This document shows positions 1 to 64,000 of a stretch of DNA of 64,000 bases, one piece after another. Position 1 is the first letter of the stretch, and the number at the start of each line of letters is the position of its first letter. The notes beneath the pieces are model-generated. The model was not told the DNA's origin, searched no databases, and saw only the letters and a program-made list of their open reading frames with translations. The translations under genes and the position numbers were made by a program. This DNA comes from Pseudopedobacter saltans DSM 12145 (lineage in GTDB: Bacteria > Bacteroidota > Bacteroidia > Sphingobacteriales > Sphingobacteriaceae): the NCBI RefSeq assembly GCF_000190735.1, contig NC_015177.1, positions 3,348,001-3,412,000 on the forward strand, given 5' to 3'.

Positions 1-1025
1 CCTTGTGGCCTACCTCCGCCACCCTGACCTTGTTGCGGATTTTGTCCACCGGCTCCGGCAGGTCTGTTCCCACCCTGTTGAGGGTGATTATGATGAGGAT
101 TACCATCTGAAGGTTTACGCTTACGTTTGCGTTTATTATCTCCAGCAGCATTAGGATTAGATGACGAAGCAACAGGTTGATCCTTTTTCTTATTTACCGG
201 TAATTGAATTTTACCAATAATTTTTGGGCCACTTAATTGCTGCGCTCTGGCTCTGATTACTTCATCTTCGCCTTTATCCTCCTCAGTTGAAGGACTCACT
301 GGCTTTTCAGCTTTACTTACTTCTGGTGAAGCAGGTATGCTCTTTTCCTCCTTTTTTTCTTGAACAGGAGGCTTTTCCGCTATAGGATTCACAGGTTCTT
401 GTTTTTGAGATTGTGGTTTCTCTTCTACCTCTACAGCTTTTACCGGAGCTTTAACTTCTTCAGGAGCTTTAGCAACTGGTGCCTTTTCCTCAACCTTCTT
501 CGGTTCTTCTACCCGAGGCTTTTCTATTTCTTTTTTTTCTTCTTCTTTATGCTGCTTTTTGTCAGGACGAGTTTTGGAATTAAGACTATCCAAGTCGATT
601 TTTCCTACAATTTTCACACCTGTATGAGGTGCTGTAGGCTCATCCTTTTTAATCTCTGGCTCAGCAACTTCTTTAACAGACACTTCCTCTTTAGGCAAAT
701 CCTCTGCAGTCGCATTTTTAATAAGAATTTCCTTATCTTCCTTCTCCGCTTCTTTCTTTTCAGACTGAGCAGGTTGTTGTGTTTGATGATGAGGGGCGTC
801 ATCACGACGGATCTTACCAATAACAATGTTTTTGGCCTCCTCTTTAAGGATTTTATCTCCCTGATATTCTTTTAAAAGAGCACTATACATCTCATCCGTA
901 AGCTTAGTATTTGGCTTAGCCTCTATTTTGAAGCCTTTTGTATCCAAAAACTCAGCTATAGTACCGATACCAATGTTTAGTTCTTTAGCTACTTTTAATA
1001 TTCCTAACTTTTTGTCTTCTGACAT
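1..1025 (-). CDS. infB: Translation initiation factor IF-2, N-terminal part (cut by window edge)
   Basis: IF-2 is the GTPase that brings fMet-tRNA to the ribosome. Only the first ~341 residues are in the window; the GTPase and C-terminal domains lie beyond position 1. The start MSEDKKLGILKVAKELNIG is the conserved IF2_N helical module, with ATG at 1025-1023. It is followed by a long, charged, low-complexity linker rich in Lys, Glu, Pro and Val with recurring KIVGKI / KIIGKI segments, then a Lys/Arg run and a Gly/Gln/Pro/His-rich stretch at the window edge, as usual in Bacteroidota IF-2. It is the last gene of rimP-nusA-infB, with 66 bases between nusA and infB. The identification rests on the N-terminal module and the operon; the catalytic part cannot be checked here. 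Confidence 0.93.
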   Translation of the reverse strand, partial: MSEDKKLGILKVAKELNIGIGTIAEFLDTKGFKIEAKPNTKLTDEMYSALLKEYQGDKILKEEAKNIVIGKIRRDDAPHHQTQQPAQSEKKEAEKEDKEILIKNATAEDLPKEEVSVKEVAEPEIKKDEPTAPHTGVKIVGKIDLDSLNSKTRPDKKQHKEEEKKEIEKPRVEEPKKVEEKAPVAKAPEEVKAPVKAVEVEEKPQSQKQEPVNPIAEKPPVQEKKEEKSIPASPEVSKAEKPVSPSTEEDKGEDEVIRARAQQLSGPKIIGKIQLPVNKKKDQPVASSSNPNAAGDNKRKRKRKPSDGNPHHNHPQQGGNRPAGAGGQNPQQGQGGGGRPQ

Positions 1026-1091
1026 CTAATAAATCTTCTTTCTATTCTATATTATAAAACAAATGTACGTTAACTAAATGCAATTCTAAAA

Positions 1092-2327
1092 TTATTCGAA
1101 CTCAGCCCTTAAAATTCCTAAGATTTCCTCTATAGTTTCCTCTTCAAGGTCTGTACGTTTCACTAATTCGTTTACATTAAGCGCAAGCACACTCTTTGCT
1201 GTATCTAAACCAACTTTCTTAAGTTCGTCGATAATCCAGCTATCGATTTCGTCTGAGAATTCGTCTAAATCTACGTCTTCGTCTTCTTCAGAAGCTTCTC
1301 TGTATACGTCGATCTCATAACCCGTCAATTTACCTGCCAATTTAATATTGTGCCCACCTCTACCAATCGCTAAAGAAACCTGATCCGGTTTTAAATAAAC
1401 TGCAGCTCTTTTAGTTTCATCATCTAATTTGATAGAAGATATCTTTGCAGGTGACAAAGCTCTTTGTATATATAATGAAATATTGTTTGTAAAATTGATT
1501 ACATCGATATTTTCATTTTTCAATTCTCTTACGATTCCGTGAATACGGGATCCTTTCATACCTACGCAGGCACCAACCGGATCGATACGATCGTCATAAG
1601 ATTCTACAGCAACCTTAGCTCTTTCTCCCGGTTCCCTTACAATATTCTTAATAGTAATTAAACCGTCAAAAACTTCAGGCACTTCAAGCTCAAACAAACG
1701 TTGCAAGAATGCCGGAGCCGTTCTGGAGATGATAATTTTTGGATTTGCATTCATCATATCCACTTTTAACACTACTGCTCTTACAGAATCACCTTTTTTG
1801 AAATAATCTGCCGGGATTTGTTCAGTTTTTGGAAGAATCAACTCATTACCTTCATCATCTAATACTAAAGTTTCTTTTTTCCAAACCTGATAAACTTCAC
1901 CAGTAACAATTTCTCCAATTCTATCTTTATAGTTTTTGAAGATCTCATCTTTCTCCAGTTCCAAAATTTTAGACACCAAAGTCTGACGAGCGGCAAGAAT
2001 AGCCCTGCGGCCAAAACTTTCTAAAGTAATTTGCTCAATAAAATCATCGCCAACTTCCAGATCCGGGTCGATTTTATGAGCGTCTGCTAACTCTATTTCC
2101 AAATCATCATCTTCTGAAAAACCATCTTCCATTACTGTTCTGGTTCTCCAGATCTCAAGGTCACCATTATCTGGGTTTACAATAACGTCACAGTTTTCAT
2201 CAGTACCGAAACGTTTGCGCAACATACTGCGAAACACCTCTTCCAACACGCTAATTACCGTTGGCCTGTCAATATTCTTGAAGTCTTTAAACTCTTGAAA
2301 TGAATCTATTAAATTAATGCTACTCAT
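1092..2327 (-). CDS. nusA: Transcription termination/antitermination protein NusA
   Basis: NusA binds RNA polymerase and nascent RNA and modulates pausing, intrinsic termination and antitermination. The 411-residue product has the N-terminal RNA-polymerase-binding domain (about 1-125), an S1 domain (about 134-200, starting DRIGEIVTGEVYQV) and two KH domains whose GxxG loops are GMKG (256-259) and GRGG (322-325). An acidic segment around 345-360 (EASEEDEDVDLDEF) leads to a short C-terminal helical region; the two long C-terminal acidic repeats of E. coli NusA are not present in full, as in most non-proteobacterial NusA. It lies 24 bases after rimP and upstream of infB. See the leader hairpin at 2822-2853 for a possible autoregulatory loop. 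Confidence 0.97.
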   Translation of the reverse strand: MSSINLIDSFQEFKDFKNIDRPTVISVLEEVFRSMLRKRFGTDENCDVIVNPDNGDLEIWRTRTVMEDGFSEDDDLEIELADAHKIDPDLEVGDDFIEQITLESFGRRAILAARQTLVSKILELEKDEIFKNYKDRIGEIVTGEVYQVWKKETLVLDDEGNELILPKTEQIPADYFKKGDSVRAVVLKVDMMNANPKIIISRTAPAFLQRLFELEVPEVFDGLITIKNIVREPGERAKVAVESYDDRIDPVGACVGMKGSRIHGIVRELKNENIDVINFTNNISLYIQRALSPAKISSIKLDDETKRAAVYLKPDQVSLAIGRGGHNIKLAGKLTGYEIDVYREASEEDEDVDLDEFSDEIDSWIIDELKKVGLDTAKSVLALNVNELVKRTDLEEETIEEILGILRAEFE

Positions 2328-2351
2328 CTTTTCCTAAGCATTTAATATTTA

Positions 2352-2813
2352 TTATTTAAATGATATGCTAACTTTTGCGCTAGCTATATTTTCTTTTTCT
2401 ATTACTGTCTCTACCGTTTGTGCTTTTTTTCCTTTTTCCTTAACTTCATGAGAAATCACCAGATTAGTAGGATTCGCACCGATTAGTTTACCTTCAATTT
2501 TAGAACCGTCTACTTTTTTAACCAGCAAGTTTCGTCCAATATTCTTTTGATATTGTCTGTCCAATACCAGAGCAGCATCCAAACCTGCAGAACCTACTTC
2601 CAGCTGGTAAGCTTCAGTCATTAAATTTTCTTCTTCTAAATGATAGCCTACATGGCGACTAACTTTAGCACAATCCTCTATCGTTATCCCATTATCCCCA
2701 TCTAATAGAAGCGTTATTTTCTTGTTCTGAACTTTTACAGAAACTATAAACAAGTCTTCTCTGTCCTGTAACTTTTCTTCGGCCAGTTCCCTAACTCTTT
2801 GCTCTACACTCAT
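2352..2813 (-). CDS. rimP: Ribosome maturation factor RimP
   Basis: RimP is needed for late maturation of the 30S ribosomal subunit. The 153-residue length fits the family. The N-terminal alpha/beta domain (about 1-80) contains the family-typical segment DGDNGITIEDCAKVSRHVGY, followed by an EVGSAGLD segment that corresponds to the EVSSPGLD signature of other RimP proteins, and then an Sm-like C-terminal domain. It is first in the rimP-nusA-infB operon. The ATG at 2813 follows an A-rich stretch only about 48 bases from the predicted transcription start, and the space between is taken up by a terminator-like hairpin. Confidence 0.95.
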   Translation of the reverse strand: MSVEQRVRELAEEKLQDREDLFIVSVKVQNKKITLLLDGDNGITIEDCAKVSRHVGYHLEEENLMTEAYQLEVGSAGLDAALVLDRQYQKNIGRNLLVKKVDGSKIEGKLIGANPTNLVISHEVKEKGKKAQTVETVIEKENIASAKVSISFK

Positions 2814-2821
2814 CTTTTTTT

Positions 2822-2853
2822 GAAAATAAAAAGAGGGGACTACCGCCCCCTCT
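2822..2853 (-). terminator. Terminator-like hairpin inside the rimP-nusA-infB leader (putative attenuator)
   Basis: On the minus strand, arms AGAGGGG (2853-2847) and CCCCTCT (2838-2832) form a perfect 7-bp GC-rich stem with an 8-base loop, followed directly by TTTTATTTTC. That is a standard intrinsic terminator pointing into rimP, 9 bases before its ATG. No minus-strand gene lies between the predicted promoter (2868-2897) and the hairpin, so it does not end an upstream gene. On the plus strand there is no T tract after the stem. In Bacillus subtilis a NusA-stimulated terminator in the leader of the homologous operon is known to provide autoregulation; the same role here is inference. Confidence 0.7.
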
Positions 2854-2867
2854 CCATTTATTGCTCA

Positions 2868-2897
2868 CAAATGTAGGAAAATATTCTGATTTTTCAA
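2868..2897 (-). promoter_or_regulatory. Promoter of rimP-nusA-infB
   Basis: Minus-strand TACATTTG (2875-2868) matches the Bacteroidota -7 consensus TAnnTTTG exactly. A TTG at 2897-2895 sits 19 bases upstream, within the usual -33 spacing. Transcription would start near 2861 and give a leader of about 48 bases before the rimP ATG. Confidence 0.7.
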
Positions 2898-2992
2898 ATG
2901 AAAAATTCACAAGCATTTCGATATCAGAAACTAACGGAAATCAAACCATTATTAAAATTGTTTGTATTTTCATATATCAATATATTTTCAAT

Positions 2993-3334
2993 ATGGGATT
3001 AATTATAGAAATTTTGTTAATGGGTCTGGCTGTTGCTTTGGCAGCTTTTATAGTTCCGGGCACTCAGGTAGACGGTTTTTTATCTGCAATTATTGCAGGT
3101 TTGCTTATTGGCCTGGCAAACGCCACAGTAGGTTTTATTTTAAGGATATTAACATTTCCTTTAAACATTCTGACATTAGGCCTAATGTCTTTTATAATAA
3201 CTATACTTATGGTGTTATTGGTTAGCAATATCATGTCCGGCTTTCATGTATCTGGCTTCTTTAGTGCAGCCGCTTTCGCTATAGTACTCGCTATTATCAA
3301 AATGATATTCAGTGGAGCAAACTCCAATTCATAA
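2993..3334 (+). CDS. Phage holin family protein (small 4-TM membrane protein)
   Basis: This 113-residue, very hydrophobic protein has about four membrane segments and matches the pattern of the 'mycobacterial 4-TMS phage holin' family (PF04020-type): a first helix MGLIIEILLMGLAVALAAFI, a turn with VPGTQVDGFLSAIIAGLLIG, a helix with FPLNILTLGL, and a last helix ending near KMIFSG. The frame stays open upstream, but the first 44 residues of the longer version are not family-like, so the ATG at 2993 is preferred. Despite the name, such genes are common chromosomal genes in Bacteroidota and are not evidence of a prophage. Its function is unknown. It is divergent from rimP. Confidence 0.75.
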   Translation: MGLIIEILLMGLAVALAAFIVPGTQVDGFLSAIIAGLLIGLANATVGFILRILTFPLNILTLGLMSFIITILMVLLVSNIMSGFHVSGFFSAAAFAIVLAIIKMIFSGANSNS

Positions 3335-3398
3335 ATTAAAAAGACCGGAAGAAGCTTATAATTCCGAGTGAAATCAAAGAGAATCATTAAAAACAACC

Positions 3399-3427
3399 TC
3401 CTGATCTCGCTAAAAAAGAGATCAGGA
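3399..3427 (-). terminator. Terminator after the TlpA lipoprotein gene
   Basis: Perfect 10-bp inverted repeat TCCTGATCTC / GAGATCAGGA with a 9-base loop. On the minus strand it is followed by GGTTGTTTTT, giving a weak U-rich tail. It lies 60 bases past the stop codon of the minus-strand TlpA gene and also between two convergent genes. Confidence 0.6.
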
Positions 3428-3487
3428 AAAAACTGTGTTAAGCAGAACCTTTTTTACCAGTCCGTTACATTGGCATTTTTATCGTAT

Positions 3488-4729
3488 TTAATGCTCGTCC
3501 TGAAGAGACTTTATTAATGTTTCGAATTCCAATACGTATTCCTCATAATACCGTCCACTACCAGGCCCACTAAAGCCCGTATGTATTTTTCGGACCTTAC
3601 CTTTTTTATCAAGGATAATTGTTGTTGGAAAAGCCATTATATGATTCAACATGGGAAGGCTTTTACTAGGCTCATCCCCGTTTGGAGTGTAACCTGTTAT
3701 CAAGACAGGATATTGCACATGAAATCTATCGAGGAATCTTTCCAAACTTGCTTTGGATTTCTCAAAGTCCTTGCTTCTCTCATATGCCAATCCAACTATC
3801 TCTAATCCTCCTTTTTGTTGATTGTAAAAATCGCTCAGAAAAGCCGTTTCATCCATGCAATTTGGGCACCATGAGCCTAAAATCTGCACAACAACAACCT
3901 TATTCTTAAATCGCTTATCTCTTAAAGAAACCTCTTCTCCATTTAAATCTGGGAACGAGAAATCAATTCTGTCATATCCGGGCTTTAAGTAAGTTAAACT
4001 ATAAGCATCATCTAGTTGAGCTTTATCATTTCTTTTAGCTACAAAAGAACGCTTGGATGAAAAACCTGAGTAATGCCTCCCGTCAACCATGGTACTATCA
4101 TTAAGAATTTTAGCAGAAAAGTACATCGCAAAGCCTCCGTCAAAAGTCGATATTTTCATTTCATCGCCATCTACAACGCCGTCTAAAAAGCGGTAATCTC
4201 CGGTCCTTGTAAGAAATGTACCTGTTACTTTACTTCCTTCCTGCTTAAATTCACCAATAGCCTTTACAGAATCTCCATTTTCTTTAATAAAATAGGTTTC
4301 CCATATTCCTGTTATATTAAATCGGGCTTTTTCCAACTTTTCTTTAATCCGCCAGTTGACACCAGATTGCGCATAAAACCCCATCACTACATCTTTATTA
4401 TTTGGTAAATGTTTAATGTAAGCACCTTCTATTCTTCCATCAAGCAAAGCTCCTTTTAACTCGGCATCAAAAAACGGAAGCCTAATAAAAACAGAATCTT
4501 TGGAAACCGACACGTCATCCACTAATAACCTTTCTTTCCCATTGATAATATTCAATACATATTTTCCCAATGAATCTTTTTCAACCTCAAAATTGAACGG
4601 AATTTCAACATCTGACTGAGTTAAAACTGTCCCTCTCCATATACCTTCCTGTAAAGAATATGACGGCTTATCGCAAGCCTGAAGCAGCAACGCGAATATT
4701 ATCAATAGAATTTGATTCTTGTATTTCAT
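3488..4729 (-). CDS. Thioredoxin-like (TlpA-family) lipoprotein
   Basis: Probable cell-envelope thiol-disulfide protein of 413 residues. From the ATG at 4729 it begins with a lipoprotein signal peptide (MKYKNQILLIIFALLLQAC, lipid-anchored Cys19). A start 33 bases further upstream would put a non-signal extension before it. Residues ~25-235 form a beta-rich region with two similar halves (GIWRGTV... and GIWETYF...), resembling the N-terminal lipocalin-like parts of some Bacteroidota TlpA proteins. The C-terminal thioredoxin fold carries the redox motif WCPNC (Cys288, Cys291) after VVVVQILGS. It follows the acyl-CoA dehydrogenase gene on the same strand after 45 bases. The partner protein is unknown. 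Confidence 0.85.
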   Translation of the reverse strand: MKYKNQILLIIFALLLQACDKPSYSLQEGIWRGTVLTQSDVEIPFNFEVEKDSLGKYVLNIINGKERLLVDDVSVSKDSVFIRLPFFDAELKGALLDGRIEGAYIKHLPNNKDVVMGFYAQSGVNWRIKEKLEKARFNITGIWETYFIKENGDSVKAIGEFKQEGSKVTGTFLTRTGDYRFLDGVVDGDEMKISTFDGGFAMYFSAKILNDSTMVDGRHYSGFSSKRSFVAKRNDKAQLDDAYSLTYLKPGYDRIDFSFPDLNGEEVSLRDKRFKNKVVVVQILGSWCPNCMDETAFLSDFYNQQKGGLEIVGLAYERSKDFEKSKASLERFLDRFHVQYPVLITGYTPNGDEPSKSLPMLNHIMAFPTTIILDKKGKVRKIHTGFSGPGSGRYYEEYVLEFETLIKSLQDEH

Positions 4730-4774
4730 GGGAACTTCTTTAGTTAAGAAAATCAAAGTCAATTTGTAGTAAAT

Positions 4775-5917
4775 TTACGACTTTAACAAATCTCTTGATA
4801 TTACTATTTTTTGTATCTCGGAAGTTCCTTCGTATATCTGAGTAATCTTTGCGTCACGCATTAGGCGCTCTACGTGATACTCTTTTACATATCCGTAGCC
4901 TCCATGTACCTGTACAGCCTCAATTGTTGTTTGCATAGCCACTTCCGAAGCATAAAGCTTCGCTATCGCACTCGATTTTCCATAAGGCATTTTTTGATCT
5001 TTTAACCATGCGGATTTATAAACCAGTAGCCTGGCTGCCTCTATCTGAGTTTCCATATCTGCCAGCTTAAATGCTATCGCCTGATGTTCGCAGATTGGTT
5101 TACCAAAGGATTTTCTTTCTTTTGAGTAATTTCGAGCCAATTCATAGGCCCCAGCGGCTATTCCTAAAGCTTGGGCTGCGATACCAATGCGCCCTCCATC
5201 TAATGTCTCCATAGCCAATCTAAAGCCAAAACCGTCTTCACCCAAGCGATTTTCTTTTGGAACTTTTACATCCGTAAACATTAGCGAATGTGTATCAGAA
5301 CTTCTGATTCCTAATTTATTTTCTTTTGGCCCTATAGAAAAACCTTCCATGCCTTTTTCTATTATCAAAGCATTTATTCCGTGATACCCCTTTGCTACAT
5401 CTGTCTGGGCAAAAACAATATAGATAGATGCAGTTCCTCCGTTTGTTATCCAGTTTTTTGTTCCGTTTAAAAGATAGTGATCACCCATATCTATTGCAGT
5501 AGTATGTTGTGAAGTAGCATCCGAACCAGCTTCGGGTTCCGAAAGGGCAAATGCCCCCAGTTGTTGACCAGAAGCCAAAGGAAACAGATATTTCCTTTTC
5601 TGCGCTTCGGTGCCATATTTCTCTAAACCGAAACAAACCAAGGAATTATTTGCAGACATTATAACTGCTGCAGAGGCATCTATTTTTGCCAGCTCTTCTA
5701 AAGCCAGAACATACGAAACAGCATCTAAACCTGCACCTCCATAAATGGGATCAACCATCATCCCCATAAAACCCAATTCGCCCATTTTCTTAACAAACTC
5801 TGTAGGAAAATATTGCTTTTCATCTCTTTCTATCACGCCTGGCTTTAATTCCGTTTGTGCGAAATCACGAGCAGCTTGTACGATCATTTGGTGTTCTTCC
5901 GATAAATTGAAATCCAT
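4775..5917 (-). CDS. Acyl-CoA dehydrogenase (short-chain/butyryl-CoA type)
   Basis: FAD-dependent enzyme that introduces the first double bond in fatty-acyl-CoA beta-oxidation, passing electrons to ETF. The 380-residue protein has the standard three-part architecture: an N-terminal helical domain (MDFNLSEEHQMIVQAARDFA), a middle beta domain with FALSEPEAGSDA and the WITNGG segment, and a C-terminal helical domain with QVHGGYGYVKEYHVER. The catalytic base is the Glu of YEGTSEIQ (Glu363), placed as in short- and medium-chain enzymes. Chain-length preference is inferred from overall similarity and is not certain. No ETF or thiolase gene is adjacent. Confidence 0.93.
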   Translation of the reverse strand: MDFNLSEEHQMIVQAARDFAQTELKPGVIERDEKQYFPTEFVKKMGELGFMGMMVDPIYGGAGLDAVSYVLALEELAKIDASAAVIMSANNSLVCFGLEKYGTEAQKRKYLFPLASGQQLGAFALSEPEAGSDATSQHTTAIDMGDHYLLNGTKNWITNGGTASIYIVFAQTDVAKGYHGINALIIEKGMEGFSIGPKENKLGIRSSDTHSLMFTDVKVPKENRLGEDGFGFRLAMETLDGGRIGIAAQALGIAAGAYELARNYSKERKSFGKPICEHQAIAFKLADMETQIEAARLLVYKSAWLKDQKMPYGKSSAIAKLYASEVAMQTTIEAVQVHGGYGYVKEYHVERLMRDAKITQIYEGTSEIQKIVISRDLLKS

Positions 5918-6547
5918 AATACATAGATATTTATAGCATTAAGATACGAAAAAATACTATGCAAGCATAATTTATACAACATCTCAACTTGAAAAAATAT
6001 ACGGTTCCGCTACAAACTACCTTAGTTCGTTTCCAAAGCACGAGCTGGGCGTCGCTTTACCTGTATTCGCCCTGTATTTCTCTTATGACTTCCTTTGTAC
6101 TGCGAGAGAAACGTATAAGATAGTAATAGATCAAGCGGAAAATATGAAGATTTTAATTAAGTATTAGTTTTATTGTTTATGGAATCAAGTGAAAATTACA
6201 AGCTTTTTAATTGGACCGGACAATCCCTGACGCCATGTTAAAATACACTAAGCTCTCCGGACTATAACTACACTATAGCTATATTGGAGCTATACTATAG
6301 CCAAGCTCCTAAAATTAAAAATATAAAACCTCGTTTAAAGCTAGTACAGAGCGGTGCGAAAGTATGTGTTTTTAAATAAAACACACTAAGTCGGACAAAT
6401 AATCAAACGTTTTCAGCAAGCCAACACGCAGAGCTAACCAGCCTGTCTCTAACAACGGCAGAAGACGAAAAGAACTTAAACCTTATAATTTTGCTTGCCC
6501 CCTAAGATTGACAATATGATTAAACGCTGCACAGATTAAAGTCCAAT
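5918..6547. other. Gene-free stretch of about 0.63 kb
   Basis: I find no convincing coding frame, tRNA, RNase P RNA, tmRNA or riboswitch signature here. Small symmetrical elements are present: an 8-bp hairpin TGTGTTTT / AAAACACA (6365-6385), and a cluster around 6271-6309 in which ACTATAGC occurs twice and GGAGCT / AGCTCC forms an inverted pair. The base composition is slightly less AT-rich than normal spacers around 6030-6110. It may hold a decayed gene or an unrecognised RNA. Confidence 0.5.
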
Positions 6548-6583
6548 AATAAAGCCAAAATCTATAGAGATTTTGGCTTTATT
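6548..6583 (-). terminator. Strong terminator after panD
   Basis: Perfect 16-bp stem: AATAAAGCCAAAATCT (6548-6563) and AGATTTTGGCTTTATT (6568-6583) around a 4-base loop. It lies 18 bases past the panD stop codon. The A/T-rich ends of the stem supply a U-rich 3' end on either strand, so it could work in both directions. Confidence 0.8.
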
Positions 6584-6601
6584 TTCTTTCTATCAATTCC
6601 T

Positions 6602-6952
6602 TTATTTTATCAACATATTATTATCATCGGGGAAAACCAGTAAGGGCGCGTAAGTTTTTGCTTCTTCTTTTTCCATATGCGCATAAGACATGACGATCAG
6701 GATATCGCCCACCTGAGCCAAACGAGCGCATGAACCATTTAAACAAACAATACCCGACCCACGCTCGCCTTTAATCACATAAGTTTCAAAACGGGCTCCA
6801 TTGTTGTTATTCACCACCTGAACTTTTTCGTTTGGAATTATGTCTGCCGCCTCTATCAAATCTTCATCAATAGTAATACTGCCTACATAATTCAGTTCGG
6901 CCTGCGTTACTTTAACCCTGTGAATTTTTGATTTCAACACTTCTATTACCAT
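6602..6952 (-). CDS. panD: Aspartate 1-decarboxylase precursor
   Basis: Makes beta-alanine from aspartate for pantothenate synthesis. The 116-residue proenzyme shows the self-cleavage site Gly24-Ser25 in [10 protein letters not shown], which yields the pyruvoyl cofactor on Ser25. Lys9 at the N terminus ([20 protein letters not shown]) and the later segments [10 protein letters not shown] and [21 protein letters not shown] are family-typical. It lies 34 bases downstream of panC on the same strand, so the two probably share a transcript, and a strong terminator follows. Confidence 0.97.
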
Positions 6953-6986
6953 AGTGCAAAGTTACGCAATACAATTAAAAATAAAG

Positions 6987-7826
6987 CTATGCTATTATTA
7001 TATTATCAATAAGGCGAACTTTGCCTACATAACAGGCAACCAATACAATTGCGCCGCCGGCCTGTTTTTTATTAAGCTCATTCAAGGTTGTTTTATCACA
7101 AATTCGAATATATTCCAACTTTAAAAGCGCATTACCATCAAAAAACTTTTCTGCATTGTTTTTTAGTTCAACTAGAGAAAGATTCAAATAGTTCTGTTCT
7201 ATATAAAGTAATGCCTTATGTAAAATAATTGATGCATGTCTTTCTTCTTCGTTCAATCTTACATTTCTCGAACTCATAGCTAAACCATCGGGCTCTCTAA
7301 CTATCTCGCAAAGTTGAAGCTTTATGTTCAAGTCGAAATCCTTTACCATTTTGCTGATTACGAGAAATTGCTGATAATCCTTTTGTCCAAAAAAGGCAAT
7401 ATCCGGCTTAATTATATCAAACAGCTTATAAACTATCTGTGTTACTCCTTTATAATGCCCCGGTCTTAATTCCCCTTCAAGTTTAGTATCCAAATCACCA
7501 ACTTCATAATTCCATATTTCATTATCTGCATACATTTCAGAAGCTTCAGGATTGAACAGAACATCACAGCCAATTGATTCTAATTTCTGGATATCTTTCT
7601 CGATAGGTTTGGGATAATTCAACAGGTCGTCTTTGTTGTCAAATTGGGTTGGATTAACAAAAATACTGGCAACTGTTATATTGGCATTTTGTTTCGATTG
7701 GCTAATCAGCGACAGATGCCCCTGGTGCAAAGCTCCCATTGTAGGAACCAGACCTACGCTTAACCCTTTGCTTTTAAGTCTATTTATTTCTTCGCCAATC
7801 TCGGCTTTAGTATGAAGTATTTTCAA
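6987..7826 (-). CDS. panC: Pantoate--beta-alanine ligase
   Basis: Condenses pantoate with beta-alanine via a pantoyl-adenylate, the last step of pantothenate synthesis. It belongs to the nucleotidyltransferase superfamily. The 279-residue protein has VPTMGALHQGHLSLI with the HxGH motif at His34-His37, FVNPTQF for pantoate binding, FGQKDYQQ, and AMSSRN near the C-terminal domain. Gene order panC-panD on the minus strand gives two consecutive pathway enzymes, with beta-alanine supplied by PanD. It is divergent from the GT5-like gene at 7970. Confidence 0.97.
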   Translation of the reverse strand: MKILHTKAEIGEEINRLKSKGLSVGLVPTMGALHQGHLSLISQSKQNANITVASIFVNPTQFDNKDDLLNYPKPIEKDIQKLESIGCDVLFNPEASEMYADNEIWNYEVGDLDTKLEGELRPGHYKGVTQIVYKLFDIIKPDIAFFGQKDYQQFLVISKMVKDFDLNIKLQLCEIVREPDGLAMSSRNVRLNEEERHASIILHKALLYIEQNYLNLSLVELKNNAEKFFDGNALLKLEYIRICDKTTLNELNKKQAGGAIVLVACYVGKVRLIDNIIIA

Positions 7827-7892
7827 AAAAACTTTTTTAAGGGGCTAAGTTGTAAATTTTAGCACACAATACAAAGGCATTTATGTAAATGA

Positions 7893-7923
7893 TTGATTAT
7901 ATTCAATATAATGCTTATCTTTG
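7893..7923 (+). promoter_or_regulatory. Promoter of the GT5-like gene
   Basis: TTG (7893-7895), 20 bases, TATCTTTG (7916-7923): an exact Bacteroidota TAnnTTTG element with consensus spacing. The predicted start of transcription is near 7930, about 40 bases before the ATG at 7970. Confidence 0.7.
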
Positions 7924-7969
7924 CACTAGAAATTTATTTTTTTCGACAAAAACTTTAGAAGATTAGGAG

Positions 7970-8797
7970 ATGGGAAAAACCAAGCTTTTGTTCATAACTC
8001 ATGAAATGTCACCATTTCTAGAATTAACGAAAATCTCAGAAATTACCAGACAACTACCACAAGCTATGCAAGAAAAAGGATTAGAAATCAGAATCCTTAT
8101 GCCTCGCTTTGGTAACATTAATGAAAGAAGGAACAGATTGCATGAAGTAATAAGATTATCGGGGATGAATATTGTGATTGCGGATAATGATAATCCATTA
8201 ATTATTAAAGTGGCCTCTATCCCTGCTGCAAGAATGCAGGTGTACTTTTTAGATAACGAAGATTATTTTCAACGCAAACACGTTTTTAACGACGCCAAAG
8301 GCAAGTTTTACGAAGACAATGACGAAAGATCTATTTTCTTCTGTAAAGGGGCGTTAGAAACCGTAAAAAAATTAGGATGGTCCCCAGATGTGGTACATTG
8401 CCACGGTTGGATGACCTCTCTGGTACCTGCTTACTTAAAAACAATCTATAAAGAAGATCCGACTTTTAAGGATGCTAAAATTGTTTGGTCTGTTTATGAA
8501 GATTCTTTTAGCGAGTCTTTAGGTAAAGACTTTGCGTCCAAGGCTGTAATGAAAGGAATGCAGCACAATGATGTTGTTTCGTATACAGATGGTACAATTA
8601 CTGCTGTAAACAAAGCTGCTATCGAATACGCTGATGCGGTTGTTTATGGCGCTGAAAATTTAAATGAGGACGTGTTAAATTTTGTTAAAAAATCAGAAAA
8701 AGCAGTTTTAGATTATAATTCCTCTTTAGATTACGAAAATTATTACAATTTTTATCAAGAAATTACGTCAGATGATTTAGTATCTGAAACTGTTTAA
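7970..8797 (+). CDS. Starch/glycogen-synthase catalytic-domain protein (GT5 N-domain only)
   Basis: The N-terminal segment MGKTKLLFITHEMSPFLELT and the later DVVHCHGWMTSLVP resemble the GT5 (starch synthase catalytic) domain that binds the acceptor and part of ADP-glucose. The protein is only 275 residues, about half of a normal GlgA (roughly 470-490). The C-terminal GT1-type nucleotide-sugar domain is absent, and the stop is followed after 20 bases by another gene, so I see no frameshifted remainder. The KxGGL motif near the N terminus of true GlgA is not evident (ELTKISEI in its place). I infer a conserved, probably non-canonical Bacteroidota protein rather than a working glycogen synthase. 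Confidence 0.75.
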   Translation: MGKTKLLFITHEMSPFLELTKISEITRQLPQAMQEKGLEIRILMPRFGNINERRNRLHEVIRLSGMNIVIADNDNPLIIKVASIPAARMQVYFLDNEDYFQRKHVFNDAKGKFYEDNDERSIFFCKGALETVKKLGWSPDVVHCHGWMTSLVPAYLKTIYKEDPTFKDAKIVWSVYEDSFSESLGKDFASKAVMKGMQHNDVVSYTDGTITAVNKAAIEYADAVVYGAENLNEDVLNFVKKSEKAVLDYNSSLDYENYYNFYQEITSDDLVSETV

Positions 8798-8817
8798 AAT
8801 TTAAGATCGTTCTGTTA

Positions 8818-10212
8818 ATGAAATTGAGAAATATAGACTTATTGACCTTGTTAATAAGTCTTTTTACTTTAGGAAGCTGTAATAATCCAGATGGTGTAGG
8901 TTTAGATATTGACCCGGACATCTTATTGAATTCCAGTGTGGATTCCAGTACAACTGTCTTAACCAAGTTAATCAAAGAAGATAGTGTAGTAAGTAATTAT
9001 ACTGAAAGAAGTATACTTGGTTATATGAACGATAACGAGTTTGGAAAAACGACTTCAAATATTGTTGTTGCTTTAACATTACCTTCAAGTAATGTTTCGT
9101 TTGGTATAAATCCTATATTGGATTCGGCCGTTTTGGTGATGACCTATTCTAATTCTGCGCCATTATATGGAGACAGCATAAAATATAAAGTAAATATCAA
9201 TCAACTTAACGAAACATTATACAGCTCAACAAAACAAAAGGTTTATTACACCAATAAAGAGTGGAATGCCAATACTACAGTTGTGGGTTCTAAAGAATTT
9301 TTTCCGGCTTATAAAGATAGCTTGAATATCAAATTATACAAATATAAAGACTCTACGATTAAAGTTGTTCCTCAGTTGAGAATACCTCTAAATAATCAGT
9401 TTGTAATAGACAACATTATCCATTTAGACTCTGCAACTCTATCTACCAGTCAGGCGTTTGCAGATCATTTTAAAGGCCTTCGTCTTTCTATAGACAAAAA
9501 TGCTTTAGGCAGCCAGGATGGTGGAGCAATATCATTTGACACTTATACTGATGGCGCTTCGCGTCTGGAAATTTATTACAGATATACCAATTCTGAAAAC
9601 AAACAAGACACTACCTCTATCTCACTTCCAATCGCGGGAAGTTTAGGTACTGCTGTTACCGAAGTAAAATGGGATAATGCTGGAACTCCTGCACTTGCTG
9701 CATTGCAAAGCCCGGCCAACAATCAGGAAAAACTTTATATTAAGGGATTGGCAGGAACTAAAATTAAAGTTGATTTCCCTAATTTAAGTGATTTGAAAAA
9801 ATTAGGTTCGAACATTGCTATAAACAGAGCTGAATTAATTTTCACTGCCGAAGAACCTCAGCAAACATCTTTAAAACCGCTTAGTCAGTTAAGAATATAT
9901 CGTTGGGATTTGGCTCATCAACCCGCATTAATTCCTGATGAAAATTCTTCTGATCCAAGATACTTGGGAACAGGCTTCGTTGGAGGCATCTATAATTCAC
10001 CTAAAAAAATTTATGTTATTAATGTTACGGGATATATACAGGATCTTTTCAGAAATAAATATCCTAATGACGGAACTTATATAACTACCTACGATTTTTA
10101 TGGAAAAACCGGCAGATTAAATGCTCCGGGCAGATCTGTACTTTTTGGCGGAGCAAGCAACTCGGTTTCACAAAAAGTTAAGCTTAAAATATATTATTCC
10201 GACTTAAAATAA
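8818..10212 (+). CDS. DUF4270-type lipoprotein
   Basis: A 464-residue secreted lipoprotein: signal peptide MKLRNIDLLTLLISLFTLGSC with lipid-anchored Cys21 (lipobox LGSC), then NNPDGVGLDIDPD. The remainder is beta-rich with many Ser/Thr/Asn and no enzyme motif that I recognise. Its size, the start GLDIDPD and the position between the GT5-like gene and glmS match the DUF4270 proteins found at this locus in many Bacteroidota. It is probably an outer-membrane-anchored protein of unknown function. It starts 20 bases after the GT5-like stop, so the two genes are likely cotranscribed. Confidence 0.75.
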   Translation: MKLRNIDLLTLLISLFTLGSCNNPDGVGLDIDPDILLNSSVDSSTTVLTKLIKEDSVVSNYTERSILGYMNDNEFGKTTSNIVVALTLPSSNVSFGINPILDSAVLVMTYSNSAPLYGDSIKYKVNINQLNETLYSSTKQKVYYTNKEWNANTTVVGSKEFFPAYKDSLNIKLYKYKDSTIKVVPQLRIPLNNQFVIDNIIHLDSATLSTSQAFADHFKGLRLSIDKNALGSQDGGAISFDTYTDGASRLEIYYRYTNSENKQDTTSISLPIAGSLGTAVTEVKWDNAGTPALAALQSPANNQEKLYIKGLAGTKIKVDFPNLSDLKKLGSNIAINRAELIFTAEEPQQTSLKPLSQLRIYRWDLAHQPALIPDENSSDPRYLGTGFVGGIYNSPKKIYVINVTGYIQDLFRNKYPNDGTYITTYDFYGKTGRLNAPGRSVLFGGASNSVSQKVKLKIYYSDLK

Positions 10213-10230
10213 TTAAACACATTTAAAGAC

Positions 10231-10269
10231 AATATTTTGTAGTTTAGTCCCACCAAACTACAAAATATT
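10231..10269 (+). promoter_or_regulatory. Hairpin between the DUF4270-like gene and glmS
   Basis: Perfect 15-bp inverted repeat AATATTTTGTAGTTT (10231-10245) / AAACTACAAAATATT (10255-10269) around a 9-base loop. It ends 5 bases before the glmS ATG at 10275. It may terminate the upstream gene, although there is no T tract after it, or fold over the glmS ribosome-binding region. It has none of the conserved core of the glmS ribozyme. Confidence 0.5.
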
Positions 10270-10274
10270 AATCT

Positions 10275-12116
10275 ATGTGTGGAATAGTCGGATATATAGG
10301 TAGCCGAGAGGCTTATCCTATTGTAATCAAAGGACTACACAGGCTGGAATATCGTGGATATGATAGTGCTGGAGTAGCATTAATGAACAATCAAAACTCG
10401 CTGAACATCTACAAAAAAGCGGGAAAGGTAAAAGATCTTGAAGACTTTGTTAGCGGAAAAGATATTTCTGGTACAGTTGGAATGGGGCACACCAGATGGG
10501 CTACCCATGGCGAACCAAGCGACAGAAATTCTCACCCTCACCAATCCGGAAACGACCGGTTAGCTATAATTCATAATGGAATTATTGAAAACTACGGCCC
10601 TCTTAAAGAAGAGTTGATTGCCAGAGGCCATATTTTCAAAAGCGATACGGATACTGAAGTTCTTATCCATTTAATCGAAAACATTCAGGAGGAAGAAAAT
10701 ATATCGCTTCAGGAGGCTGTCAGAGTGGCTCTGCATCAGGTTATTGGTGCTTTCGCTATTGTAATTATGGACAAAGATGACCCTACAGAGCTTATTGCTG
10801 CCAGAAAAGGAAGTCCTATGGTTATAGGCGTCGGAAAAGGCGAATATTTCGTTGCTTCGGATGCGACTCCAATTGTAGAATATACAAAAAACGTAATATA
10901 TCTAAATGATAACGAGATCGCTTATTTGAAAAGAGATGAGCTTCTGATAAAAAGCATTGATAACATCGTCCAAACACCTTACATACAGGAACTTGAACTA
11001 AAGCTCGAAATGCTTGAAAAAGGAGGCTATGACCATTTCATGTTAAAAGAGATATACGAACAACCCCGTTCTATATATGACAGCATGAGAGGCCGTATTT
11101 ATCCCCTTGATGGTAAAGTTCAATTAGGCGGTCTGGTTGAATATTCCGAAAAGCTTAGAAATGCGAACAGGATTATTATTGTTGCATGTGGCACATCCTG
11201 GCATGCAGGCTTAGTTGGCGAATACCTTATTGAAGAATTTGCCAGACTTCCGGTAGAAGTTGAATATGCTTCTGAGTTTAGATATAGAAATCCTATCATC
11301 AATGAAAACGATATTGTAATAGCTATATCTCAATCCGGTGAAACTGCGGATACAATGGCGGCAATTCAATTAGCGAAAGAGAAAGGTGCTACTTTATTGG
11401 GAATATGTAATGTTGTTGGTTCTTCTATTCCAAGATTAACGCATGGTGGAGCTTATACACATGCTGGTCCGGAAATAGGTGTTGCTTCTACAAAAGCATT
11501 TACAGCACAGGTAACTGTACTTACTTTAATGGCCTTATATATCGCCCAAATTAAGGGTACCATTTCTCAAAGCAAGCTCATTTCATTATTAACAGAACTA
11601 GAAACAATTCCTTCTTTAGTTGAAGAAACGTTAAAAACCAACGATCAGATTATCCAAATCGCTTCGGAACTACAGGATTCCCGAAATTGCATTTTCTTAG
11701 GAAGAGGAACTGGTTTTCCTGTCGCTTTAGAAGGAGCGCTGAAATTGAAAGAGATTTCGTATATCCATGCAGAGGGATACCCGGCTGCAGAAATGAAACA
11801 CGGCCCAATTGCACTTATCGATGAAGAAATGCCTGTTATCGTAATTGCAACGAAAAACTCTTCTTACGAAAAAGTTATCTCCAATATACAAGAGGTTAAA
11901 GCGAGAAAAGGCAAAGTGGTAGCTATTGTAACAGAAGGCGATGTTGATGTAAAAGACATGGCCGATTATTCGATCGAAATTCCACATGCTGATGAAGCAT
12001 TTTTACCACTATTGGCAACTATTCCACTTCAATTAATTTCATATCATATAGCGGTAATGAGAGGATGTAATGTGGATCAGCCAAGAAACCTGGCAAAATC
12101 GGTGACGGTAGAATAA
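10275..12116 (+). CDS. glmS: Glutamine--fructose-6-phosphate aminotransferase (isomerizing)
   Basis: Produces glucosamine-6-phosphate, the first committed step to UDP-GlcNAc for peptidoglycan and lipid A. The 613-residue protein starts MCGIVGYIGS, so Cys2 becomes the N-terminal nucleophile of the glutaminase domain (about 1-225, with GHTRWATHGEPSDRNSHPH). Two SIS domains follow (about 290-425, with IIVACGTSWHAG, and 460-600), and the C terminus DQPRNLAKSVTVE closes the synthase site. It is followed by a terminator at 12140-12171. Confidence 0.98.
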   Translation: MCGIVGYIGSREAYPIVIKGLHRLEYRGYDSAGVALMNNQNSLNIYKKAGKVKDLEDFVSGKDISGTVGMGHTRWATHGEPSDRNSHPHQSGNDRLAIIHNGIIENYGPLKEELIARGHIFKSDTDTEVLIHLIENIQEEENISLQEAVRVALHQVIGAFAIVIMDKDDPTELIAARKGSPMVIGVGKGEYFVASDATPIVEYTKNVIYLNDNEIAYLKRDELLIKSIDNIVQTPYIQELELKLEMLEKGGYDHFMLKEIYEQPRSIYDSMRGRIYPLDGKVQLGGLVEYSEKLRNANRIIIVACGTSWHAGLVGEYLIEEFARLPVEVEYASEFRYRNPIINENDIVIAISQSGETADTMAAIQLAKEKGATLLGICNVVGSSIPRLTHGGAYTHAGPEIGVASTKAFTAQVTVLTLMALYIAQIKGTISQSKLISLLTELETIPSLVEETLKTNDQIIQIASELQDSRNCIFLGRGTGFPVALEGALKLKEISYIHAEGYPAAEMKHGPIALIDEEMPVIVIATKNSSYEKVISNIQEVKARKGKVVAIVTEGDVDVKDMADYSIEIPHADEAFLPLLATIPLQLISYHIAVMRGCNVDQPRNLAKSVTVE

Positions 12117-12139
12117 ATCCAAAAATTGTCAAATTTATC

Positions 12140-12171
12140 AGAAAAGGGCATATATCATTGTGCTCTTTTCT
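12140..12171 (+). terminator. Terminator after glmS
   Basis: Arms AGAAAAGGGCA (12140-12150) and TGCTCTTTTCT (12161-12171) pair with a single G-U and a 10-base loop, followed by ATTTTGTAT. It sits 24 bases past the glmS stop and before oxyR. Confidence 0.7.
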
Positions 12172-12203
12172 ATTTTGTATAGATTTTATCGATATTTATA
12201 GCC

Positions 12204-13133
12204 ATGACAATAGTTCAGCTTGAATATATCGTTGCTGTAGATACTTACAAAAGCTTTGTTAAGGCGGCCGAAAAATGTTTTGTAACGCAACCTACGCTTA
12301 GTATGCAGGTTCAAAAACTGGAAGAAACATTAGATATAAAGATTTTCGATCGAACAAAACAACCTATTATACCAACTGAAATTGGTGCAGAGGTAATTGC
12401 TCAGGCTCGAAAAACCTTACAGGAATCTTATAAAATCAACGAAATAATAAACGAACGTAAGGGCGAAATCAGCGGAGAGCTAAGAATAGGAGTAATACCA
12501 ACTATTGCACCATTCCTGCTTCCGAAACTTTTGGGAAAATTCATGGAAAAATACCCAAAAGTAAAGCTCTTTGTTTCGGAACTTACAACAGAAAATATTA
12601 TCAACAAACTAAAAAACGGGCTTTTGGATTGCGGTATCCTGGCGACCCCTTTGGACGAGCCTTCGATTGTTGAAAGACCGGTTTATTATGAAAATTTCGT
12701 TTCTTATATTTCTGAAGAAAGCCCTTTATTCAAAAAAAGCACACTGGATTTTAGCGACCTGAATATTGATGAATTATGGCTTCTTAACGAAGGACATTGT
12801 CTTAGAAATCAGGTATTAAATATTTGCAAGCACAAAAAAGCTGAAGGGCAAAATCTGGAATATAATACGGGAAGTATCGAAACATTAATCCGAATGGTGG
12901 ATTTAAACAACGGCATGACTATTCTACCGGAACTTAGCATTCAGGATTTTCCGGTTGAACAGCTGGACAAAGTAAGGTATTTTAAAACGCCACAACCAAG
13001 CAGAGAGATTAGCATTGTAACACATGCTAGCTTTATCAAAAAAAGGACTATTGACGCTTTAGAAACAGAAATTTTAGAAAGTGTTCCAAACAGTATGCGT
13101 TCGAAAAATAAGAAATCTGTTATTGCTATTTAA
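12204..13133 (+). CDS. oxyR: LysR-type hydrogen-peroxide-sensing regulator OxyR
   Basis: A 309-residue LysR-family regulator. The N-terminal winged HTH (about 1-60) reads VKAAEKCFVTQPTLSMQVQK, followed by a linker helix and a periplasmic-binding-like effector domain. The effector domain contains GHCLRNQVLNICKH, whose two cysteines fall at residues 199 and 208, exactly the positions of the peroxide-reactive disulfide pair of E. coli OxyR; this supports OxyR over a generic LysR. Known members activate catalase, peroxiredoxin and dps genes. None of these targets is adjacent, and no divergent partner gene is present. It follows the glmS terminator, so it is probably monocistronic. Confidence 0.9.
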   Translation: MTIVQLEYIVAVDTYKSFVKAAEKCFVTQPTLSMQVQKLEETLDIKIFDRTKQPIIPTEIGAEVIAQARKTLQESYKINEIINERKGEISGELRIGVIPTIAPFLLPKLLGKFMEKYPKVKLFVSELTTENIINKLKNGLLDCGILATPLDEPSIVERPVYYENFVSYISEESPLFKKSTLDFSDLNIDELWLLNEGHCLRNQVLNICKHKKAEGQNLEYNTGSIETLIRMVDLNNGMTILPELSIQDFPVEQLDKVRYFKTPQPSREISIVTHASFIKKRTIDALETEILESVPNSMRSKNKKSVIAI

Positions 13134-13152
13134 AATTCTGTCAACTTTTGTT

Positions 13153-13281
13153 ACAAGCAGAGAAATTGAAAAAATTGGGAGATAGCTACTAAAAAACAAG
13201 CACCTTAAAGGCAACGAAATCGTTTACGTAAAAAACACAACCGCTGCTTTTGCTTTAGCTAACCTAATTGAATACCTTTAA
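13153..13281 (+). pseudogene. Possible decayed gene fragment upstream of the dehydrogenase-kinase pair
   Basis: Between oxyR and the dehydrogenase gene one plus-strand frame looks coding. After an in-frame TAG at 13183 it reads LLKNKHLKGNEIVYVKNTTA and then AAFALANLIEYL before TAA at 13279. Upstream of the TAG the same frame continues TSREIEKIGR. There is no start codon at a sensible place. The C-terminal-like composition (amphipathic helix at the end) suggests the tail of a lost enzyme, but I cannot name the family. A chance open frame is possible. The span also holds a 10-base inverted pair (13202-13211 / 13275-13284). Confidence 0.25.
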
Positions 13282-13316
13282 GGTTTAAACAATTAACTAA
13301 AAATAATATCATAAAA

Positions 13317-14336
13317 ATGAAGCGACCACTTATCTCCATTCTAAATTCAAGTACTTTCGGAAAACATTTTTCGGAGCATATTGCAACCTTGGAATCATTC
13401 GCTGATCTAAAACATATTACTGTTCCGGCAGACATAAATGCAGATGATTTAGCAGAGCAAATTAAAGACTCTGATGGAATTATTGCCAGTGTTACACCCA
13501 AAATCCCAAGAAGAACATTGGAACAGTGTAAAAACCTGGTACTTTTAGTGCGTCATGGCATCGGCTGCGATAACGTAGATACGGAAGCGGCTACAGAATT
13601 GGGCATCATGGTATCCAGAGTAGAAGGAATTGTAGAAAAAGAAGCTGTAGCAGAATACGCAATATCTTTATTGTTAGCTGGTGGAAGAAAATTAGTGCAA
13701 GGAGCTATAGCAGTAAAAAACAGTGCCTGGGCTACACGTTCTGGAATGGTGGGAATAGAACTGAAAGGAAAAACAATTGGTATCATTGGTTTAGGTAATA
13801 TCGGCTCTCGCAGCTCAGAAATATTATCTAAAGGGTTTGGTGCAAATGTAGTGGCATCTGATCCTTATATTGCTAAAGAAAAATTTGCCGAATTTGGCGC
13901 TAAGGAAGTTCCTTTAGACGAATTGATAAGAGAGTCTAGTGCAATATTATTCCATTGTCCGGCTACAGATGAAACCAAAAGAATGTTAGGTGAAGCACAA
14001 TTTGCTAGCATGAAAAAAGGTGTTGTATTAGTGAATACCTGCCGTGGAGAATTGGTAGACGAGGATGCTTTATGCAAAGCTTTGGAAAACGGAACATTAG
14101 GTGCCTATGCAACAGATGTTGTAGAAGGAGAGCCTATTGACGGTAACCACAGACTTACAAAATTAGATAATGCAATCATTACACCTCACTTAGGTGGATA
14201 TAGCTGGGAATCTCTACATGGTATGGGGCAAACTTGCGTTGACGATTCGGTTTCCGTATTCCAAAAAAATGGCATACCGGGTACAATGGCCAATCCAGAA
14301 GTCTTGCAAAAAGAAAATAGAAGAGTATGGCAATAG
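13317..14336 (+). CDS. D-isomer-specific 2-hydroxyacid dehydrogenase (phosphoglycerate-dehydrogenase-like)
   Basis: NAD-dependent oxidoreductase of 339 residues. The nucleotide-binding motif is GLGNIG at 158-163 inside KGKTIGIIGLGNIGSRSSEI. The catalytic triad of the family is visible as Arg243 (CRGELVD), Glu272 (VEGEPID) and His291 (TPHLGGYSW). The C-terminal ACT regulatory domain of biosynthetic SerA is absent, so serine biosynthesis is not the obvious role. Its stop codon lies inside the start of the FGGY kinase gene (10-base overlap), so the two are translationally coupled and probably act on related substrates, one oxidising and one phosphorylating a sugar acid or polyol. The substrate cannot be read from the sequence. 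Confidence 0.85.
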   Translation: MKRPLISILNSSTFGKHFSEHIATLESFADLKHITVPADINADDLAEQIKDSDGIIASVTPKIPRRTLEQCKNLVLLVRHGIGCDNVDTEAATELGIMVSRVEGIVEKEAVAEYAISLLLAGGRKLVQGAIAVKNSAWATRSGMVGIELKGKTIGIIGLGNIGSRSSEILSKGFGANVVASDPYIAKEKFAEFGAKEVPLDELIRESSAILFHCPATDETKRMLGEAQFASMKKGVVLVNTCRGELVDEDALCKALENGTLGAYATDVVEGEPIDGNHRLTKLDNAIITPHLGGYSWESLHGMGQTCVDDSVSVFQKNGIPGTMANPEVLQKENRRVWQ

Positions 14337-15811
14337 CATTAACCATTGATTTGGGTACTACCAACGTTAAAGTTGGATTAGTAAACGAAAGTGGTGAAAT
14401 ACTTAATTTACGCTCAGTAGCTGTACCGGTTATAAACAGTACAAGCGGTGGGGCTGAACATAATCCTGAAGAGTTGAAAAAGCTTATCATCGGATTATGT
14501 AAGGATATGTTTTCGGAAGGTCTTGCTGATCAGGTATCCTATATTGTCAGCTCTACATACCAGTTTGGTCTGATGTTACTTGACGAACAGAAAAAACCCG
14601 TTACAGGTCTTACCCTGCTTACAGATATCCGTTCGCAAAGAACATTTGATGCCTTCTTAGATTCATACTCCAATGTAGACTTGTATGCCCAGACAGGCTG
14701 TCCTTTAATGAGTCCGTATCTTTTGGCCAGGTTATTCTATTTCTCAACGAAAGAAAAAGAAGTATTTGAACAAGCCAGATATTTTACGGATAGTAAAGCC
14801 TTTTTATTTGAATGGCTAACAGGAGAGTTTGTTACTGATGTTAGTACAGCCGCAGCAACGCAAATCTACAATATCCATCAGGAAGCATGGGACGACTCAC
14901 TTTTGGAGCACATAGGTTTGTCTGCAAATCAATTCCCCGAAATAAAAGATGGAACGACTTATCTAAGTCCGCTAAAAGAAAGCTTAAGACAAGAATTAGG
15001 CCTCAAGCAAGGCGTAAAAGTTCTTTTGGGTGTTTACGATGGCGCAGCGTTAGGCGTTGGTCTAGGTTGTTTAAAACCTGGTATTGGGATTATTAACGTG
15101 GGTACATCTGCAATGTTAAGAGTACCGGATAATACTCCAGCTTTTGACAAAAGTGACAATAAGCGCATTCAACCATATGCATTAAATAAAAGCCTTTTCT
15201 TAAACGGTGGCGCGCTAAACAATGCTGCTCTTCCTGTAAACTGGCTTCGCAACAGCCTTTTTAATGTGGATATACAGGATCCCGCAATGCTGGATATCGG
15301 TAATGAAGCACCTTTACTTTGTTTTCCTTATTTAACTAGTGAAAGAGACTCAAAAACTGGTCCTTATGCTTCTGGAGTATTCTTTGGGTTACGTCAATAT
15401 CATACTAAAGTAGATATGGCTCGTTCGGTTCTTGAAGGCGTAGCCTATTCTATGCGTTATCTTTATGATGCACTTACAGAAAACAATTTACAAATTACCG
15501 AACTGCGTATGGGAGGCGGTGGCGCACAAATAAAGCCCTGGCCGCAAATATTTGCTAATGTGTTAGGCCTGCCGATAAATATTCCATCAGAAGACCAAAT
15601 CGCTTTGATTGGTAGTGCGATGCTTGCTTTCGTAGCAGACGGACGATATCAGGACGTAGCAACATTGGGTGAACAAATAGTTAAGAGCACTATCAGTATA
15701 TATCCTGATGAAAACGCGGTTGCTGTTCATAACGAACGATACCAGTTTTTCAAGAAGGTGCGTGAAACACTAGCTCCTTTGTACAAGGAACACTCACTAC
15801 TTTCAAACTAA
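14327..15811 (+). CDS. FGGY-family carbohydrate kinase (gluconokinase/xylulokinase-like)
   Basis: ATP-dependent sugar kinase of 494 residues in the sugar kinase/Hsp70/actin superfamily. N-terminal phosphate-1 loop ALTIDLGTTNVKVGLVNESG; a second nucleotide-binding segment GIINVGTSAMLRVPD near the middle; and the C-terminal FGGY-type adenosine segment ITELRMGGGGAQIKPWPQI. The catalytic Asp is probably that of LGVYDGAALGVG. The length is normal. The ATG at 14327 overlaps the dehydrogenase gene by 10 bases. A strong bidirectional terminator follows at 15845-15894. Neither a transporter nor an isomerase gene accompanies the pair, so the pathway is not apparent. Confidence 0.85.
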   Translation: MAIALTIDLGTTNVKVGLVNESGEILNLRSVAVPVINSTSGGAEHNPEELKKLIIGLCKDMFSEGLADQVSYIVSSTYQFGLMLLDEQKKPVTGLTLLTDIRSQRTFDAFLDSYSNVDLYAQTGCPLMSPYLLARLFYFSTKEKEVFEQARYFTDSKAFLFEWLTGEFVTDVSTAAATQIYNIHQEAWDDSLLEHIGLSANQFPEIKDGTTYLSPLKESLRQELGLKQGVKVLLGVYDGAALGVGLGCLKPGIGIINVGTSAMLRVPDNTPAFDKSDNKRIQPYALNKSLFLNGGALNNAALPVNWLRNSLFNVDIQDPAMLDIGNEAPLLCFPYLTSERDSKTGPYASGVFFGLRQYHTKVDMARSVLEGVAYSMRYLYDALTENNLQITELRMGGGGAQIKPWPQIFANVLGLPINIPSEDQIALIGSAMLAFVADGRYQDVATLGEQIVKSTISIYPDENAVAVHNERYQFFKKVRETLAPLYKEHSLLSN

Positions 15812-15844
15812 TTTAAGTACTGAAATACTTAAAAAGAATATTAT

Positions 15845-15894
15845 AAAAAGGCTGTTTTCTATTTTGCCAAAGACAAATAGAAAACAGCCTTTTT
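15845..15894. terminator. Bidirectional terminator between convergent genes
   Basis: Perfect 20-bp stem AAAAAGGCTGTTTTCTATTT (15845-15864) / its complement (15875-15894) around a 10-base loop. The A run on one side and T run on the other allow termination of the plus-strand kinase gene and of the minus-strand SMR gene. Confidence 0.85.
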
Positions 15895-15927
15895 CTTTAC
15901 CTACTATCTAAGAAGACTTATCTTTAC

Positions 15928-16254
15928 TTAATTCGACACGAATTTGAGCCCTATTATTGAGACTATAAGTGTGCTTATAAAGAGGATTCTCCAAAAACTA
16001 GCAGGTTCATTAAAGAAAAATATTCCAACTAAAACCGTTCCGACAGCGCCAATACCTGTCCAAACGGCGTAAGCGGTTCCTATTGGTAATGTTTTGGTGG
16101 CAAGATAAAGCAAAAACATACTTGCCGAAAGGCAGATAAAAAATCCTACAAGCCAGGCGATAGACTCTGTTCCACTTGTCTCTTTTGCTTTTCCCAAACA
16201 CGATGCGAACCCCACCTCAAATAATCCTCCTATAACCAAGAATATCCAATTCAT
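15928..16254 (-). CDS. SMR-family exporter, Gdx/SugE type
   Basis: A 108-residue protein with four transmembrane helices of the small multidrug resistance family, working as an antiparallel dimer in the inner membrane. The essential Glu13 lies in helix 1 (IGGLFEVGFAS). The segment LPIGTAYAVWTGIGAVGTVL is the SugE/Gdx-type signature, and helix 1 resembles the guanidinium exporter Gdx more than EmrE. Guanidinium/H+ antiport is therefore the best inference, with quaternary-ammonium export as the alternative. I looked upstream for a guanidine riboswitch and saw none. Confidence 0.85.
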   Translation of the reverse strand: MNWIFLVIGGLFEVGFASCLGKAKETSGTESIAWLVGFFICLSASMFLLYLATKTLPIGTAYAVWTGIGAVGTVLVGIFFFNEPASFWRILFISTLIVSIIGLKFVSN

Positions 16255-16301
16255 ATAACAATCTAATTTTTACAAAAAAAACGAATTCTATGCATAAATA
16301 A

Positions 16302-16334
16302 AAAAGGCTTTGAATTTCATTTTCAAAGCCTTTT
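16302..16334 (-). terminator. Terminator after the Prc/Tsp protease gene
   Basis: Perfect 13-bp stem AAAAGGCTTTGAA (16302-16314) / TTCAAAGCCTTTT (16322-16334) with a 7-base loop; on the minus strand it is followed by TTATTTATGC. It lies 20 bases past the protease stop codon and upstream of the SMR gene. Confidence 0.8.
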
Positions 16335-16354
16335 GATATTAAATATCCCGTGAT

Positions 16355-18448
16355 TTATTTTTTCAAAAGAATATAATCCGTCATTATTTTAATAGCCTCA
16401 GACTGAATAAAGTCGAATTTATCCTCTTTAGTTTTTTCTGCTTTAACCACAACACCCTCATCTTCAGATTTAGAAACATCTTTTTTCTTCAACGGCTCTA
16501 AACCTCTGTAAACTCTTCTTTCATTTTCTTTTGCCAGGTTTTTTGCTTCCTGATCTTCACGTAGCTTTTTTAACTCAACTTCATTTAAGGGAAGTGGCTT
16601 TTCTTTATCCAAATCTTTAAAGTCTTCTATATCCTGAAGCAGGAATTGATATTCCTTGCTACTTTTCATTCGAGCATCATGCATAGCCTTTAGCTTTTGA
16701 ATAACAGTAGTTAAATCAGCTACTTTGGTATAATTACTACTTTTTATTTCATCCCATGGCAAAGCAGAAGGCTCAGAACTTTCGCCATATTTGTCTGCTG
16801 GAAAAATAGTTGGAAACTCAATATCCGGTGTAACACCTTTGTGCTGAGTAGAACTTCCGCTAATACGATAGAATTTACCCGTGGTTAAATTAATCTGTCC
16901 ACCCTTATCTCCCAAAGTTGGATTAATTCTGGACATTGGTAAAGCAGACTGTACAGTTCCTTTTCCGTAAGTTGTATTTCCTATAATGATTCCTCTTCCA
17001 TAATCCTGAATAGCACCAGCAAAAATCTCTGAAGCTGATGCGCTGAACCGATCAACAAGAACTTCCAGAGGTCCGCTCCAGGCGATAGTTTCATCTTCAT
17101 CTCTATTTACTTCAACACGGTTTCTAAGATCTCTAACCTGAACAACAGGGCCAGATTTTATAAATAAACCAGTTAGCTCGATGGCTTCCAATAAGGATCC
17201 GCCACCATTTGTTCTTAAGTCTATAATAACACCGTCTACATTTTCTTTTTTCAACGAATCCAGAATAATCCTAACATCTCTTGTTGTTGACTTATAGTTT
17301 TTATCTCCCGCCTGCATGGCTTTCCAATCAGCATAAAACGCAGGTACTTCGATAATACCATATTTAAACGTTCTACCGTTTCTAACCTCAGTTTTAATGA
17401 TTTTTTTCGCAGATTGATCTTCAAGGATAATTTTCTCGCGTACCATAGAAACGATTTTTGGTGTCGCAGAAATATCCTGATCTTTTGATAAAATCTTTAG
17501 TCTTACAATCGTTCCTTTGTTACCTCTTATCAGGGAGATTGCATTGTCTAATCTCCAGCCAATCACATCGACAAACTCCCCATCTTTTCCTTGTGCAACA
17601 GCCAGAATCTTATCATCTATTTTAATTTGCTTACTCTTGTCTGCTGGACCGCCAGTTACCACACTTTTAATGGTAACAAACTCATTTTCCATAGTCAGCG
17701 TCGCTCCAATACCTTCCAAAGATCTGGACATATCTATATTGAAGTTTGCTGCGTTACTAGGGTTATAATAGTTTGTATGTGGATCTACTGAATCGGTAAA
17801 CGCAGCCATAATTAGCTGAAACACGTCCTGACTATTGATTTTATTGGATTGAGACACCAAATTTTCATAGCGCTTTTTCAGGATTTCCTTAATTTCAGTT
17901 GGCTCTTTTTTTGCTAATTTCAGGTTAAGGAAATCATATCGTACCTTTTTCGCCCAATAAGCATCACTTTCTTTAAGATCTTTAAAATAATTCTGTTTCT
18001 CACGGCTAAAAACGTATTGCTCTTTTTTCGTAAAATCGAAGTCTCCTTTTGTCAGGTAATTAATAGAAAAGGCTTGTCTTTCACTATAACGTTTTTGATA
18101 AACGTTGAAAATATAGAAAGGAGCAGACAAATCTCCTGATTTAAAATCGTTATCCAATTGATACCTGAACGCCTCGAACTCCTTAATATCTTCATCTAAA
18201 AAATAGATTCTATTAGGATCGAGATTTTTAATATACCGATCAAAAATTAAATTCGATATCGAATCATTCAAATCTACCTTTTTATACGTATAAGATGTAA
18301 GTAGTTCAGAAATATCTTTCACTATCACTCCCTGCTGAGGGTCTGCTTTCAAATTATTCGAACCGGCAACTTCTTTATTAACGCGAGGAGTAGCCGTACA
18401 TGAAATTGCCAAGGCAATTAAAACCCCCGAAAATATTTTCTTTAACAT
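16355..18448 (-). CDS. prc: Carboxy-terminal processing protease (Prc/Tsp, S41) lipoprotein
   Basis: Envelope serine protease of 697 residues that degrades or trims proteins from a nonpolar C terminus. From the ATG at 18448 the product starts MLKKIFSGVLIALAISC, a lipoprotein signal with Cys17; a 13-residue upstream extension is open but has no signal character. An N-terminal helical region is followed by a PDZ domain (about 242-327) and the S41 catalytic domain, which carries the nucleophile Ser473 in FSASASEIFAGAIQDYGRG and the general-base Lys496 in YGKGTVQ. A basic C-terminal tail (about 570-697) matches the DUF3340-type extension of Tsp. A terminator follows at 16302-16334. Confidence 0.93.
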   Translation of the reverse strand: MLKKIFSGVLIALAISCTATPRVNKEVAGSNNLKADPQQGVIVKDISELLTSYTYKKVDLNDSISNLIFDRYIKNLDPNRIYFLDEDIKEFEAFRYQLDNDFKSGDLSAPFYIFNVYQKRYSERQAFSINYLTKGDFDFTKKEQYVFSREKQNYFKDLKESDAYWAKKVRYDFLNLKLAKKEPTEIKEILKKRYENLVSQSNKINSQDVFQLIMAAFTDSVDPHTNYYNPSNAANFNIDMSRSLEGIGATLTMENEFVTIKSVVTGGPADKSKQIKIDDKILAVAQGKDGEFVDVIGWRLDNAISLIRGNKGTIVRLKILSKDQDISATPKIVSMVREKIILEDQSAKKIIKTEVRNGRTFKYGIIEVPAFYADWKAMQAGDKNYKSTTRDVRIILDSLKKENVDGVIIDLRTNGGGSLLEAIELTGLFIKSGPVVQVRDLRNRVEVNRDEDETIAWSGPLEVLVDRFSASASEIFAGAIQDYGRGIIIGNTTYGKGTVQSALPMSRINPTLGDKGGQINLTTGKFYRISGSSTQHKGVTPDIEFPTIFPADKYGESSEPSALPWDEIKSSNYTKVADLTTVIQKLKAMHDARMKSSKEYQFLLQDIEDFKDLDKEKPLPLNEVELKKLREDQEAKNLAKENERRVYRGLEPLKKKDVSKSEDEGVVVKAEKTKEDKFDFIQSEAIKIMTDYILLKK

Positions 18449-18703
18449 ATATTTAACTTTTCCGAACCTTGTGTGAGCGGTATCCATCTATTAACGTGAA
18501 ATATCAAAAATTAATGCCTAAAACTAAACAAAAATTAGCTAACAATAAGTTTAAAGGACAACAGTTTGATAATAATTTTCGTTTTTTTTATGTAAAAAAA
18601 ATCGAAGGCCGGATTTAATTCTTAAAAGTCATTAAGCCTTCTTGAAATACTAAATAATTTAGCTTTTTTATTTAACTTTATCCAGTCAGCTAATTTTGAA
18701 GAT

Positions 18704-19984
18704 TTGATAACTAGAGAACCTTTAGCGGAAAGAATGCGTCCAAAAAATCTGGACGAATACACTGGACAAAAACATTTGGTGGGGCCAGGTGCTGTTTTAA
18801 GGAAAGCCATTGATAAAGGCAATATTCCAAGCATGATTTTCTGGGGGCCTCCCGGAGTTGGAAAAACTACGCTCTCTTTTATTATTGCCCAATCGCAGGA
18901 CAGACCTTTTTTCTCTTTAAGCGCTATTAATTCCGGAGTAAAAGATGTTCGGGACGTTATCGATAAAGCCAAAATGTATAAAAAAGCCGGACATCCTATC
19001 CCGGTTCTTTTTATAGATGAGATTCATCGTTTTTCTAAATCTCAACAAGATTCCTTACTTGGAGCCGTAGAACGTGGTTATGTTACATTAATTGGAGCTA
19101 CTACAGAAAACCCCTCTTTTGAAGTTATATCGGCATTGCTATCCAGATGCCAGGTTTATATTTTAGAAAATTTAAGTGAAGAAGATCTGTTAGGATTATT
19201 AAATCGGGCAATGATTTTAGATCCGATTCTTCAGGAAAAAGAAATTACGTTAAAAGAAACGGAAGCTCTTCTTCGCTTATCAGGCGGGGATGGAAGAAAA
19301 TTGCTAAATATTTTCGAACTTCTGGTGAATGCAGCGCCAACCGATAAGGTTGAAATTACCAACGAATTTGTTTTAGCCAATGTGCAACAACAGATGGCTT
19401 TATATGATAAAGCAGGTGAACAACATTATGATATTATATCTGCTTTTATTAAGTCTATACGCGGTAGTGATCCTAACGCCGCTGTTTATTGGCTGGCAAG
19501 AATGATTGAAGGCGGCGAAGACCCTTCTTTTATTGCCAGAAGGTTACTGATTTTAGCTTCCGAAGATATTGGAAATGCAAATCCTAATGCTTTGCTTTTA
19601 GCCAACAACTGCTTTCAGGCAGTAAATATCATTGGTTTCCCTGAATCGAGAATTATATTATCGCAAACGGTAACTTATTTAGCAAGCTCTGCTAAAAGTA
19701 ATGCCGCTTACGAAGCCATTAACCAGGCGCAGAGTTTAGTTAAACAAACCGGAGACTTACCTGTTCCTTTACATTTAAGAAACGCTCCAACCAAGCTAAT
19801 GAAAGAAATTGGTTATGGCGAAGAATATAAATACGCTCACGCCTATGAAGGAAACTTTGTCGATCAGGAATTTTTTCCTCAGAAACTAAGTGGAACTACA
19901 TTATATAAGCCACAGAAAAATCCGGCTGAACTAAAGATTTTGGAAAGATTGAAAAATTTATGGAGAGGAAGATATAAATATTGA
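18704..19984 (+). CDS. rarA: Replication-associated recombination ATPase RarA (MgsA/WRNIP1 family)
   Basis: AAA+ ATPase acting at stalled replication forks with SSB and clamp-loader-like activity. The 426-residue protein has PLAERMRPKNLDEYTGQKHL, Walker A FWGPPGVGKTTL, Walker B VLFIDEIHRF, sensor region GATTENPSFEV, and a C-terminal helical tetramerisation part with RLLILASEDIGNANP. There is no ATG before the conserved N terminus: the frame is open back to 18626 without one, and TTG at 18704 places Met four residues before PLAERMRPK, as expected for the family. A TTG start is therefore the best choice. Confidence 0.93.
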   Translation: MITREPLAERMRPKNLDEYTGQKHLVGPGAVLRKAIDKGNIPSMIFWGPPGVGKTTLSFIIAQSQDRPFFSLSAINSGVKDVRDVIDKAKMYKKAGHPIPVLFIDEIHRFSKSQQDSLLGAVERGYVTLIGATTENPSFEVISALLSRCQVYILENLSEEDLLGLLNRAMILDPILQEKEITLKETEALLRLSGGDGRKLLNIFELLVNAAPTDKVEITNEFVLANVQQQMALYDKAGEQHYDIISAFIKSIRGSDPNAAVYWLARMIEGGEDPSFIARRLLILASEDIGNANPNALLLANNCFQAVNIIGFPESRIILSQTVTYLASSAKSNAAYEAINQAQSLVKQTGDLPVPLHLRNAPTKLMKEIGYGEEYKYAHAYEGNFVDQEFFPQKLSGTTLYKPQKNPAELKILERLKNLWRGRYKY

Positions 19985-20004
19985 GTTTTCTTAAGTGTCT
20001 TTGA

Positions 20005-20137
20005 ACCGCAAAGGGCACACAGATAAGGACACAATTCACCAAGAGAGTTTTTTGGACTTGACTAACTCAAAATGAAAAGACCACAAAGCATAATTAAAAC
20101 TTTGTGGCCTTTGTAATTTCTTAGCGCCCTTTGCGGT
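20005..20137. repeat. Nested palindromic intergenic element (REP-like)
   Basis: Outer arms ACCGCAAAGGGC (20005-20016) / GCCCTTTGCGGT (20126-20137) are perfectly complementary; inner arms CCACAAAG (20081-20088) / CTTTGTGG (20100-20107) form a local hairpin. The element fills the space between the convergent rarA and gltX genes. Similar 'CCGCAAAGG...CCTTTGCGG' elements are, from memory, frequent between genes in Bacteroidota genomes. It may also serve as a terminator for both genes. Confidence 0.6.
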
Positions 20138-20147
20138 AAAAACCAGA

Positions 20148-21659
20148 TTATTGAAATAAAGGCAATGCCGTCTGAATTCTCCTGATTGTTTCTTCTTTTC
20201 CTAATGCCAGTGCTATATCAAAAACCTGAGGGCCAAATTTCCCGCCCACCAGCATAATTCTGAAAGGCAACATGACTTCCCCAATTTTCAATCCTTTATC
20301 AGCGGCCAACTGTTTAAATTCTGTTTCTAAAACGGCGGCATCTATAAATTCTCCGGCTTCAATGTGTTTAATATAGGCGTCAAAGAAAGCCGCTTTGTCT
20401 GCATTCCATTTCGGCTTAACAGCATCAATATCATATTGCTGTGGTGCTTCAAAAAAGAATGATGCTTGCTGATAGAAATCCGGCAATAAGATGCAACGTT
20501 CTTTAACCATATCTATAACCTTAACCAACTGTTCTTCCGTTACCGAAATTCCTTTTTCTTTAAAAACCTCCTTCACATAAGGATATAAACGCTGTGCAGA
20601 CGATTTTTTAATCCACTCGCCGTTAAACCACTTTGCCTTCTCATAATCGAATTTTGCACCCGATTTATTTACTCTTTCTAAAGAGAATTTCTCACATAAT
20701 TCTTCTAAAGAAAATAGCTCCTGATCCGTTCCGTCGTTCCAACCCAGCATTGCCAGCATATTAAGGAAAGCTTCTGGAAGGAAACCTACTTCTTTAAAGC
20801 CTGCAGCCAGTTCCTTCGTAACGGGGTCTGTCCAGTTCATCGCATAAACCGGAAATCCTAAACGTTGGCCATCACGTTTACTTAACTTTCCATGTCCATC
20901 CGGTTTTAGAATCAATGGTAAGTGAGCCCATTCCGGCATATCTTTTTCCCAGCCAAGATATTTCCAAAGCAAAATATGGATAGGGGATGAAGGCAACCAT
21001 TCTTCTCCACGGAAAGCATGTGTAATCTTCATCAGATAGTCATCAACAACCACGGCTAAATGATAAGTTGGCATTCCGTCAGCTTTCAACAACACTTTAT
21101 CATCTACTTCATTACTATCAAAACTTACATGGCCACGAATTAGATCTACGAAATGTATATTCTGATCTTCGGGAACTTTAATTCGCACTACATATGGTAC
21201 ACCTTGAGTCAACAATTGCTCAACTTCCACCGCAGAAAGTGTTAAAGAATTTCTTAATGTCATTCTGGTAGATTTGTCGTATCTAAAATTCTCTATCGTA
21301 TTTCTTGCATTTTCTAATTCTTCAGGAGTATCAAAAGCATAATATGCGTAGCCATTCTTAATTAGCTCATCCGCATACTTTTTATAGATCGGTTTTCTTT
21401 CGCTTTGGCGATAAGGAGCGTATTCTCCACCTACATTTGGGCCTTCACCTGGATTTAATCCACACCATTTTAAACAGTTAATAATGTATTCTTCTGCGCC
21501 GGGAACATAGCGGGTTTGATCCGTATCCTCAATTCTTAATACAAATTCTCCGTTATTCTTCTTCGCAAATATATAGTTGAATAAAATGGTTCTGACTCCT
21601 CCGATATGAAGTCCGCCAGTTGGACTTGGCGCAAACCTGACTCTTACTTTTTTGTCCAT
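20148..21659 (-). CDS. gltX: Glutamyl-tRNA synthetase
   Basis: Class I aminoacyl-tRNA synthetase that charges tRNA-Glu. The 503-residue protein starts MDKKVRVRFAPSPTGGLHIG, which holds the HIGH-type motif (HIGG). The KMSKS-type motif is KLSKRDGQ. In between are the Glu-binding segment FVLRIEDTDQTRYVPGAEE and AFRGEEWLPSSPIH. The C-terminal helical anticodon-binding domain ends at LPLF. The length is normal for the bacterial enzyme. The gene stands alone between a palindromic repeat and its own promoter region. Confidence 0.97.
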   Translation of the reverse strand: MDKKVRVRFAPSPTGGLHIGGVRTILFNYIFAKKNNGEFVLRIEDTDQTRYVPGAEEYIINCLKWCGLNPGEGPNVGGEYAPYRQSERKPIYKKYADELIKNGYAYYAFDTPEELENARNTIENFRYDKSTRMTLRNSLTLSAVEVEQLLTQGVPYVVRIKVPEDQNIHFVDLIRGHVSFDSNEVDDKVLLKADGMPTYHLAVVVDDYLMKITHAFRGEEWLPSSPIHILLWKYLGWEKDMPEWAHLPLILKPDGHGKLSKRDGQRLGFPVYAMNWTDPVTKELAAGFKEVGFLPEAFLNMLAMLGWNDGTDQELFSLEELCEKFSLERVNKSGAKFDYEKAKWFNGEWIKKSSAQRLYPYVKEVFKEKGISVTEEQLVKVIDMVKERCILLPDFYQQASFFFEAPQQYDIDAVKPKWNADKAAFFDAYIKHIEAGEFIDAAVLETEFKQLAADKGLKIGEVMLPFRIMLVGGKFGPQVFDIALALGKEETIRRIQTALPLFQ

Positions 21660-21703
21660 TATTGTCGTTCTAAAAGATTAAAAGCCTTATGACTTTGGGA
21701 CTG

Positions 21704-21711
21704 CAAAGTTA
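21704..21711 (-). promoter_or_regulatory. Possible -7 promoter element of gltX
   Basis: Minus-strand TAACTTTG matches TAnnTTTG, about 45 bases before the gltX ATG. No TTG lies at the right distance upstream, so only half of the promoter is recognisable. Confidence 0.35.
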
Positions 21712-21826
21712 CATTTATTAAAGTTTAAAGTAAAGTACATTAGATAGGAGATTTAAGACAAGAGAGGTGAAAATGTATGTAACTTGAGTTCTGAAACTCC
21801 AATTGTCAGAATTGAATTTAAAAGAT

Positions 21827-22849
21827 TCAATGCTCAACTTCAACTCCCAATCCCGGTTTCTTGCTCAAAATATATTTCCCTTCCTGAAAATCAGGTTGCT
21901 TAAAAGGATTGTTAGACGTCAGAAACGGGCCGTCCAAATCCGCAAAATCACAAAGCGGAGCCAAATTCGCTCCCGCCAGTGTAGCAACACTGGTTTCACT
22001 CATGCAGCCTATCAAAATACGCATATCCAATCCTTTGGCTTTTTTTATCATTCTAAAAGCCTCATGCATACCGGCAGACTTCATCAATTTCACATTAATT
22101 CCATGATAAACCCCATAAGCCTTCTCAACATCGATAAAACGCTGAACAGCTTCGTCTCCAATAATAGGAATTGGGCTATGTTCTGTGATATAAGCATTTC
22201 CCTCAATATCCAATTTATCCATTGGTTGCTCTATCAGTAAAACACCTTGTTCCTGTAACCAATAGGTCATTTCAACGCCTTTAATTTTATCTTCCCAACC
22301 CTGATTGGCATCCACATATAAAGGCAATTCAGTTACAGACCTGATGGTGTCGATTAATAATCTATCATTATCCCTCCCCAACTTTATTTTTAGTAATTTA
22401 AAATTATAAGCCAAAGCATCTTCAACTTTTTTGACAATAACTTCAGGAGTATCTATCCCAATGGTATAAGTTGTTAATGGCATATTATCTGGATTTGCTC
22501 CAAACAATTCATAACACGGCTTATTTTCTATCTTACCCGTTAAATCATGCAAAGCCGTATCTATAGCTGCTTTTATTGCCGGTTGACCGGGCGCAATTTC
22601 ATCCAGATAAGCAATTACATTATCCATATTAAAAGGATAAGAAAATCTTGAAAAATCCACCTTATTTAGGAAATCCGTGGCAGTATCAAAACTTTCTCCC
22701 ATGTAAGGAACCATAGAAGCTTCTCCAAAGCCGACAAACCCTTCAAAATGAACCTCCAATAACAAAACAGGGGTACTTGTTCTGGAAAACTTCGCTATAG
22801 TGAAAGGAAATTTTAATTCAAGATTTAGTAATTTGTAACTTATCTTCAT
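21827..22849 (-). CDS. Dipeptide epimerase (L-Ala-D/L-Glu epimerase type, enolase superfamily)
   Basis: A 340-residue muconate-lactonizing-subgroup enzyme. Catalytic features: KIKLG (the KxK lysine pair) after FKLLKIKL; metal ligands Asp, Glu and Asp in YVDANQGW, LIEQPMD and IIGDEAVQ; and the opposite-face Lys in NVKLMKSAG. In the Ala-Glu epimerase branch these serve 1,1-proton transfer on the D-Glu residue during recycling of murein peptides. The ATG at 22849 begins MKISYKLLNLELKFPFTI; an upstream in-frame ATG adds only six residues. Substrate assignment rests on family similarity. Other dipeptide epimerases are possible. Confidence 0.85.
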   Translation of the reverse strand: MKISYKLLNLELKFPFTIAKFSRTSTPVLLLEVHFEGFVGFGEASMVPYMGESFDTATDFLNKVDFSRFSYPFNMDNVIAYLDEIAPGQPAIKAAIDTALHDLTGKIENKPCYELFGANPDNMPLTTYTIGIDTPEVIVKKVEDALAYNFKLLKIKLGRDNDRLLIDTIRSVTELPLYVDANQGWEDKIKGVEMTYWLQEQGVLLIEQPMDKLDIEGNAYITEHSPIPIIGDEAVQRFIDVEKAYGVYHGINVKLMKSAGMHEAFRMIKKAKGLDMRILIGCMSETSVATLAGANLAPLCDFADLDGPFLTSNNPFKQPDFQEGKYILSKKPGLGVEVEH

Positions 22850-22888
22850 GTAAATTCGTCCAAACAAATATATAAAAACAACCTCTAT

Positions 22889-24019
22889 ATGATAAAAAAG
22901 GCTTTGTTCTATTTTATAGCCCTGAGTTTAGTTCTTCAATCATGCAGTAGCGGCACGAAACTGCTGGAAAAAGGAAATTATGATAATGCTGTATTTACTG
23001 CTGTAAAACGCCTAAAAAGCAACGGAGCTCATGCAAAATCAGGTCAAACACTTGCTGAAGCATATGATTTAGCTGTAAAAAATCATTTGAGAAAAATTGA
23101 GCAGGCGAAATATTCCAACAATGGGTTTAAATGGGATGAAGTTGTTTATAATTATGAAGATTTAAACGCACTGGCCGAAGCAATAGAGGGTTGTCCAAGT
23201 TGTCAAAAAATTATTCCTCGTACTACATTCTACACGTCCGAATTAAGTTTCGCCCGTTCGCAGGCGGCAGAAGAACGTTATCTTGCTGCAAATAAACTGT
23301 TAAAGGAAAATAAAAGAGAGTCTGCAAAAGTTGCTTACAGATATTTTGAACTTGCAGATTACTTTATTCCCAATTATAAGGACGTTAAAGCAAAATTAAA
23401 CGAAGCGTATTATGCAGCAGCATTAAAAGTGGTTGTTGAACCTATTAGAGTAAATTCTAATTTATATAAATTGTCTAACGATTATTTTCAGTCGAAACTG
23501 GATGAGTTTATGTCAAGCTATGAGACTAAAAATTTTGTCATGTTTTTTAGACCCGAAGACTTACGAAGACAAAAGCTACAGGCAGATCACGTGATGATCT
23601 TTAGTTTTGATGATTTTGTAGTAGGGCAAACTTATGTAAAGGAACGTGTAGAAGAGGTCAAGAAAGAAAATGTTTTAGTTGGGTACACTGATCAGAAAAG
23701 ACCCGTTTATTCTACTGTAAAAGCAACTTTATCTGTTTTTGACAAAACGATTAGTTCGGGAGGACAATTAGACCTGACGATCTTAGATGCCAGGACTAAT
23801 AGGCTTATTAATCAGCAAAAAATGCCGGGAACTTTTGTTTGGAAAGATTCATGGGCGTCTTACCGTGGTGATGACAGAGCTTTGAGCAATGAACAATTGC
23901 AACTTTGTAGAAAAAAAGAAGGAATGCCCCCGCCACCACAAACCTTATTTCTCGAATTTACAAAACCTATTTATAGTCAGGCGACATCCGCAATTACTAG
24001 ATTTTATAGTCAATATTAA
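22889..24019 (+). CDS. Lipoprotein of unknown function with TPR-like N-terminal half
   Basis: A 376-residue envelope lipoprotein: signal MIKKALFYFIALSLVLQSC with Cys19. The first half is helical and TPR-like (LLEKGNYDNAVFTAVKRL, EERYLAANKLLKENKRESAK), consistent with protein-protein contacts, and contains a CPSC pair at Cys102/Cys105. The second half looks beta-rich (VKATLSVFDKTISSGGQLDL). I do not recognise a named family. It is divergent from the epimerase gene; a terminator and then polA follow. Confidence 0.6.
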   Translation: MIKKALFYFIALSLVLQSCSSGTKLLEKGNYDNAVFTAVKRLKSNGAHAKSGQTLAEAYDLAVKNHLRKIEQAKYSNNGFKWDEVVYNYEDLNALAEAIEGCPSCQKIIPRTTFYTSELSFARSQAAEERYLAANKLLKENKRESAKVAYRYFELADYFIPNYKDVKAKLNEAYYAAALKVVVEPIRVNSNLYKLSNDYFQSKLDEFMSSYETKNFVMFFRPEDLRRQKLQADHVMIFSFDDFVVGQTYVKERVEEVKKENVLVGYTDQKRPVYSTVKATLSVFDKTISSGGQLDLTILDARTNRLINQQKMPGTFVWKDSWASYRGDDRALSNEQLQLCRKKEGMPPPPQTLFLEFTKPIYSQATSAITRFYSQY

Positions 24020-24025
24020 ATAAGG

Positions 24026-24060
24026 TTAAGGCTAGACTCTTTGTCCCGCCTTAATTTTTT
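24026..24060 (+). terminator. Terminator after the TPR-like lipoprotein gene
   Basis: TTAAGGC (24026-24032) / GCCTTAA (24048-24054) with a second inner GAC/GTC pairing and then six T. It lies just past the lipoprotein stop codon. Confidence 0.75.
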
Positions 24061-24067
24061 ATTTTTG
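24041..24067 (+). promoter_or_regulatory. Possible polA promoter overlapping the terminator
   Basis: TTG (24041-24043), 16 bases, TATTTTTG (24060-24067). The -7 element matches TAnnTTTG; the spacing is one or two bases short of the usual range. Transcription would begin about 35 bases before the polA ATG. Confidence 0.4.
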
Positions 24068-24109
24068 AAGTTCATCACCATTTTTGGTGTTTAACGAAAA
24101 CAACAACAA

Positions 24110-26905
24110 ATGAAAAAACTCTTTCTTTTAGACGGAATGGCTTTAATTTACAGAGCTCATTTCGCATTAAGCAAAAATCCCAGATTTACATCTACAGGAA
24201 TAAACACTTCTGCAGTAATGGGTTTTACCAATACCTTATTGGAAGTTTTAAAGAAAGAGCAACCAACACATATGGCTGTTGTTTTCGATACTGAGGCTCC
24301 TACCGAAAGACATACCGGTTTTGAAGCTTACAAAGCAAACAGACAGGCTATGCCCGAAGACCTCGCAGTTGCATTACCATATGTTAAAAAGCTAATAGAA
24401 GGCTTCAATATTCCCGTAATTACTTCTGATGGCTATGAAGCCGACGATGTTATTGGAACGCTGGCTAAACAAGCTGAAAAGGTTGGCTATACGGTGTATT
24501 GTATGACACCGGATAAGGATTTCGCACAACTGGTCTCTGAAAATATTTTCATTTATAAACCAGCGCGAATGGGCAACGACATGGAGATTTTGGGTGTTAA
24601 AGAGGTTCTGGAGAAATGGGAAATAGAACATGTACATCAGGTAATAGATATCCTTGGACTTTGGGGTGATGCTGTAGATAATATTCCAGGTATACCGGGA
24701 ATTGGTGAAAAAACTGCAAAAGCTTTGGTAAAGCAGTTTGGATCTGTCGAGCAAATCATTGCCAATAGCGACCAGCTGAAAGGCAAACAAAGGGAAAACG
24801 TGGAGAACTTTGCTGACCAGGGAATTCTATCTAAACGTTTGGCCACCATTTTACTGGATGCTCCTGTCGAGTTCCATGAAGAGGACTTCTTAATTAAAGA
24901 CCCTTCAAAAGAAGTTCTTGAGCCTTTATTTGCGGAATTGGAATTTCGTACACTTGGAAAGCGCGTTTTTGGAGAATCGTTTAGTGTAGCCGAAGCCAGA
25001 CCGAGCAGCGGACAAATGGACCTTTTCGGAAGCATTTCGGAAAATAATCTGCCGGTACAAAAACCATCTGTTATAGATGAAATTATTCCTGGTAAAAATA
25101 TAAGTAATACCCAACACAACTATATTTTAATAGATAAGCTTGAGGAGCTGCAGAAACTTACCGAAACCTTACTTCAGCAAAAAGAGGTTTCCATGGATAC
25201 GGAAACTACGGGTTTGGATGCCAACGATGCCGAACTGGTAGGTTTATCCTTCGCTTATAAAGCCCGAGAAGCATACTATATTGCTGTTCCAAAACACGAA
25301 AAAGGGATTTTAGAATTTCTGGAGGTTCTTCGCCCACTATTGGAAAATGAAAATATCAGAAAAATCGGCCAAAATTTAAAATATGATTATATCATCCTTA
25401 AATGGTACGGTATTGAGCTGAAAGGCGAGTTCTTCGACACCATGTTAGCCCATTATCTTCTGGATCCTGATACCAGACATAATATGGATGTCTTATCAGA
25501 AAATTATTTAGGGTATACACCGATCTCTATTACAGAGTTAATAGGAAAGGGCAAAAATCAGTTAAATATGCGCGATATTGACGTCGCCAAAGTCACTGAT
25601 TATGCAGCCGAAGATGCCGACGTTACCCTACAGCTTCAACAAGTTTTTGAACCTATGCTGATTGAGGCACAAGCGGAAAAATTGGCTAAAGAGGTAGAGA
25701 ATCCTTTGATTAACGTGTTGGGAGATATGGAGAAAGAGGGTGTAAAAATTGATGTTGAACAATTGATAAGATTTTCCAGAGACCTGCAAGATGATATCGG
25801 TAAACTGGAAAACACCATTTATCATAAAGCAGGCCATCGTTTTAATATTGCTTCGCCAAAACAACTTGGCGAAATATTATTCGACAAACTTCAATTGGAC
25901 CCGAAAGCTAAAAAAACCAAAACGGGCCAGTACCAAACAGGCGAGGACGTTTTACTGGCTTTAGCTAATAAGTCGGATATTGTAAAGGACATTTTAGATT
26001 TCAGGCAACTGCAAAAACTAAAATCTACTTATGTTGACGCACTTCCGCTAATGATAAATAAAAAAACCGGCAGGGTACATACATCTTACAATCAAGCCGT
26101 TGCAGCGACCGGAAGATTAAGTTCAAATAACCCAAACCTGCAAAATATTCCAATTCGCACCGAGAAAGGAAGAGAAGTGAGAAAAGCTTTTATCCCACGA
26201 GATGAGAACCATATTTTGCTATCTGCCGATTATTCTCAGATTGAATTAAGGATAATCGCCGAAATCAGCAAAGATGAAAATATGATGGATGCTTTCTCTA
26301 AAGGATTAGATATCCATACCGCAACCGCAGCAAAAGTTTACGGTGTTGCCAATTTAGAAGATGTAACGTCTGATCAGAGAAGAAATGCCAAGGCTGTTAA
26401 TTTCGGTATCATATACGGACAGTCGGCTTTTGGTTTATCGCAAAACCTGGGAATTCCAAGAAAAGAAGCTGCCGAGATTATTGAAAACTATTTCGAGCAG
26501 TATAAGGGCATCAAAAATTATATGTCTGATACTATGAACTTTGCTCGTGAAAATGGTTACGTGGAAACTATTATGGGACGCAGAAGGTATTTGAGAGATA
26601 TCAATTCTGCCAATGCCACAGTTAGAGGTTTTGCTGAACGAAATGCTATTAATGCTCCTATCCAAGGTTCGGCGGCCGATATGATTAAAATTGCGATGCT
26701 AAATATCCATAAAGATCTTATCGACAGAAAGCTGCAATCTAAAATGACGATGCAGGTGCATGATGAGTTGGTTTTTGATGTACTGGTTACGGAAAAAGAC
26801 ATTGTAAAAGAGATAATTATGGACAGAATGAAAAATGCTATCAAAACCACTGTCCCTATTGTTGTTGAAATTGGCGAAGGATTAAATTGGTTAGAAGCTC
26901 ATTAA
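24110..26905 (+). CDS. polA: DNA polymerase I
   Basis: Repair and Okazaki-fragment polymerase of 931 residues with three domains. The 5'-3' exonuclease/FEN domain covers about 1-290 (KKLFLLDGMALIYRAHFAL; YEADDVIGTLA; TPDKDFAQLV; IPGIGEKTA). The 3'-5' proofreading domain covers about 330-530 and keeps all carboxylates: Exo I SMDTETTGLD, Exo II GQNLKYD, Exo III YAAEDADVT, so proofreading should be active, unlike in Taq or Bacillus enzymes. The polymerase domain has motif A ADYSQIELRI, the O-helix RRNAKAVNFGIIYG and motif C VHDELVF. The rhomboid gene starts 10 bases after its stop and is probably cotranscribed. Confidence 0.98.
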   Translation: MKKLFLLDGMALIYRAHFALSKNPRFTSTGINTSAVMGFTNTLLEVLKKEQPTHMAVVFDTEAPTERHTGFEAYKANRQAMPEDLAVALPYVKKLIEGFNIPVITSDGYEADDVIGTLAKQAEKVGYTVYCMTPDKDFAQLVSENIFIYKPARMGNDMEILGVKEVLEKWEIEHVHQVIDILGLWGDAVDNIPGIPGIGEKTAKALVKQFGSVEQIIANSDQLKGKQRENVENFADQGILSKRLATILLDAPVEFHEEDFLIKDPSKEVLEPLFAELEFRTLGKRVFGESFSVAEARPSSGQMDLFGSISENNLPVQKPSVIDEIIPGKNISNTQHNYILIDKLEELQKLTETLLQQKEVSMDTETTGLDANDAELVGLSFAYKAREAYYIAVPKHEKGILEFLEVLRPLLENENIRKIGQNLKYDYIILKWYGIELKGEFFDTMLAHYLLDPDTRHNMDVLSENYLGYTPISITELIGKGKNQLNMRDIDVAKVTDYAAEDADVTLQLQQVFEPMLIEAQAEKLAKEVENPLINVLGDMEKEGVKIDVEQLIRFSRDLQDDIGKLENTIYHKAGHRFNIASPKQLGEILFDKLQLDPKAKKTKTGQYQTGEDVLLALANKSDIVKDILDFRQLQKLKSTYVDALPLMINKKTGRVHTSYNQAVAATGRLSSNNPNLQNIPIRTEKGREVRKAFIPRDENHILLSADYSQIELRIIAEISKDENMMDAFSKGLDIHTATAAKVYGVANLEDVTSDQRRNAKAVNFGIIYGQSAFGLSQNLGIPRKEAAEIIENYFEQYKGIKNYMSDTMNFARENGYVETIMGRRRYLRDINSANATVRGFAERNAINAPIQGSAADMIKIAMLNIHKDLIDRKLQSKMTMQVHDELVFDVLVTEKDIVKEIIMDRMKNAIKTTVPIVVEIGEGLNWLEAH

Positions 26906-26915
26906 AATTAATATT

Positions 26916-27533
26916 ATGCTTTCGATATTGAATACGGCTCCGGTCGCAGCGTTTATTTTTGCTATTACAGTAATTCTTAGCATTTATACTTTTAACAAAC
27001 CCGGTTTGTTTTCCAAATTGATGTTGCATCCTTATGATGTATCACGTGGAAAAAATATTTATCAGGTTTTGACAAGCGGTTTCATTCACAAAGACTGGAG
27101 CCACTTGCTTTTCAATATGCTTTCATTTTATTTTTTTGCCTTTAATTTGGAAAGAGTTATTGGTCACTGGCAATTTGGTTTGCTTTACCTGGGAAGCCTT
27201 ATTCTTTGTGATATTCCTTCTATACAAAAACATAAAAATCACAGCTGGTATGCAAGTTTAGGAGCATCAGGAGCCGTTTGCGCCGTAGTATTCAGTTCAA
27301 TTTTATTTTTTCCGTTTAGCTCATTGATTATTTTCCCTATCCCGTTACCCATTCCAGCTATTCTTTATGGGATTATATTTTTAGCATATACCAGTTATGC
27401 AGGAAAAAGGTCAAGCGATGGCATTAACCATGATGCCCATTTTTTTGGAGCAATAGCCGGAATTATAATTACTATTTTATTGTATCCGCAGGTGATTTCA
27501 CATTTCCTTGGAGAGATTAGGAGTGTGTTTTAA
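26916..27533 (+). CDS. Rhomboid-family intramembrane serine protease
   Basis: A 205-residue polytopic membrane protein of the minimal six-helix rhomboid type. The catalytic Ser lies in YASLGASGAVCAVV (GxSG motif), and the His in the last core helix is in DAHFFGAIAGI. The early segment HKDWSHLLFNMLSFYFF is the HxxxN element of the oxyanion region. All residues needed for activity are present. Substrates are unknown. It is located 10 bases after polA, which likely reflects cotranscription only. Confidence 0.92.
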   Translation: MLSILNTAPVAAFIFAITVILSIYTFNKPGLFSKLMLHPYDVSRGKNIYQVLTSGFIHKDWSHLLFNMLSFYFFAFNLERVIGHWQFGLLYLGSLILCDIPSIQKHKNHSWYASLGASGAVCAVVFSSILFFPFSSLIIFPIPLPIPAILYGIIFLAYTSYAGKRSSDGINHDAHFFGAIAGIIITILLYPQVISHFLGEIRSVF

Positions 27534-27559
27534 AAGATATTATTTAGTTTGGTCGGCAT

Positions 27560-28546
27560 CTACCTCTCCAAGGCAATCGAATCAGCATTTACAAAATCTC
27601 CTTTATCATCAAACAGATAACTTACGGGCTTTTCCGGATTTTTGATAATCTCCAGCAACAGAAAACCCCATTTCTTCCAGAAGTTCTCCAAAACCTGTCC
27701 ATACGTTTTGTTCTGCCAATCGTCAAACAAAGGTTTAGAACTCATACCTCGCAAAGGAGAAGCATCTAAATATATTCCATCCGGTGTTGGCATAATATGA
27801 TATTCGGGCAAACGATTAAAAAGATATGCCGAGTAATAAATCTTCCCACAAAGTTCTTCAAACTGAATTGGATGTAGTTTTCTCCCTTCTATTTTATTCC
27901 AAACGTCCTGATGATAGATTTTATTTACACCATTATCTTGTAAGCTAAGGATGATTCCGAAATCGTTCATCCTTAAAGAGAAAGTTAAGGTGTTAATTTC
28001 ATCACGATAAGAAAATTCATTTTCCAAATTATCTACCGGGCAGATAAAAATACTCCATGGCTTAAACCCGTCGAAATGAATCCGTTTAATCACCGACTGT
28101 AACATGGTATGCAATGTTCCGAATTTGTGAATTAATCCCTGAGACATATAAAAACCTTCGCCACTTCTGCTTTGCGAGACAATTGCAGCTTGTATCTCTC
28201 TAAAAATAATTCCGTATACTGTCTTCGCTACCCACTGAAAAAGCTGTAATTCATCCAGTTTACACACCTTCTCATATCCACCTAAAAATGCATTCTGAAT
28301 AGTTTTTTCTAAAGTTTCAAAACTGACTTTTACAGAATCAGAACAGGGAATCGAAATATCAGCATAACTTAGCATACTTTCATCCAGCATTTTAAAAGGA
28401 CGTTCATTCAATTGATACTTCTCAATCAACCAGTCGCCAAAAACATTCATTTTGTCAGATGCCGATTCCAGTTTTTTGCCACTTAAAAAGCAATGACTAT
28501 TATCAAAAGACATCGACGCAAAGGGTTGATAGAGATTCTGTTCCAT
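27560..28546 (-). CDS. Uncharacterised protein
   Basis: I do not recognise a family. From the ATG at 28546 the product is 328 residues, soluble, with no signal peptide or membrane segment; a longer version adding 17 residues is open but unlikely. It starts MEQNLYQPFASMSFDNSHCF followed by LSGKKL, which reminds one of a zinc-ribbon or HNH entry (C..SG), but no second CxxC is present. Trp, Tyr and Phe are frequent, and IIKNPEKPVSYLFDDKGDF is found near the C terminus. It is convergent with the polA-rhomboid pair and divergent from the MFS gene. Normal codon-like composition suggests a real, expressed gene. Confidence 0.55.
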   Translation of the reverse strand: MEQNLYQPFASMSFDNSHCFLSGKKLESASDKMNVFGDWLIEKYQLNERPFKMLDESMLSYADISIPCSDSVKVSFETLEKTIQNAFLGGYEKVCKLDELQLFQWVAKTVYGIIFREIQAAIVSQSRSGEGFYMSQGLIHKFGTLHTMLQSVIKRIHFDGFKPWSIFICPVDNLENEFSYRDEINTLTFSLRMNDFGIILSLQDNGVNKIYHQDVWNKIEGRKLHPIQFEELCGKIYYSAYLFNRLPEYHIMPTPDGIYLDASPLRGMSSKPLFDDWQNKTYGQVLENFWKKWGFLLLEIIKNPEKPVSYLFDDKGDFVNADSIALER

Positions 28547-28601
28547 GGCAGCAAAAATACATAAGCATTTTAACAATCTGCGAAAAGTAAAAATCATGCT
28601 T

Positions 28602-28637
28602 TTGTAATACCTGGATATGGCGGAATGCTTACCTTTG
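28602..28637 (+). promoter_or_regulatory. Promoter candidate of the MFS gene
   Basis: TACCTTTG (28630-28637) matches TAnnTTTG exactly. The nearest TTG (28602-28604) is 25 bases upstream, slightly long. A start of transcription near 28644 would leave a 12-base leader and supports the TTG start codon at 28656. Confidence 0.45.
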
Positions 28638-28655
28638 TAAAAATAGTTTAAGGCA

Positions 28656-29855
28656 TTGGATTACAGCGAGCAGAGATCTATCTACACATTACAATTTTCT
28701 TTACTTTGTTTAAGTTCTTTCTTGTTCTCAGCAAGTTTCAATATGCTTATTCCAGAACTTCCGGCTTATTTAAGCAGTTTGGGCGGAGCGGAACACAAAG
28801 GCTTAATTATTGCACTTTTTACACTTACTGCCGGTATTTCCAGGCCTTTTAGTGGGAAGCTTACCGATAAAATCGGCCGGGTTCCTGTTATGGCCGTTGG
28901 CTCTTTGGTTTGTTTTGTATGTGGATTTCTATATCCTGTATTGGCGAGTGTAGCAGGATTTCTTTTCTTAAGGCTGATCCACGGTTTTTCTACAGGATTT
29001 AAACCTACTGCAACCGCAGCTTATATTGCAGATATTATCCCCAAAAACAGATGGGGAGAAGCAATGGGTTTTCATGGCTTATGCTTCTCGACAGGTATGG
29101 CTATTGGTCCGGCTATTGGAAGCGGAATTACCTTATTTTTTTCCATCAACACGCTTTTTTACGTTTCATCGTTATTCGCATTTCTTTCAATTGCCATAAT
29201 TTTTAATATGAAGGAAACGTTAAAAGATAAACAGAAATTTAGCCCGGCTGTATTGAAGATCGGAAAACATGAAATTATAAATAAACAAGTGCTTCCTGTT
29301 TTTTGGGTAACAATTTTCAGCTACGTTAGCTATGGTGCACTTATTACTTTAATTCCAGATTGGAGCGAATCAATTGGAATCAAAAACAAAGGACTCTTCT
29401 TTATGGTATTTACTATAGCTTCCATATGTGTAAGACTAATCGCTGGAAAAGTAGCCGACAAATACGGACGTATTCCGGTATTAAAAATTTCTTTGGTACT
29501 GCTTTGTATTTCCCTTGCATGGATGGCTACCTGGCAAACTGCAATAGGATTACTATCGGGGTCTGTAATTTATGGATTTGCCACGGGAACTTTTTCGCCG
29601 GCAATTTCTGCCTGGGCAGTAGATCTAAGTGATGAAGACAAACGTGGAAAGTCGGTAGCTACAATGTACATTGCTTTGGAAGCGGGCATTGGTTTAGGTG
29701 CTTTTTTCGCAGGATATTTCTTTCAGGATGTTCTGCAGCGAATTCCATACATTTTTTATGGCGCTGGCGTCGCAAATCTTGTAGCCTTATTTTATATTTT
29801 AAATTATCAAAAGAGAAAAAGACAGACACTTATTAATAAAAATGCTTTTATCTAA
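28656..29855 (+). CDS. MFS transporter
   Basis: A 399-residue major facilitator with about 12 transmembrane helices. The loop 2-3 signature is GKLTDKIGRVPVMAVG, and its repeat in the second half is GKVADKYGRIPVLKIS. The conserved region around RLIHGFSTGFKPTATAAYIA fits drug/H+ or sugar-phosphate porter-like members, but the substrate cannot be read. The frame has no ATG before helix 1; TTG at 28656 (MDYSEQRSIYTLQFSLLCL) is the most plausible start. Its stop lies one base before the start of the NagZ-like gene, so the two form an operon, suggesting transport of a cell-wall or amino-sugar compound, which is inference. Confidence 0.85.
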   Translation: MDYSEQRSIYTLQFSLLCLSSFLFSASFNMLIPELPAYLSSLGGAEHKGLIIALFTLTAGISRPFSGKLTDKIGRVPVMAVGSLVCFVCGFLYPVLASVAGFLFLRLIHGFSTGFKPTATAAYIADIIPKNRWGEAMGFHGLCFSTGMAIGPAIGSGITLFFSINTLFYVSSLFAFLSIAIIFNMKETLKDKQKFSPAVLKIGKHEIINKQVLPVFWVTIFSYVSYGALITLIPDWSESIGIKNKGLFFMVFTIASICVRLIAGKVADKYGRIPVLKISLVLLCISLAWMATWQTAIGLLSGSVIYGFATGTFSPAISAWAVDLSDEDKRGKSVATMYIALEAGIGLGAFFAGYFFQDVLQRIPYIFYGAGVANLVALFYILNYQKRKRQTLINKNAFI

Positions 29856-29856
29856 A

Positions 29857-31569
29857 ATGAAGAAAACAGCTTTAGTATTATTTTTATCATATATTTCTAT
29901 CTGTGGATATGCACAAAAAAAGCAATCCTTTATAGATCAATTAAACAAGAGTAACCCCTGGGTTGACTCTGTATATAATTCCCTATCCAACAAAGAGAAA
30001 TTAGGACAACTTTTTATGCTAAGAGCGCATTCTGACAAAGGAAAGGAATATGCTGATAAAGTTGCCAAGCAAATTAAAGACAATCAGGTTGGCGGTTTGG
30101 TGTTCTTTCAGGGCGGACCAGTCAGACAAGCGATCTTAACAAATCAATATCAAAAACTGGTACCTGTTCCATTAATGATTGCCATGGATGCGGAGTGGGG
30201 GTTAGGAATGCGTTTAGATAGTACTATTTCCTATCCATATCAGATGACATTGGGTGCAATTCAGAATAATCAATTGCTATACAAAATGGGTGAGCAGGTT
30301 GCAAAAGATTTCAAACGTATAGGTATGCAAATGAACTTTGCTCCCGTTGTGGATATTAATAATAATCCCAATAATCCAGTTATTAATTATCGTTCTTTTG
30401 GTGAGAATAAATACAATGTGGCCGATAAAGGGGTCGCTTACATGAAAGGTATGCAGGATAATGGCATTTTTACAACAGCGAAACACTTTCCAGGTCATGG
30501 TGATACAGATGTAGACTCACATTACGATTTACCACAGATTCCTTTCTCAAAAGCAAGATTAGATACTTTGGAAATGTTTCCTTTCAAAAAATTAATGGCT
30601 AATGGTGCTACTGGAGTTATGGTTGGACATATGAATATTCCCGCTCTAGATCCTACCCCAAACCTTTCGTCCTCTCTTTCTAGACCAATAGTAACGGGAA
30701 TTCTTAAAAATGACTTCGGTTTCAAGGGTTTGGTTGTATCTGATGCCATGGAAATGAAAGGGGCAATAAAATATTTCCCCAATGGACAAGCAGATGTCAA
30801 AGCTTTATTTGCAGGATTGGATGTTATAGAACTTTCGGAAGACACAGAAAGAGCCATAAAAATGCTCAAAAAAGCAATTAGGCATAAGGAGATACCGGCA
30901 AAAGAAGTAGAGGCAAAAATCAAAAAAGTTCTTGCAGCTAAATACTGGATGGGATTGAATAATTTAGAAGAAGTCAATCTGGCTAATCTTTACCAGGATC
31001 TGAATAGGGCAGAATCAAAAAACCTCATTCAACAATTGGCCGACGCTTCTGTTACTGTGCTAAAAAGTACCAGCGCATTCCCTCTAAGGAATGATTTTGT
31101 CAGGAAAACAGTGATTTTAAATATCGGCTCTGGCTCTAATACCACTTTTTCAAATACCTTAAAGAAGATTAAACCGGGCGCAACAGTTATTAATATCCCC
31201 AAAAATATTAATGAGGTTGAGCTAGGTATTATCAGGAACAACATGAAACCGTACGATCAGATAATTATGGCCATTATTGACAACAGGTTAAGACCCGCGG
31301 GCAAACTGGATTTTAGTTCACATCTGCTTCAATTTGTTTCCGAATTCTCAACTAAGAATACTATTACTGCTCTATTTGCAAATCCTTATACTATTACGGA
31401 AATCCCTGGATTTGAAAGATCTGCATCTGTTATTATCGGTTATCAAAATTTACCCGAAATACAACTTTCTGCTGCAAAAGTGATCTTAGGAGCACATAAA
31501 GCCAGCGGAAAACTTCCGGTTAGCATTAATGCTTTCTTTAAATATGGAGATGGAATTCAGATGAAATAA
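29857..31569 (+). CDS. Glycoside hydrolase family 3 beta-N-acetylhexosaminidase (NagZ-like), secreted
   Basis: A 570-residue exported enzyme. Signal peptide MKKTALVLFLSYISICGYAQ from the ATG at 29857; an alternative ATG 15 bases earlier overlaps the MFS gene. The GH3 barrel contains the NagZ signature KHFPGHGDTDVDSHYDLP, in which Asp220-Ser-His222 is the acid/base dyad typical of the N-acetylglucosaminidase branch. The nucleophile is Asp296 in VVSDAMEMKG. A C-terminal alpha/beta domain follows. Many Bacteroidota homologues carry an additional beta-lactamase-like domain, which is absent here. It probably releases GlcNAc from murein fragments in the periplasm. Confidence 0.88.
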   Translation: MKKTALVLFLSYISICGYAQKKQSFIDQLNKSNPWVDSVYNSLSNKEKLGQLFMLRAHSDKGKEYADKVAKQIKDNQVGGLVFFQGGPVRQAILTNQYQKLVPVPLMIAMDAEWGLGMRLDSTISYPYQMTLGAIQNNQLLYKMGEQVAKDFKRIGMQMNFAPVVDINNNPNNPVINYRSFGENKYNVADKGVAYMKGMQDNGIFTTAKHFPGHGDTDVDSHYDLPQIPFSKARLDTLEMFPFKKLMANGATGVMVGHMNIPALDPTPNLSSSLSRPIVTGILKNDFGFKGLVVSDAMEMKGAIKYFPNGQADVKALFAGLDVIELSEDTERAIKMLKKAIRHKEIPAKEVEAKIKKVLAAKYWMGLNNLEEVNLANLYQDLNRAESKNLIQQLADASVTVLKSTSAFPLRNDFVRKTVILNIGSGSNTTFSNTLKKIKPGATVINIPKNINEVELGIIRNNMKPYDQIIMAIIDNRLRPAGKLDFSSHLLQFVSEFSTKNTITALFANPYTITEIPGFERSASVIIGYQNLPEIQLSAAKVILGAHKASGKLPVSINAFFKYGDGIQMK

Positions 31570-31589
31570 AGATATAAAGACATATTTAT

Positions 31590-31702
31590 TATGTGGAATT
31601 ATGTTTTACCACATAGAAACATAGTTTTTGTATTATTCGGGCAAAAGACTAAAATGTTCATTAACAATTTTTTTTGCCAACATAATCCATGTCCCTATGT
31701 GG
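31590..31702. repeat. Nested palindromic intergenic element (second REP-like copy type)
   Basis: Outer arms CCACATAG (31609-31616) / CTATGTGG (31695-31702); inner arms GGCAAAA (31640-31646) / TTTTGCC (31672-31678); and a local hairpin TATGTGG / CCACATA (31590-31615). It fills the gap between the convergent GH3 and psd genes. The architecture resembles the element at 20005-20137 but the sequence differs. Confidence 0.55.
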
Positions 31703-31743
31703 CTCATTTAACATCTTAAAAGTATACTCTAAAGAATGTTGAT

Positions 31744-32646
31744 CTATTTTCTTGCAATACCCGTCTTTTCTCCCAGCCTCACAATGGTTTCAATACCCTT
31801 TTGAGTCTGTTCCAGGATATCTGCGTCCGGCGCAATAGCATCTTTCCTGAACAGTTGGATCACTGTCGAGCCACCAAATTCAAACCAGCCTTTTTCTTCT
31901 CCCCGTTTGAATTTGTATTTTCCATATTCCCGGTTTACTATCTTTCCAACGAATAAAGCGCCAACTTCTATATGTGCAACCGGCCCGAAATTATCAGTAT
32001 ATAAAATAGTCAGCTCTCTATAGTTTTTAGCCATTACGCTCGGTGTTTCCTTCAAAGCAATAGGATTCACACTATGCAAAATACCATTGATCTTGATCAC
32101 ATTTTCCTGATAGCCACTATCTAAATAAGCATAGCGGTGGTAATCATTTGGCGCCAACCTATAGATAAAGCACCATCCGTCTTTATATTGATCGGCTATG
32201 GCCTTATCTTTTACCAGATCTTCTACCTGATACCAATATCCTTTTATCGGCAATTGAGGTTTTCCTGCCAAATCGAATACAAACAATCTGGAATCCGCGG
32301 GGGAAACCAAATGTTCAGGTGTATCGTCAATAGGCCTGGCATCTTCTTTTAGCTCTCTAATGAAAAAGTCATTAAAAGACTTAAAACTATCCAAAGGACG
32401 TTTAATCTCAGAAACATCAATGTTATAATGTCTTATAAATTCATTGATTTTCTTAGTGCTTTTCGGACTATTCATATAATTTCCGTAAAGCCTGGAAATG
32501 CGTCTTTTTATTAAAACCGATTTGGTTACTGCCCTTCCCAGAACTGTGCGATATAAAATTTTCAACCCTCCGGATTTATATGCATCTTCCACTTCTACAT
32601 TTCCTGTACTTCTGTTATATAATTGAGGATTAGATTTTGATTTCAT
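31744..32646 (-). CDS. psd: Phosphatidylserine decarboxylase proenzyme
   Basis: Membrane-associated enzyme that turns phosphatidylserine into phosphatidylethanolamine. The 300-residue size and sequence fit the longer (Psd type II / clostridial-like) group. The self-cleavage motif is GGST in GWFEFGGSTVIQLF (equivalent of LGST), generating the pyruvoyl group from Ser. Other markers: FNDFFIRELK, LVSPADSRL, RLAPNDYHRYAYLDSG (catalytic His) and GILHSVNPIAL. No pssA is adjacent. It is convergent with the GH3 gene. Confidence 0.95.
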   Translation of the reverse strand: MKSKSNPQLYNRSTGNVEVEDAYKSGGLKILYRTVLGRAVTKSVLIKRRISRLYGNYMNSPKSTKKINEFIRHYNIDVSEIKRPLDSFKSFNDFFIRELKEDARPIDDTPEHLVSPADSRLFVFDLAGKPQLPIKGYWYQVEDLVKDKAIADQYKDGWCFIYRLAPNDYHRYAYLDSGYQENVIKINGILHSVNPIALKETPSVMAKNYRELTILYTDNFGPVAHIEVGALFVGKIVNREYGKYKFKRGEEKGWFEFGGSTVIQLFRKDAIAPDADILEQTQKGIETIVRLGEKTGIARK

Positions 32647-32712
32647 GTCTGCGTATGGATGTTTCGAGCCCGAAATTAATATAAATTTTCAATCGTCTAT
32701 TTATTATTTACT

Positions 32713-32751
32713 CATTAAGGTCGTATATCTCAATTATTGATATTTAAGGAT
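32713..32751 (-). repeat. Decayed duplicate of the addB 3' end (left flank of the toxin-antitoxin module)
   Basis: The stretch shares CATTAAGGTCGTATA (15 bases, 32713-32727) with 33535-33549, the end of the AddB-like gene, and remains similar for about 40 bases with a few substitutions and small gaps. Read on the minus strand it gives YQ-stop-LRYTTLMSK-stop, against YQYSRYTTLMVR-stop for the intact gene. This is a decayed copy of the last codons of addB on the far side of the module. Confidence 0.7.
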
Positions 32752-32772
32752 AGTCTTTACGACACAAAAATG

Positions 32773-32799
32773 ATACGCATAAAATTAATTTATGCGTAT
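32773..32799 (+). promoter_or_regulatory. Palindromic operator before the toxin-antitoxin genes
   Basis: Perfect 11-bp inverted repeat ATACGCATAAA (32773-32783) / TTTATGCGTAT (32789-32799) with a 5-base A/T spacer, ending 9 bases before the antitoxin ATG. It is a good fit for the autoregulatory site of a ribbon-helix-helix antitoxin. Confidence 0.65.
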
Positions 32800-32808
32800 A
32801 TTTATATT

Positions 32809-33063
32809 ATGAAAACGCGAGTAAATTTAACAATAGAGCAGGATACACTTGATAAAGCTAAAAATTATGCTTCGAAAATCGGAGTTAGTATATCAGGATT
32901 GGTTGAAGACTACCTCAATAAAATTACTGCGGCTGAACAATCAAAAGAGATAAAAACCAAGCTTTTTGAAATAGTAAATGAACTCCCTAAAACAAGCTAT
33001 CCAGAAAATTACGATTTTCAAAAGCAGTATTTCGAGGATAATAAGGAAAAGTATGGATTCTAA
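32809..33063 (+). CDS. Ribbon-helix-helix antitoxin (DUF6364-like)
   Basis: An 84-residue protein from the ATG at 32809: MKTRVNLTIEQDTLDKAKNY is a ribbon-helix-helix DNA-binding N terminus, followed by a helix ending near EDYLNKIT and a charged tail that would bind the toxin. The frame is open 24 codons further upstream, but that part covers the operator. Its end overlaps the PIN toxin gene by 11 bases, the standard translational coupling of type II toxin-antitoxin pairs. It is expected to neutralise the toxin and repress its own operon at 32773-32799. Confidence 0.8.
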   Translation: MKTRVNLTIEQDTLDKAKNYASKIGVSISGLVEDYLNKITAAEQSKEIKTKLFEIVNELPKTSYPENYDFQKQYFEDNKEKYGF

Positions 33064-33475
33064 AGTCTTTCTAGATGCCAATTTCCTACTTGATTTCTTG
33101 CTGAAACGTAAGGGATATGATATTGCCTTTCAGTTATTATCTCTCGCCCAAAAAAGAAAAATAAAGGCATTTACAAATCCTTCGATAATTCAAACCATTT
33201 CTTTTTATCTTCAGAAAAATTTCGACCCTACAATTTCGAAAGTACTTCTACTTGAATTGCTAAAAATACTAACGATTGTAGAAACAGATCAGGAAACAAT
33301 CCTAAATGCTCTCAATTCGCCCATTAAAGACATAGAAGACGCCATCCATTATTACACCGTCTTAAAACACCAACTGGATTACCTGATTACCAATGACATT
33401 GATTTTTTAAAGCTGGACAGTTCTCTTATAAGTATCAAAACTCCGACAGATTTTTTGAAATTGTTCCAAGATTAA
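33053..33475 (+). CDS. PIN-domain toxin (putative RNase)
   Basis: A 140-residue PIN-fold protein from the ATG at 33053. The acidic metal-binding residues are visible: Asp8 in VFLDANFLLD, Asp96 in DIEDAIHYY and Asp115/Asp117 in ITNDIDFLK. Members of the family cleave tRNA, rRNA or mRNA; which one is not visible. It overlaps the antitoxin gene by 11 bases. The module lies between psd and addB, flanked by a duplicated addB end, suggesting acquisition by integration. Confidence 0.82.
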   Translation: MDSKVFLDANFLLDFLLKRKGYDIAFQLLSLAQKRKIKAFTNPSIIQTISFYLQKNFDPTISKVLLLELLKILTIVETDQETILNALNSPIKDIEDAIHYYTVLKHQLDYLITNDIDFLKLDSSLISIKTPTDFLKLFQD

Positions 33476-33525
33476 ACAATAGAAAAGGAGGCTACAAACT
33501 TAAAATTCCTTATCACAGATTCGGC

Positions 33526-36486
33526 CTACCTCACCATTAAGGTCGTATACCTTGAATATTGATAATTTAACGGATTTTCACTAACCCGAAATGGTACATT
33601 TTTATCAAAAAGCTCCGCTAGCTTTTTATTCAGTTCATTCAAGAAAATTTCCTTTTCCTCCATCAGGAACTCATTACTTAAATTTAACTTCATGCGCTTT
33701 GTACCTCCTTTCCCATCATCTACTTTCCGATAAGATTGGAATAGTACACCTTCCTTATTCATAATCTTTAGCACATAAAGATTTGGTTCTACAAATTTCA
33801 GATTCTTGGCTTGTTCAAAAACATAAGTGTAGAAAAGCGTTTGTACCAAAGCTTTGTTCAGGCTTTTACCATGAGTATTGAAACTTTCTTCAATACTGTG
33901 ATAAGACAGCTTATCCGAACCCGTTTTATAATCAACAATTCTGGTTATTCCATCACCGGTTAAATCTACGCGGTCTATAATTCCTTTGATATGAATTGTT
34001 CTTTCATTTCCATTCGCATCGGTAAATGTGTAAGGAACCACCATAGCCTCTTCCATATGAATAATTGTAAAAGGAGTGCATTTTTCATCATAATTAAGGA
34101 TAATATTGCAATACTCTTCAACTATCGCCAAAACCACCAGTTGCATACCGGAAAAATTAGTTTGTCTTTCCGCATTATCATACATTACCTTATTAAAATT
34201 GGCTTTTATCAAAGTCAAAATATCTTTTCGCTTCTCTGCGATACGTTCCCTGGTAATATTGGGATTTTCGAATTTTAAAATATTGTAAAAATCCTCCATA
34301 GTCCCATGAAGAATAGATCCAAGATCATTTGCTTCTACAACTTCATGCACCTCCTCCGGTTCTTTAATACCGGCAATGTAATTGAAGAAAAAGTCTATTG
34401 GATTTGCGATATAGGTTGTTAACGCCGAGGCAGAAAGTGTTCTCCTTCCGGTAGAAAAATCATTCAGCACTTTTATAATTTCATCAGTCTTTTCAATTTC
34501 CGTTGCTTCGCTTTTTTCTACTTCCACATTCATTTCCTGATGGAAATAGTTAAAATCCCAGCCACTTTCGTATTCTAACTGCTTTAAGAAACGACTGGGT
34601 TCTCCCGAATTGCTTTCATCTGTGAGGCTGTTATATACCACGCTTACTTTTTCGGCCCGCTGAATTAACCTATAAAACATGTAAGCAGAAATAGCATCCT
34701 GATTTTCCAAAACTGGCAATCCGTAAACTCGTCGGAGACTATCGGGAATAAAACTATTTCCAATCGTTGTTTTTGGGACAATACCATCGTTTAAACCCAA
34801 AAGTACTACATGCTTAAAATTAAGATTACGACTTTCAAGCAACCCCATAACCTGTAAACCATTTAACGGACTTCCACTTAAAGGCACAGCGATACTTTGT
34901 AAGGTTTTCTGTATTAACGAAATCACAAAACCAACTTCTAAAATCTGTTTTCCCTCATTTACGTGTTTGAAAAGCGTATCGTAGAGTCGATTAAGTTCCT
35001 GTATGGTTTTAATAAATAATTCTGAATCAATCTTTTTAAGGTGCTTTCCATAAAGCTGTCTTTTTAGAACAGCTTCTAAAGTTTCTTTTAACCCTTTTAC
35101 AATTTCAACAGGTTTGTCTATCTTTTGGAAGAAATCCACAAATATTCCTTTTTGAGGAAGTAATCTGCTTTGTGGAACCTGAACTATTTGCTCTGTCACA
35201 AATGCTTTTAATATTTTCTCCCGCATTTTCTCGCTCAAACCAACCAATGGATGGGATAAAAATGCCTCCACATTCTTGAAAGAAAATGTTATTTCATCTT
35301 CTGGTTTAAACTGATGAATACTTTTCTGGATACTCAGCCATAAATCTGCCAAACCAAATAAAGTTGACGAAATGAAAGAAACCCCCATCGTCACATTTAA
35401 ATTCACCTCCAGTCCGGTTTCATTACCAAAAGTGTCCTTCAACCGGGAAGGAATAGTTTGCAAAGTCGGCAGCAATAAAGATTCATCCGCAAGAACAATA
35501 GCAGTATCGCCGTAATTCTTATTCGCAGCTAATTGCGCATATTCATCCCGAACAATATCATTCAGGATTTTTGCCTGAACATTATGACCCTGCACTTTAT
35601 AAACATCCACCTGCTTCGGTCTTTCTTTAATGAAGGTCCTTTGACTATCAAGTGCATTTATCAAACCTATTTGGTCTATATTTTTTCGAAGGAATAAGCC
35701 TGCTTCCTGTAGAGGATCATTCAAATAATAGGCATCAGTGTCAAAATAAAACTTTGCGAGATCTTGTTCCTGCCAACGTTTAAAAACTTTAGATTCCGCC
35801 TTGGTTAATGCGTTAAACCCAACAAATATCAATTTACCTTCCTGAAATTCCTGAAGAAAATCCGGATTATCCTGTTTTCCCTCAGCCAGATTGCGATAAG
35901 CTCTTCCCATCGTCTGTAATTTCTGCTTAGCCAAATCTTCATGGAAAGCGTGATACAGAACAGGCATCCTCCGCCACATCTTAATAAAATTCTCCTGTTG
36001 TCGCTTATGCTTTCCTTCTGAATAGGAGGTCCAAAACTGTGAAAGGAATTGATGTTGTTCGGGTGATAAGAAATCGAATTGCTGGTTAATTAAGGCGATA
36101 TCCTCCAGTTCATGATACAGTTTATTGGCATCAACCAAATCATTATCTATCTGCGAAAAATCACTTAAAATAATTTTAGCTATCGGAAAAAATTGCGCCA
36201 TATCCAACAAACCCAAATTCTCTTTAATCAACAACTGATTATATAACCTATAAAGCGTAAAAAATTGGGAATAGAAATCTGCTATTTTATAATGTGTAGA
36301 TTTAGCGAAAAGTTCCTGAATAGTAAAAAACGTTGGGCTCCAGAATGGCTTCTGATAAATCTCTGCCAAATACTTCTGTAAATATGCTGATGGTCTTTTA
36401 TTATTGAATACAATTGCGCAATGCTGCAATTTATCTCCAAATTGGGCTACTAAATCTTCTGCAACTTCTTTTAAAAATGGTTTCAT
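33526..36486 (-). CDS. addB: AddB-like ATP-dependent nuclease subunit (PD-(D/E)XK)
   Basis: A 986-residue partner subunit of the RecBCD-like AddAB exonuclease, which resects double-strand breaks for RecA-dependent repair. The N-terminal part is a degenerate superfamily-1 helicase fold. The C-terminal PD-(D/E)XK_1 nuclease domain has GIIDRVDLTGDGITRIVDYK with the catalytic D and DYK. After this motif the protein contains no cysteine at all, so the 4Fe-4S cluster of Bacillus AddB is lacking. It lies 7 bases after addA. The last codons are duplicated at 32713-32751. Confidence 0.85.
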   Translation of the reverse strand: MKPFLKEVAEDLVAQFGDKLQHCAIVFNNKRPSAYLQKYLAEIYQKPFWSPTFFTIQELFAKSTHYKIADFYSQFFTLYRLYNQLLIKENLGLLDMAQFFPIAKIILSDFSQIDNDLVDANKLYHELEDIALINQQFDFLSPEQHQFLSQFWTSYSEGKHKRQQENFIKMWRRMPVLYHAFHEDLAKQKLQTMGRAYRNLAEGKQDNPDFLQEFQEGKLIFVGFNALTKAESKVFKRWQEQDLAKFYFDTDAYYLNDPLQEAGLFLRKNIDQIGLINALDSQRTFIKERPKQVDVYKVQGHNVQAKILNDIVRDEYAQLAANKNYGDTAIVLADESLLLPTLQTIPSRLKDTFGNETGLEVNLNVTMGVSFISSTLFGLADLWLSIQKSIHQFKPEDEITFSFKNVEAFLSHPLVGLSEKMREKILKAFVTEQIVQVPQSRLLPQKGIFVDFFQKIDKPVEIVKGLKETLEAVLKRQLYGKHLKKIDSELFIKTIQELNRLYDTLFKHVNEGKQILEVGFVISLIQKTLQSIAVPLSGSPLNGLQVMGLLESRNLNFKHVVLLGLNDGIVPKTTIGNSFIPDSLRRVYGLPVLENQDAISAYMFYRLIQRAEKVSVVYNSLTDESNSGEPSRFLKQLEYESGWDFNYFHQEMNVEVEKSEATEIEKTDEIIKVLNDFSTGRRTLSASALTTYIANPIDFFFNYIAGIKEPEEVHEVVEANDLGSILHGTMEDFYNILKFENPNITRERIAEKRKDILTLIKANFNKVMYDNAERQTNFSGMQLVVLAIVEEYCNIILNYDEKCTPFTIIHMEEAMVVPYTFTDANGNERTIHIKGIIDRVDLTGDGITRIVDYKTGSDKLSYHSIEESFNTHGKSLNKALVQTLFYTYVFEQAKNLKFVEPNLYVLKIMNKEGVLFQSYRKVDDGKGGTKRMKLNLSNEFLMEEKEIFLNELNKKLAELFDKNVPFRVSENPLNYQYSRYTTLMVR

Positions 36487-36493
36487 GTGGAAC

Positions 36494-39400
36494 TTAAATA
36501 GCTTTCAATTTTTTAGTTAATGCATAAAACAGATAAGCGCTTACTGTAGGATATCCCATAGCTAACAATAACTGCTTATATTCAGACAGTTGGGTAATAT
36601 GGGTATCATGCTCTTTATTGGTAAACTTATAATCGAGAATAATCAACTCATCTTTACAGACCAAAATTTTATCCGGACGATGCTGCCTCCCTAATTCATC
36701 CACAATTCCTTTTTCTTCTATGGTTCGCTCGGCCCTGGACAGAAGATACTGCAACTCCGGATGTAATAAAACTTCTTTTGCCGACTGAATAAACTCTTCC
36801 TTTTCATCCGCAGAAACAATCCCTTGGATATTTAAATCATCAACATAAGAGCTTATATCTTCCTGCCTGTTTACGCTGGCTAAAATATCATGCAAAATAC
36901 TCCCTTTTCGGCCCGATTGTTCGATATTCAATAAATGATTTACATGTCGGTCTTCAACTGTTTCATAAATTTCCGAAATCCTGTCTGAAGTAGGATAGGA
37001 CTTTAAAGGAATGATATTCTTCTCGGATTCTTTTACCTGTTTATGGATATAATTCCCCTGAGTCATTAACCCCTCTTCATCAAACTGATCTTGATAAATG
37101 AGGCAGAACAAATCGCCAATAGATTTACCCTCATTTTTCTCGCTTCCCTTTATCCCAATAAATAAATAATCTTTTGCTCTGGTTGTTGCCACATAAATCA
37201 TATTCAAACTGTCCATATGACTGTACAATTCTTCTTCGAAATAATATTTAGCTACCGAAGAATTGGCCAATTCTTTCGAATATTTTAATGGGATACTTCC
37301 CAAAAGTGCATAAGGCGTTTCCTGCGCAGGCACCCAAAATACGCTATTGCTTTTCCCGCTCAATCCCAAATCGCAAAAAGGAATAAAAACAGCTCTAAAC
37401 GCCAATCCTTTAGATTTATGTATCGTCAAGACTTGTACAGCATTGGCCTCTTCCGGCGAAGGCAGAGTTTTAGAAACACCATCTTCATCCCACCAGTTTA
37501 AAAAACTATGGATCCCTTTTTCCCCTTGTCGTGTTGCATTCCCTACAATATCTCTAAAAGCCAACAGATAGGGGAGATAACTTTCCTTTTTGTCTAAATC
37601 GTAAGCTCTTATAATTTTTTCAACCAATTCTGGTAAGGGGAATTGAATCCAAAGATTAGCTTGTTCGCATAATTCTTTTGGCAACAGATGTCCTAATTGC
37701 TCCAGCGATTTAAAGCGCAATCCCAAGTAACTATTTGGGTGAACAGGCTGTCCACTTATTTTATGATAAAGCGCAATACAATTGGCCTTATATAAAGACG
37801 TATTCTCTTCATAGCCAACCAGAGCACACAATGTATTAATAATTAATTTAATCGCGGTATTGTTTCCAATGAGTAATGCTTCTCCCGAAACCACAGGAAT
37901 TTGGGCCTGCATCAATGCGTCCACAACAGCTACTGCTTCTTTGTTAGAGCGCACCAAAACACTGATATCCTTATATTGATAGGCTTGGTTGGCTTTCAGC
38001 TCAATGATTTCATCGACTAAATATGCTAATGCATACTCTCTGAAAACAGCTTCTGAAAATATTCCTTCCTGCTCTTCTTTTTTAACAAATCTTTTGACTT
38101 TTACAACTCCGCCTTCTGGCGTAAAAGGAGTTATTTTCTGAGCGGATTGACTATAAATCTTCTCGATGACTTCCTGATAATCATTTCCCAACCACCAACT
38201 ATTCAGATTTTCATCTTCAACATCAGAGACTTCAGTATTGATTTTATGCTGAATCAACCCTGGTAATTTGTGATAAAGTTCATTATTGAAACGAATGATT
38301 TCAGTAGAACTTCTATAATTTTCTTCGAGATTATCGTCCTCGACATAGTGTTCGCCCAAATCTTTCTTTACACCAGAATGCAAAATATTCCAGTCGCCAT
38401 TCCGCCAACGATAGATTGATTGTTTCGTATCACCAACAATCAAATTATCTATTAACTCTCCGCTTGGTTCTGCAATTGCATTTTGTACTAGAGACCGGAA
38501 ACTCCCCCATTGGCTAACCGATGTATCCTGAAACTCATCGAAAAGAAAGTTCCTATATTTATTACCTATCTTCTCCCAAATAAAAGAGGGATTATCTCCG
38601 GCATCATCCGTAATTCCTGTCAACAGGTTTTGAGCATCGCTAATCAAAAGGTTGCCGCTTTCTTCTCGGTAGTCCTTTAATAATCCCACCAATTCGACCA
38701 TTAACCGTAAGAAATAGACATTTTTATTAAACTGTTGATGAAGAATATAATCAGAATAATAATCAGCAAAGTGTTTTTTCAATTTTTCCAACAGAGCATT
38801 AACTTCCGGATATGAGTCTGTTGGAGCATTTTTTTGGAACCACTCATCTTCAGGTATATCAACCAACTCAAATAACTTCGAATAGTCTTTAAAATCCTTT
38901 TCCACCATTTTCTTCAGGCGCAGAAGCGGACTTCTGCTTTTCCCTTTTAAAAATTCCGGGGTAACACCAAAGCGTTCTAATACGGCTAAGGCTTGACTTG
39001 AAAATTCAATAGCTTGATTTTCGAAAATCCGCACACTTTCTTTAGAAACTTTGGCAAAATCCAGAAAAACCTGATTGGCATTTTCTAAACCTATTTGTTG
39101 CAAAGCTTGTTCAAAAACAGCGAAACGCTCTTTAAAAATCTCTCCTGTAAGACTTAATAATTCACTTTTATAATTCCAGCTCTTATTATCTTCAATCCGT
39201 TCCTTTGCTAATCTGATAACCCATTGCACCAGTTCCGGCTGGCGATCCAGTTCTTTATCCAAACGTTCTACTAAATTCTCTTTTACCTTATCGATATTCA
39301 TCTCTAAGGAATAAGAAGCATCCAAGCCCAATTCGAAAGCAAAACCACGAATTACCTTTTGTACAAAACCGTCGATGGTATTTACAGAAAACCGGCTATA

Positions 39401-39712
39401 ATCATGTAAGATTCTGCGATAGATTTTATCTGCCTTTTCACTCAATTTTTCTCTGGTAAATGCAGGATAGGCCTCTAGTATCAGCTTACGGTAGCTTTCA
39501 ATTCCAGTATCACCGTTATTTTCCGCCAGGCTTTTCAGCACCTCTAAAATCCTGCTCTTCATTTCCTCTGTAGCTTTATTCGTAAAAGTTACGGCCAATA
39601 TCTCACGGTATTTGCTTTCGTTACTAAACAATAAAGTAAGATAGTGAACAGCCAAACTAAATGTCTTTCCTGAGCCTGCCGATGCCTGAAGTCTTTTAAG
39701 CGGTTTTTGCAT
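36494..39712 (-). CDS. addA: AddA-like UvrD/RecB-type helicase-nuclease
   Basis: A 1072-residue motor subunit. Helicase motif I (Walker A) is RLQASAGSGKTFSLAVHYL at the N terminus; motif Ia AVTFTNKATEEMK; motif II FLFDEFQDTS; motif III VGDTKQSIYRWR; motif V VLTIHKSKGLAF; motif VI IYVATTRAKDYLF. The C-terminal nuclease domain has LIILDYKFTNKE with the D-x-K signature. With the downstream AddB-like gene it makes a two-subunit exonuclease; no recD-like gene is nearby, consistent with AddAB rather than RecBCD. The ATG at 39712 gives MQKPLKRLQASAGSGKT, a normal N terminus. Confidence 0.9.
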   Translation of the reverse strand: MQKPLKRLQASAGSGKTFSLAVHYLTLLFSNESKYREILAVTFTNKATEEMKSRILEVLKSLAENNGDTGIESYRKLILEAYPAFTREKLSEKADKIYRRILHDYSRFSVNTIDGFVQKVIRGFAFELGLDASYSLEMNIDKVKENLVERLDKELDRQPELVQWVIRLAKERIEDNKSWNYKSELLSLTGEIFKERFAVFEQALQQIGLENANQVFLDFAKVSKESVRIFENQAIEFSSQALAVLERFGVTPEFLKGKSRSPLLRLKKMVEKDFKDYSKLFELVDIPEDEWFQKNAPTDSYPEVNALLEKLKKHFADYYSDYILHQQFNKNVYFLRLMVELVGLLKDYREESGNLLISDAQNLLTGITDDAGDNPSFIWEKIGNKYRNFLFDEFQDTSVSQWGSFRSLVQNAIAEPSGELIDNLIVGDTKQSIYRWRNGDWNILHSGVKKDLGEHYVEDDNLEENYRSSTEIIRFNNELYHKLPGLIQHKINTEVSDVEDENLNSWWLGNDYQEVIEKIYSQSAQKITPFTPEGGVVKVKRFVKKEEQEGIFSEAVFREYALAYLVDEIIELKANQAYQYKDISVLVRSNKEAVAVVDALMQAQIPVVSGEALLIGNNTAIKLIINTLCALVGYEENTSLYKANCIALYHKISGQPVHPNSYLGLRFKSLEQLGHLLPKELCEQANLWIQFPLPELVEKIIRAYDLDKKESYLPYLLAFRDIVGNATRQGEKGIHSFLNWWDEDGVSKTLPSPEEANAVQVLTIHKSKGLAFRAVFIPFCDLGLSGKSNSVFWVPAQETPYALLGSIPLKYSKELANSSVAKYYFEEELYSHMDSLNMIYVATTRAKDYLFIGIKGSEKNEGKSIGDLFCLIYQDQFDEEGLMTQGNYIHKQVKESEKNIIPLKSYPTSDRISEIYETVEDRHVNHLLNIEQSGRKGSILHDILASVNRQEDISSYVDDLNIQGIVSADEKEEFIQSAKEVLLHPELQYLLSRAERTIEEKGIVDELGRQHRPDKILVCKDELIILDYKFTNKEHDTHITQLSEYKQLLLAMGYPTVSAYLFYALTKKLKAI

Positions 39713-39853
39713 TTTATAAGTCCGAAATCAAAATTAAAAATTAAAAAGACTCTTATTGAAGATTAGAGTAAAGTTACGTTAAACTATATTTACATTAAAG
39801 ACAACGTTTGTTTAGGGACAATATTTTTCTATATTTATTTGATTATTATTTCT

Positions 39854-40371
39854 ATGGATAACCAATTACAATCACTTATTCCAACGAAGCTGTTGTTGAC
39901 AAAATTCACCACATTAGAGAGCAGAAAGTAATGCTAGATAGTGACTTAGCTTTATTGTATGGTATAGATACAAAAAGAATTAATGAGCAGGTAAAACGAA
40001 ATATAGACCGTTTCCCAGAGGATTTTATTTTTCAGCTTACTGAATATGAGTTTCAAAATTTGAAGTCGCAATTTGCGACCTCAAGTTAGGGAGGAAGAAG
40101 ACCCCTTCCTTATGCTTTTACCGAACATGGAGTTTTAATGCTGTCCAGCGTTCTAAATAGCAAAAAGGCCATACAAATTATGCGAATCTTCAATTATTTC
40201 AGAAAAATGCTTTCTGACAATGCGAATATTATTATGGAACTTGAGAAACTTAAAAAAAGTATTAGAAATCAAGACCAGAATATCGAGATCATTTTTAAAT
40301 ATCTTGATGATTTAAGCGAAAAGGAAAACACTTCAAAAAAACAGAAAAAGAATAGGTTATATGCAGGATGA
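39854..40371 (+). pseudogene. ORF6N-domain gene, disrupted
   Basis: Reads clearly as an ORF6N (KilA-N-like, antirepressor-type DNA-binding) protein: SNEAVVDKIHHIREQKVMLD, then DLALLYGIDTKRINEQVKRN, IDRFPEDFIFQLTEYEF, QFATSS, then PLPYAFTEHGVLMLSSVLNS and a coiled-coil tail. Two lesions are seen. The ATG at 39854 is out of frame with the domain, so a frameshift lies between about 39860 and 39885. A TAG at 40087-40089 replaces the Trp codon of the family motif SSWGG. The C-terminal half could still be translated from the ATG at 40138. ORF6N genes are often mobile or phage-derived. Confidence 0.8.
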
Positions 40372-40406
40372 TTTATAAAATTACAACAACAAGTTTAGTT
40401 AAATAA

Positions 40407-40432
40407 AAAAGCAGTTCTTTAAAACTGCTTTT
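40407..40432. terminator. Terminator between the ORF6N remnant and tcdA
   Basis: AAAAGCAGTT (40407-40416) / AACTGCTTTT (40423-40432), 10-bp stem and 6-base loop, with A and T runs on both sides, so it can act for both convergent genes. Confidence 0.75.
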
Positions 40433-40436
40433 GAAA

Positions 40437-41255
40437 TTATTCCTTAATCTCTTCTTTCTTCTCAGCTTTTTTCTTTTTCTTCTTAGCCTTTTTCTTAGAT
40501 ATAAAATCCGGACGTTTTTCAATGTCAATTGGCAGTCCAAGTAAATCTCTGATAACGATAGAGGCTATCCCGCCACCAAAAGCCGCTGGCAGATATGAGA
40601 TAGTCCCGTATGCCGAAAGCTTAAAATTGCTGCCATCGGTCATTACCAAAGATTCTTTCATTACTTTCTCGATAGAAAACACTGCTTTTATAGTAGAAGC
40701 GTTTGTCATTTTTTTCAATCGCTTACGAACATATTGTGCAAAAACGCACTCCCAGGTATCTGTCAAATAAGTTGTCCTCAGTTTGGTCGGATCAACCTTT
40801 CCTCCGGCTCCCATAGAACTTGCAATAGGCAAACCGCACTCAAGTGCTGTAGTGAGCAACAACAATTTAGGGGTAATACTATCTATACACTCTGCAACAT
40901 AATCGAATTTCTGGGTACTTAAAAGTTCCTTACATTTTTGGGGAGACAGAAACTCTTTAATAACATGCAACTTCAGCTCCGGATTAATAGCCAATAAGCG
41001 TTCTTCCATAATTTCTGCCTTACTAACACCATGGTTAGTCGCTAAAGCAGGCAATTGTCTGTTTCTATTAGAGGGATCAACAACATCACCATCTACAATG
41101 GTCATTTCTCCCACTCCGGCTCTGCAAATAAATTCTGCCGCAAAAGAGCCTACACCACCTAATCCAACAACTAAAACATGTTTCTTTTGAAGTGTCTCTA
41201 TTCCATCGTTCCCAACCAAAAGGGCAGAACGTGATAACCAACTTAAATCTGACAT
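40437..41255 (-). CDS. tcdA: tRNA threonylcarbamoyladenosine dehydratase (ThiF/E1-like)
   Basis: ATP-dependent enzyme that cyclises t6A37 of tRNAs to ct6A. The 272-residue protein from the ATG at 41255 (MSDLSWLSRSALLVGNDGIE) carries the E1-like nucleotide motif VLVVGLGGVGSFAAEFICRAGV, the Arg/Asp segment IVDGDVVDPSNRNRQ, and CGLPIASSMGAGGKVDPTK, as in TcdA/CsdL. A long Lys-rich C-terminal tail (KKKAKKKKKK) is unusual and may aid tRNA binding. The 14-residue upstream extension overlaps the rplS terminator, so the internal start is preferred. Confidence 0.88.
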   Translation of the reverse strand: MSDLSWLSRSALLVGNDGIETLQKKHVLVVGLGGVGSFAAEFICRAGVGEMTIVDGDVVDPSNRNRQLPALATNHGVSKAEIMEERLLAINPELKLHVIKEFLSPQKCKELLSTQKFDYVAECIDSITPKLLLLTTALECGLPIASSMGAGGKVDPTKLRTTYLTDTWECVFAQYVRKRLKKMTNASTIKAVFSIEKVMKESLVMTDGSNFKLSAYGTISYLPAAFGGGIASIVIRDLLGLPIDIEKRPDFISKKKAKKKKKKAEKKEEIKE

Positions 41256-41274
41256 GAAAGGTATTTTTGAATAC

Positions 41275-41303
41275 AAAAAAACCCTTTTGAATACCAAAAG
41301 GGT
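41275..41303 (-). terminator. Terminator after rplS
   Basis: Minus-strand ACCCTTTTG-type arms CAAAAGGGT / ACCCTTTTG (41281-41303), 9-bp stem, 5-base loop, followed by six T (41280-41275). It lies 25 bases past the rplS stop. Confidence 0.85.
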
Positions 41304-41327
41304 CTTAATATCTTAATAGAAGTAAAA

Positions 41328-41672
41328 TTATCTTTTCGCTTTGATACGAGCAGCTTTACCAGTAAGGTTACGTAAGTAGAATAATTTAGCTCTACGTACT
41401 TTACCAATGCTGTGTACTTCTACTTTTTCTATATTAGGAGAATTTACAGGGAAGATACGTTCTACACCTACACCGTTAGAAATTTTACGAACAGTGAAAG
41501 TTTCAGTAGAACCAGCACTGTTTCTCTGGATAACTACCCCTTGATAAACCTGAACACGCTCTTTGTTTCCTTCACGAATTTTATAGTGAACGCTGATTGT
41601 ATCTCCTGATTTAAATGCAGGTAATTCCTTTTTTGCTACAACCTGCTCTTCTACAAATTTTACTAAATCCAT
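41328..41672 (-). CDS. rplS: 50S ribosomal protein L19
   Basis: Ribosomal protein at the 30S-50S interface. The ATG at 41672 gives 114 residues, [20 protein letters not shown], the normal length and start; the 10-residue extension is not family-like. Key segments: [40 protein letters not shown] and [20 protein letters not shown]. In many bacteria rplS follows rpsP-rimM-trmD. Here it is separated from trmD by about 1.6 kb containing three regulatory-type genes, so it must have its own promoter, which I cannot place. Confidence 0.97.
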
Positions 41673-41843
41673 GACTATATGCTGATTAAATACGATTCTC
41701 AAATTAATAACCGTACCGAATTTTCGGAGTGCAATATTAGGTCTTTTTTTTCGAAAATAAAAACTATTATGAAATTTTTACCTTATTTATTTTGATTTAC
41801 CTTTTTGGACAAGAATTACTTAGCCCAAAAAGGGCTTCTAAAA

Positions 41844-42515
41844 TCAACCAAAATAAAGCTTGAATTTACTTTCACCAGAATCGTTCTGTTCATAAAAAAG
41901 ATTACCATTAGAAATTTGCAGTAAATGTAGACTCAATAAAATACCAATATCCTTTCCTGAAACGTTTTTATACTCCTGCAAATTAAACATATACTCCATT
42001 TTTTCATTGGGAATAAACATATCAATAGACTTCAATTCGAGATATTTTCCATCCTCAGACAATTCGATATAAACAGCATTACCCTTATTGCTGTAACAAA
42101 GAATCGTATAAATCACATTCTTAAAAACAAATTTAAAGAGATCCCTATCGGTATTAAGAAGCTGATTTTTGTCAAAGTTAAAACTCAGATGTACTTGCTT
42201 ATCGAAAAGATGATGCAGAAATTCAACTCTTATTTCATTTGCTATCTGCGACAGTTTAGACATCCTATTGTTATTACCTAATCTCTTTTCCATGATCCTC
42301 TGGAAAAGAATATGATTTTCCATTAAGAAAGACGACGAGCTAAAAAAGATCCCCAATAACTCCGTCAAATCGAATCGGTTTGTATCAATCTCCTTCTTTT
42401 CAAACAAAGAAAGATAATAGGCAAAATTCTTCATTGGAGCCCTTACATCATGGTCAATCAAATCAATTAGGTACTTACTTAGGCAAGTCTCGATATTCAA
42501 CTCTTTTGTTTCCAT
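41844..42515 (-). CDS. Soluble histidine-kinase-like protein without sensor domain
   Basis: A 223-residue protein with the layout of a histidine-kinase core. An H-box-like segment near the N terminus is DLIDHDVRAPMKNFAYYL, with candidate phospho-acceptor His22. The C-terminal half looks like a reduced HATPase: FKNVIYTILCYSNKG (N-box-like) and GKDIGILLSLHLLQISNGNL (G-box-like, matching the G-x-G-I-G-L-x-L-S pattern with substitutions). There is no signal peptide, membrane segment, PAS or receiver domain. The N and G boxes are weak, so ATP binding may be lost. It abuts the small HTH gene with no spacing (42515/42516), indicating cotranscription. Function not known. Confidence 0.6.
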   Translation of the reverse strand: METKELNIETCLSKYLIDLIDHDVRAPMKNFAYYLSLFEKKEIDTNRFDLTELLGIFFSSSSFLMENHILFQRIMEKRLGNNNRMSKLSQIANEIRVEFLHHLFDKQVHLSFNFDKNQLLNTDRDLFKFVFKNVIYTILCYSNKGNAVYIELSEDGKYLELKSIDMFIPNEKMEYMFNLQEYKNVSGKDIGILLSLHLLQISNGNLFYEQNDSGESKFKLYFG

Positions 42516-42782
42516 TTAAACCTCCTGTTCTTCTAATAATTCATAAATAGTCTTTTGTGTTGTATCCAAATTAATCAATGATCCTGCTTCCAAACCAAAC
42601 ATTTTCTCTAACGAAACAACTTTCTGATAAGGTATATCCCTATCCTCATCAATCAATATATTCCGATAATTCAGAAAAGTATTTACTGAAACCCCCAATA
42701 TTTTGGGAATCAGTTTCATCGCCTTTTTATAATCTTTCATAGGGAGATTGGCAAGTAACTCGTTTATCTTGTACTTGTACAT
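42516..42782 (-). CDS. Small HTH-type DNA-binding protein
   Basis: An 88-residue soluble protein. Residues ~15-75 look like a helix-turn-helix of the XRE/lambda-repressor kind: MKLIPKILGVSVNTFLNYRN, then IPYQKVVSLEKMFGLEAGSL. The tail (TQKTIYELLEEQEV) is acidic. It is the first gene of a two-gene unit with the histidine-kinase-like protein and is divergent from another small HTH gene at 42922. The layout of the two HTH proteins (ELL near residue 10, a helix with LGVS or VGKT, then a LEVPPS / FGLEAGS turn) is alike, so they could be distant paralogues. Confidence 0.6.
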   Translation of the reverse strand: MYKYKINELLANLPMKDYKKAMKLIPKILGVSVNTFLNYRNILIDEDRDIPYQKVVSLEKMFGLEAGSLINLDTTQKTIYELLEEQEV

Positions 42783-42921
42783 AAAGCATTTTTTTGTGAA
42801 AAAAATCCAAAATTTTGTGTAGTTTGCTCAATAATTTTAGACGAACTAATTTTATTTAGCAAATATTACAAATAAAAATAAGCAACAATAAATAATATTC
42901 AAAACAGTTACATAATTTTTT

Positions 42922-43284
42922 ATGAAATTAAAAGATATTGTTGACGAACTGCTACGAGAAAGAGAGCGTTCTTTGAGCTGGTTAGCCCAACAAGTTGGAA
43001 AGACTTTCGACGGTTTTAGGCTTAGTTTAATTAAAGAATCAATAAAATATACCGATTTACGTAGGATGGCAGAGGTGCTTGAAGTTCCGCCAAGTGTACT
43101 GTTTATTTCCGATATAAAATACCTAAAGAAAAAAGAGGATTTAAAAATTCTGGAAGACCAGGAAACTTCATACACCAGACTTTCTGCCGATGAAGAGATG
43201 CAGAAAGAATTTATCGAGAGCCTGAAAAATCAAATCAAAGACAAAAACCGGATTATTGAGTTGCTTAGTAAAAAGAATAGTTAG
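42922..43284 (+). CDS. HTH protein with C-terminal coiled coil
   Basis: A 120-residue soluble protein. Residues ~5-62 resemble an XRE-type helix-turn-helix: [20 protein letters not shown], then [20 protein letters not shown] charged helical segment (about 80-120, [19 protein letters not shown]) would form a coiled coil for dimerisation. It is divergent from the small HTH gene at 42782; the 139-base A/T-rich spacer must hold both promoters. Its stop overlaps the 3' end of the convergent trmD gene by 4 bases, so the cassette is packed tightly against trmD. No known partner or target. Confidence 0.65.
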
Positions 43285-43961
43285 TCTAACAGATCCGGGC
43301 GGCGTTCCTGAGTTCTCTTTAATGACTGCTCATAACGCCACTGTTCTATCTTTGCCTGATTGCCGCTTAATAAAACATCCGGAACCTTATGGCCGCGCCA
43401 GTCAGCTGGCCGCGAATAAACGGGGGCATCCAGCAATTCCCCCTGAAAAGAATCCGAAAGAGCAGAAGTCTCATCAGACAAGACTCCGGGCAAAAGCCTG
43501 ACTACGGCATCCACCACAATAGCCGCAGGAAGTTCACCTCCAGACAATACATAATCTCCTATAGAAATCTCTTTGGTTACGTAAATATCCCGTATTCGTT
43601 GATCTATTCCTTTATAATGCCCGGCAAGAATAATAATGTTTTTTTGCAGAGATAAACCATTAGCAATATCCTGATTTAGCGTTATGCCATCAGGTGTCAT
43701 GAAAATAATTTCATCATATTCCCGCTCCGATTGCAATTTTTCTATACAATTGGCAAAAGGCTCAATTTGCATCACCATTCCGCTACCACCTCCATAAGGA
43801 TAATCATCAACACTCTTATGCTTGTTCTCTGAGTAATCCCTTAAATCGTGAACGTGAATTTCTGCCAATCCTTTTTTTTGGGCTCTTTGTAAAATAGAAT
43901 GAGCAAAGGGACTTTCCAAAAGGCCCGGTAAAACAGTAATAATATCGAAACGCATCCCCAT
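43281..43961 (-). CDS. trmD: tRNA (guanine-N1-)-methyltransferase TrmD
   Basis: SPOUT-class enzyme that makes m1G37 in tRNAs to prevent frameshifting. The 226-residue product begins [20 protein letters not shown]. The trefoil-knot SAM site is visible as [14 protein letters not shown] and [17 protein letters not shown], and the [14 protein letters not shown] segment is highly conserved. It directly abuts rimM (43961/43962). The rest of the usual operon, rpsP upstream and rplS downstream, is not contiguous here. Confidence 0.96.
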
Positions 43962-44486
43962 TTAACTCAAATAAACATCTAATAAGCCCTCTGGCAGCTC
44001 TATTTTCAATATCCTATTGGCAATATCAATATCTTCAATAAAATCCTCTGACAAGGGAAAAAGCACCTCCTTCTCTTGATAATTTACAGTAGCCAGAAAC
44101 TGTTGCGGGTATTCTCTTACACTTTCTATTTGTCCCAATTCCCCATGCTGCAAATCTACGACTACAAAGCCTTGCAGGTCTTTAAAAGTAAACTCTTCTT
44201 TCTTTTTCTTTGGCATAGTCTTCTGCTGAAGAAAAATTCGTTTTTTAACTAAAGCTTTAGCTTTGTCTATATGATCGATATCTTCAAACAAAAAGTATCC
44301 GGTTGTCTGTTGAGATAATTTAAAACTGGAAACAAAGTAAGGAACCATTTTCCCTCCAATTTCCAGAAATACCGCATTCATTTTCAATTTCTCAGGTTCG
44401 TGGTAAGAAAATGCCACCTGAACATCTCCTTTTAAACCATGCGTTTTGGTAATGTAACCAATCTCAACAAATTCTTCTGATTTCAT
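43962..44486 (-). CDS. rimM: 16S rRNA processing protein RimM
   Basis: 30S maturation factor that binds ribosomal protein S19. The 174-residue protein has an N-terminal RimM domain (EEFVEIGYITKTHGLKGDVQ, GYFLFEDIDHIDKAKALVKK) and a C-terminal PRC-barrel domain (DLQGFVVVDLQHGELGQIES, ending EDFIEDIDIANRILKIELPE). The end ILKIELPEGLLDVYL is typical. The gene abuts trmD. Upstream is msrA rather than rpsP, so the ribosomal operon is reduced to rimM-trmD at this place. Confidence 0.94.
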   Translation of the reverse strand: MKSEEFVEIGYITKTHGLKGDVQVAFSYHEPEKLKMNAVFLEIGGKMVPYFVSSFKLSQQTTGYFLFEDIDHIDKAKALVKKRIFLQQKTMPKKKKEEFTFKDLQGFVVVDLQHGELGQIESVREYPQQFLATVNYQEKEVLFPLSEDFIEDIDIANRILKIELPEGLLDVYLS

Positions 44487-44505
44487 CGGCGCAAAGGTAT
44501 AAAAT

Positions 44506-45165
44506 TTACTCTTTTAATGGGAGCCTGGTCTTAAGCTTGAATTTTTCGAAGCGTGGATCAGACACGCCACGTACATAAGGTTGAAACGGATTACGTTTTA
44601 CAAAGTTCTGATGCTCTTCTTCGGCCCTATAGAAAACTATCAGCGGAGCCAACTCAGTAACTATCGGTTTGGGAAATACTTTATTTTTAATGAGATCTTT
44701 GATTACATCTTGCGCTATTTCCTTTTCCTCAGGTGTTTGATAAAATAAAACCGAGCGATAAGACGAGCCTACATCCGGTCCCTGGCGGTTCTTGGTCGTT
44801 GGATCGTGTGAGTCGAAAAATACCTGAACAAGATCTTTGTAACTTACTTTTTTTGGATCGTAATAAATCAAAGTGGCTTCTGCATGTCCGGTTGTCTCTT
44901 TGGAAACTTGTTCATATGTTGGATTTTTGGTGTGTCCTCCGGCATAACCCGAAACAGCAGAGTCGACTCCAAAAACAGATTCGAAAACATGCTCTGTACA
45001 CCAGAAACACCCCTCTGCAAAGGCGGCAATAGCTTTTCCTTTTGGTGGTGTTAAATTTATAGCAGTTGATCTCTCTTTTTGAGTTTTGTTTTTACTTTGC
45101 CCGTTGCATGATTGCAAAGTAAAAATCATGATCAATAATAAAAACACATTTTTGTAGGGCTTCAT
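44506..45165 (-). CDS. msrA: Peptide methionine sulfoxide reductase A, lipoprotein form
   Basis: Repairs methionine-S-sulfoxide in proteins. The 219-residue product starts with a lipoprotein signal (MKPYKNVFLLLIMIFTLQSC, Cys20), so it acts on envelope proteins. The catalytic motif is GCFWC with Cys53. SGYAGGHTKNPTYEQVSKET, GHAEA and DSHDPTT follow, and EEEHQNFVKRNPFQPY supplies the C-terminal substrate-binding region. No msrB gene is fused or adjacent. It is followed after 19 bases by rimM on the same strand, so transcription may run into rimM-trmD. Confidence 0.95.
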   Translation of the reverse strand: MKPYKNVFLLLIMIFTLQSCNGQSKNKTQKERSTAINLTPPKGKAIAAFAEGCFWCTEHVFESVFGVDSAVSGYAGGHTKNPTYEQVSKETTGHAEATLIYYDPKKVSYKDLVQVFFDSHDPTTKNRQGPDVGSSYRSVLFYQTPEEKEIAQDVIKDLIKNKVFPKPIVTELAPLIVFYRAEEEHQNFVKRNPFQPYVRGVSDPRFEKFKLKTRLPLKE

Positions 45166-45239
45166 TTTTACTAAACGTTAAAACCAACGAAATAGTTCTG
45201 GCTCATTAACCCATTATTCCTTTTCTTAACCATATTCTG

Positions 45240-45268
45240 CAAGGTGATCGCAAAATGCGACCACCTTG
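45240..45268 (-). terminator. Stem-loop after comM (weak terminator)
   Basis: CAAGGTG-A-TCGCA / TGCGA-C-CACCTTG (45240-45268): 12 pairs with one A-C mismatch and a 3-base loop, 12 bases past the comM stop. No U tract follows, so termination strength is uncertain. Confidence 0.5.
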
Positions 45269-45280
45269 AAATCATTCAAT

Positions 45281-46822
45281 TTACCCCGCCCAATTCTCCC
45301 GATCCAAACTTCTGAAATTAATAGCCTCTGCCAAATGTCCTGTCTCTATAGCTTCACTTGTATCTAAATCCGCAATGGTTCTGGCCACTTTTAAAATTCT
45401 ATCATAAGCCCTTGCAGAAAGCCCCAGCTTTTCCATTGCATTTTTTAACAATGATTGCCCAATGTCGTCAATTACGCAAATCTCTCTAACCATTTGCGAA
45501 CTCATTTGGGCGTTGCAGTTAATCTGTGGGTGATCCTTAAACCTCTCTTCCTGAATTAGCCGGGATTTCACCACCCTTTCTCTGATCACATCACTACTTT
45601 CCGATTTTCTCTGTGAAGACAACTCTTCGAAATTAACAGGAGTCACCTCGACATGAAGATCAATCCTGTCTAACAAAGGTCCGCTCACCTTACTTAAATA
45701 TTTCTGCACAACACCGGGGGCACACATACATTCCTTTTCAGGATGATTATAAAAACCACAGGGACAAGGATTCATTGCTGCAATCAACATAAAACTTGAA
45801 GGATAGTCTACAGACATCTTTGCTCTGGCAATAGTAACTCTGCGCTCTTCCAAAGGTTGACGCATAACTTCCAGCACCGTCCGTTTAAATTCGGGGAGTT
45901 CATCCAAAAACAACACTCCATTATGTGCCAGAGAAATTTCACCGGGTTGCGGGTTTCCACCTCCACCAACCAAAGCAACATCCGAAACAGTATGATGTGG
46001 TGAGCGAAATGGACGGGTGGTTACTAAGGCATCCGCTGCAGACAATTTGCCTGCCACAGAATGTATTTTTGTAGTCTCCAACGCTTCGTACAAATTTAAG
46101 GGTGGCAAGATCGTTGGCAAACGCTTAGCTAACATGGTTTTACCAGCTCCAGGCGGACCTATTAAAATAGCGTTATGTCCTCCTGCTGCAGCTATTTCCA
46201 AAGAACGCTTGATATTTTCCTGCCCACGGACATCCGCAAAATCCGAATCGTAATTACTAATCGCGTTAAAGAATTCCTGGCGGGTATCTACCTTCACCGG
46301 ATCTGGCTTTTGTCCTTCCGTAAAGAATTTAACCAAATCTTGTATATGGGCTATTCCAAAAACATCAACATCATTCACAATAGCCGCTTCTCTTGCATTT
46401 TCCTCCGGAAGAATAAAGCCTCTTATATTTTCCTTTTTTGCTTGAATAGCTATAGGTAAGGCCCCTTTTATGGGTTGCACTTTTCCATCCAGAGAAAGCT
46501 CTCCCATGATGACATAATCACCAATTCCTTCTGGTAAAATCTGCCCGGATGCGGCTAAAATTCCGGTAGCAATGGTTAAATCATAAGCAGAACCCTCTTT
46601 TCTAATATCGGCTGGAGCCATATTCACCACAATCTTTTGTCGTGGCATGCGATATCCGCTAGTACTTAGCGCACTTTCGATACGAAGCATACTTTCTTTT
46701 ACCGCATTATCAGGCAGTCCTACTATAAAATAGTTCGGCTTTCCCGAAGAAATATTTACTTCAATAGTTATGGTTTGTGCTTCCACACCATAAACCGCAC
46801 TTCCAAATATTTTTACAGGCAT
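45281..46822 (-). CDS. comM: YifB/ComM-family Mg-chelatase-like AAA ATPase
   Basis: A 513-residue member of the family that in Vibrio/Haemophilus (ComM) promotes branch migration during natural transformation. An N-terminal Lon-S5-like domain (about 1-165, [20 protein letters not shown]) precedes the AAA module: Walker [21 protein letters not shown], Walker [16 protein letters not shown], and a zinc-binding [20 protein letters not shown] with four Cys. A C-terminal helical domain follows ([16 protein letters not shown]). The role in this organism is inferred. It precedes msrA on the same strand with a stem-loop between. Confidence 0.92.
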
Positions 46823-46867
46823 AATTTTTTAGAGAAAGTTAGCAAATTTTCTCTAAAAACCCACCCT

Positions 46868-48163
46868 TTATAAATACGCTATAACTTGTTCCAATTTCAT
46901 CCCTCTGGATCCTTTTAAAAGAATCAAAGCTTGATGCACAGGATTTTCATGAAGATATGTTCTTAGTTCCTCTACATTCTTCAGGAAAACAGATTTTTGA
47001 TTGCTATTTTTAAAGAACTCTTGCCCTACAAACAAGACTTTTGCAATACCCAGCTTTTCAGCCTTTTCTATAACGGCCCTATGCTCAGCCCCAGATTCTT
47101 CTCCTAGTTCGAACATATCTCCAAGAATGAGAACTTTATTATCAGCTTCTAACCTCGCAATGTTTTCAATTGCAACTGCCATACTGCTTGGGTTGGCATT
47201 ATAAAAATCGCCTATAACTGTGTTTCTCTCGGTCTTTATAATCTGTGAACGATTATTCTGTGGTTTATAAGAGTTTATACCTTCGTGAATTTGCTGCGTG
47301 GTCAGCCCCAATTTCTTTCCGATAGCTATTGCAGCAAGTATATTTTCGAAATTATAAATTCCCGTTAATTGCGACTGTACCTCATCTTTATTTTCTCCAT
47401 CCGACCATTCAACAGTTAAATACGGATCATTCGCAATCAGTTTACCGAAAACATAATTATCAGACGATGTTCCATAATAAATAACCTCCTTAAAACTTCT
47501 GCTTCTGGCCATTTCCTGTAAATGTAAATTATCCCGATTAATAAAAACCGTTCCACCGTTCTTCGAAAGGAAATCATATAATTCACCTTTCCCTTTCTTT
47601 ACGCCTTCAAATCCTCCGAAACCTTCTAGATGAGCCTTTCCTACATTGGTAATCAACCCGTAATCCGGGACTGCAATAGCGCATAGCAGTTCAATTTCTT
47701 TCTGATGGTTTGCACCCATTTCCACAATAGCGACCTCTGTATCCGGTGTAATAGCCAGTAAGGTCAAAGGAACTCCGATATGATTATTCAGGTTACCCAA
47801 TGTTGCCGCTGTCTTGAATTTTTGACTTAGAACAGCGTTAATTAATTCCTTTGTTGTTGTTTTTCCATTTGTTCCGGTTAAACCGATAACGGGCAACCCA
47901 AGTTGCCTGCGATGATAGTGGGCCAAATCCTGTAAAGTCTTCAACACGTCATCTACAAATATAAACTGTGGATGTTTAGGTAAATCCTGCTTATCTACGA
48001 TAGCAAAAGCGGCTCCCAGAGCAATTGCCTGCTCTGCAAAAGTATTGGCATCGAAGTTCTCTCCCTTTAAGGCAAAGAACAAACAAGATTCGGTTACTTT
48101 ACGCGTATCGGTTGATACTGAAGGATGTTTTCTAAAAATAGGATAGAGCTCTTCTATTCGCAT
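46868..48163 (-). CDS. murF: UDP-N-acetylmuramoyl-tripeptide--D-alanyl-D-alanine ligase
   Basis: Adds D-Ala-D-Ala to the peptidoglycan precursor in the cytoplasm. The 431-residue product has the N-terminal UDP-binding domain (STDTRKVTESCLFFALKGEN), the central ATP-binding domain with P-loop GLTGTNGKTTTKELI and ATLGNLNNHIGVPLTLL, and the C-terminal domain with IGDFYNANPSSMAVAIENIA and DMFELGEESGAEHRAV. The end LLKGSRGMKLEQVIAYL is MurF-specific. The gene stands outside the dcw cluster. Confidence 0.95.
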   Translation of the reverse strand: MRIEELYPIFRKHPSVSTDTRKVTESCLFFALKGENFDANTFAEQAIALGAAFAIVDKQDLPKHPQFIFVDDVLKTLQDLAHYHRRQLGLPVIGLTGTNGKTTTKELINAVLSQKFKTAATLGNLNNHIGVPLTLLAITPDTEVAIVEMGANHQKEIELLCAIAVPDYGLITNVGKAHLEGFGGFEGVKKGKGELYDFLSKNGGTVFINRDNLHLQEMARSRSFKEVIYYGTSSDNYVFGKLIANDPYLTVEWSDGENKDEVQSQLTGIYNFENILAAIAIGKKLGLTTQQIHEGINSYKPQNNRSQIIKTERNTVIGDFYNANPSSMAVAIENIARLEADNKVLILGDMFELGEESGAEHRAVIEKAEKLGIAKVLFVGQEFFKNSNQKSVFLKNVEELRTYLHENPVHQALILLKGSRGMKLEQVIAYL

Positions 48164-48206
48164 AACAAGAATAATTTCCGTAAAGTTAGGGGATAGAAAT
48201 CGCTTT

Positions 48207-48238
48207 CAAAAAAAAGAGGCTGTTTTTAGCAGCCTCTT
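48207..48238 (-). terminator. Terminator after glucokinase-zwf-pgl
   Basis: AAGAGGCTG (48214-48222) / CAGCCTCTT (48230-48238), 9-bp stem and 7-base loop; on the minus strand seven T follow directly (48213-48207). It lies 7 bases past the pgl stop. Confidence 0.9.
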
Positions 48239-48244
48239 CTTATT

Positions 48245-48961
48245 TTATTTCGACAGTTTGGAAACCGCCGCTTCATCAACAAACCACTGAACTTCTCCAT
48301 TCATAGGCTTTATTAACTGAGCAGGATATTTAGTAATATCCTTTTCGCCTTCCAAAACATGTTTAATAGCATCTGCTTTTCCTTCTCCGAAAGTTAAAAA
48401 AGCTATATTTTTTGCTTTATTGATCAATGGAGCAGTCATCGTTATTCTATAGACTTGTTTATCTTCCAGATAAACTTCCTTTATTAGGTTTTCATCATTG
48501 AATAATACACTTGTTCCCGGGAATAATGACGCCGTGTGCGCATCATCACCCAAACCCAAAAGAACTAAATCAAAAGCCACGTCCTGTCCGAAATGTCTTT
48601 TCAAACATCTTTCATATTCCAAAGCAGCACTTTCCGGATCAAGGCTTGTATCTACCTTAAAAATCTGTTCGTCACTCAGATTTAAAGGTGCAAGCGCAGT
48701 TGTTGCCATCAGGTAGTTACTATCCGGATGGTCATGTGCTACATAACGTTCATCGCCAAAAAACAGGTACACTTTTGTCCAGTCAATAGCTCCGCTATAG
48801 TTTTGAGCTAAAAGTTCGTACAATTTCTTTGGAGAGCTTCCTCCAGATAAAGAAACATCAAATCTTCCTTTTTCAGAGATCGATTTCTTTGCTTCTTCGA
48901 TAAAATAAGCAGCAATAGAATCTATTGCCGCCTTCGGATCTTTAAAAATATTCAGTTTCAT
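48245..48961 (-). CDS. pgl: 6-phosphogluconolactonase
   Basis: Hydrolyses 6-phosphogluconolactone in the oxidative pentose phosphate pathway. From the ATG at 48961 the product is 238 residues, MKLNIFKDPKAAIDSIAAYF; the open frame 90 bases longer runs into zwf in another frame and is not a real extension. Signature segments of the DevB family: FDVSLSGGSSPKKLYELLAQ, VYLFFGDERYVAHDHPDSNY and DLVLLGLGDDAHTASLFPGT. The ATG shares one base with the zwf stop codon (TAATG), implying translational coupling. Confidence 0.95.
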   Translation of the reverse strand: MKLNIFKDPKAAIDSIAAYFIEEAKKSISEKGRFDVSLSGGSSPKKLYELLAQNYSGAIDWTKVYLFFGDERYVAHDHPDSNYLMATTALAPLNLSDEQIFKVDTSLDPESAALEYERCLKRHFGQDVAFDLVLLGLGDDAHTASLFPGTSVLFNDENLIKEVYLEDKQVYRITMTAPLINKAKNIAFLTFGEGKADAIKHVLEGEKDITKYPAQLIKPMNGEVQWFVDEAAVSKLSK

Positions 48962-50487
48962 TATTTCTTCTTCGATTTCGATTTTACTGGCATTGTAAAC
49001 CAATGAAAACCATCTTTCGCTATAAGTGCTTCCGCAATTTCCGGGCCCCAACTGTCGGCAGGGTAATTAGGAAAGTTTAAACTTTTTCTTCCTTCCCAAT
49101 TATCAATAACCGGCATCAATAATTCCCATGCTGCTTCTACCTGGTCACCACGCATAAATAAGGTTTGGTCACCTTCCATCGCATCTAACAATAATGTTTC
49201 GTATGCTTCCGGAGACTCCTTTGGATATGTTCCATCATAATCGAAAACCATATCTACCGGATTTAATATCATATCCAGTCCCGGACGTTTTGCCTGAACT
49301 TGTAATCTGATACTCATTTCTGGTTGGATGCTAATGATCAATCTGTTTTGTTGCCAGTTTTCCGATGCATGAGAAGGGAAAATTGGATGTGGAACATCTT
49401 TAAACTGTATACTGATAACAGAAGATTTTTGGTGCATACGTTTACCCGTTCTTACATAGAAAGGAACATTTTGCCATCTCCAGTTATCTATAAAGAATTT
49501 AAAAGCACAAAAAGTTTCGGTATTCGAATTTGGATCTACTCCTTTTTCCTCTCTATAACCATTCACTTCTTTTCCGCCAACCCATCCGCCAGCATACTGC
49601 CCTCTAACGGCATTGTGCTTAACTTCTTCAGGACCAAAACGTCTGATTGCTTTTAACACGTCAACTCTTCTGTTCCTAACTTCATCCGCATTGAAACTTA
49701 CAGGCGGCTCCATTGCTACCAGACAAAGAACCTGTAAGATATGATTTTGTAGCATATCCCTTAAAGCGCCTGATCCGTCATAATAGCCACCACGATCTTC
49801 AATACCAATATCCTCAGTTACAGAAATCTGTACATGCTCTATGAAGTTACGGTTCCAGATTGGTTCGAACAATGCATTCGCGAATCTGAAAGCCATCATA
49901 TTTTGTACAGTTTCTTTTCCTAGATAATGGTCTATACGATAAATCTGACTTTCGTCAAATAAAGATTGCAATAACTCGTTAAGCTCTTTGGCTGTTTCCA
50001 AATCGCGACCAAATGGCTTTTCGATAACGATTCTGCATTTCTCTTTACCGCCAGCCATTTTGATTTTAGAAATATATTCTGAAATTACAGGGAAGAACTG
50101 AGGTGCTACTGATAAATAATGGATTACAGTTGCTGCCTCTGCCCACTGCTCGTCTCTATCTGCAATAATTTGCTCTAAATCTTTGTAAGTTTTTTCTTTA
50201 CTTGCATCAGACTGCAAGTAGATAATGTTTGAAGAAAACTCTCCCCACTTCGCAGGATCAGCTACACCACTTCTGGAATACTTATTCAATCCATCTAAAA
50301 GTACCTCTTTATAGCTTTCATCATTGTACTCTGTTCTTCCTAAACCCACTATTGTGAATTCCTTCGGCATGTATCCATCCAAAAATAGATTATACAAGGC
50401 AGGAATTAACTTTCTAGCAGCTAAGTCTCCGGTTCCACCAAAAATGGTGAAAATCGTTGGTTTTTGCTCGTTGGCTTTTTTTTTCAT
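48961..50487 (-). CDS. zwf: Glucose-6-phosphate 1-dehydrogenase
   Basis: NADP-dependent first enzyme of the oxidative pentose phosphate pathway. From the ATG at 50487 it has 508 residues (MKKKANEQKPTIFTIFGGTG); an ATG four codons upstream is an alternative. N-terminal dinucleotide motif FTIFGGTGDLAARKL; substrate-binding and catalytic motif RIDHYLGKETVQNM with the catalytic-pocket His/Lys; EKPFGRDL. The middle gene of glucokinase-zwf-pgl; gnd is not in the window. Confidence 0.97.
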   Translation of the reverse strand: MKKKANEQKPTIFTIFGGTGDLAARKLIPALYNLFLDGYMPKEFTIVGLGRTEYNDESYKEVLLDGLNKYSRSGVADPAKWGEFSSNIIYLQSDASKEKTYKDLEQIIADRDEQWAEAATVIHYLSVAPQFFPVISEYISKIKMAGGKEKCRIVIEKPFGRDLETAKELNELLQSLFDESQIYRIDHYLGKETVQNMMAFRFANALFEPIWNRNFIEHVQISVTEDIGIEDRGGYYDGSGALRDMLQNHILQVLCLVAMEPPVSFNADEVRNRRVDVLKAIRRFGPEEVKHNAVRGQYAGGWVGGKEVNGYREEKGVDPNSNTETFCAFKFFIDNWRWQNVPFYVRTGKRMHQKSSVISIQFKDVPHPIFPSHASENWQQNRLIISIQPEMSIRLQVQAKRPGLDMILNPVDMVFDYDGTYPKESPEAYETLLLDAMEGDQTLFMRGDQVEAAWELLMPVIDNWEGRKSLNFPNYPADSWGPEIAEALIAKDGFHWFTMPVKSKSKKK

Positions 50488-50514
50488 TGTGAATCTCACA
50501 TTTGATTGTGTGAA

Positions 50515-51264
50515 CTACTTATTATGTTGTGTGTTTGGTTTGACTGTCTTTAGTGAAAAATTTTCCTCTGCTTTCCATACAAAAGCTCCTCCTTTTATCC
50601 CTTCCCTGTTTCCACATATCTTGATATTGTGATCAAGCTTCAGTTCTACCTTTTTGGCATTGCCGCCGCTAAGATAAAGTTTATTATAATTAACTACTAG
50701 ACTAAAAAGCGCAATTACCTCCTTCAGCTTTTTATTCCATTTTTCTGTACCATCCTTATCCAGGGCCTTGTCGCCTATATAGGCGTCAAAGTCTTTATCG
50801 TCTTTTGCTATAAAATGCGATAATTCAAGGTGAGGCAATAGAGATCCGTCCATAAATAGTGCCGTTCCCAAGCCCGTTCCTAAAGTAAGAACCAGCTCAA
50901 GGCCTTTACCCTCTATCAGCCCAAAACCCTGTAAATCCGCATCGTTTAAAAGGCGTACTGGCTGGCCAAATTCATCTGCAAGCGACTGTGCCAGAGGATA
51001 ACCTTCCCAGTATTTGGTACCGAGATTTGGTGCAGTCTGCACTATACCGGCTCTAACATATCCGGGAAAACCTACTGTTACCTGGTTAAACTCTGGAAAT
51101 CCAACAACTAAGTTTTTGATACTCTGTAAAACAGCCTCTGGTTTTGGAACCTTCGGCGTTGGCGTTTTCTGATATTCTGCTAACATCTCTCCCTGCTCAT
51201 CCAAAACCGTTGCTTTAATGCTTGAACCACCGATATCTATTGCCAAAGTTTGTTGTTTGTCCAT
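50515..51264 (-). CDS. ROK-family (polyphosphate) glucokinase
   Basis: A 249-residue sugar kinase of the ROK family. N-terminal phosphate loop LAIDIGGSSIKATVLDEQGE, catalytic-region LLNDADLQGFG with the Asp base, and LTLGTGLGTALFMDGSL. The zinc-site cysteines of classic ROK repressors/kinases are lacking, as in polyphosphate glucokinases (PPGK), to which the start resembles (DIGGS-IK). It precedes zwf by 28 bases, so the operon channels glucose to 6-phosphogluconate. Use of polyphosphate or ATP cannot be decided from the sequence. Confidence 0.85.
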   Translation of the reverse strand: MDKQQTLAIDIGGSSIKATVLDEQGEMLAEYQKTPTPKVPKPEAVLQSIKNLVVGFPEFNQVTVGFPGYVRAGIVQTAPNLGTKYWEGYPLAQSLADEFGQPVRLLNDADLQGFGLIEGKGLELVLTLGTGLGTALFMDGSLLPHLELSHFIAKDDKDFDAYIGDKALDKDGTEKWNKKLKEVIALFSLVVNYNKLYLSGGNAKKVELKLDHNIKICGNREGIKGGAFVWKAEENFSLKTVKPNTQHNK

Positions 51265-51291
51265 AAATTTTCCGTTTTACAAGTGACCCTG

Positions 51292-51299
51292 CAAATGTA
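51292..51299 (-). promoter_or_regulatory. -7 promoter element of glucokinase-zwf-pgl
   Basis: Minus-strand TACATTTG is an exact TAnnTTTG, 28 bases before the kinase ATG. The nearest upstream TTG on that strand is only 14 bases away, so the -33 part is uncertain. Confidence 0.45.
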
Positions 51300-51330
51300 A
51301 CAAACATATTAGGCAATAAGCGCTTGAAAA

Positions 51331-52113
51331 TTAAATTAGAGCGACAAAGTCTCTCATGGCCTGAGCCGGATCTGAGGTCTTCATAAAATTTTCCCCAATT
51401 AAAAATCCGTCAAATCCTGCTTTTTTAAGCATTTTTACCGTTTCCGGATTGCTTATTGCGCTTTCCGAAATCTTTAAAAATTCAGTCGGTATAGTTTCGG
51501 CCAATTGTAAGGATGTTTCTACTGACACTGAAAAATCTTTGAGATTCCTGTTATTTACACCAACGACATCAATATATTGGTTTAAACTATAATCCAATTC
51601 GTCCTGACCGTGTACTTCCAGCAAAGTACTTAATCCCAAAGATTTCGCTAATTCGGCAAAACGCTTAGTCTCCTCTGCTGTTAAACAAGCTGCTATTAAC
51701 AAAATAATATCTGCACCAATAGCCTTCGCCTCGATTATCTGAAACTCATCTACCATAAAATCTTTTCGTAGAATGGGAATACCATTCACTTTTCTCGCTG
51801 CTATCAAATCATCTTCATGCCCCATGAAGAAATCCTTATCCGTTAAAACTGATAAAGCCGATGCGCCTGCCGATGCATATCCGGTGGTAACTTGCTCTAC
51901 AGAAACCTTATCATTGATAATTCCTTTCGATGGAGATTTTCTTTTAAACTCCGCAATTATACCAGTTTTACTAGGATCTTTCAGGAAATCTGTCAGCTTA
52001 TAGGTTTCCCTGTGGAACGAAAAGCTTTTTTCCAGATCCTGAATAGTATATTTCTTCTTTGCCTCAACAACTTCCTCCTTTTTCCTGGCTACAATTTTAT
52101 CAAGAATATTCAT
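51331..52113 (-). CDS. trpC: Indole-3-glycerol-phosphate synthase
   Basis: Closes the indole ring in tryptophan synthesis. The 260-residue (beta/alpha)8 protein starts MNILDKIVARKKEEVVEAKK; IAEFKRKSPSKGIIN holds catalytic and phosphate-binding lysines, ILRKDFMVDEFQIIEAKAIG another catalytic Lys, and VVGVNNRNLKDFSV and KISESAISNP the remaining signature. It is the last gene of the trp unit in this window, 76 bases after trpG, and no terminator-like hairpin is obvious after it. Confidence 0.96.
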   Translation of the reverse strand: MNILDKIVARKKEEVVEAKKKYTIQDLEKSFSFHRETYKLTDFLKDPSKTGIIAEFKRKSPSKGIINDKVSVEQVTTGYASAGASALSVLTDKDFFMGHEDDLIAARKVNGIPILRKDFMVDEFQIIEAKAIGADIILLIAACLTAEETKRFAELAKSLGLSTLLEVHGQDELDYSLNQYIDVVGVNNRNLKDFSVSVETSLQLAETIPTEFLKISESAISNPETVKMLKKAGFDGFLIGENFMKTSDPAQAMRDFVALI

Positions 52114-52189
52114 TTTTTGATTTTAGATTTTAGAACTTCGATTTTAGATTTACCCACAGCGGGCATAAATCACCTAAATACTACACTTG

Positions 52190-52768
52190 CTACTCACCAT
52201 TATTCAGCCAATTGGCAATCATCTCCTTACCATATTCTGTCAGAACAGATTCTGGATGGAACTGCACTCCCCGTACATCAAATTTTTTGTGTCGGAGAGC
52301 CATAATAACTCCGTTTGCATCTACAGCAGTTACTTCCAGATCAGCTGGCAAATTCTCTGCTTCAACAGCCCATGAATGATATCTCCCAACTTTAAACTGT
52401 TTAGGAAGATCATTAAACACCACATCGCTATCGCTAACTACGTTTATGTCTGTGGCAGTTCCGTGTACAGGACGGTTTAAATTATATAACTTTCCTCCAA
52501 AAACTTCCGCTATAGCCTGTTGTCCTAAACAAACCCCCAAAATACTTTTGGTTGCTGCGTATTTTTCTATTACAGCTAAGAGTAAACCTGCTTCCGAGGG
52601 TATCCCCGGACCCGGAGAAAGTAGAATCTTATCATATTGTTCCACATCTTCCAGAGTAAATTTATCATTTCTGATAACGGTTGGCTCGTGGCCCAATTCG
52701 TTTAAGAGATGTACCAGATTATAGGTAAACGAATCGTAATTATCTACGACTAATATCTTTGTGCTCAT
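52190..52768 (-). CDS. trpG: Anthranilate synthase component II (glutamine amidotransferase)
   Basis: Supplies ammonia from glutamine to TrpE. The ATG at 52768 gives 192 residues, MSTKILVVDNYDSFTYNLVH. Class I amidotransferase triad: Cys in ILGVCLGQQAIAEVFGG, and His and Glu in VQFHPESVL. The oxyanion loop is LLSPGPGIP. The start overlaps the chorismate mutase stop (ATGA), which implies coupling. Its adjacency to trpE and the Trp attenuator make TrpG more likely than PabA, though a double role is possible. Confidence 0.94.
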   Translation of the reverse strand: MSTKILVVDNYDSFTYNLVHLLNELGHEPTVIRNDKFTLEDVEQYDKILLSPGPGIPSEAGLLLAVIEKYAATKSILGVCLGQQAIAEVFGGKLYNLNRPVHGTATDINVVSDSDVVFNDLPKQFKVGRYHSWAVEAENLPADLEVTAVDANGVIMALRHKKFDVRGVQFHPESVLTEYGKEMIANWLNNGE

Positions 52769-53061
52769 AATCTTTCTTTCCAATTATGTAATTCTTCGGC
52801 GACGAAGTAAGCCACCAAATCTCTATATATTTTTTCAATAATTTCCGGGCTTATATTTTCTTCCGCCGCCCATATTTTGCGGATCTTTAACATAGTCTCT
52901 ACACGATCAGCTGCTCTTACATCCCGCTCACTGCTTTTAAATTCAGCTGCCTTTTTCACATATTCTGCCCTTCTGCCAATCAACCCGATAAGTTCACGAT
53001 CTATAAAATCTATGCTATCCCTCACGTCCCGAATATTTTTACAGTCTGCCGTACTTTTCAT
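52765..53061 (-). CDS. Chorismate mutase type II (AroQ), within the trp operon
   Basis: A 98-residue all-helical AroQ-fold protein. The N-terminal helix IRDVRDSIDFIDRELIGLIG carries the conserved Arg and Asp, with RRAEYVKKAAEFKSS and EIIEKIYRDLVAYFVAEELH following. Such proteins convert chorismate to prephenate, or in the PchB branch isochorismate to pyruvate and salicylate; nothing here points to siderophore synthesis. The start shares a base with the trpE stop (TAATG), and the end overlaps trpG by 4 bases, so it is translated in step with anthranilate synthase, although it diverts the same substrate to Phe/Tyr. Confidence 0.85.
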   Translation of the reverse strand: MKSTADCKNIRDVRDSIDFIDRELIGLIGRRAEYVKKAAEFKSSERDVRAADRVETMLKIRKIWAAEENISPEIIEKIYRDLVAYFVAEELHNWKERL

Positions 53062-54473
53062 TATATGCTTTCCGCCATAATAATGGCATTTCTAAGCGCT
53101 GCAATTTTGTTATTAACCTCATTCAGCTCGCTTTCAGGATCAGAGTCTGCAACAATTCCTGCTCCGGCCTGATAGTGAAGAATATTTTCCTTACTTAAAA
53201 AAGAACGGATCATGATTGCATGGTTAAAATCTCCATTGAATCCCGAAAAACCTATGGCTCCACTGTAAAAACTTCTTTTGATGTTTTCATTTTCATCGAT
53301 AATTTCCATCGCCCTGTATTTAGGCGCACCACTTAACGTTCCGGCTGGAAAAGTATCTGCAACAACTTTAAAAGAGTTGATACCACTTTTCAAATGACCG
53401 CTCACTTTCGAAACCAAATGGATAAGATGTGAATAGAACTGAACCTCTTTATAGGCTTTTACCTGTACGTTTTCACAATGGCGGCTTAAGTCATTTCTAG
53501 CCAGATCCACCAGCATTACATGTTCGGCAGATTCTTTGGGGTCATTCTCTAAACGTTCTGCAATGGCTTTATCTTCGTTGTCATTGCCAGAACGCTTAAA
53601 AGTCCCTGCAATAGGGAATATACTAGCTACATTATTTTTAATGGTTAACTGCGCTTCCGGCGATGACCCGAAAATTTTATAGCTTCCATAATCAAAATAG
53701 AACAGATACGGAGACGGGTTGATTGATCTAAGCGCTCGGTATACGTTAAACTCATCTCCAAGGAAAGGTGTCTTAAACGCTCTCGACGGAACTATCTGAA
53801 AAACATCTCCTCTATAAATATGTTCCTTCATTTTTAAGACCAAAGCCTTAAACTCCTCGTCTGTAAAGTTTGAAGTTTCCTGACCATTCACAGAGAAATT
53901 ATATTCTGGGAAGTTTTTATTTTGTATAAGGTACTCTACTTTGTCTACGTTATTCGTTTCTGTATCAAATTCACTTTCATTTTTTACGATATACAGCTCG
54001 TTTTTAAAGTGATTTATAGCAATAATATAACGATAAACATGATACTGCATTGTTGGTATCTTACGTTCATCATTCTCATCTGCTTTCAGTGTGATATCTT
54101 CAAAATGCTCGATCGCTTCGTGGGTAAAATAACCAAAAAGGCCATCTGTTATAAATTTATGATTTACATCTGCATCACTTTCAAAACTTTGTCTGAAATT
54201 ACTGATTTCATCTACCAGATTAAAAGTTCCGGGTTCCTGTATTTCACTATTTCCGTCCGGATATACTTTGGTTAATATCCCGTCCTCCAGTTTTATACCG
54301 GCAATTGGCTCGCAACAAACAAAGCTCATACTATTTTCGCGGCTGTGATAATCCGAGCTTTCCAGCAGGATAGTATTTGCAAAAATATCTCGCAGGCGCA
54401 AGTATATGGCAACTGGTGTTGTTGTGTCTGCCAACAATCTTTTATGTATAACGTTGATCTTATATTTTTTCAT
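53061..54473 (-). CDS. trpE: Anthranilate synthase component I
   Basis: Converts chorismate and ammonia to anthranilate. The 470-residue product has the N-terminal regulatory part with the Trp-binding LLESSDYHSRENSMSFVCCE and the chorismate-binding C-terminal domain with GDVFQIVPSRAF, PSPYLFYFDYGSYKIFGSSP, PIAGTFKRSG, MLVDLARNDLSRHCENVQVK and TFPAGTLSGAPKYRAMEIID. The LLES element used for feedback inhibition indicates TrpE rather than PabB. It is the first structural gene after the attenuator at 54506-54649. Confidence 0.95.
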   Translation of the reverse strand: MKKYKINVIHKRLLADTTTPVAIYLRLRDIFANTILLESSDYHSRENSMSFVCCEPIAGIKLEDGILTKVYPDGNSEIQEPGTFNLVDEISNFRQSFESDADVNHKFITDGLFGYFTHEAIEHFEDITLKADENDERKIPTMQYHVYRYIIAINHFKNELYIVKNESEFDTETNNVDKVEYLIQNKNFPEYNFSVNGQETSNFTDEEFKALVLKMKEHIYRGDVFQIVPSRAFKTPFLGDEFNVYRALRSINPSPYLFYFDYGSYKIFGSSPEAQLTIKNNVASIFPIAGTFKRSGNDNEDKAIAERLENDPKESAEHVMLVDLARNDLSRHCENVQVKAYKEVQFYSHLIHLVSKVSGHLKSGINSFKVVADTFPAGTLSGAPKYRAMEIIDENENIKRSFYSGAIGFSGFNGDFNHAIMIRSFLSKENILHYQAGAGIVADSDPESELNEVNNKIAALRNAIIMAESI

Positions 54474-54505
54474 TTTACTTCTTTTATTTAAATTTTGTAA
54501 TGAAC

Positions 54506-54533
54506 AAAAAAACCCGACTTTTTACGCCGGGTT
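54506..54533 (-). terminator. Attenuator terminator of the trp operon
   Basis: On the minus strand AACCCG (54533-54528) pairs with CGGGTT (54516-54511), extended by a G-U and a C-G pair, with loop GTAAAAA, and is followed by a T run (54512-54506). It lies 33 bases before the trpE ATG, inside the leader. Confidence 0.85.
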
Positions 54534-54594
54534 ATATTTGCTTTTAGGTTTAAGTTGATAATTTCTTTTCAAAACATACAAATACATTATCCGG
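54527..54594 (-). promoter_or_regulatory. Predicted antiterminator of the trp leader
   Basis: On the minus strand CCGG (54594-54591) and TATTTG (54584-54579) can pair with CCGG (54530-54527) and CAAATA (54540-54535), with an internal loop. This takes up the 5' arm of the terminator. An upstream perfect hairpin TGGCATA / TATGCCA, which starts in the third Trp codon of the leader peptide, competes by position when the ribosome has moved on. The pairing is a hand prediction. Confidence 0.5.
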
Positions 54595-54649
54595 GTTGGC
54601 ATATTTTATGCCACCACCACTTTTTAGATATATTTGTTTTTTTGTTCAT
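54587..54649 (-). CDS. trpL: trp leader peptide
   Basis: A 20-codon frame, MNKKTNISKKWWWHKICQPG, on the minus strand between the trp promoter and trpE. Three consecutive TGG codons (residues 11-13, 54619-54611) in a 20-residue peptide directly before anthranilate synthase are diagnostic of ribosome-mediated attenuation. The start ATG at 54649 lies only a few bases after the predicted start of transcription, so the message may be almost leaderless. The stop codon is followed by the antiterminator and terminator segments. A 'Bacteroid-trp' RNA motif with short Trp-rich frames has, from memory, been described in this phylum; this is probably a member or close relative. Confidence 0.85.
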   Translation of the reverse strand: MNKKTNISKKWWWHKICQPG

Positions 54650-54657
54650 TACAATAG

Positions 54658-54685
54658 CAAAATTATAAAGAAATTTGAATTTCAA
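54658..54685 (-). promoter_or_regulatory. trp operon promoter
   Basis: Minus-strand TTG (54685-54683), 17 bases, TAATTTTG (54665-54658): a TAnnTTTG -7 element with allowed spacing. The start of transcription would be near 54652, just before the leader-peptide ATG. Confidence 0.6.
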
Positions 54686-54713
54686 AATTTTTTCTTCAAC
54701 TTTTAAATCCTCA

Positions 54714-55133
54714 CTACCAAGGATTACGGTCTTTTATCATTAAAATACCCACCAGAATCACAATTAATCCCAAAGAATAGAATAAAGAGATTGCTTTATG
54801 TTTTGCATGAGAATCTTTTGCTTTTTTAGATTTAGAGTGACCTATAGTTATTAAAACCAGCGCAACTACCATTATACTAACGTGTTCTACATTCCAATAA
54901 CGATAAACGGCATTGCTCATTTGAGAAAAATTAACCATTGGACTAACAAAATATAAAATTAAACCTACCAATAACTGTACGTGAGCAGAAATCATGGTAA
55001 ACAAATTCAATTTTCTGTCGCCTTCTGTATATACTCTCGCTCCGGCGGTTAATGCTTTGAAAATAGCGATAAGCAACAATATTAAGACAACATATCTTAA
55101 CATCGAGTGTGTGTGCAATAATCCTGTGTACAT
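54714..55133 (-). CDS. Small four-helix membrane protein with helix-end histidines
   Basis: A 139-residue protein from the ATG at 55133 (MYTGLLHTHSMLRYVVLILL); the longer open frame adds a polar, non-family stretch. Four hydrophobic helices are seen: YVVLILLLIAIFKALTAG, FTMISAHVQLLVGLILYFV, VEHVSIMVVALVLITIGHS and ISLFYSLGLIVILVGILMI. Histidines sit at helix starts or ends (HTH, SAH, EHV, GHS), as in small cytochrome-b-like proteins, so heme binding is possible but unproven. The protein type is frequent in Bacteroidota without a known role. It ends 29 bases before the trp promoter. Confidence 0.65.
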   Translation of the reverse strand: MYTGLLHTHSMLRYVVLILLLIAIFKALTAGARVYTEGDRKLNLFTMISAHVQLLVGLILYFVSPMVNFSQMSNAVYRYWNVEHVSIMVVALVLITIGHSKSKKAKDSHAKHKAISLFYSLGLIVILVGILMIKDRNPW

Positions 55134-55262
55134 GTTTTTATGTGTTTTTGATTCCGAATATACGCTAAAAAGGTCTTCATTAAAAGCGTCCGATCTCTTT
55201 TTAGAATTATTATAAAATACATCCATATTTGCATCTCTCTTCAGACAAAGCCTTTTTAACTT

Positions 55263-55270
55263 TACTTTTG
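55263..55270 (+). promoter_or_regulatory. Possible -7 promoter element of the NUDIX gene
   Basis: TACTTTTG matches TAnnTTTG, 18 bases before the ATG at 55288. No TTG is found at the right distance upstream. Confidence 0.35.
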
Positions 55271-55287
55271 ATTTCAGCCTTTTAAAT

Positions 55288-55863
55288 ATGTCTAAAGAAA
55301 ACCCATGGAAAAAAACAGGAAGCAGGCCAATCTTTGAGAACCCCTGGATTAGCCTGACCGAGTTTCAAATAATAAATCCTGTAGGAAATCCCGGAACTTA
55401 TAGTACCATACATTTCAAAAATCTTGCTGTCGGTATTATTGCTATTGACGATGCGGACAATATTGCTTTAATAGGGCAGTATCGATTTCCAATCGAGCAA
55501 TACAGCTGGGAGGTTCCAGCAGGCGGCTGCCCTGTTGGAACGGATCCTTTAGAATCTGCTAAAAGAGAACTTTTGGAAGAAACAGGACTATTAGCCGAAA
55601 ACTGGGCTGAAATACAAAGATTACATCTTTCAAACTCTGTAAGCGACGAATTAGCTATTATCTATCTTGCCGAAGGCCTTACGCAAAAAGAGGCTCAGCC
55701 CGAAGAGACAGAATTGCTGGAATATAAAAAGGTCCCTTTTGAAGAAGCATTAAAACTGGTTTTAAATGGCGAGATCACCGATTCAATCAGCGTAGCTGCT
55801 ATTTTAAAAGTAAAATGCCTTAGAACTCTGCCTAGTTTAAATGTCGAAGCTACTGATAGATAA
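55288..55863 (+). CDS. NUDIX hydrolase (ADP-ribose pyrophosphatase-like)
   Basis: A 191-residue protein of the ADP-ribose/nucleotide-sugar diphosphatase type: YRFPIEQYSWEVPAGGCPVG precedes the Nudix box. The catalytic core RELLEETGL (REUxEExGU) is intact, with both metal-binding Glu. The upstream Glu that usually follows PG in the box (G-x5-E) is replaced by Thr (VGTDPLES), a substitution seen outside the direct metal site. Likely action: hydrolysis of ADP-ribose or a related compound; the exact substrate is not readable. Confidence 0.88.
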   Translation: MSKENPWKKTGSRPIFENPWISLTEFQIINPVGNPGTYSTIHFKNLAVGIIAIDDADNIALIGQYRFPIEQYSWEVPAGGCPVGTDPLESAKRELLEETGLLAENWAEIQRLHLSNSVSDELAIIYLAEGLTQKEAQPEETELLEYKKVPFEEALKLVLNGEITDSISVAAILKVKCLRTLPSLNVEATDR

Positions 55864-55864
55864 G

Positions 55865-55994
55865 CCTTGATAAATTTCAACAATTATCGGGTAGCAAATC
55901 TTTTATTGATTGGATTTATGCAGCCAAGACAGAGGAAACAAAAATTATCAGAATAATAGCAACGCTAGATAAAATCCTGAATGGGAAGAAGTAA
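55865..55994 (+). pseudogene. C-terminal fragment of a YdeI/OmdA-like protein
   Basis: Just after the NUDIX stop one plus-strand frame reads LDKFQQLSGSKSFIDWIYAA, then KTEETKIIRIIATLDKILNG and KK-stop at 55992. This corresponds to the C-terminal helices of YdeI/OmdA ('bacteriocin protection') proteins, in which a K-x-x-F-x-x-W-I-x-x-A-K-x-E-x-T pattern is common. The start and the main domain are missing, so it is a remnant about 43 codons long. Identification from memory of the family pattern; moderate. Confidence 0.45.
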
Positions 55995-56006
55995 ATGAAA
56001 GACAAG

Positions 56007-56048
56007 CGGTCAGGTTTCCCGGATTATTTGCTCCAGGAAACCTGACCG
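56007..56048 (-). terminator. Terminator after the NTF2-like gene
   Basis: Perfect 13-bp inverted repeat CGGTCAGGTTTCC (56007-56019) / GGAAACCTGACCG (56036-56048) with a 16-base loop, 7 bases past the stop of the minus-strand gene; the following minus-strand sequence is CTTGTCTTTC. Confidence 0.7.
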
Positions 56049-56055
56049 GCGAGTA

Positions 56056-56478
56056 TTATTTAAAAACGGAATTAACCTCGGTTATTTTCCAGGAACCGTC
56101 AGTATTGGCCAGCGTTATGATATTCTCTCTTGTAAAATGCTCGTATTTCATACTTACATTCACAATGGCATAAGAGTCACTTTGAGTAAGTACGTTTTGA
56201 GTAATCTGACAATTCTGAATGATATTTGCATTCTTATTGTATTTTAAAGCATCAGATTTACCATAAGTAAGTAATTTCCCGTTTCTGTTGATATTAATCT
56301 TAACGTTATCCGCTAAGATCTCGGATAAATTATCCGAATAACCCGTTTTTAAAGATTGCACATAATTTTCAACGCTGAAAGAAAGTGTTCTTTGTGCTTT
56401 GCTTTTATCTTTCGCAAAGGTTGCCAGACTCATTACCATTAAAGCCATTAGCAGATAGATGTTTTTTAAAGTTTTCAT
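56056..56478 (-). CDS. Secreted NTF2-like (lumazine-binding-type) protein
   Basis: A 140-residue exported protein with signal peptide MKTLKNIYLLMALMVMSLATFA. The mature part reads as one NTF2-like alpha+beta barrel: an N-terminal helix (SVENYVQSLKTGYSDNLSEI), the DNVKININRNGKLLTYGKSD strand-turn, and final strands INVSMKYEHF-like and GSWKITEVNSVFK. It matches the general pattern of Bacteroidota 'nuclear transport factor 2 / putative lumazine-binding' proteins. No catalytic residues are evident. The function is unknown, perhaps ligand binding in the periplasm. Confidence 0.7.
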   Translation of the reverse strand: MKTLKNIYLLMALMVMSLATFAKDKSKAQRTLSFSVENYVQSLKTGYSDNLSEILADNVKININRNGKLLTYGKSDALKYNKNANIIQNCQITQNVLTQSDSYAIVNVSMKYEHFTRENIITLANTDGSWKITEVNSVFK

Positions 56479-56589
56479 ATCGATTCTTTATGATTAGTTT
56501 ATTCTTGCTTTTTTATATTAAGATATCACCAACCTATACTTCGTTACAAAAAATATTATTTTTTTTAAAAACCCCTCTTATCTGTCTAT

Positions 56590-59022
56590 TTAGCGCGGAT
56601 TTAAGATCTTATCTATTCTAAGCAGCGACTCGTTTAAATGTGCCCGCAACAAACTATCGTTATATCTCGGAATCGCTCTTTTTATATCGCCTTGCAAGAT
56701 CCTCAATTGCTCAAGCGCCATTGGTCTTATATCAGAATTAGCAGAAACTGCCGGGTTTGATAAAAATTCAAGCCTTCCGATATAAGCTCTTTGCAAAGCC
56801 CTTCTATAACTGTCGATATTTCCCCCTGTGCTCAATTCAGTCCAAACAGAGTTTTTTAAATCAAGAAACAATTCCTGAATAGAATAAGCTTTGCTTCCGT
56901 TTTTACGCATGTTATCCAAAACCCTCGACAATCTGCCTTGTTCTAAAATACCAGCTAAAATACTTGCCTGAGTTGATGTTGTAAACGCGAACATATTACC
57001 ATTATCTATTTTAGAAAGTTGCTTTTCATCAATCAGCCATTTTGGAGTTTTAAAAGCCTCCTCCGCTATAAATCTCATTGAATTCTTTTGCTTTTCCTTC
57101 TCCACATGCGTAAAAACACTTCCTTCCTGATCATAGGTTTTTGGATTCTCGTAAATACCTCCAATGCTTGTTCTCACATGCCCCATGTAGCGGTTAAACT
57201 GAACAATGAGTTCCTGATACAACTCAACCAGATCGTTATATGGCTGCCCTTCCTGATAAGTCCATTTTTCGATATTTGGAAGAATACGTTTTAAATTGGC
57301 AATCCCATATTTGGACGCCTTTATAGCATCATTACCCAGATCCTCCGCCTGTGATCTTGGATCTATGATAACGCCCTGTCTGCCATAAAAATAAATAGGA
57401 TCTTTAACCTTTTCTATGGTCCACTTATTCAATCTTTTGGCAATTTCGTCTGCAGATTCGTTTTCATCAAACCAGGTATAGCCCCATTTAATCGCCCATT
57501 TGTCATAAGGGCCAATTCCGGGATACAACAATACGCCTTTATCCCCCGGCTGGGCAACATAGTTAAATCTTGCATAATCCATTATCGAAGGTGCGGTTCC
57601 TCCCATTTTATGGGTAAAACTTGCAGAACGTAGCGAATCAACAGGATACGCATAACTGGAACCAAAATTATGAGCCAGCCCTAGTGTATGCCCCACTTCA
57701 TGAGAAGACACAAAACGTATAAGCTGCCCCATAACCTCATCTTTAAATTTTGGGGACCGTGCTTCAGGATTTACCGCAGCAGTTTGTACAAAAAACCAAT
57801 TGCGTAATAGGTTCATTACATTGTGGTACCAACCAATGTCCGACTCTATAATTTCTCCTGATCTCGGATCTGCGATATGCGGACCGTAGGCGTTAGGTAT
57901 GTTTGATGCGAAATACCGGATTACAGAATATCTGGAGTCTTCCGGTGACCAATCCGGGTCATCAGTAGGGGCTTCTAAACACGTAATAGCATTTTTAAAA
58001 CCCGCCGCTTCAAAAGCCACATTCCAATCTTTTACTCCCTGTATCAGATAAGGCCTCCATTTTTTGGGTGTTGCAGGGTCAAGATAAAACACAATTTGTC
58101 GCTTAGGCTCTACCAGCTCACCTCTTTTATAAGCTTCCGGATCTTTGGGCTCCAACTTCCATCTTCTGACATATCTCGTCTGTGTGGCCTTTTGCGCATC
58201 TAAACCATAATCCATTTGTCTTTGTGAAAAAAAGCCGACTCTTTGATCGTATAATCTCGGTTTCATCGGTTTTTTTGGTAAAATCACCATCGAGGTATTA
58301 AACTCAATGGTAGTCGAGCCTAAAGAGGCATCTCCCGGAGGAGCTGTTGCAATATATGTTTTAACCGTTCTTGTTTCTATATTTAAAGGGAAAGACTTAA
58401 TTGTATCAATAAAAGACCGGGATTCGTCCATACGCTGAACTTTATATTCCAGTTTATCAGACTGCGGTAAGCCTAATGCGCTTACATCCTTGGCAAAAAG
58501 ATCGTTTATATCTATAAGCCAACTTGTAGAATCCTTTCCATAGGCCTTGATATCGAAAGAAGCCAGAATAGGAGCCAGATTAGAGTTTCTTACAGACTCG
58601 TACATATCCGATTCTTTATCTGCCACGTTGGTGTAAGAAGGTACTTTTACAAGTATTTTCTTACCCACTTTTTCCCAGATCCAAACTTGCGAATTAACTT
58701 CTTCACCGCCGTAGGTCCCATCTTTTGGTGGTGTTTTTGCATAGCGGGTAACGCTTAGCATTTCTCTTCCTAAAAGAGAATCCGGAATCTCATAATAATA
58801 TTTATCATCCAGATAATAGACATTAAATAAACCGCTATCGCGTTTGGTGTTAGACTTTATTAATTCCGAAAAAGATTTAAACGCACCCGGCTTAGGTTGC
58901 GGTTTAGGAATTACAATAGGAGATACGTTCTTTGCCGCTGTTTTTTTCTTAGACTTACATGAAGATATGGCCAATACAGAAATAAGACAGGCCAGTGCTA
59001 TTTTAGGAAAATGCTTACTCAT
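56590..59022 (-). CDS. Large zinc-dependent metalloprotease lipoprotein (DUF5117/DUF5118 type)
   Basis: An 810-residue exported protein with lipoprotein signal (MSKHFPKIALACLISVLAIS then SC, Cys22). The zinc site HEVGHTLGLAHNFGSS (HExxHxxGxxH, about residues 438-448) is of metzincin type, with a downstream Met-turn-like SIMDYARFNYV. The regions flanking it (TRYVRRWKLEPKDPEAYKRG; IVFYLDPATPKKWRPYL) fit the large Bacteroidota 'zinc-dependent metalloprotease' family with DUF5117 and DUF5118 domains. Likely a surface or periplasmic peptidase; the substrate is unknown. It lies upstream of the NTF2-like gene on the same strand. Confidence 0.85.
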   Translation of the reverse strand: MSKHFPKIALACLISVLAISSCKSKKKTAAKNVSPIVIPKPQPKPGAFKSFSELIKSNTKRDSGLFNVYYLDDKYYYEIPDSLLGREMLSVTRYAKTPPKDGTYGGEEVNSQVWIWEKVGKKILVKVPSYTNVADKESDMYESVRNSNLAPILASFDIKAYGKDSTSWLIDINDLFAKDVSALGLPQSDKLEYKVQRMDESRSFIDTIKSFPLNIETRTVKTYIATAPPGDASLGSTTIEFNTSMVILPKKPMKPRLYDQRVGFFSQRQMDYGLDAQKATQTRYVRRWKLEPKDPEAYKRGELVEPKRQIVFYLDPATPKKWRPYLIQGVKDWNVAFEAAGFKNAITCLEAPTDDPDWSPEDSRYSVIRYFASNIPNAYGPHIADPRSGEIIESDIGWYHNVMNLLRNWFFVQTAAVNPEARSPKFKDEVMGQLIRFVSSHEVGHTLGLAHNFGSSYAYPVDSLRSASFTHKMGGTAPSIMDYARFNYVAQPGDKGVLLYPGIGPYDKWAIKWGYTWFDENESADEIAKRLNKWTIEKVKDPIYFYGRQGVIIDPRSQAEDLGNDAIKASKYGIANLKRILPNIEKWTYQEGQPYNDLVELYQELIVQFNRYMGHVRTSIGGIYENPKTYDQEGSVFTHVEKEKQKNSMRFIAEEAFKTPKWLIDEKQLSKIDNGNMFAFTTSTQASILAGILEQGRLSRVLDNMRKNGSKAYSIQELFLDLKNSVWTELSTGGNIDSYRRALQRAYIGRLEFLSNPAVSANSDIRPMALEQLRILQGDIKRAIPRYNDSLLRAHLNESLLRIDKILNPR

Positions 59023-59060
59023 AACTACAATAAAGTCCCAATATAATTAATCCAAAGCAA

Positions 59061-60290
59061 TTATATCTTTTTCTTTAACCGTAGTTCGGTACTATATATA
59101 CGATTGTTACGTCTCACAGAAATTGGGATAAGTTTTCCATCCCCCGAACGCAGGATTTGATAAATTTCATCTAACCTTAAAAAAGAAACCGGCTTAGAGT
59201 CAATGCTTACCAAAACATCGCCCTCTTTCAAATCTTTAGCACTGTCTCCGCTAACTTTATAAACCCTGTATTGATTGAACCTCTTTCCATCAGCTACAAT
59301 TTCAAGATCACTCATATTATATTCAATCGCTGGTAATACCTTTTGGTAAGGAGCAAGCGCGATATAGCCTCTATGATAGTCAAAAACTACATTGTAATAT
59401 TGCAACAGCTGACTTCCTAAACTGCCATTTCTGGCTACAGCCTGGTTAACCTTTTTCCCTACATCTTCATAAATAGGGAATGAAGTTAATAAATCAGGAA
59501 TCTTTAACCTTCTAATGCTCAATTCTTTTATTCTCCCAAAATACCCCCTCACACGACCTTCCAATCCCATGCCCAACGATCCGTTGATAATGGAATCCGG
59601 CAGGGGAAAACTTCTACCCTGCCATGTCTCTAAAGCAAGCGTATGTTCACCGCCAGAGTCTATTAATAATTTAAGCGCATATTTCTTTCCATCCTTAGCT
59701 GTTACCTCCGCTTTACAATAGGGCTTTTTTCGCTCCAAAGAAATAGGGATTCGAATATCTCTTCTTTTCGCTTGCTCTATAGATTTATCGCTGCAAATGA
59801 TGTACCCGTCCTGAATGGAAGTCTTCACAGTGAAACTGTTAAAAAAATCATAACCAATTAAACCATGAATAGGAATACCAGCGTAAGTAGATAAATTAGT
59901 GTACTGTTGTTGAAGAATTACAGCCCCCAATCTTTTAGCTTCCACCGGACCAATATCTACATGAATACCGGGTGTAATAAATGCAACTAGATCTTGCTGT
60001 TCGCCCAATCCGCCAATTTCAACCTTTCGCACATAATCCAGATTCAAAGAATCTTTTATAGTTGGATCAACAATCACCATTGGGTCTACTCCCGAATCCA
60101 GTACAAAATTGAAAGGACCTTTTTTATTTAAATAGGTTTTTAAGATTATCAAACTTCCGGCCTTAACTATGGGAATACGCATCTTCTTCTTGCCTTCAGG
60201 CAACGCAAATGCGGCCTGAGTCTGAGCAATCCCTTTCAAACTACTTAAAAGAAGCAAAAGCAAAAACGATATTCTCCAGAGAAAGTCCAT
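59061..60290 (-). CDS. Retropepsin-like aspartyl protease with PDZ domain, secreted
   Basis: A 409-residue protein; signal peptide MDFLWRISFLLLLLLSSLKG from the ATG at 60290. Two aspartyl-protease half-sites are visible: FNFVLDSGVDPMVIVD and LKLLIDSGGEHTLALE, each with the D-S/T-G triad, so one chain could make a complete active site. A C-terminal PDZ domain (about 330-405) contains DLKEGDVLVSIDSKPVSFLR. Proteins of this layout are common in Bacteroidota; substrates are unknown. It precedes the zinc metalloprotease by 38 bases on the same strand, so two unlike proteases could be co-expressed. Confidence 0.85.
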   Translation of the reverse strand: MDFLWRISFLLLLLLSSLKGIAQTQAAFALPEGKKKMRIPIVKAGSLIILKTYLNKKGPFNFVLDSGVDPMVIVDPTIKDSLNLDYVRKVEIGGLGEQQDLVAFITPGIHVDIGPVEAKRLGAVILQQQYTNLSTYAGIPIHGLIGYDFFNSFTVKTSIQDGYIICSDKSIEQAKRRDIRIPISLERKKPYCKAEVTAKDGKKYALKLLIDSGGEHTLALETWQGRSFPLPDSIINGSLGMGLEGRVRGYFGRIKELSIRRLKIPDLLTSFPIYEDVGKKVNQAVARNGSLGSQLLQYYNVVFDYHRGYIALAPYQKVLPAIEYNMSDLEIVADGKRFNQYRVYKVSGDSAKDLKEGDVLVSIDSKPVSFLRLDEIYQILRSGDGKLIPISVRRNNRIYSTELRLKKKI

Positions 60291-60395
60291 AGCTATTAAC
60301 ACAACAATTTATCAACTTCTGTGTTGATTTAAAAATTAATTGTTTTTGACTAATATTTAGTTGAATTTTGCGTTATTGAGATACATTATTTCCCT

Positions 60396-61679
60396 ATGAA
60401 CAGATATCTAAGCCTCATTTTTCTGGCTTTATTCCTAACAAATCCAAGTTTTTCGCAGAAAAAGAAAAAAGCATCTGAAGTAAACCTGCTGGCACAAAAA
60501 ATTGAAGAAACGGAAGGAGAGTTTTTAAGCGGCTTCATTCTTAAAGATCTGGAAAGTAACAACACGGTTTACGAACGCAACGCGAATAAAAAATTTGTGT
60601 TAGGCTCCAATACCAAAGTCCTTACCCTACTGGGCGGACTTTACAACCTAAAAGATTCCATCGCTTCTTTTAGATATACAGTAAATGGAGATTCGCTTAT
60701 TTTATGGCCAACCGGAGATCCCACCTTTCTGCATGCTGATTTTAAAAAACAACCAGCTTTTGATTTTTTAAAGCGTTCAAATAAAAACATCTATCTGGTA
60801 TCAGGCCTATACAAAGGAGAGAAGTTTGGAAAAAACTGGCCATGGGATAACTACGATTCTGCAGTGCAAACCGAAATAACCGAGTTTCCAATATATGGTA
60901 ATGTTGCCGTCTTTAAAGTGCTGTCTAATGGAAAATCCAATATCTGCCCGGATTTAGCTTCATTGTATTTTTCGGAAAACTCTTCTTCCAGCGAAGTAAA
61001 TAAGGTAATTAGACAGGCAGACAATAATAATCTAAAAGTACCGGCAAATCTCCCGAAAGGGTATTCGCAAAAAATTCCGCTTTTATTAGATGCTGCTTTA
61101 CAGGCTGGCCTGCTAACCGATACACTTTTAGCTTCGGGCCACTCCACAACCTCGGTTGTCTCTATCCCGCTAAATAATCATCCTGTAAGTCCTGGAACTT
61201 TAAGCAATGCTAAATCGCTGGATGTTTATAAAGCATTGTTAAAACACAACGAAAGCTTGTTTGGCGAGCAATTATTATTAAACTACTGCGTTGGCCTAAA
61301 TAAACCCATGACTATTGAAAATGGTATTCAGGAATGCCTGAAGCATTTTCGTTTCGCCAAGGAAGGTCTTTTCTGGCAAGACGGCAGTGGTTTATCTTAT
61401 CAAAACATAGGAACACCAGCAATGTTGGTATCTGCTTTGCAGGAGATAAAAACAAAAGTTCCAGATTCCAATATGCTATTCGAGCTGTTTGGACAGCATA
61501 TACCTCAGGTGTATGCACAACAGGGCAATTTAGCCAATACTTATAATACAAGTGGCTATATTGTTGGAAATTCGGGCAAGAAATACGTTTTTTCATTTCT
61601 TCACAATAACGTTAAGGAGGTTAGCGAAGCCAAACAACGTGTAGAAGATATTTTAAAACTTATTCAGGAGAATTATTAA
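60396..61679 (+). CDS. dacB: D-alanyl-D-alanine carboxypeptidase/endopeptidase (PBP4, S13 family)
   Basis: Periplasmic enzyme that trims or cleaves peptidoglycan cross-bridges. The 427-residue product has signal peptide MNRYLSLIFLALFLTNPSFS. The serine nucleophile is in GSNTKVLTLL (SxxK: Ser71, Lys74). DGSGLSYQN (about 335) matches the conserved S13 DGSGLSR-type element. The final NTSGYIVGNSGKKYVFSFLH stands in the KTG region without a clear KTG, which is a deviation worth noting. The length is somewhat shorter than E. coli PBP4. Divergent from the aspartyl protease gene. Confidence 0.85.
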   Translation: MNRYLSLIFLALFLTNPSFSQKKKKASEVNLLAQKIEETEGEFLSGFILKDLESNNTVYERNANKKFVLGSNTKVLTLLGGLYNLKDSIASFRYTVNGDSLILWPTGDPTFLHADFKKQPAFDFLKRSNKNIYLVSGLYKGEKFGKNWPWDNYDSAVQTEITEFPIYGNVAVFKVLSNGKSNICPDLASLYFSENSSSSEVNKVIRQADNNNLKVPANLPKGYSQKIPLLLDAALQAGLLTDTLLASGHSTTSVVSIPLNNHPVSPGTLSNAKSLDVYKALLKHNESLFGEQLLLNYCVGLNKPMTIENGIQECLKHFRFAKEGLFWQDGSGLSYQNIGTPAMLVSALQEIKTKVPDSNMLFELFGQHIPQVYAQQGNLANTYNTSGYIVGNSGKKYVFSFLHNNVKEVSEAKQRVEDILKLIQENY

Positions 61680-61723
61680 TTATCCGGAGCGTAATTTACG
61701 TATTGTAGTCAAAATCATATGGT

Positions 61724-62425
61724 ATGAGTTTAGAAAATAAAGTAGCCTATATCACCGGAGGTACCAAAGGAATTGGCTTTGGTATTGCTAAATCATTGAT
61801 AAGCGCAGGCCTAAAAGTAGCTATATCCGGTAGAAAAGCAACAGATCTTGAAAAAGCAAAGACCGAATTGGCAAGTGACAATCTATTAGCTATTGTTTCT
61901 GACGTAAGAAATTTTGCCGATGAACAAAACGCCGTAAACCAAATTGTAAACAAGTTTGGCAAACTGGATATTGTAATTGCCAATGCCGGAATCGGCAAAT
62001 TTGCACCAATAGACCAATTAAGTCTCGAAGATTGGAACGACATGATTGATACTAATCTGACAGGAGTTTTCCATACTTTAAAAGCGAGTGTAGAACAACT
62101 AAAAGCAAACAAAGGCCATTATATTTCCATATCTAGTCTGGCAGGGACTAACTTTTTTGCAGGTGGCGCCGGCTACAATGCATCTAAATTTGGGGTTGTT
62201 GGCTTCACGCAGGCCGCCATGTTGGATTTACGTGAATACGACGTTAAAACAACTACCATCATGCCTGGCTCGGTAACTTCCCATTTTAACGACCATGTTC
62301 CCAATGACGCAGATGGCTGGAAGATAAAACCAGAAGATATTGGACAAATAGTGGTTGATTTATTGAAGCTAAATCCAAATGTGCTACCTTCTAAAATTGA
62401 AGTTCGCCCAACTAAAACAAAATAG
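61724..62425 (+). CDS. Short-chain dehydrogenase/reductase (FabG-like)
   Basis: A 233-residue NAD(P)-dependent oxidoreductase with Rossmann motif AYITGGTKGIGFGIAKSL, NAGIG, the catalytic Ser in SISSLAGTNFF and the YNASK Tyr/Lys pair. The GRKATD segment after beta-2 (Arg at the adenosine-phosphate position) suggests NADPH. The length and motifs fit classical SDRs such as 3-oxoacyl-ACP reductases, but no fatty-acid genes are next to it, and the substrate cannot be assigned. It follows dacB by 44 bases on the same strand. Confidence 0.88.
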   Translation: MSLENKVAYITGGTKGIGFGIAKSLISAGLKVAISGRKATDLEKAKTELASDNLLAIVSDVRNFADEQNAVNQIVNKFGKLDIVIANAGIGKFAPIDQLSLEDWNDMIDTNLTGVFHTLKASVEQLKANKGHYISISSLAGTNFFAGGAGYNASKFGVVGFTQAAMLDLREYDVKTTTIMPGSVTSHFNDHVPNDADGWKIKPEDIGQIVVDLLKLNPNVLPSKIEVRPTKTK

Positions 62426-62458
62426 CGTTTGGTATAAATGATTCCACTAATTATCAAC

Positions 62459-62495
62459 CCCAGAAGTCCATTTGATATTTATCAATACTACTGGG
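62459..62495 (+). terminator. Structured hairpin between convergent SDR and TlpA genes
   Basis: CCCAG-A-AGT / ACT-A-CTGGG (62459-62467 and 62487-62495) encloses a perfect inner hairpin TTGATA / TATCAA. No strong T run follows. It is probably the SDR terminator. Confidence 0.4.
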
Positions 62496-62572
62496 ATTGA
62501 TTCCCTATTTTATTATTGTGTATTTAGTTAAACATAAAGTTCCTCAAACATACTACCAGAATTGACCCGTCG

Positions 62573-63259
62573 CTACAAACACTGATTTAATATTTCTTCC
62601 GCCTTCTGAATATTAGCTTTGGTAAATCCTGTCGTCCCATATTTCACAACACCCTTGTCTATAATTAAATTAGTTGGATATCCAGCAATATTAAATTTCC
62701 TTGCTATCTCAATCCCTGAAGGGACTTGTTTATAAACAAAAGGGGTTGTTTTCATAAATTCACTGATCATCCCTCCATTATCTAAGCATACCGCAAGAAA
62801 AACAACATTTTCACGTTCACTATATTTCCAATACAATTCGTTTAGAAGAGGTATTTCTGCTTTACAAGGCGCACACTTTACAAACCAAAAGTTCAGTACA
62901 ACAACTTTATCTTTCAGGATGTCGTTCCAATAATCCCTACCCTGCAAATCAGTCATATAAGGAAATTTTATTTTCTTTCCCACAAAGTTTGCCGAATTAC
63001 CGCGGTAAATTTGTTTGTTTTCATTGTCATTTACGTTTTCCCTACCTATTATTAAATATTCGTCGTTTCCCATTTTGCTTTTTACCAACTTATATTCTCC
63101 GGTCTTGATTAATGACGACCAGTTTTCGTAAGTATAAACAAGACCTGTGGAATCCTTTACCACCGATTTCTCCGACAAAGGGATTCTGGTTGTTTGACTA
63201 AACCCATTAAAACTTAAAAATACATATATGGCTATTAAAAAGATCTGCAGTTTTTTCAT
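62573..63259 (-). CDS. Secreted TlpA-family thioredoxin-like protein
   Basis: A 228-residue exported protein: signal peptide MKKLQIFLIAIYVFLSFNGF. The C-terminal thioredoxin/AhpC-TSA fold has VVVLNFWFVKCAPCKAEIPL, whose CAPC pair is the redox site, followed by IAGYPTNLIIDKGV with the cis-Pro of the thioredoxin fold. An N-terminal ~90-residue part with no clear domain precedes it. It lies one base after the TPR gene on the same strand, so the two are an operon. Unlike the TlpA protein at 3488-4729, there is no lipobox. Confidence 0.85.
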   Translation of the reverse strand: MKKLQIFLIAIYVFLSFNGFSQTTRIPLSEKSVVKDSTGLVYTYENWSSLIKTGEYKLVKSKMGNDEYLIIGRENVNDNENKQIYRGNSANFVGKKIKFPYMTDLQGRDYWNDILKDKVVVLNFWFVKCAPCKAEIPLLNELYWKYSERENVVFLAVCLDNGGMISEFMKTTPFVYKQVPSGIEIARKFNIAGYPTNLIIDKGVVKYGTTGFTKANIQKAEEILNQCL

Positions 63260-63260
63260 T

Positions 63261-64000
63261 TTACCTTATTAGTGTTATTGTTTGTGTCTCCGATCCATTA
63301 TAAGAAAGTTTTAAAGAACTTTTTTTAATGTTCGGTGTATATTGAAATGTGACGTCAGTAACAAACATATCCATCCATTTAAACTCCCGCTTTTCCACTT
63401 TTTTTAATGACCAATACTTCTGATCTACAGGCTTTTCACGTTCATAAAGACTAATTTTACTGGCATCTACTTCTCCCTCAGAAATTATGCGAATTTTAAA
63501 ATCGAAATCCTTCTTCCCATCTGTAAAAAAACCTGATTTACTATCGTTTACATCATTAAATGGTAAGAAAAACTGAATATGTGTGTAGCTTTTTACGGGC
63601 TGGTTACTTTCCTTGTTCAGGTATCTAAAAATAGGTTGATAATTCTCTTCCAGCTCCATTGCATATAAAAAGTCCTTCATTGCCTCCTCAGTTTTTCCCA
63701 TTTTATAATATGCAAATCCTCGCGTATTATATGCCTCTGATGAGGGAATATTCTGTCGCTCAATATAATCAGTTACAAAATCTACCGCTCTCGCATATTC
63801 TCCTTTATAGATATAAACTTTAGTTAGGGCAGGGTAGGCATACTTCACGTGTTGAGGATCACTGAGAACTTGTTTATAATCAGATTCTGCAGCTATTAAA
63901 TCTCCCTCCTGAGCACTTATGCTGCCTCTTGCCAAAGCAGCAATTTTTATTTTAGTATCAAAAAGCAAAGCGGCATCTATTATACTAAAAGCTTTATCAA
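63261..64000 (-). CDS. TPR-repeat protein, N terminus beyond the window
   Basis: The frame stays open to the window edge (position 64000), so the beginning is missing; a TTG near 63968 is an internal codon rather than the likely start. TPR units are visible: ARGSISAQEGDLIAAESDYK, ALTKVYIYKGEYARAVDFVT and NTRGFAYYKMGKTEEAMKDF. A beta-rich C-terminal part (about the last 110 residues; KIRIISEGEVDASKISLYER) follows. The end overlaps no other gene, and the TlpA gene follows one base later. Probably an envelope protein that works together with the TlpA protein; the exact role is unknown. Confidence 0.7.
   Translation of the reverse strand, partial: DKAFSIIDAALLFDTKIKIAALARGSISAQEGDLIAAESDYKQVLSDPQHVKYAYPALTKVYIYKGEYARAVDFVTDYIERQNIPSSEAYNTRGFAYYKMGKTEEAMKDFLYAMELEENYQPIFRYLNKESNQPVKSYTHIQFFLPFNDVNDSKSGFFTDGKKDFDFKIRIISEGEVDASKISLYEREKPVDQKYWSLKKVEKREFKWMDMFVTDVTFQYTPNIKKSSLKLSYNGSETQTITLIR

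Follow-up and report, generated by a model that had tools for sequence, protein, structure and literature searches.

In Escherichia coli-type trp attenuators (Rfam family RF00513), a leader peptide with tandem Trp codons is combined with mutually exclusive 1:2, 2:3 and 3:4 stems, the terminator being located before trpE. The leader in front of trpE of the soil bacterium considered here (Pedobacter) looks like a genuine RNA switch of identical logic; however, it differs from the E. coli type in its Bacteroidota promoter, in an ORF preceded by approximately 3 nt of predicted transcript, and in its stems. A Trp leader of the same phylum, Bacteroid-trp (RF01692), has been described by Weinberg et al. 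(2010; PMC2864571). In Flavobacterium psychrophilum, also of this phylum, leader-peptide attenuators of amino-acid operons have been inferred (PMC9723704) and a Bacteroid-trp element has been reported upstream of the trp operon (PMC6414381); this bacterium, however, belongs to another family, and the available portions of these papers do not describe the sequence class of our leader. Short ORFs reminiscent of leader peptides were reported in Bacteroides thetaiotaomicron (PMC7366714). Finally, trpL of Sinorhizobium meliloti is leaderless, its RNA starting at the leader ATG; trpE is separate from trpDC, and the attenuator RNA acts in trans on the trpDC mRNA (PMC7298713). The host family resembles S. 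meliloti in having a Trp attenuator RNA that would begin at or near the leader ATG and trpE split from the trpD unit, but its trpD has a leader of its own. No report of leader-peptide trp attenuation in Pedobacter/Bacteroidetes was found in the open-licence literature, though it may have been published elsewhere.

The principle is a textbook one and ordinary in kind; the version found before trpE is kept across the bacterial family of the host and is unrecognized by Rfam. The leader is a well-supported case of a known kind, the noteworthy points being that the split pathway carries two Trp leaders of different kinds and that the start is probably near-leaderless. All leader elements that had been described from the letters are present in the window (the whole analyzed stretch of 64,000 nucleotides, from a genome consisting of one contig of 4,635,236 bases), on the minus strand upstream of trpE:

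54686-54683, minus strand: -33-type box TTTG (Bacteroidota consensus as quoted in PMC7366714)
54665-54658, minus strand: -7 box TAATTTTG (TAnnTTTG)
54654-54636, minus strand: 5' arm of a 19-nt perfect inverted repeat, spanning the leader start codon
54653, minus strand: predicted transcription start, about 3-4 nt 5' of the leader ATG (from the box placement in F. psychrophilum)
54649-54587, minus strand: leader peptide ORF MNKKTNISKKWWWHKICQPG, 20 codons, stop codon TAA at 54589-54587 (translation)
54637-54628, minus strand: region 1 (ACAAATATAT), predicted partner in naked RNA 54587-54578 (fold)
54619-54611, minus strand: three consecutive Trp codons
54613-54597, minus strand: 7-bp hairpin TGGCATA (54613-54607) / TATGCCA (54603-54597) with an AAA loop
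54594-54579, minus strand: region 2, CCGG (54594-54591) and TATTTG (54584-54579), antiterminator helix in the masked fold
54540-54527, minus strand: region 3, CAAATA (54540-54535) and CCGG (54530-54527), common to antiterminator and terminator (masked fold, covariation)
54533-54506, minus strand: intrinsic terminator AACCCGGC (54533-54526) / GTCGGGTT (54518-54511), then a T run to 54506 (sequence; covariation in 40 relatives)
54513-54495, minus strand: 3' arm of the 19-nt inverted repeat, comprising the last base of the CGGG of the terminator stem, the T run and the following bases
53061-54473, minus strand: trpE, anthranilate synthase component I (Pfam PF00425, PF04715)
52765-53061, minus strand: chorismate mutase type II ORF between trpE and trpG (PF01817)
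52190-52768, minus strand: trpG, GATase (PF00117)
51331-52113, minus strand: trpC, IGPS (PF00218)

The sequence-only reading had proposed a consensus-type promoter; a promoter is indeed present, but it is of the Bacteroidota type, with 17 nt between the two boxes, and a sigma-70 scan misses it. The proposed 20-residue frame with three consecutive Trp codons was found as predicted. Six short ORFs (8-45 codons) start 3-13 nt past a TAnnTTTG box on either strand of the 64-kb window, and the trpE leader ORF is the sole one among them with WW or WxW. The terminator and T run, likewise named beforehand, are in place, 37 nt separating the stem from the trpE start codon. The leader RNA folds with a z-score of -4.26, none of 200 shuffles being equally stable. 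The operon order is trpE, chorismate mutase type II, trpG, trpC; given the position of the chorismate mutase ORF, an enzyme of a competing chorismate branch would share the control exerted by the trpE leader.

The leader is very probably a ribosome-mediated transcription attenuator controlling trpE and the genes behind it. A short ORF with Trp codons, which in such systems are usually tandem, lies upstream of a trp gene, an intrinsic terminator lies between this ORF and the structural gene, and, according to the computed folds, a ribosome stalled on Trp would leave open an antiterminator that excludes the terminator. We infer the start site, translation, stalling and termination in the cell as follows. 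Transcription would begin about 3 nt ahead of the 20-codon leader ORF; a ribosome would load at the extreme 5' end and then trail RNA polymerase. When charged tRNA-Trp is scarce, it would stall on the three Trp codons and cover region 1, leaving region 2 (beyond the Trp codons, around the stop codon) open to pair with region 3; this pairing would occupy the 5' arm of the terminator, and transcription would proceed into trpE. When Trp is plentiful, the ribosome would reach the stop codon and cover region 2, and the terminator would form. With the ribosome absent, regions 1 and 2 could pair, likewise freeing the terminator.

A trpE gene (E up to 1e-100) is present in 234 of 251 genomes of the host family; the closest named trpE relatives are assigned to Pedobacter, Pseudopedobacter and Pelobium, and the remainder mostly to Mucilaginibacter. 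Conservation was computed over 90 trpE loci from 16 genera (the one in the window, its 29 best matches, and 60 hand-picked to spread over the genera; a second trpE match in genome G143 was left out). An ORF with Trp codons occupies the same place in all 90 leaders. In 89 it was located by script with loose patterns, as a Trp-containing ORF of 8-40 codons starting (87 ATG, 2 GTG) 3-13 nt past a -7-type box; the Trp patterns in these are WW (47), WWW (33), WLW (4), WQW (1), WCW (1) and lone W (3). The 90th leader (L044), outside the search bound of the script and added by hand, carries WQW and has TTTTTG six nt upstream of its ATG, so that in total 80 leaders have WW or WWW, seven WxW, and three a lone W. 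A strict TAnnTTTG box precedes the leader ATG or GTG by no more than 30 nt in 80 of the 90 leaders. A terminator is found in all of them (89 by script, and an imperfect stem placed by hand in L029). Three leaders of genus g3 (L033-L035) show only one Trp codon where the Trp run normally lies, and two of these three carry another Trp near the end; four of genus g14 (L045, L046, L047 and L068) have WLW, with one codon between the Trp codons.

Both stems covary. With 40 of the 90 leaders (hand-picked for diversity, that of the window excluded) aligned by MAFFT, the terminator changes on both sides in six of nine pairs and is the best-conserved stem, with 97.8% of cells paired; the pairing falls to 25-51% when the alignment is slid by 1-3 columns. 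For the antiterminator (CCGG...TATTTG with CAAATA...CCGG, as first read by eye), five of eight pairs change on both sides, 78.3% of cells are paired, and sliding reduces this to 24-45%. Double-change cells number 29 against 9.3 shuffled for the terminator and 24 against 11.3 for the antiterminator, neither value being reached in 500 shuffles, which ignore the relatedness of the sequences. The numbers of further pair types are unremarkable (89 and 90 of 500 shuffles attain them), and the number of double-change pairs in the antiterminator is reached by 47 of 500. Column 144 in region 3 covaries with both column 162 (AU 20, GC 15) and column 62 (CG 17, UA 12), the antiterminator columns 62:144 being unpaired in 11 of 40 sequences. 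Within the genus of the host, the window has CCGG:CCGG, whereas 13 of 15 other leaders have UCGG:CCGA; region 2 reads UCGG in all 15, facing CCCGA in 13 and CCTGA in two. In L046 regions 2, 3 and 4 are all changed together, while its relative L047 has the change in region 2 without a matching one in region 3. The alignment of relatives that had been suggested as a check thus bears out both the Trp-codon ORF (90/90) and the covarying stems.

The behavior of the competing structures was modelled by masked folding, in which the RNA extended to the base before the 3' arm of the terminator and the bases covered by a ribosome (assumed to extend to 12 nt from the first base of the codon in the A site) were masked. 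The mean sequestration of the terminator 5' arm over 89 leaders was 0.55 in naked RNA, 0.77 with the second Trp codon in the A site, and 0.20 with the stop codon there; the values for the window leader were 0.57, 0.71 and 0.08, respectively. Sequestration exceeded 0.5 in 88 of 89 leaders stalled on the second Trp codon (the exception, L067, reaching 0.49) and in four of 89 at the stop codon, and the difference between the two states exceeded 0.3 in all 89. As naked RNA is intermediate, the state without translation is not cleanly "off" in the model. When the ribosome was walked codon by codon along the window leader, the fold remained permissive up to the second codon past the Trp run and thereafter dropped to 0.26, 0.04 and 0.01; the last permissive codon lies 2-4 codons past the Trp run in 58 of 90 leaders and 5-16 codons past it in the others. 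When the middle segment was dinucleotide-shuffled, the mean fell from the observed 0.77 to 0.49. Per leader the shuffles are only moderately convincing: at most two of 40 matched the observed stall value in 55 of 90 leaders, and three of 40 did so for the window. Conservation, the covariation of both stems and these modelled folds support the earlier suggestion that stalling at the Trp codons would favor the antiterminator.

The terminator could instead act constitutively or be controlled by a protein, TRAP-like or another RNA-binding regulator, the Trp-rich ORF being incidental. Such a reading would fit the terminator alone being the best-conserved stem and the competing stems already forming in naked RNA; however, it leaves the constant place of the Trp codons, with region 2 beginning 13-33 nt past the second Trp codon in the host-family leaders, to coincidence, and similar ORFs recur elsewhere. 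A short ORF with WW or WxW is located at most 420 nt before trpD in 27 of 30 trpD loci examined in the host family, and, in other families, at most 450 nt before trpE in 42 of the 44 loci examined (24 returned by the search and 20 picked, from 123 other-family genomes with trpE; this count is without a shuffle control). We therefore consider an incidental ORF very improbable. Still less credible is a tRNA-sensing T-box or a small-molecule riboswitch in place of the ribosome-sensed leader, as, beyond the presence of a structured 5' leader ahead of an amino-acid operon, no Rfam family reaches its gathering score anywhere in the window, with sub-threshold matches at E up to 10 in the 501 bases around the leader, and the recurring feature is an ORF with Trp codons. 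Among the loci counted above, those lacking WW or WxW are L297 (with 183 nt of upstream sequence covered), L298 and L303 before trpD, and L143 (family f16) and L145 (f27) before trpE of other families. L298 and L303 are both of the trpD loci examined in genus g3.

The 7-bp hairpin of the sequence-only reading is present in the window, but it is not conserved: it is absent as such from the alignments of relatives, and was rejected as an essential 1:2 stem. The stem that recurs upstream joins codons before the Trp run (54637-54628 in the window) to a stretch that begins at the stop codon and continues past it (54587-54578). The expected number of region 1:2 pairs averages 12.3 over the 90 leaders, against 6.4 shuffled, and amounts to 15.5 against 6.2 in the window, a value reached by none of 30 shuffles; taken singly, however, only 30 of the 90 leaders surpass 29 or more of their 30 shuffles, and five (L036, L037, L038, L042 and L044) do not rise above the shuffled mean. 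A helix related to the 7-bp hairpin joins the Trp codons to region 2; it is 85% paired in the 40-leader alignment, with no covariation seen; as fixed Trp codons would lead one to expect none, this helix counts neither way. The Trp codons pair downstream with a mean probability of 0.56, against 0.40 shuffled, and above 0.5 in 57 of 90 leaders.

The 5' end of the transcript is probably some 3 nt away from the start of the leader ORF. The -7 box of F. psychrophilum lies at -12 to -5 (PMC9723704), and, if this placement is carried over to the host family, the 5' UTR would equal the distance from box to start codon minus 4, giving a median of approximately 3 nt. By comparison, F. psychrophilum has a reported median 5' UTR of 24 nt and 5.5% leaderless mRNAs (PMC9723704); for B. 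thetaiotaomicron the reported median is 32 nt, some 3.7% being shorter than 10 nt (PMC7366714). In the other families examined, a strict -7 box was not found before many of the leaders; where present, its distance to the start codon is short in some and 16-20 nt in nine of 14 leaders from family f4, so that a near-leaderless start is not universal. The probable near-leaderless start in the host family would offer a clean setting for testing leader-peptide attenuation without a Shine-Dalgarno start.

The 19-nt inverted repeat that spans the leader start codon is longer than any found in 3000 shuffles (maximum 14). Its arms pair with a mean probability of 0.84 in the modelled read-through RNA, which would mask the leader ATG. 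It was rejected as a family feature, since comparable stretches in the other 89 leaders reach 9 at most.

A covariance model, R1, was built from the 40 aligned leaders, that of the window being left out. It recovers the window leader with 80.4 bits (E 1.1e-12), the next match in the window scoring 18.6 bits; genome-wide, the E-value is 8.2e-11 and the next match scores 34.6 bits. Eight further matches occur in the genome at E up to 5; by eye, the best four of them (26-35 bits) are terminators behind other genes and were rejected as copies of the trpE-type leader; the other four score 23-24 bits. In one of the best four (L264), the end of a gene additionally contains a GTG ORF that is out of frame and carries WW. 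A simple search of the genome for the pattern TTTG..ATG..TGGTGG was discarded as unspecific, with 90 matches against 46 for the reversed pattern. In 148 genomes of the phylum, searched with stricter filters, R1 exceeds 60 bits only in the six genomes of the host family, one of which (G021) contributed a leader to the model, and each time just upstream of trpE; among the weaker matches listed, 22 score 36-47 bits in 19 genomes, six of them directly before trpE. What had been a guess read by hand is now a regulatory element that covaries across the family and has a covariance model fit for use.

The suggested assignment to Bacteroid-trp was not upheld: RF01692 has no match to the trpE leader of the window at E up to 10 (gathering score 49), nor at E up to 1 in 20 of 89 related trpE loci, while the E. 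coli-type family RF00513 scores 17.3 bits (E 0.76) on this leader, below its gathering score of 41. In 61 genomes of the host family, RF01692 yields 41 matches at E up to 1 in 26 genomes, one of them over the cut-off. Set against the positions of trpE, trpD and 16 extra stretches, 21 of the 41 are found immediately before trpD, 16 of the 17 highest-scoring ones among them; the highest-scoring match of all sits at the end of a contig, where no gene can be seen behind it. Four matches, all sub-threshold, precede trpE (G038, 31.8 bits; G039, 31.2; G058, 30.7; G032, 29.0). Thirteen of the 24 weaker matches adjoin neither trpE nor trpD, and two weak ones in the host genome look like chance. The second Trp leader of the host (L102, G000:C1:1651306-1651421) encodes MVNTVVNIGWWICDLS, and scores 35.2 of the required 49 bits with RF01692; the ORFs behind it have Pfam matches that suit trpD, trpF and trpB. 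In the host family, the tryptophan pathway is thus divided over two units, each with a Trp leader of its own and the two leaders structurally different; the RF01692-like element occurs mainly before trpD. In family f4, on the other hand, an RF01692 match lies just upstream of trpE in all 14 genomes of the phylum sample, 11 of them over the cut-off, and none of the RF01692 matches there lies elsewhere.

It is possible, and we propose this tentatively, that in the host family the trpE and trpD units are each governed by a separate Trp attenuator that senses the ribosome, the two belonging to different RNA classes, with the trpE leader ORF translated from an almost leaderless transcript, that the two sensors could answer different degrees of Trp shortage, and that ribosome-sensed Trp attenuation is the usual control of trpE across much of the phylum. 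If so, Rfam sees a small part of Trp attenuation in this phylum (RF01692 being over its cut-off in 11 of 148 genomes, against Trp-codon ORFs in 42 of 44 loci), which indicates that Trp leaders of Bacteroidota are under-represented there. An action in trans on trpD mRNA by the terminated trpE leader, as in S. meliloti, was considered and found no support: over 23 genomes, the mean duplex energy is -45.45 for own pairs and -45.01 for swapped ones, and 20 of 23 trpD targets bind the window leader equally well or better than its own. A trpD gene was found in 49 of the 61 genomes; at G020:C77:51086-52071, the trpD match is in two pieces, with a stop codon inside the second.
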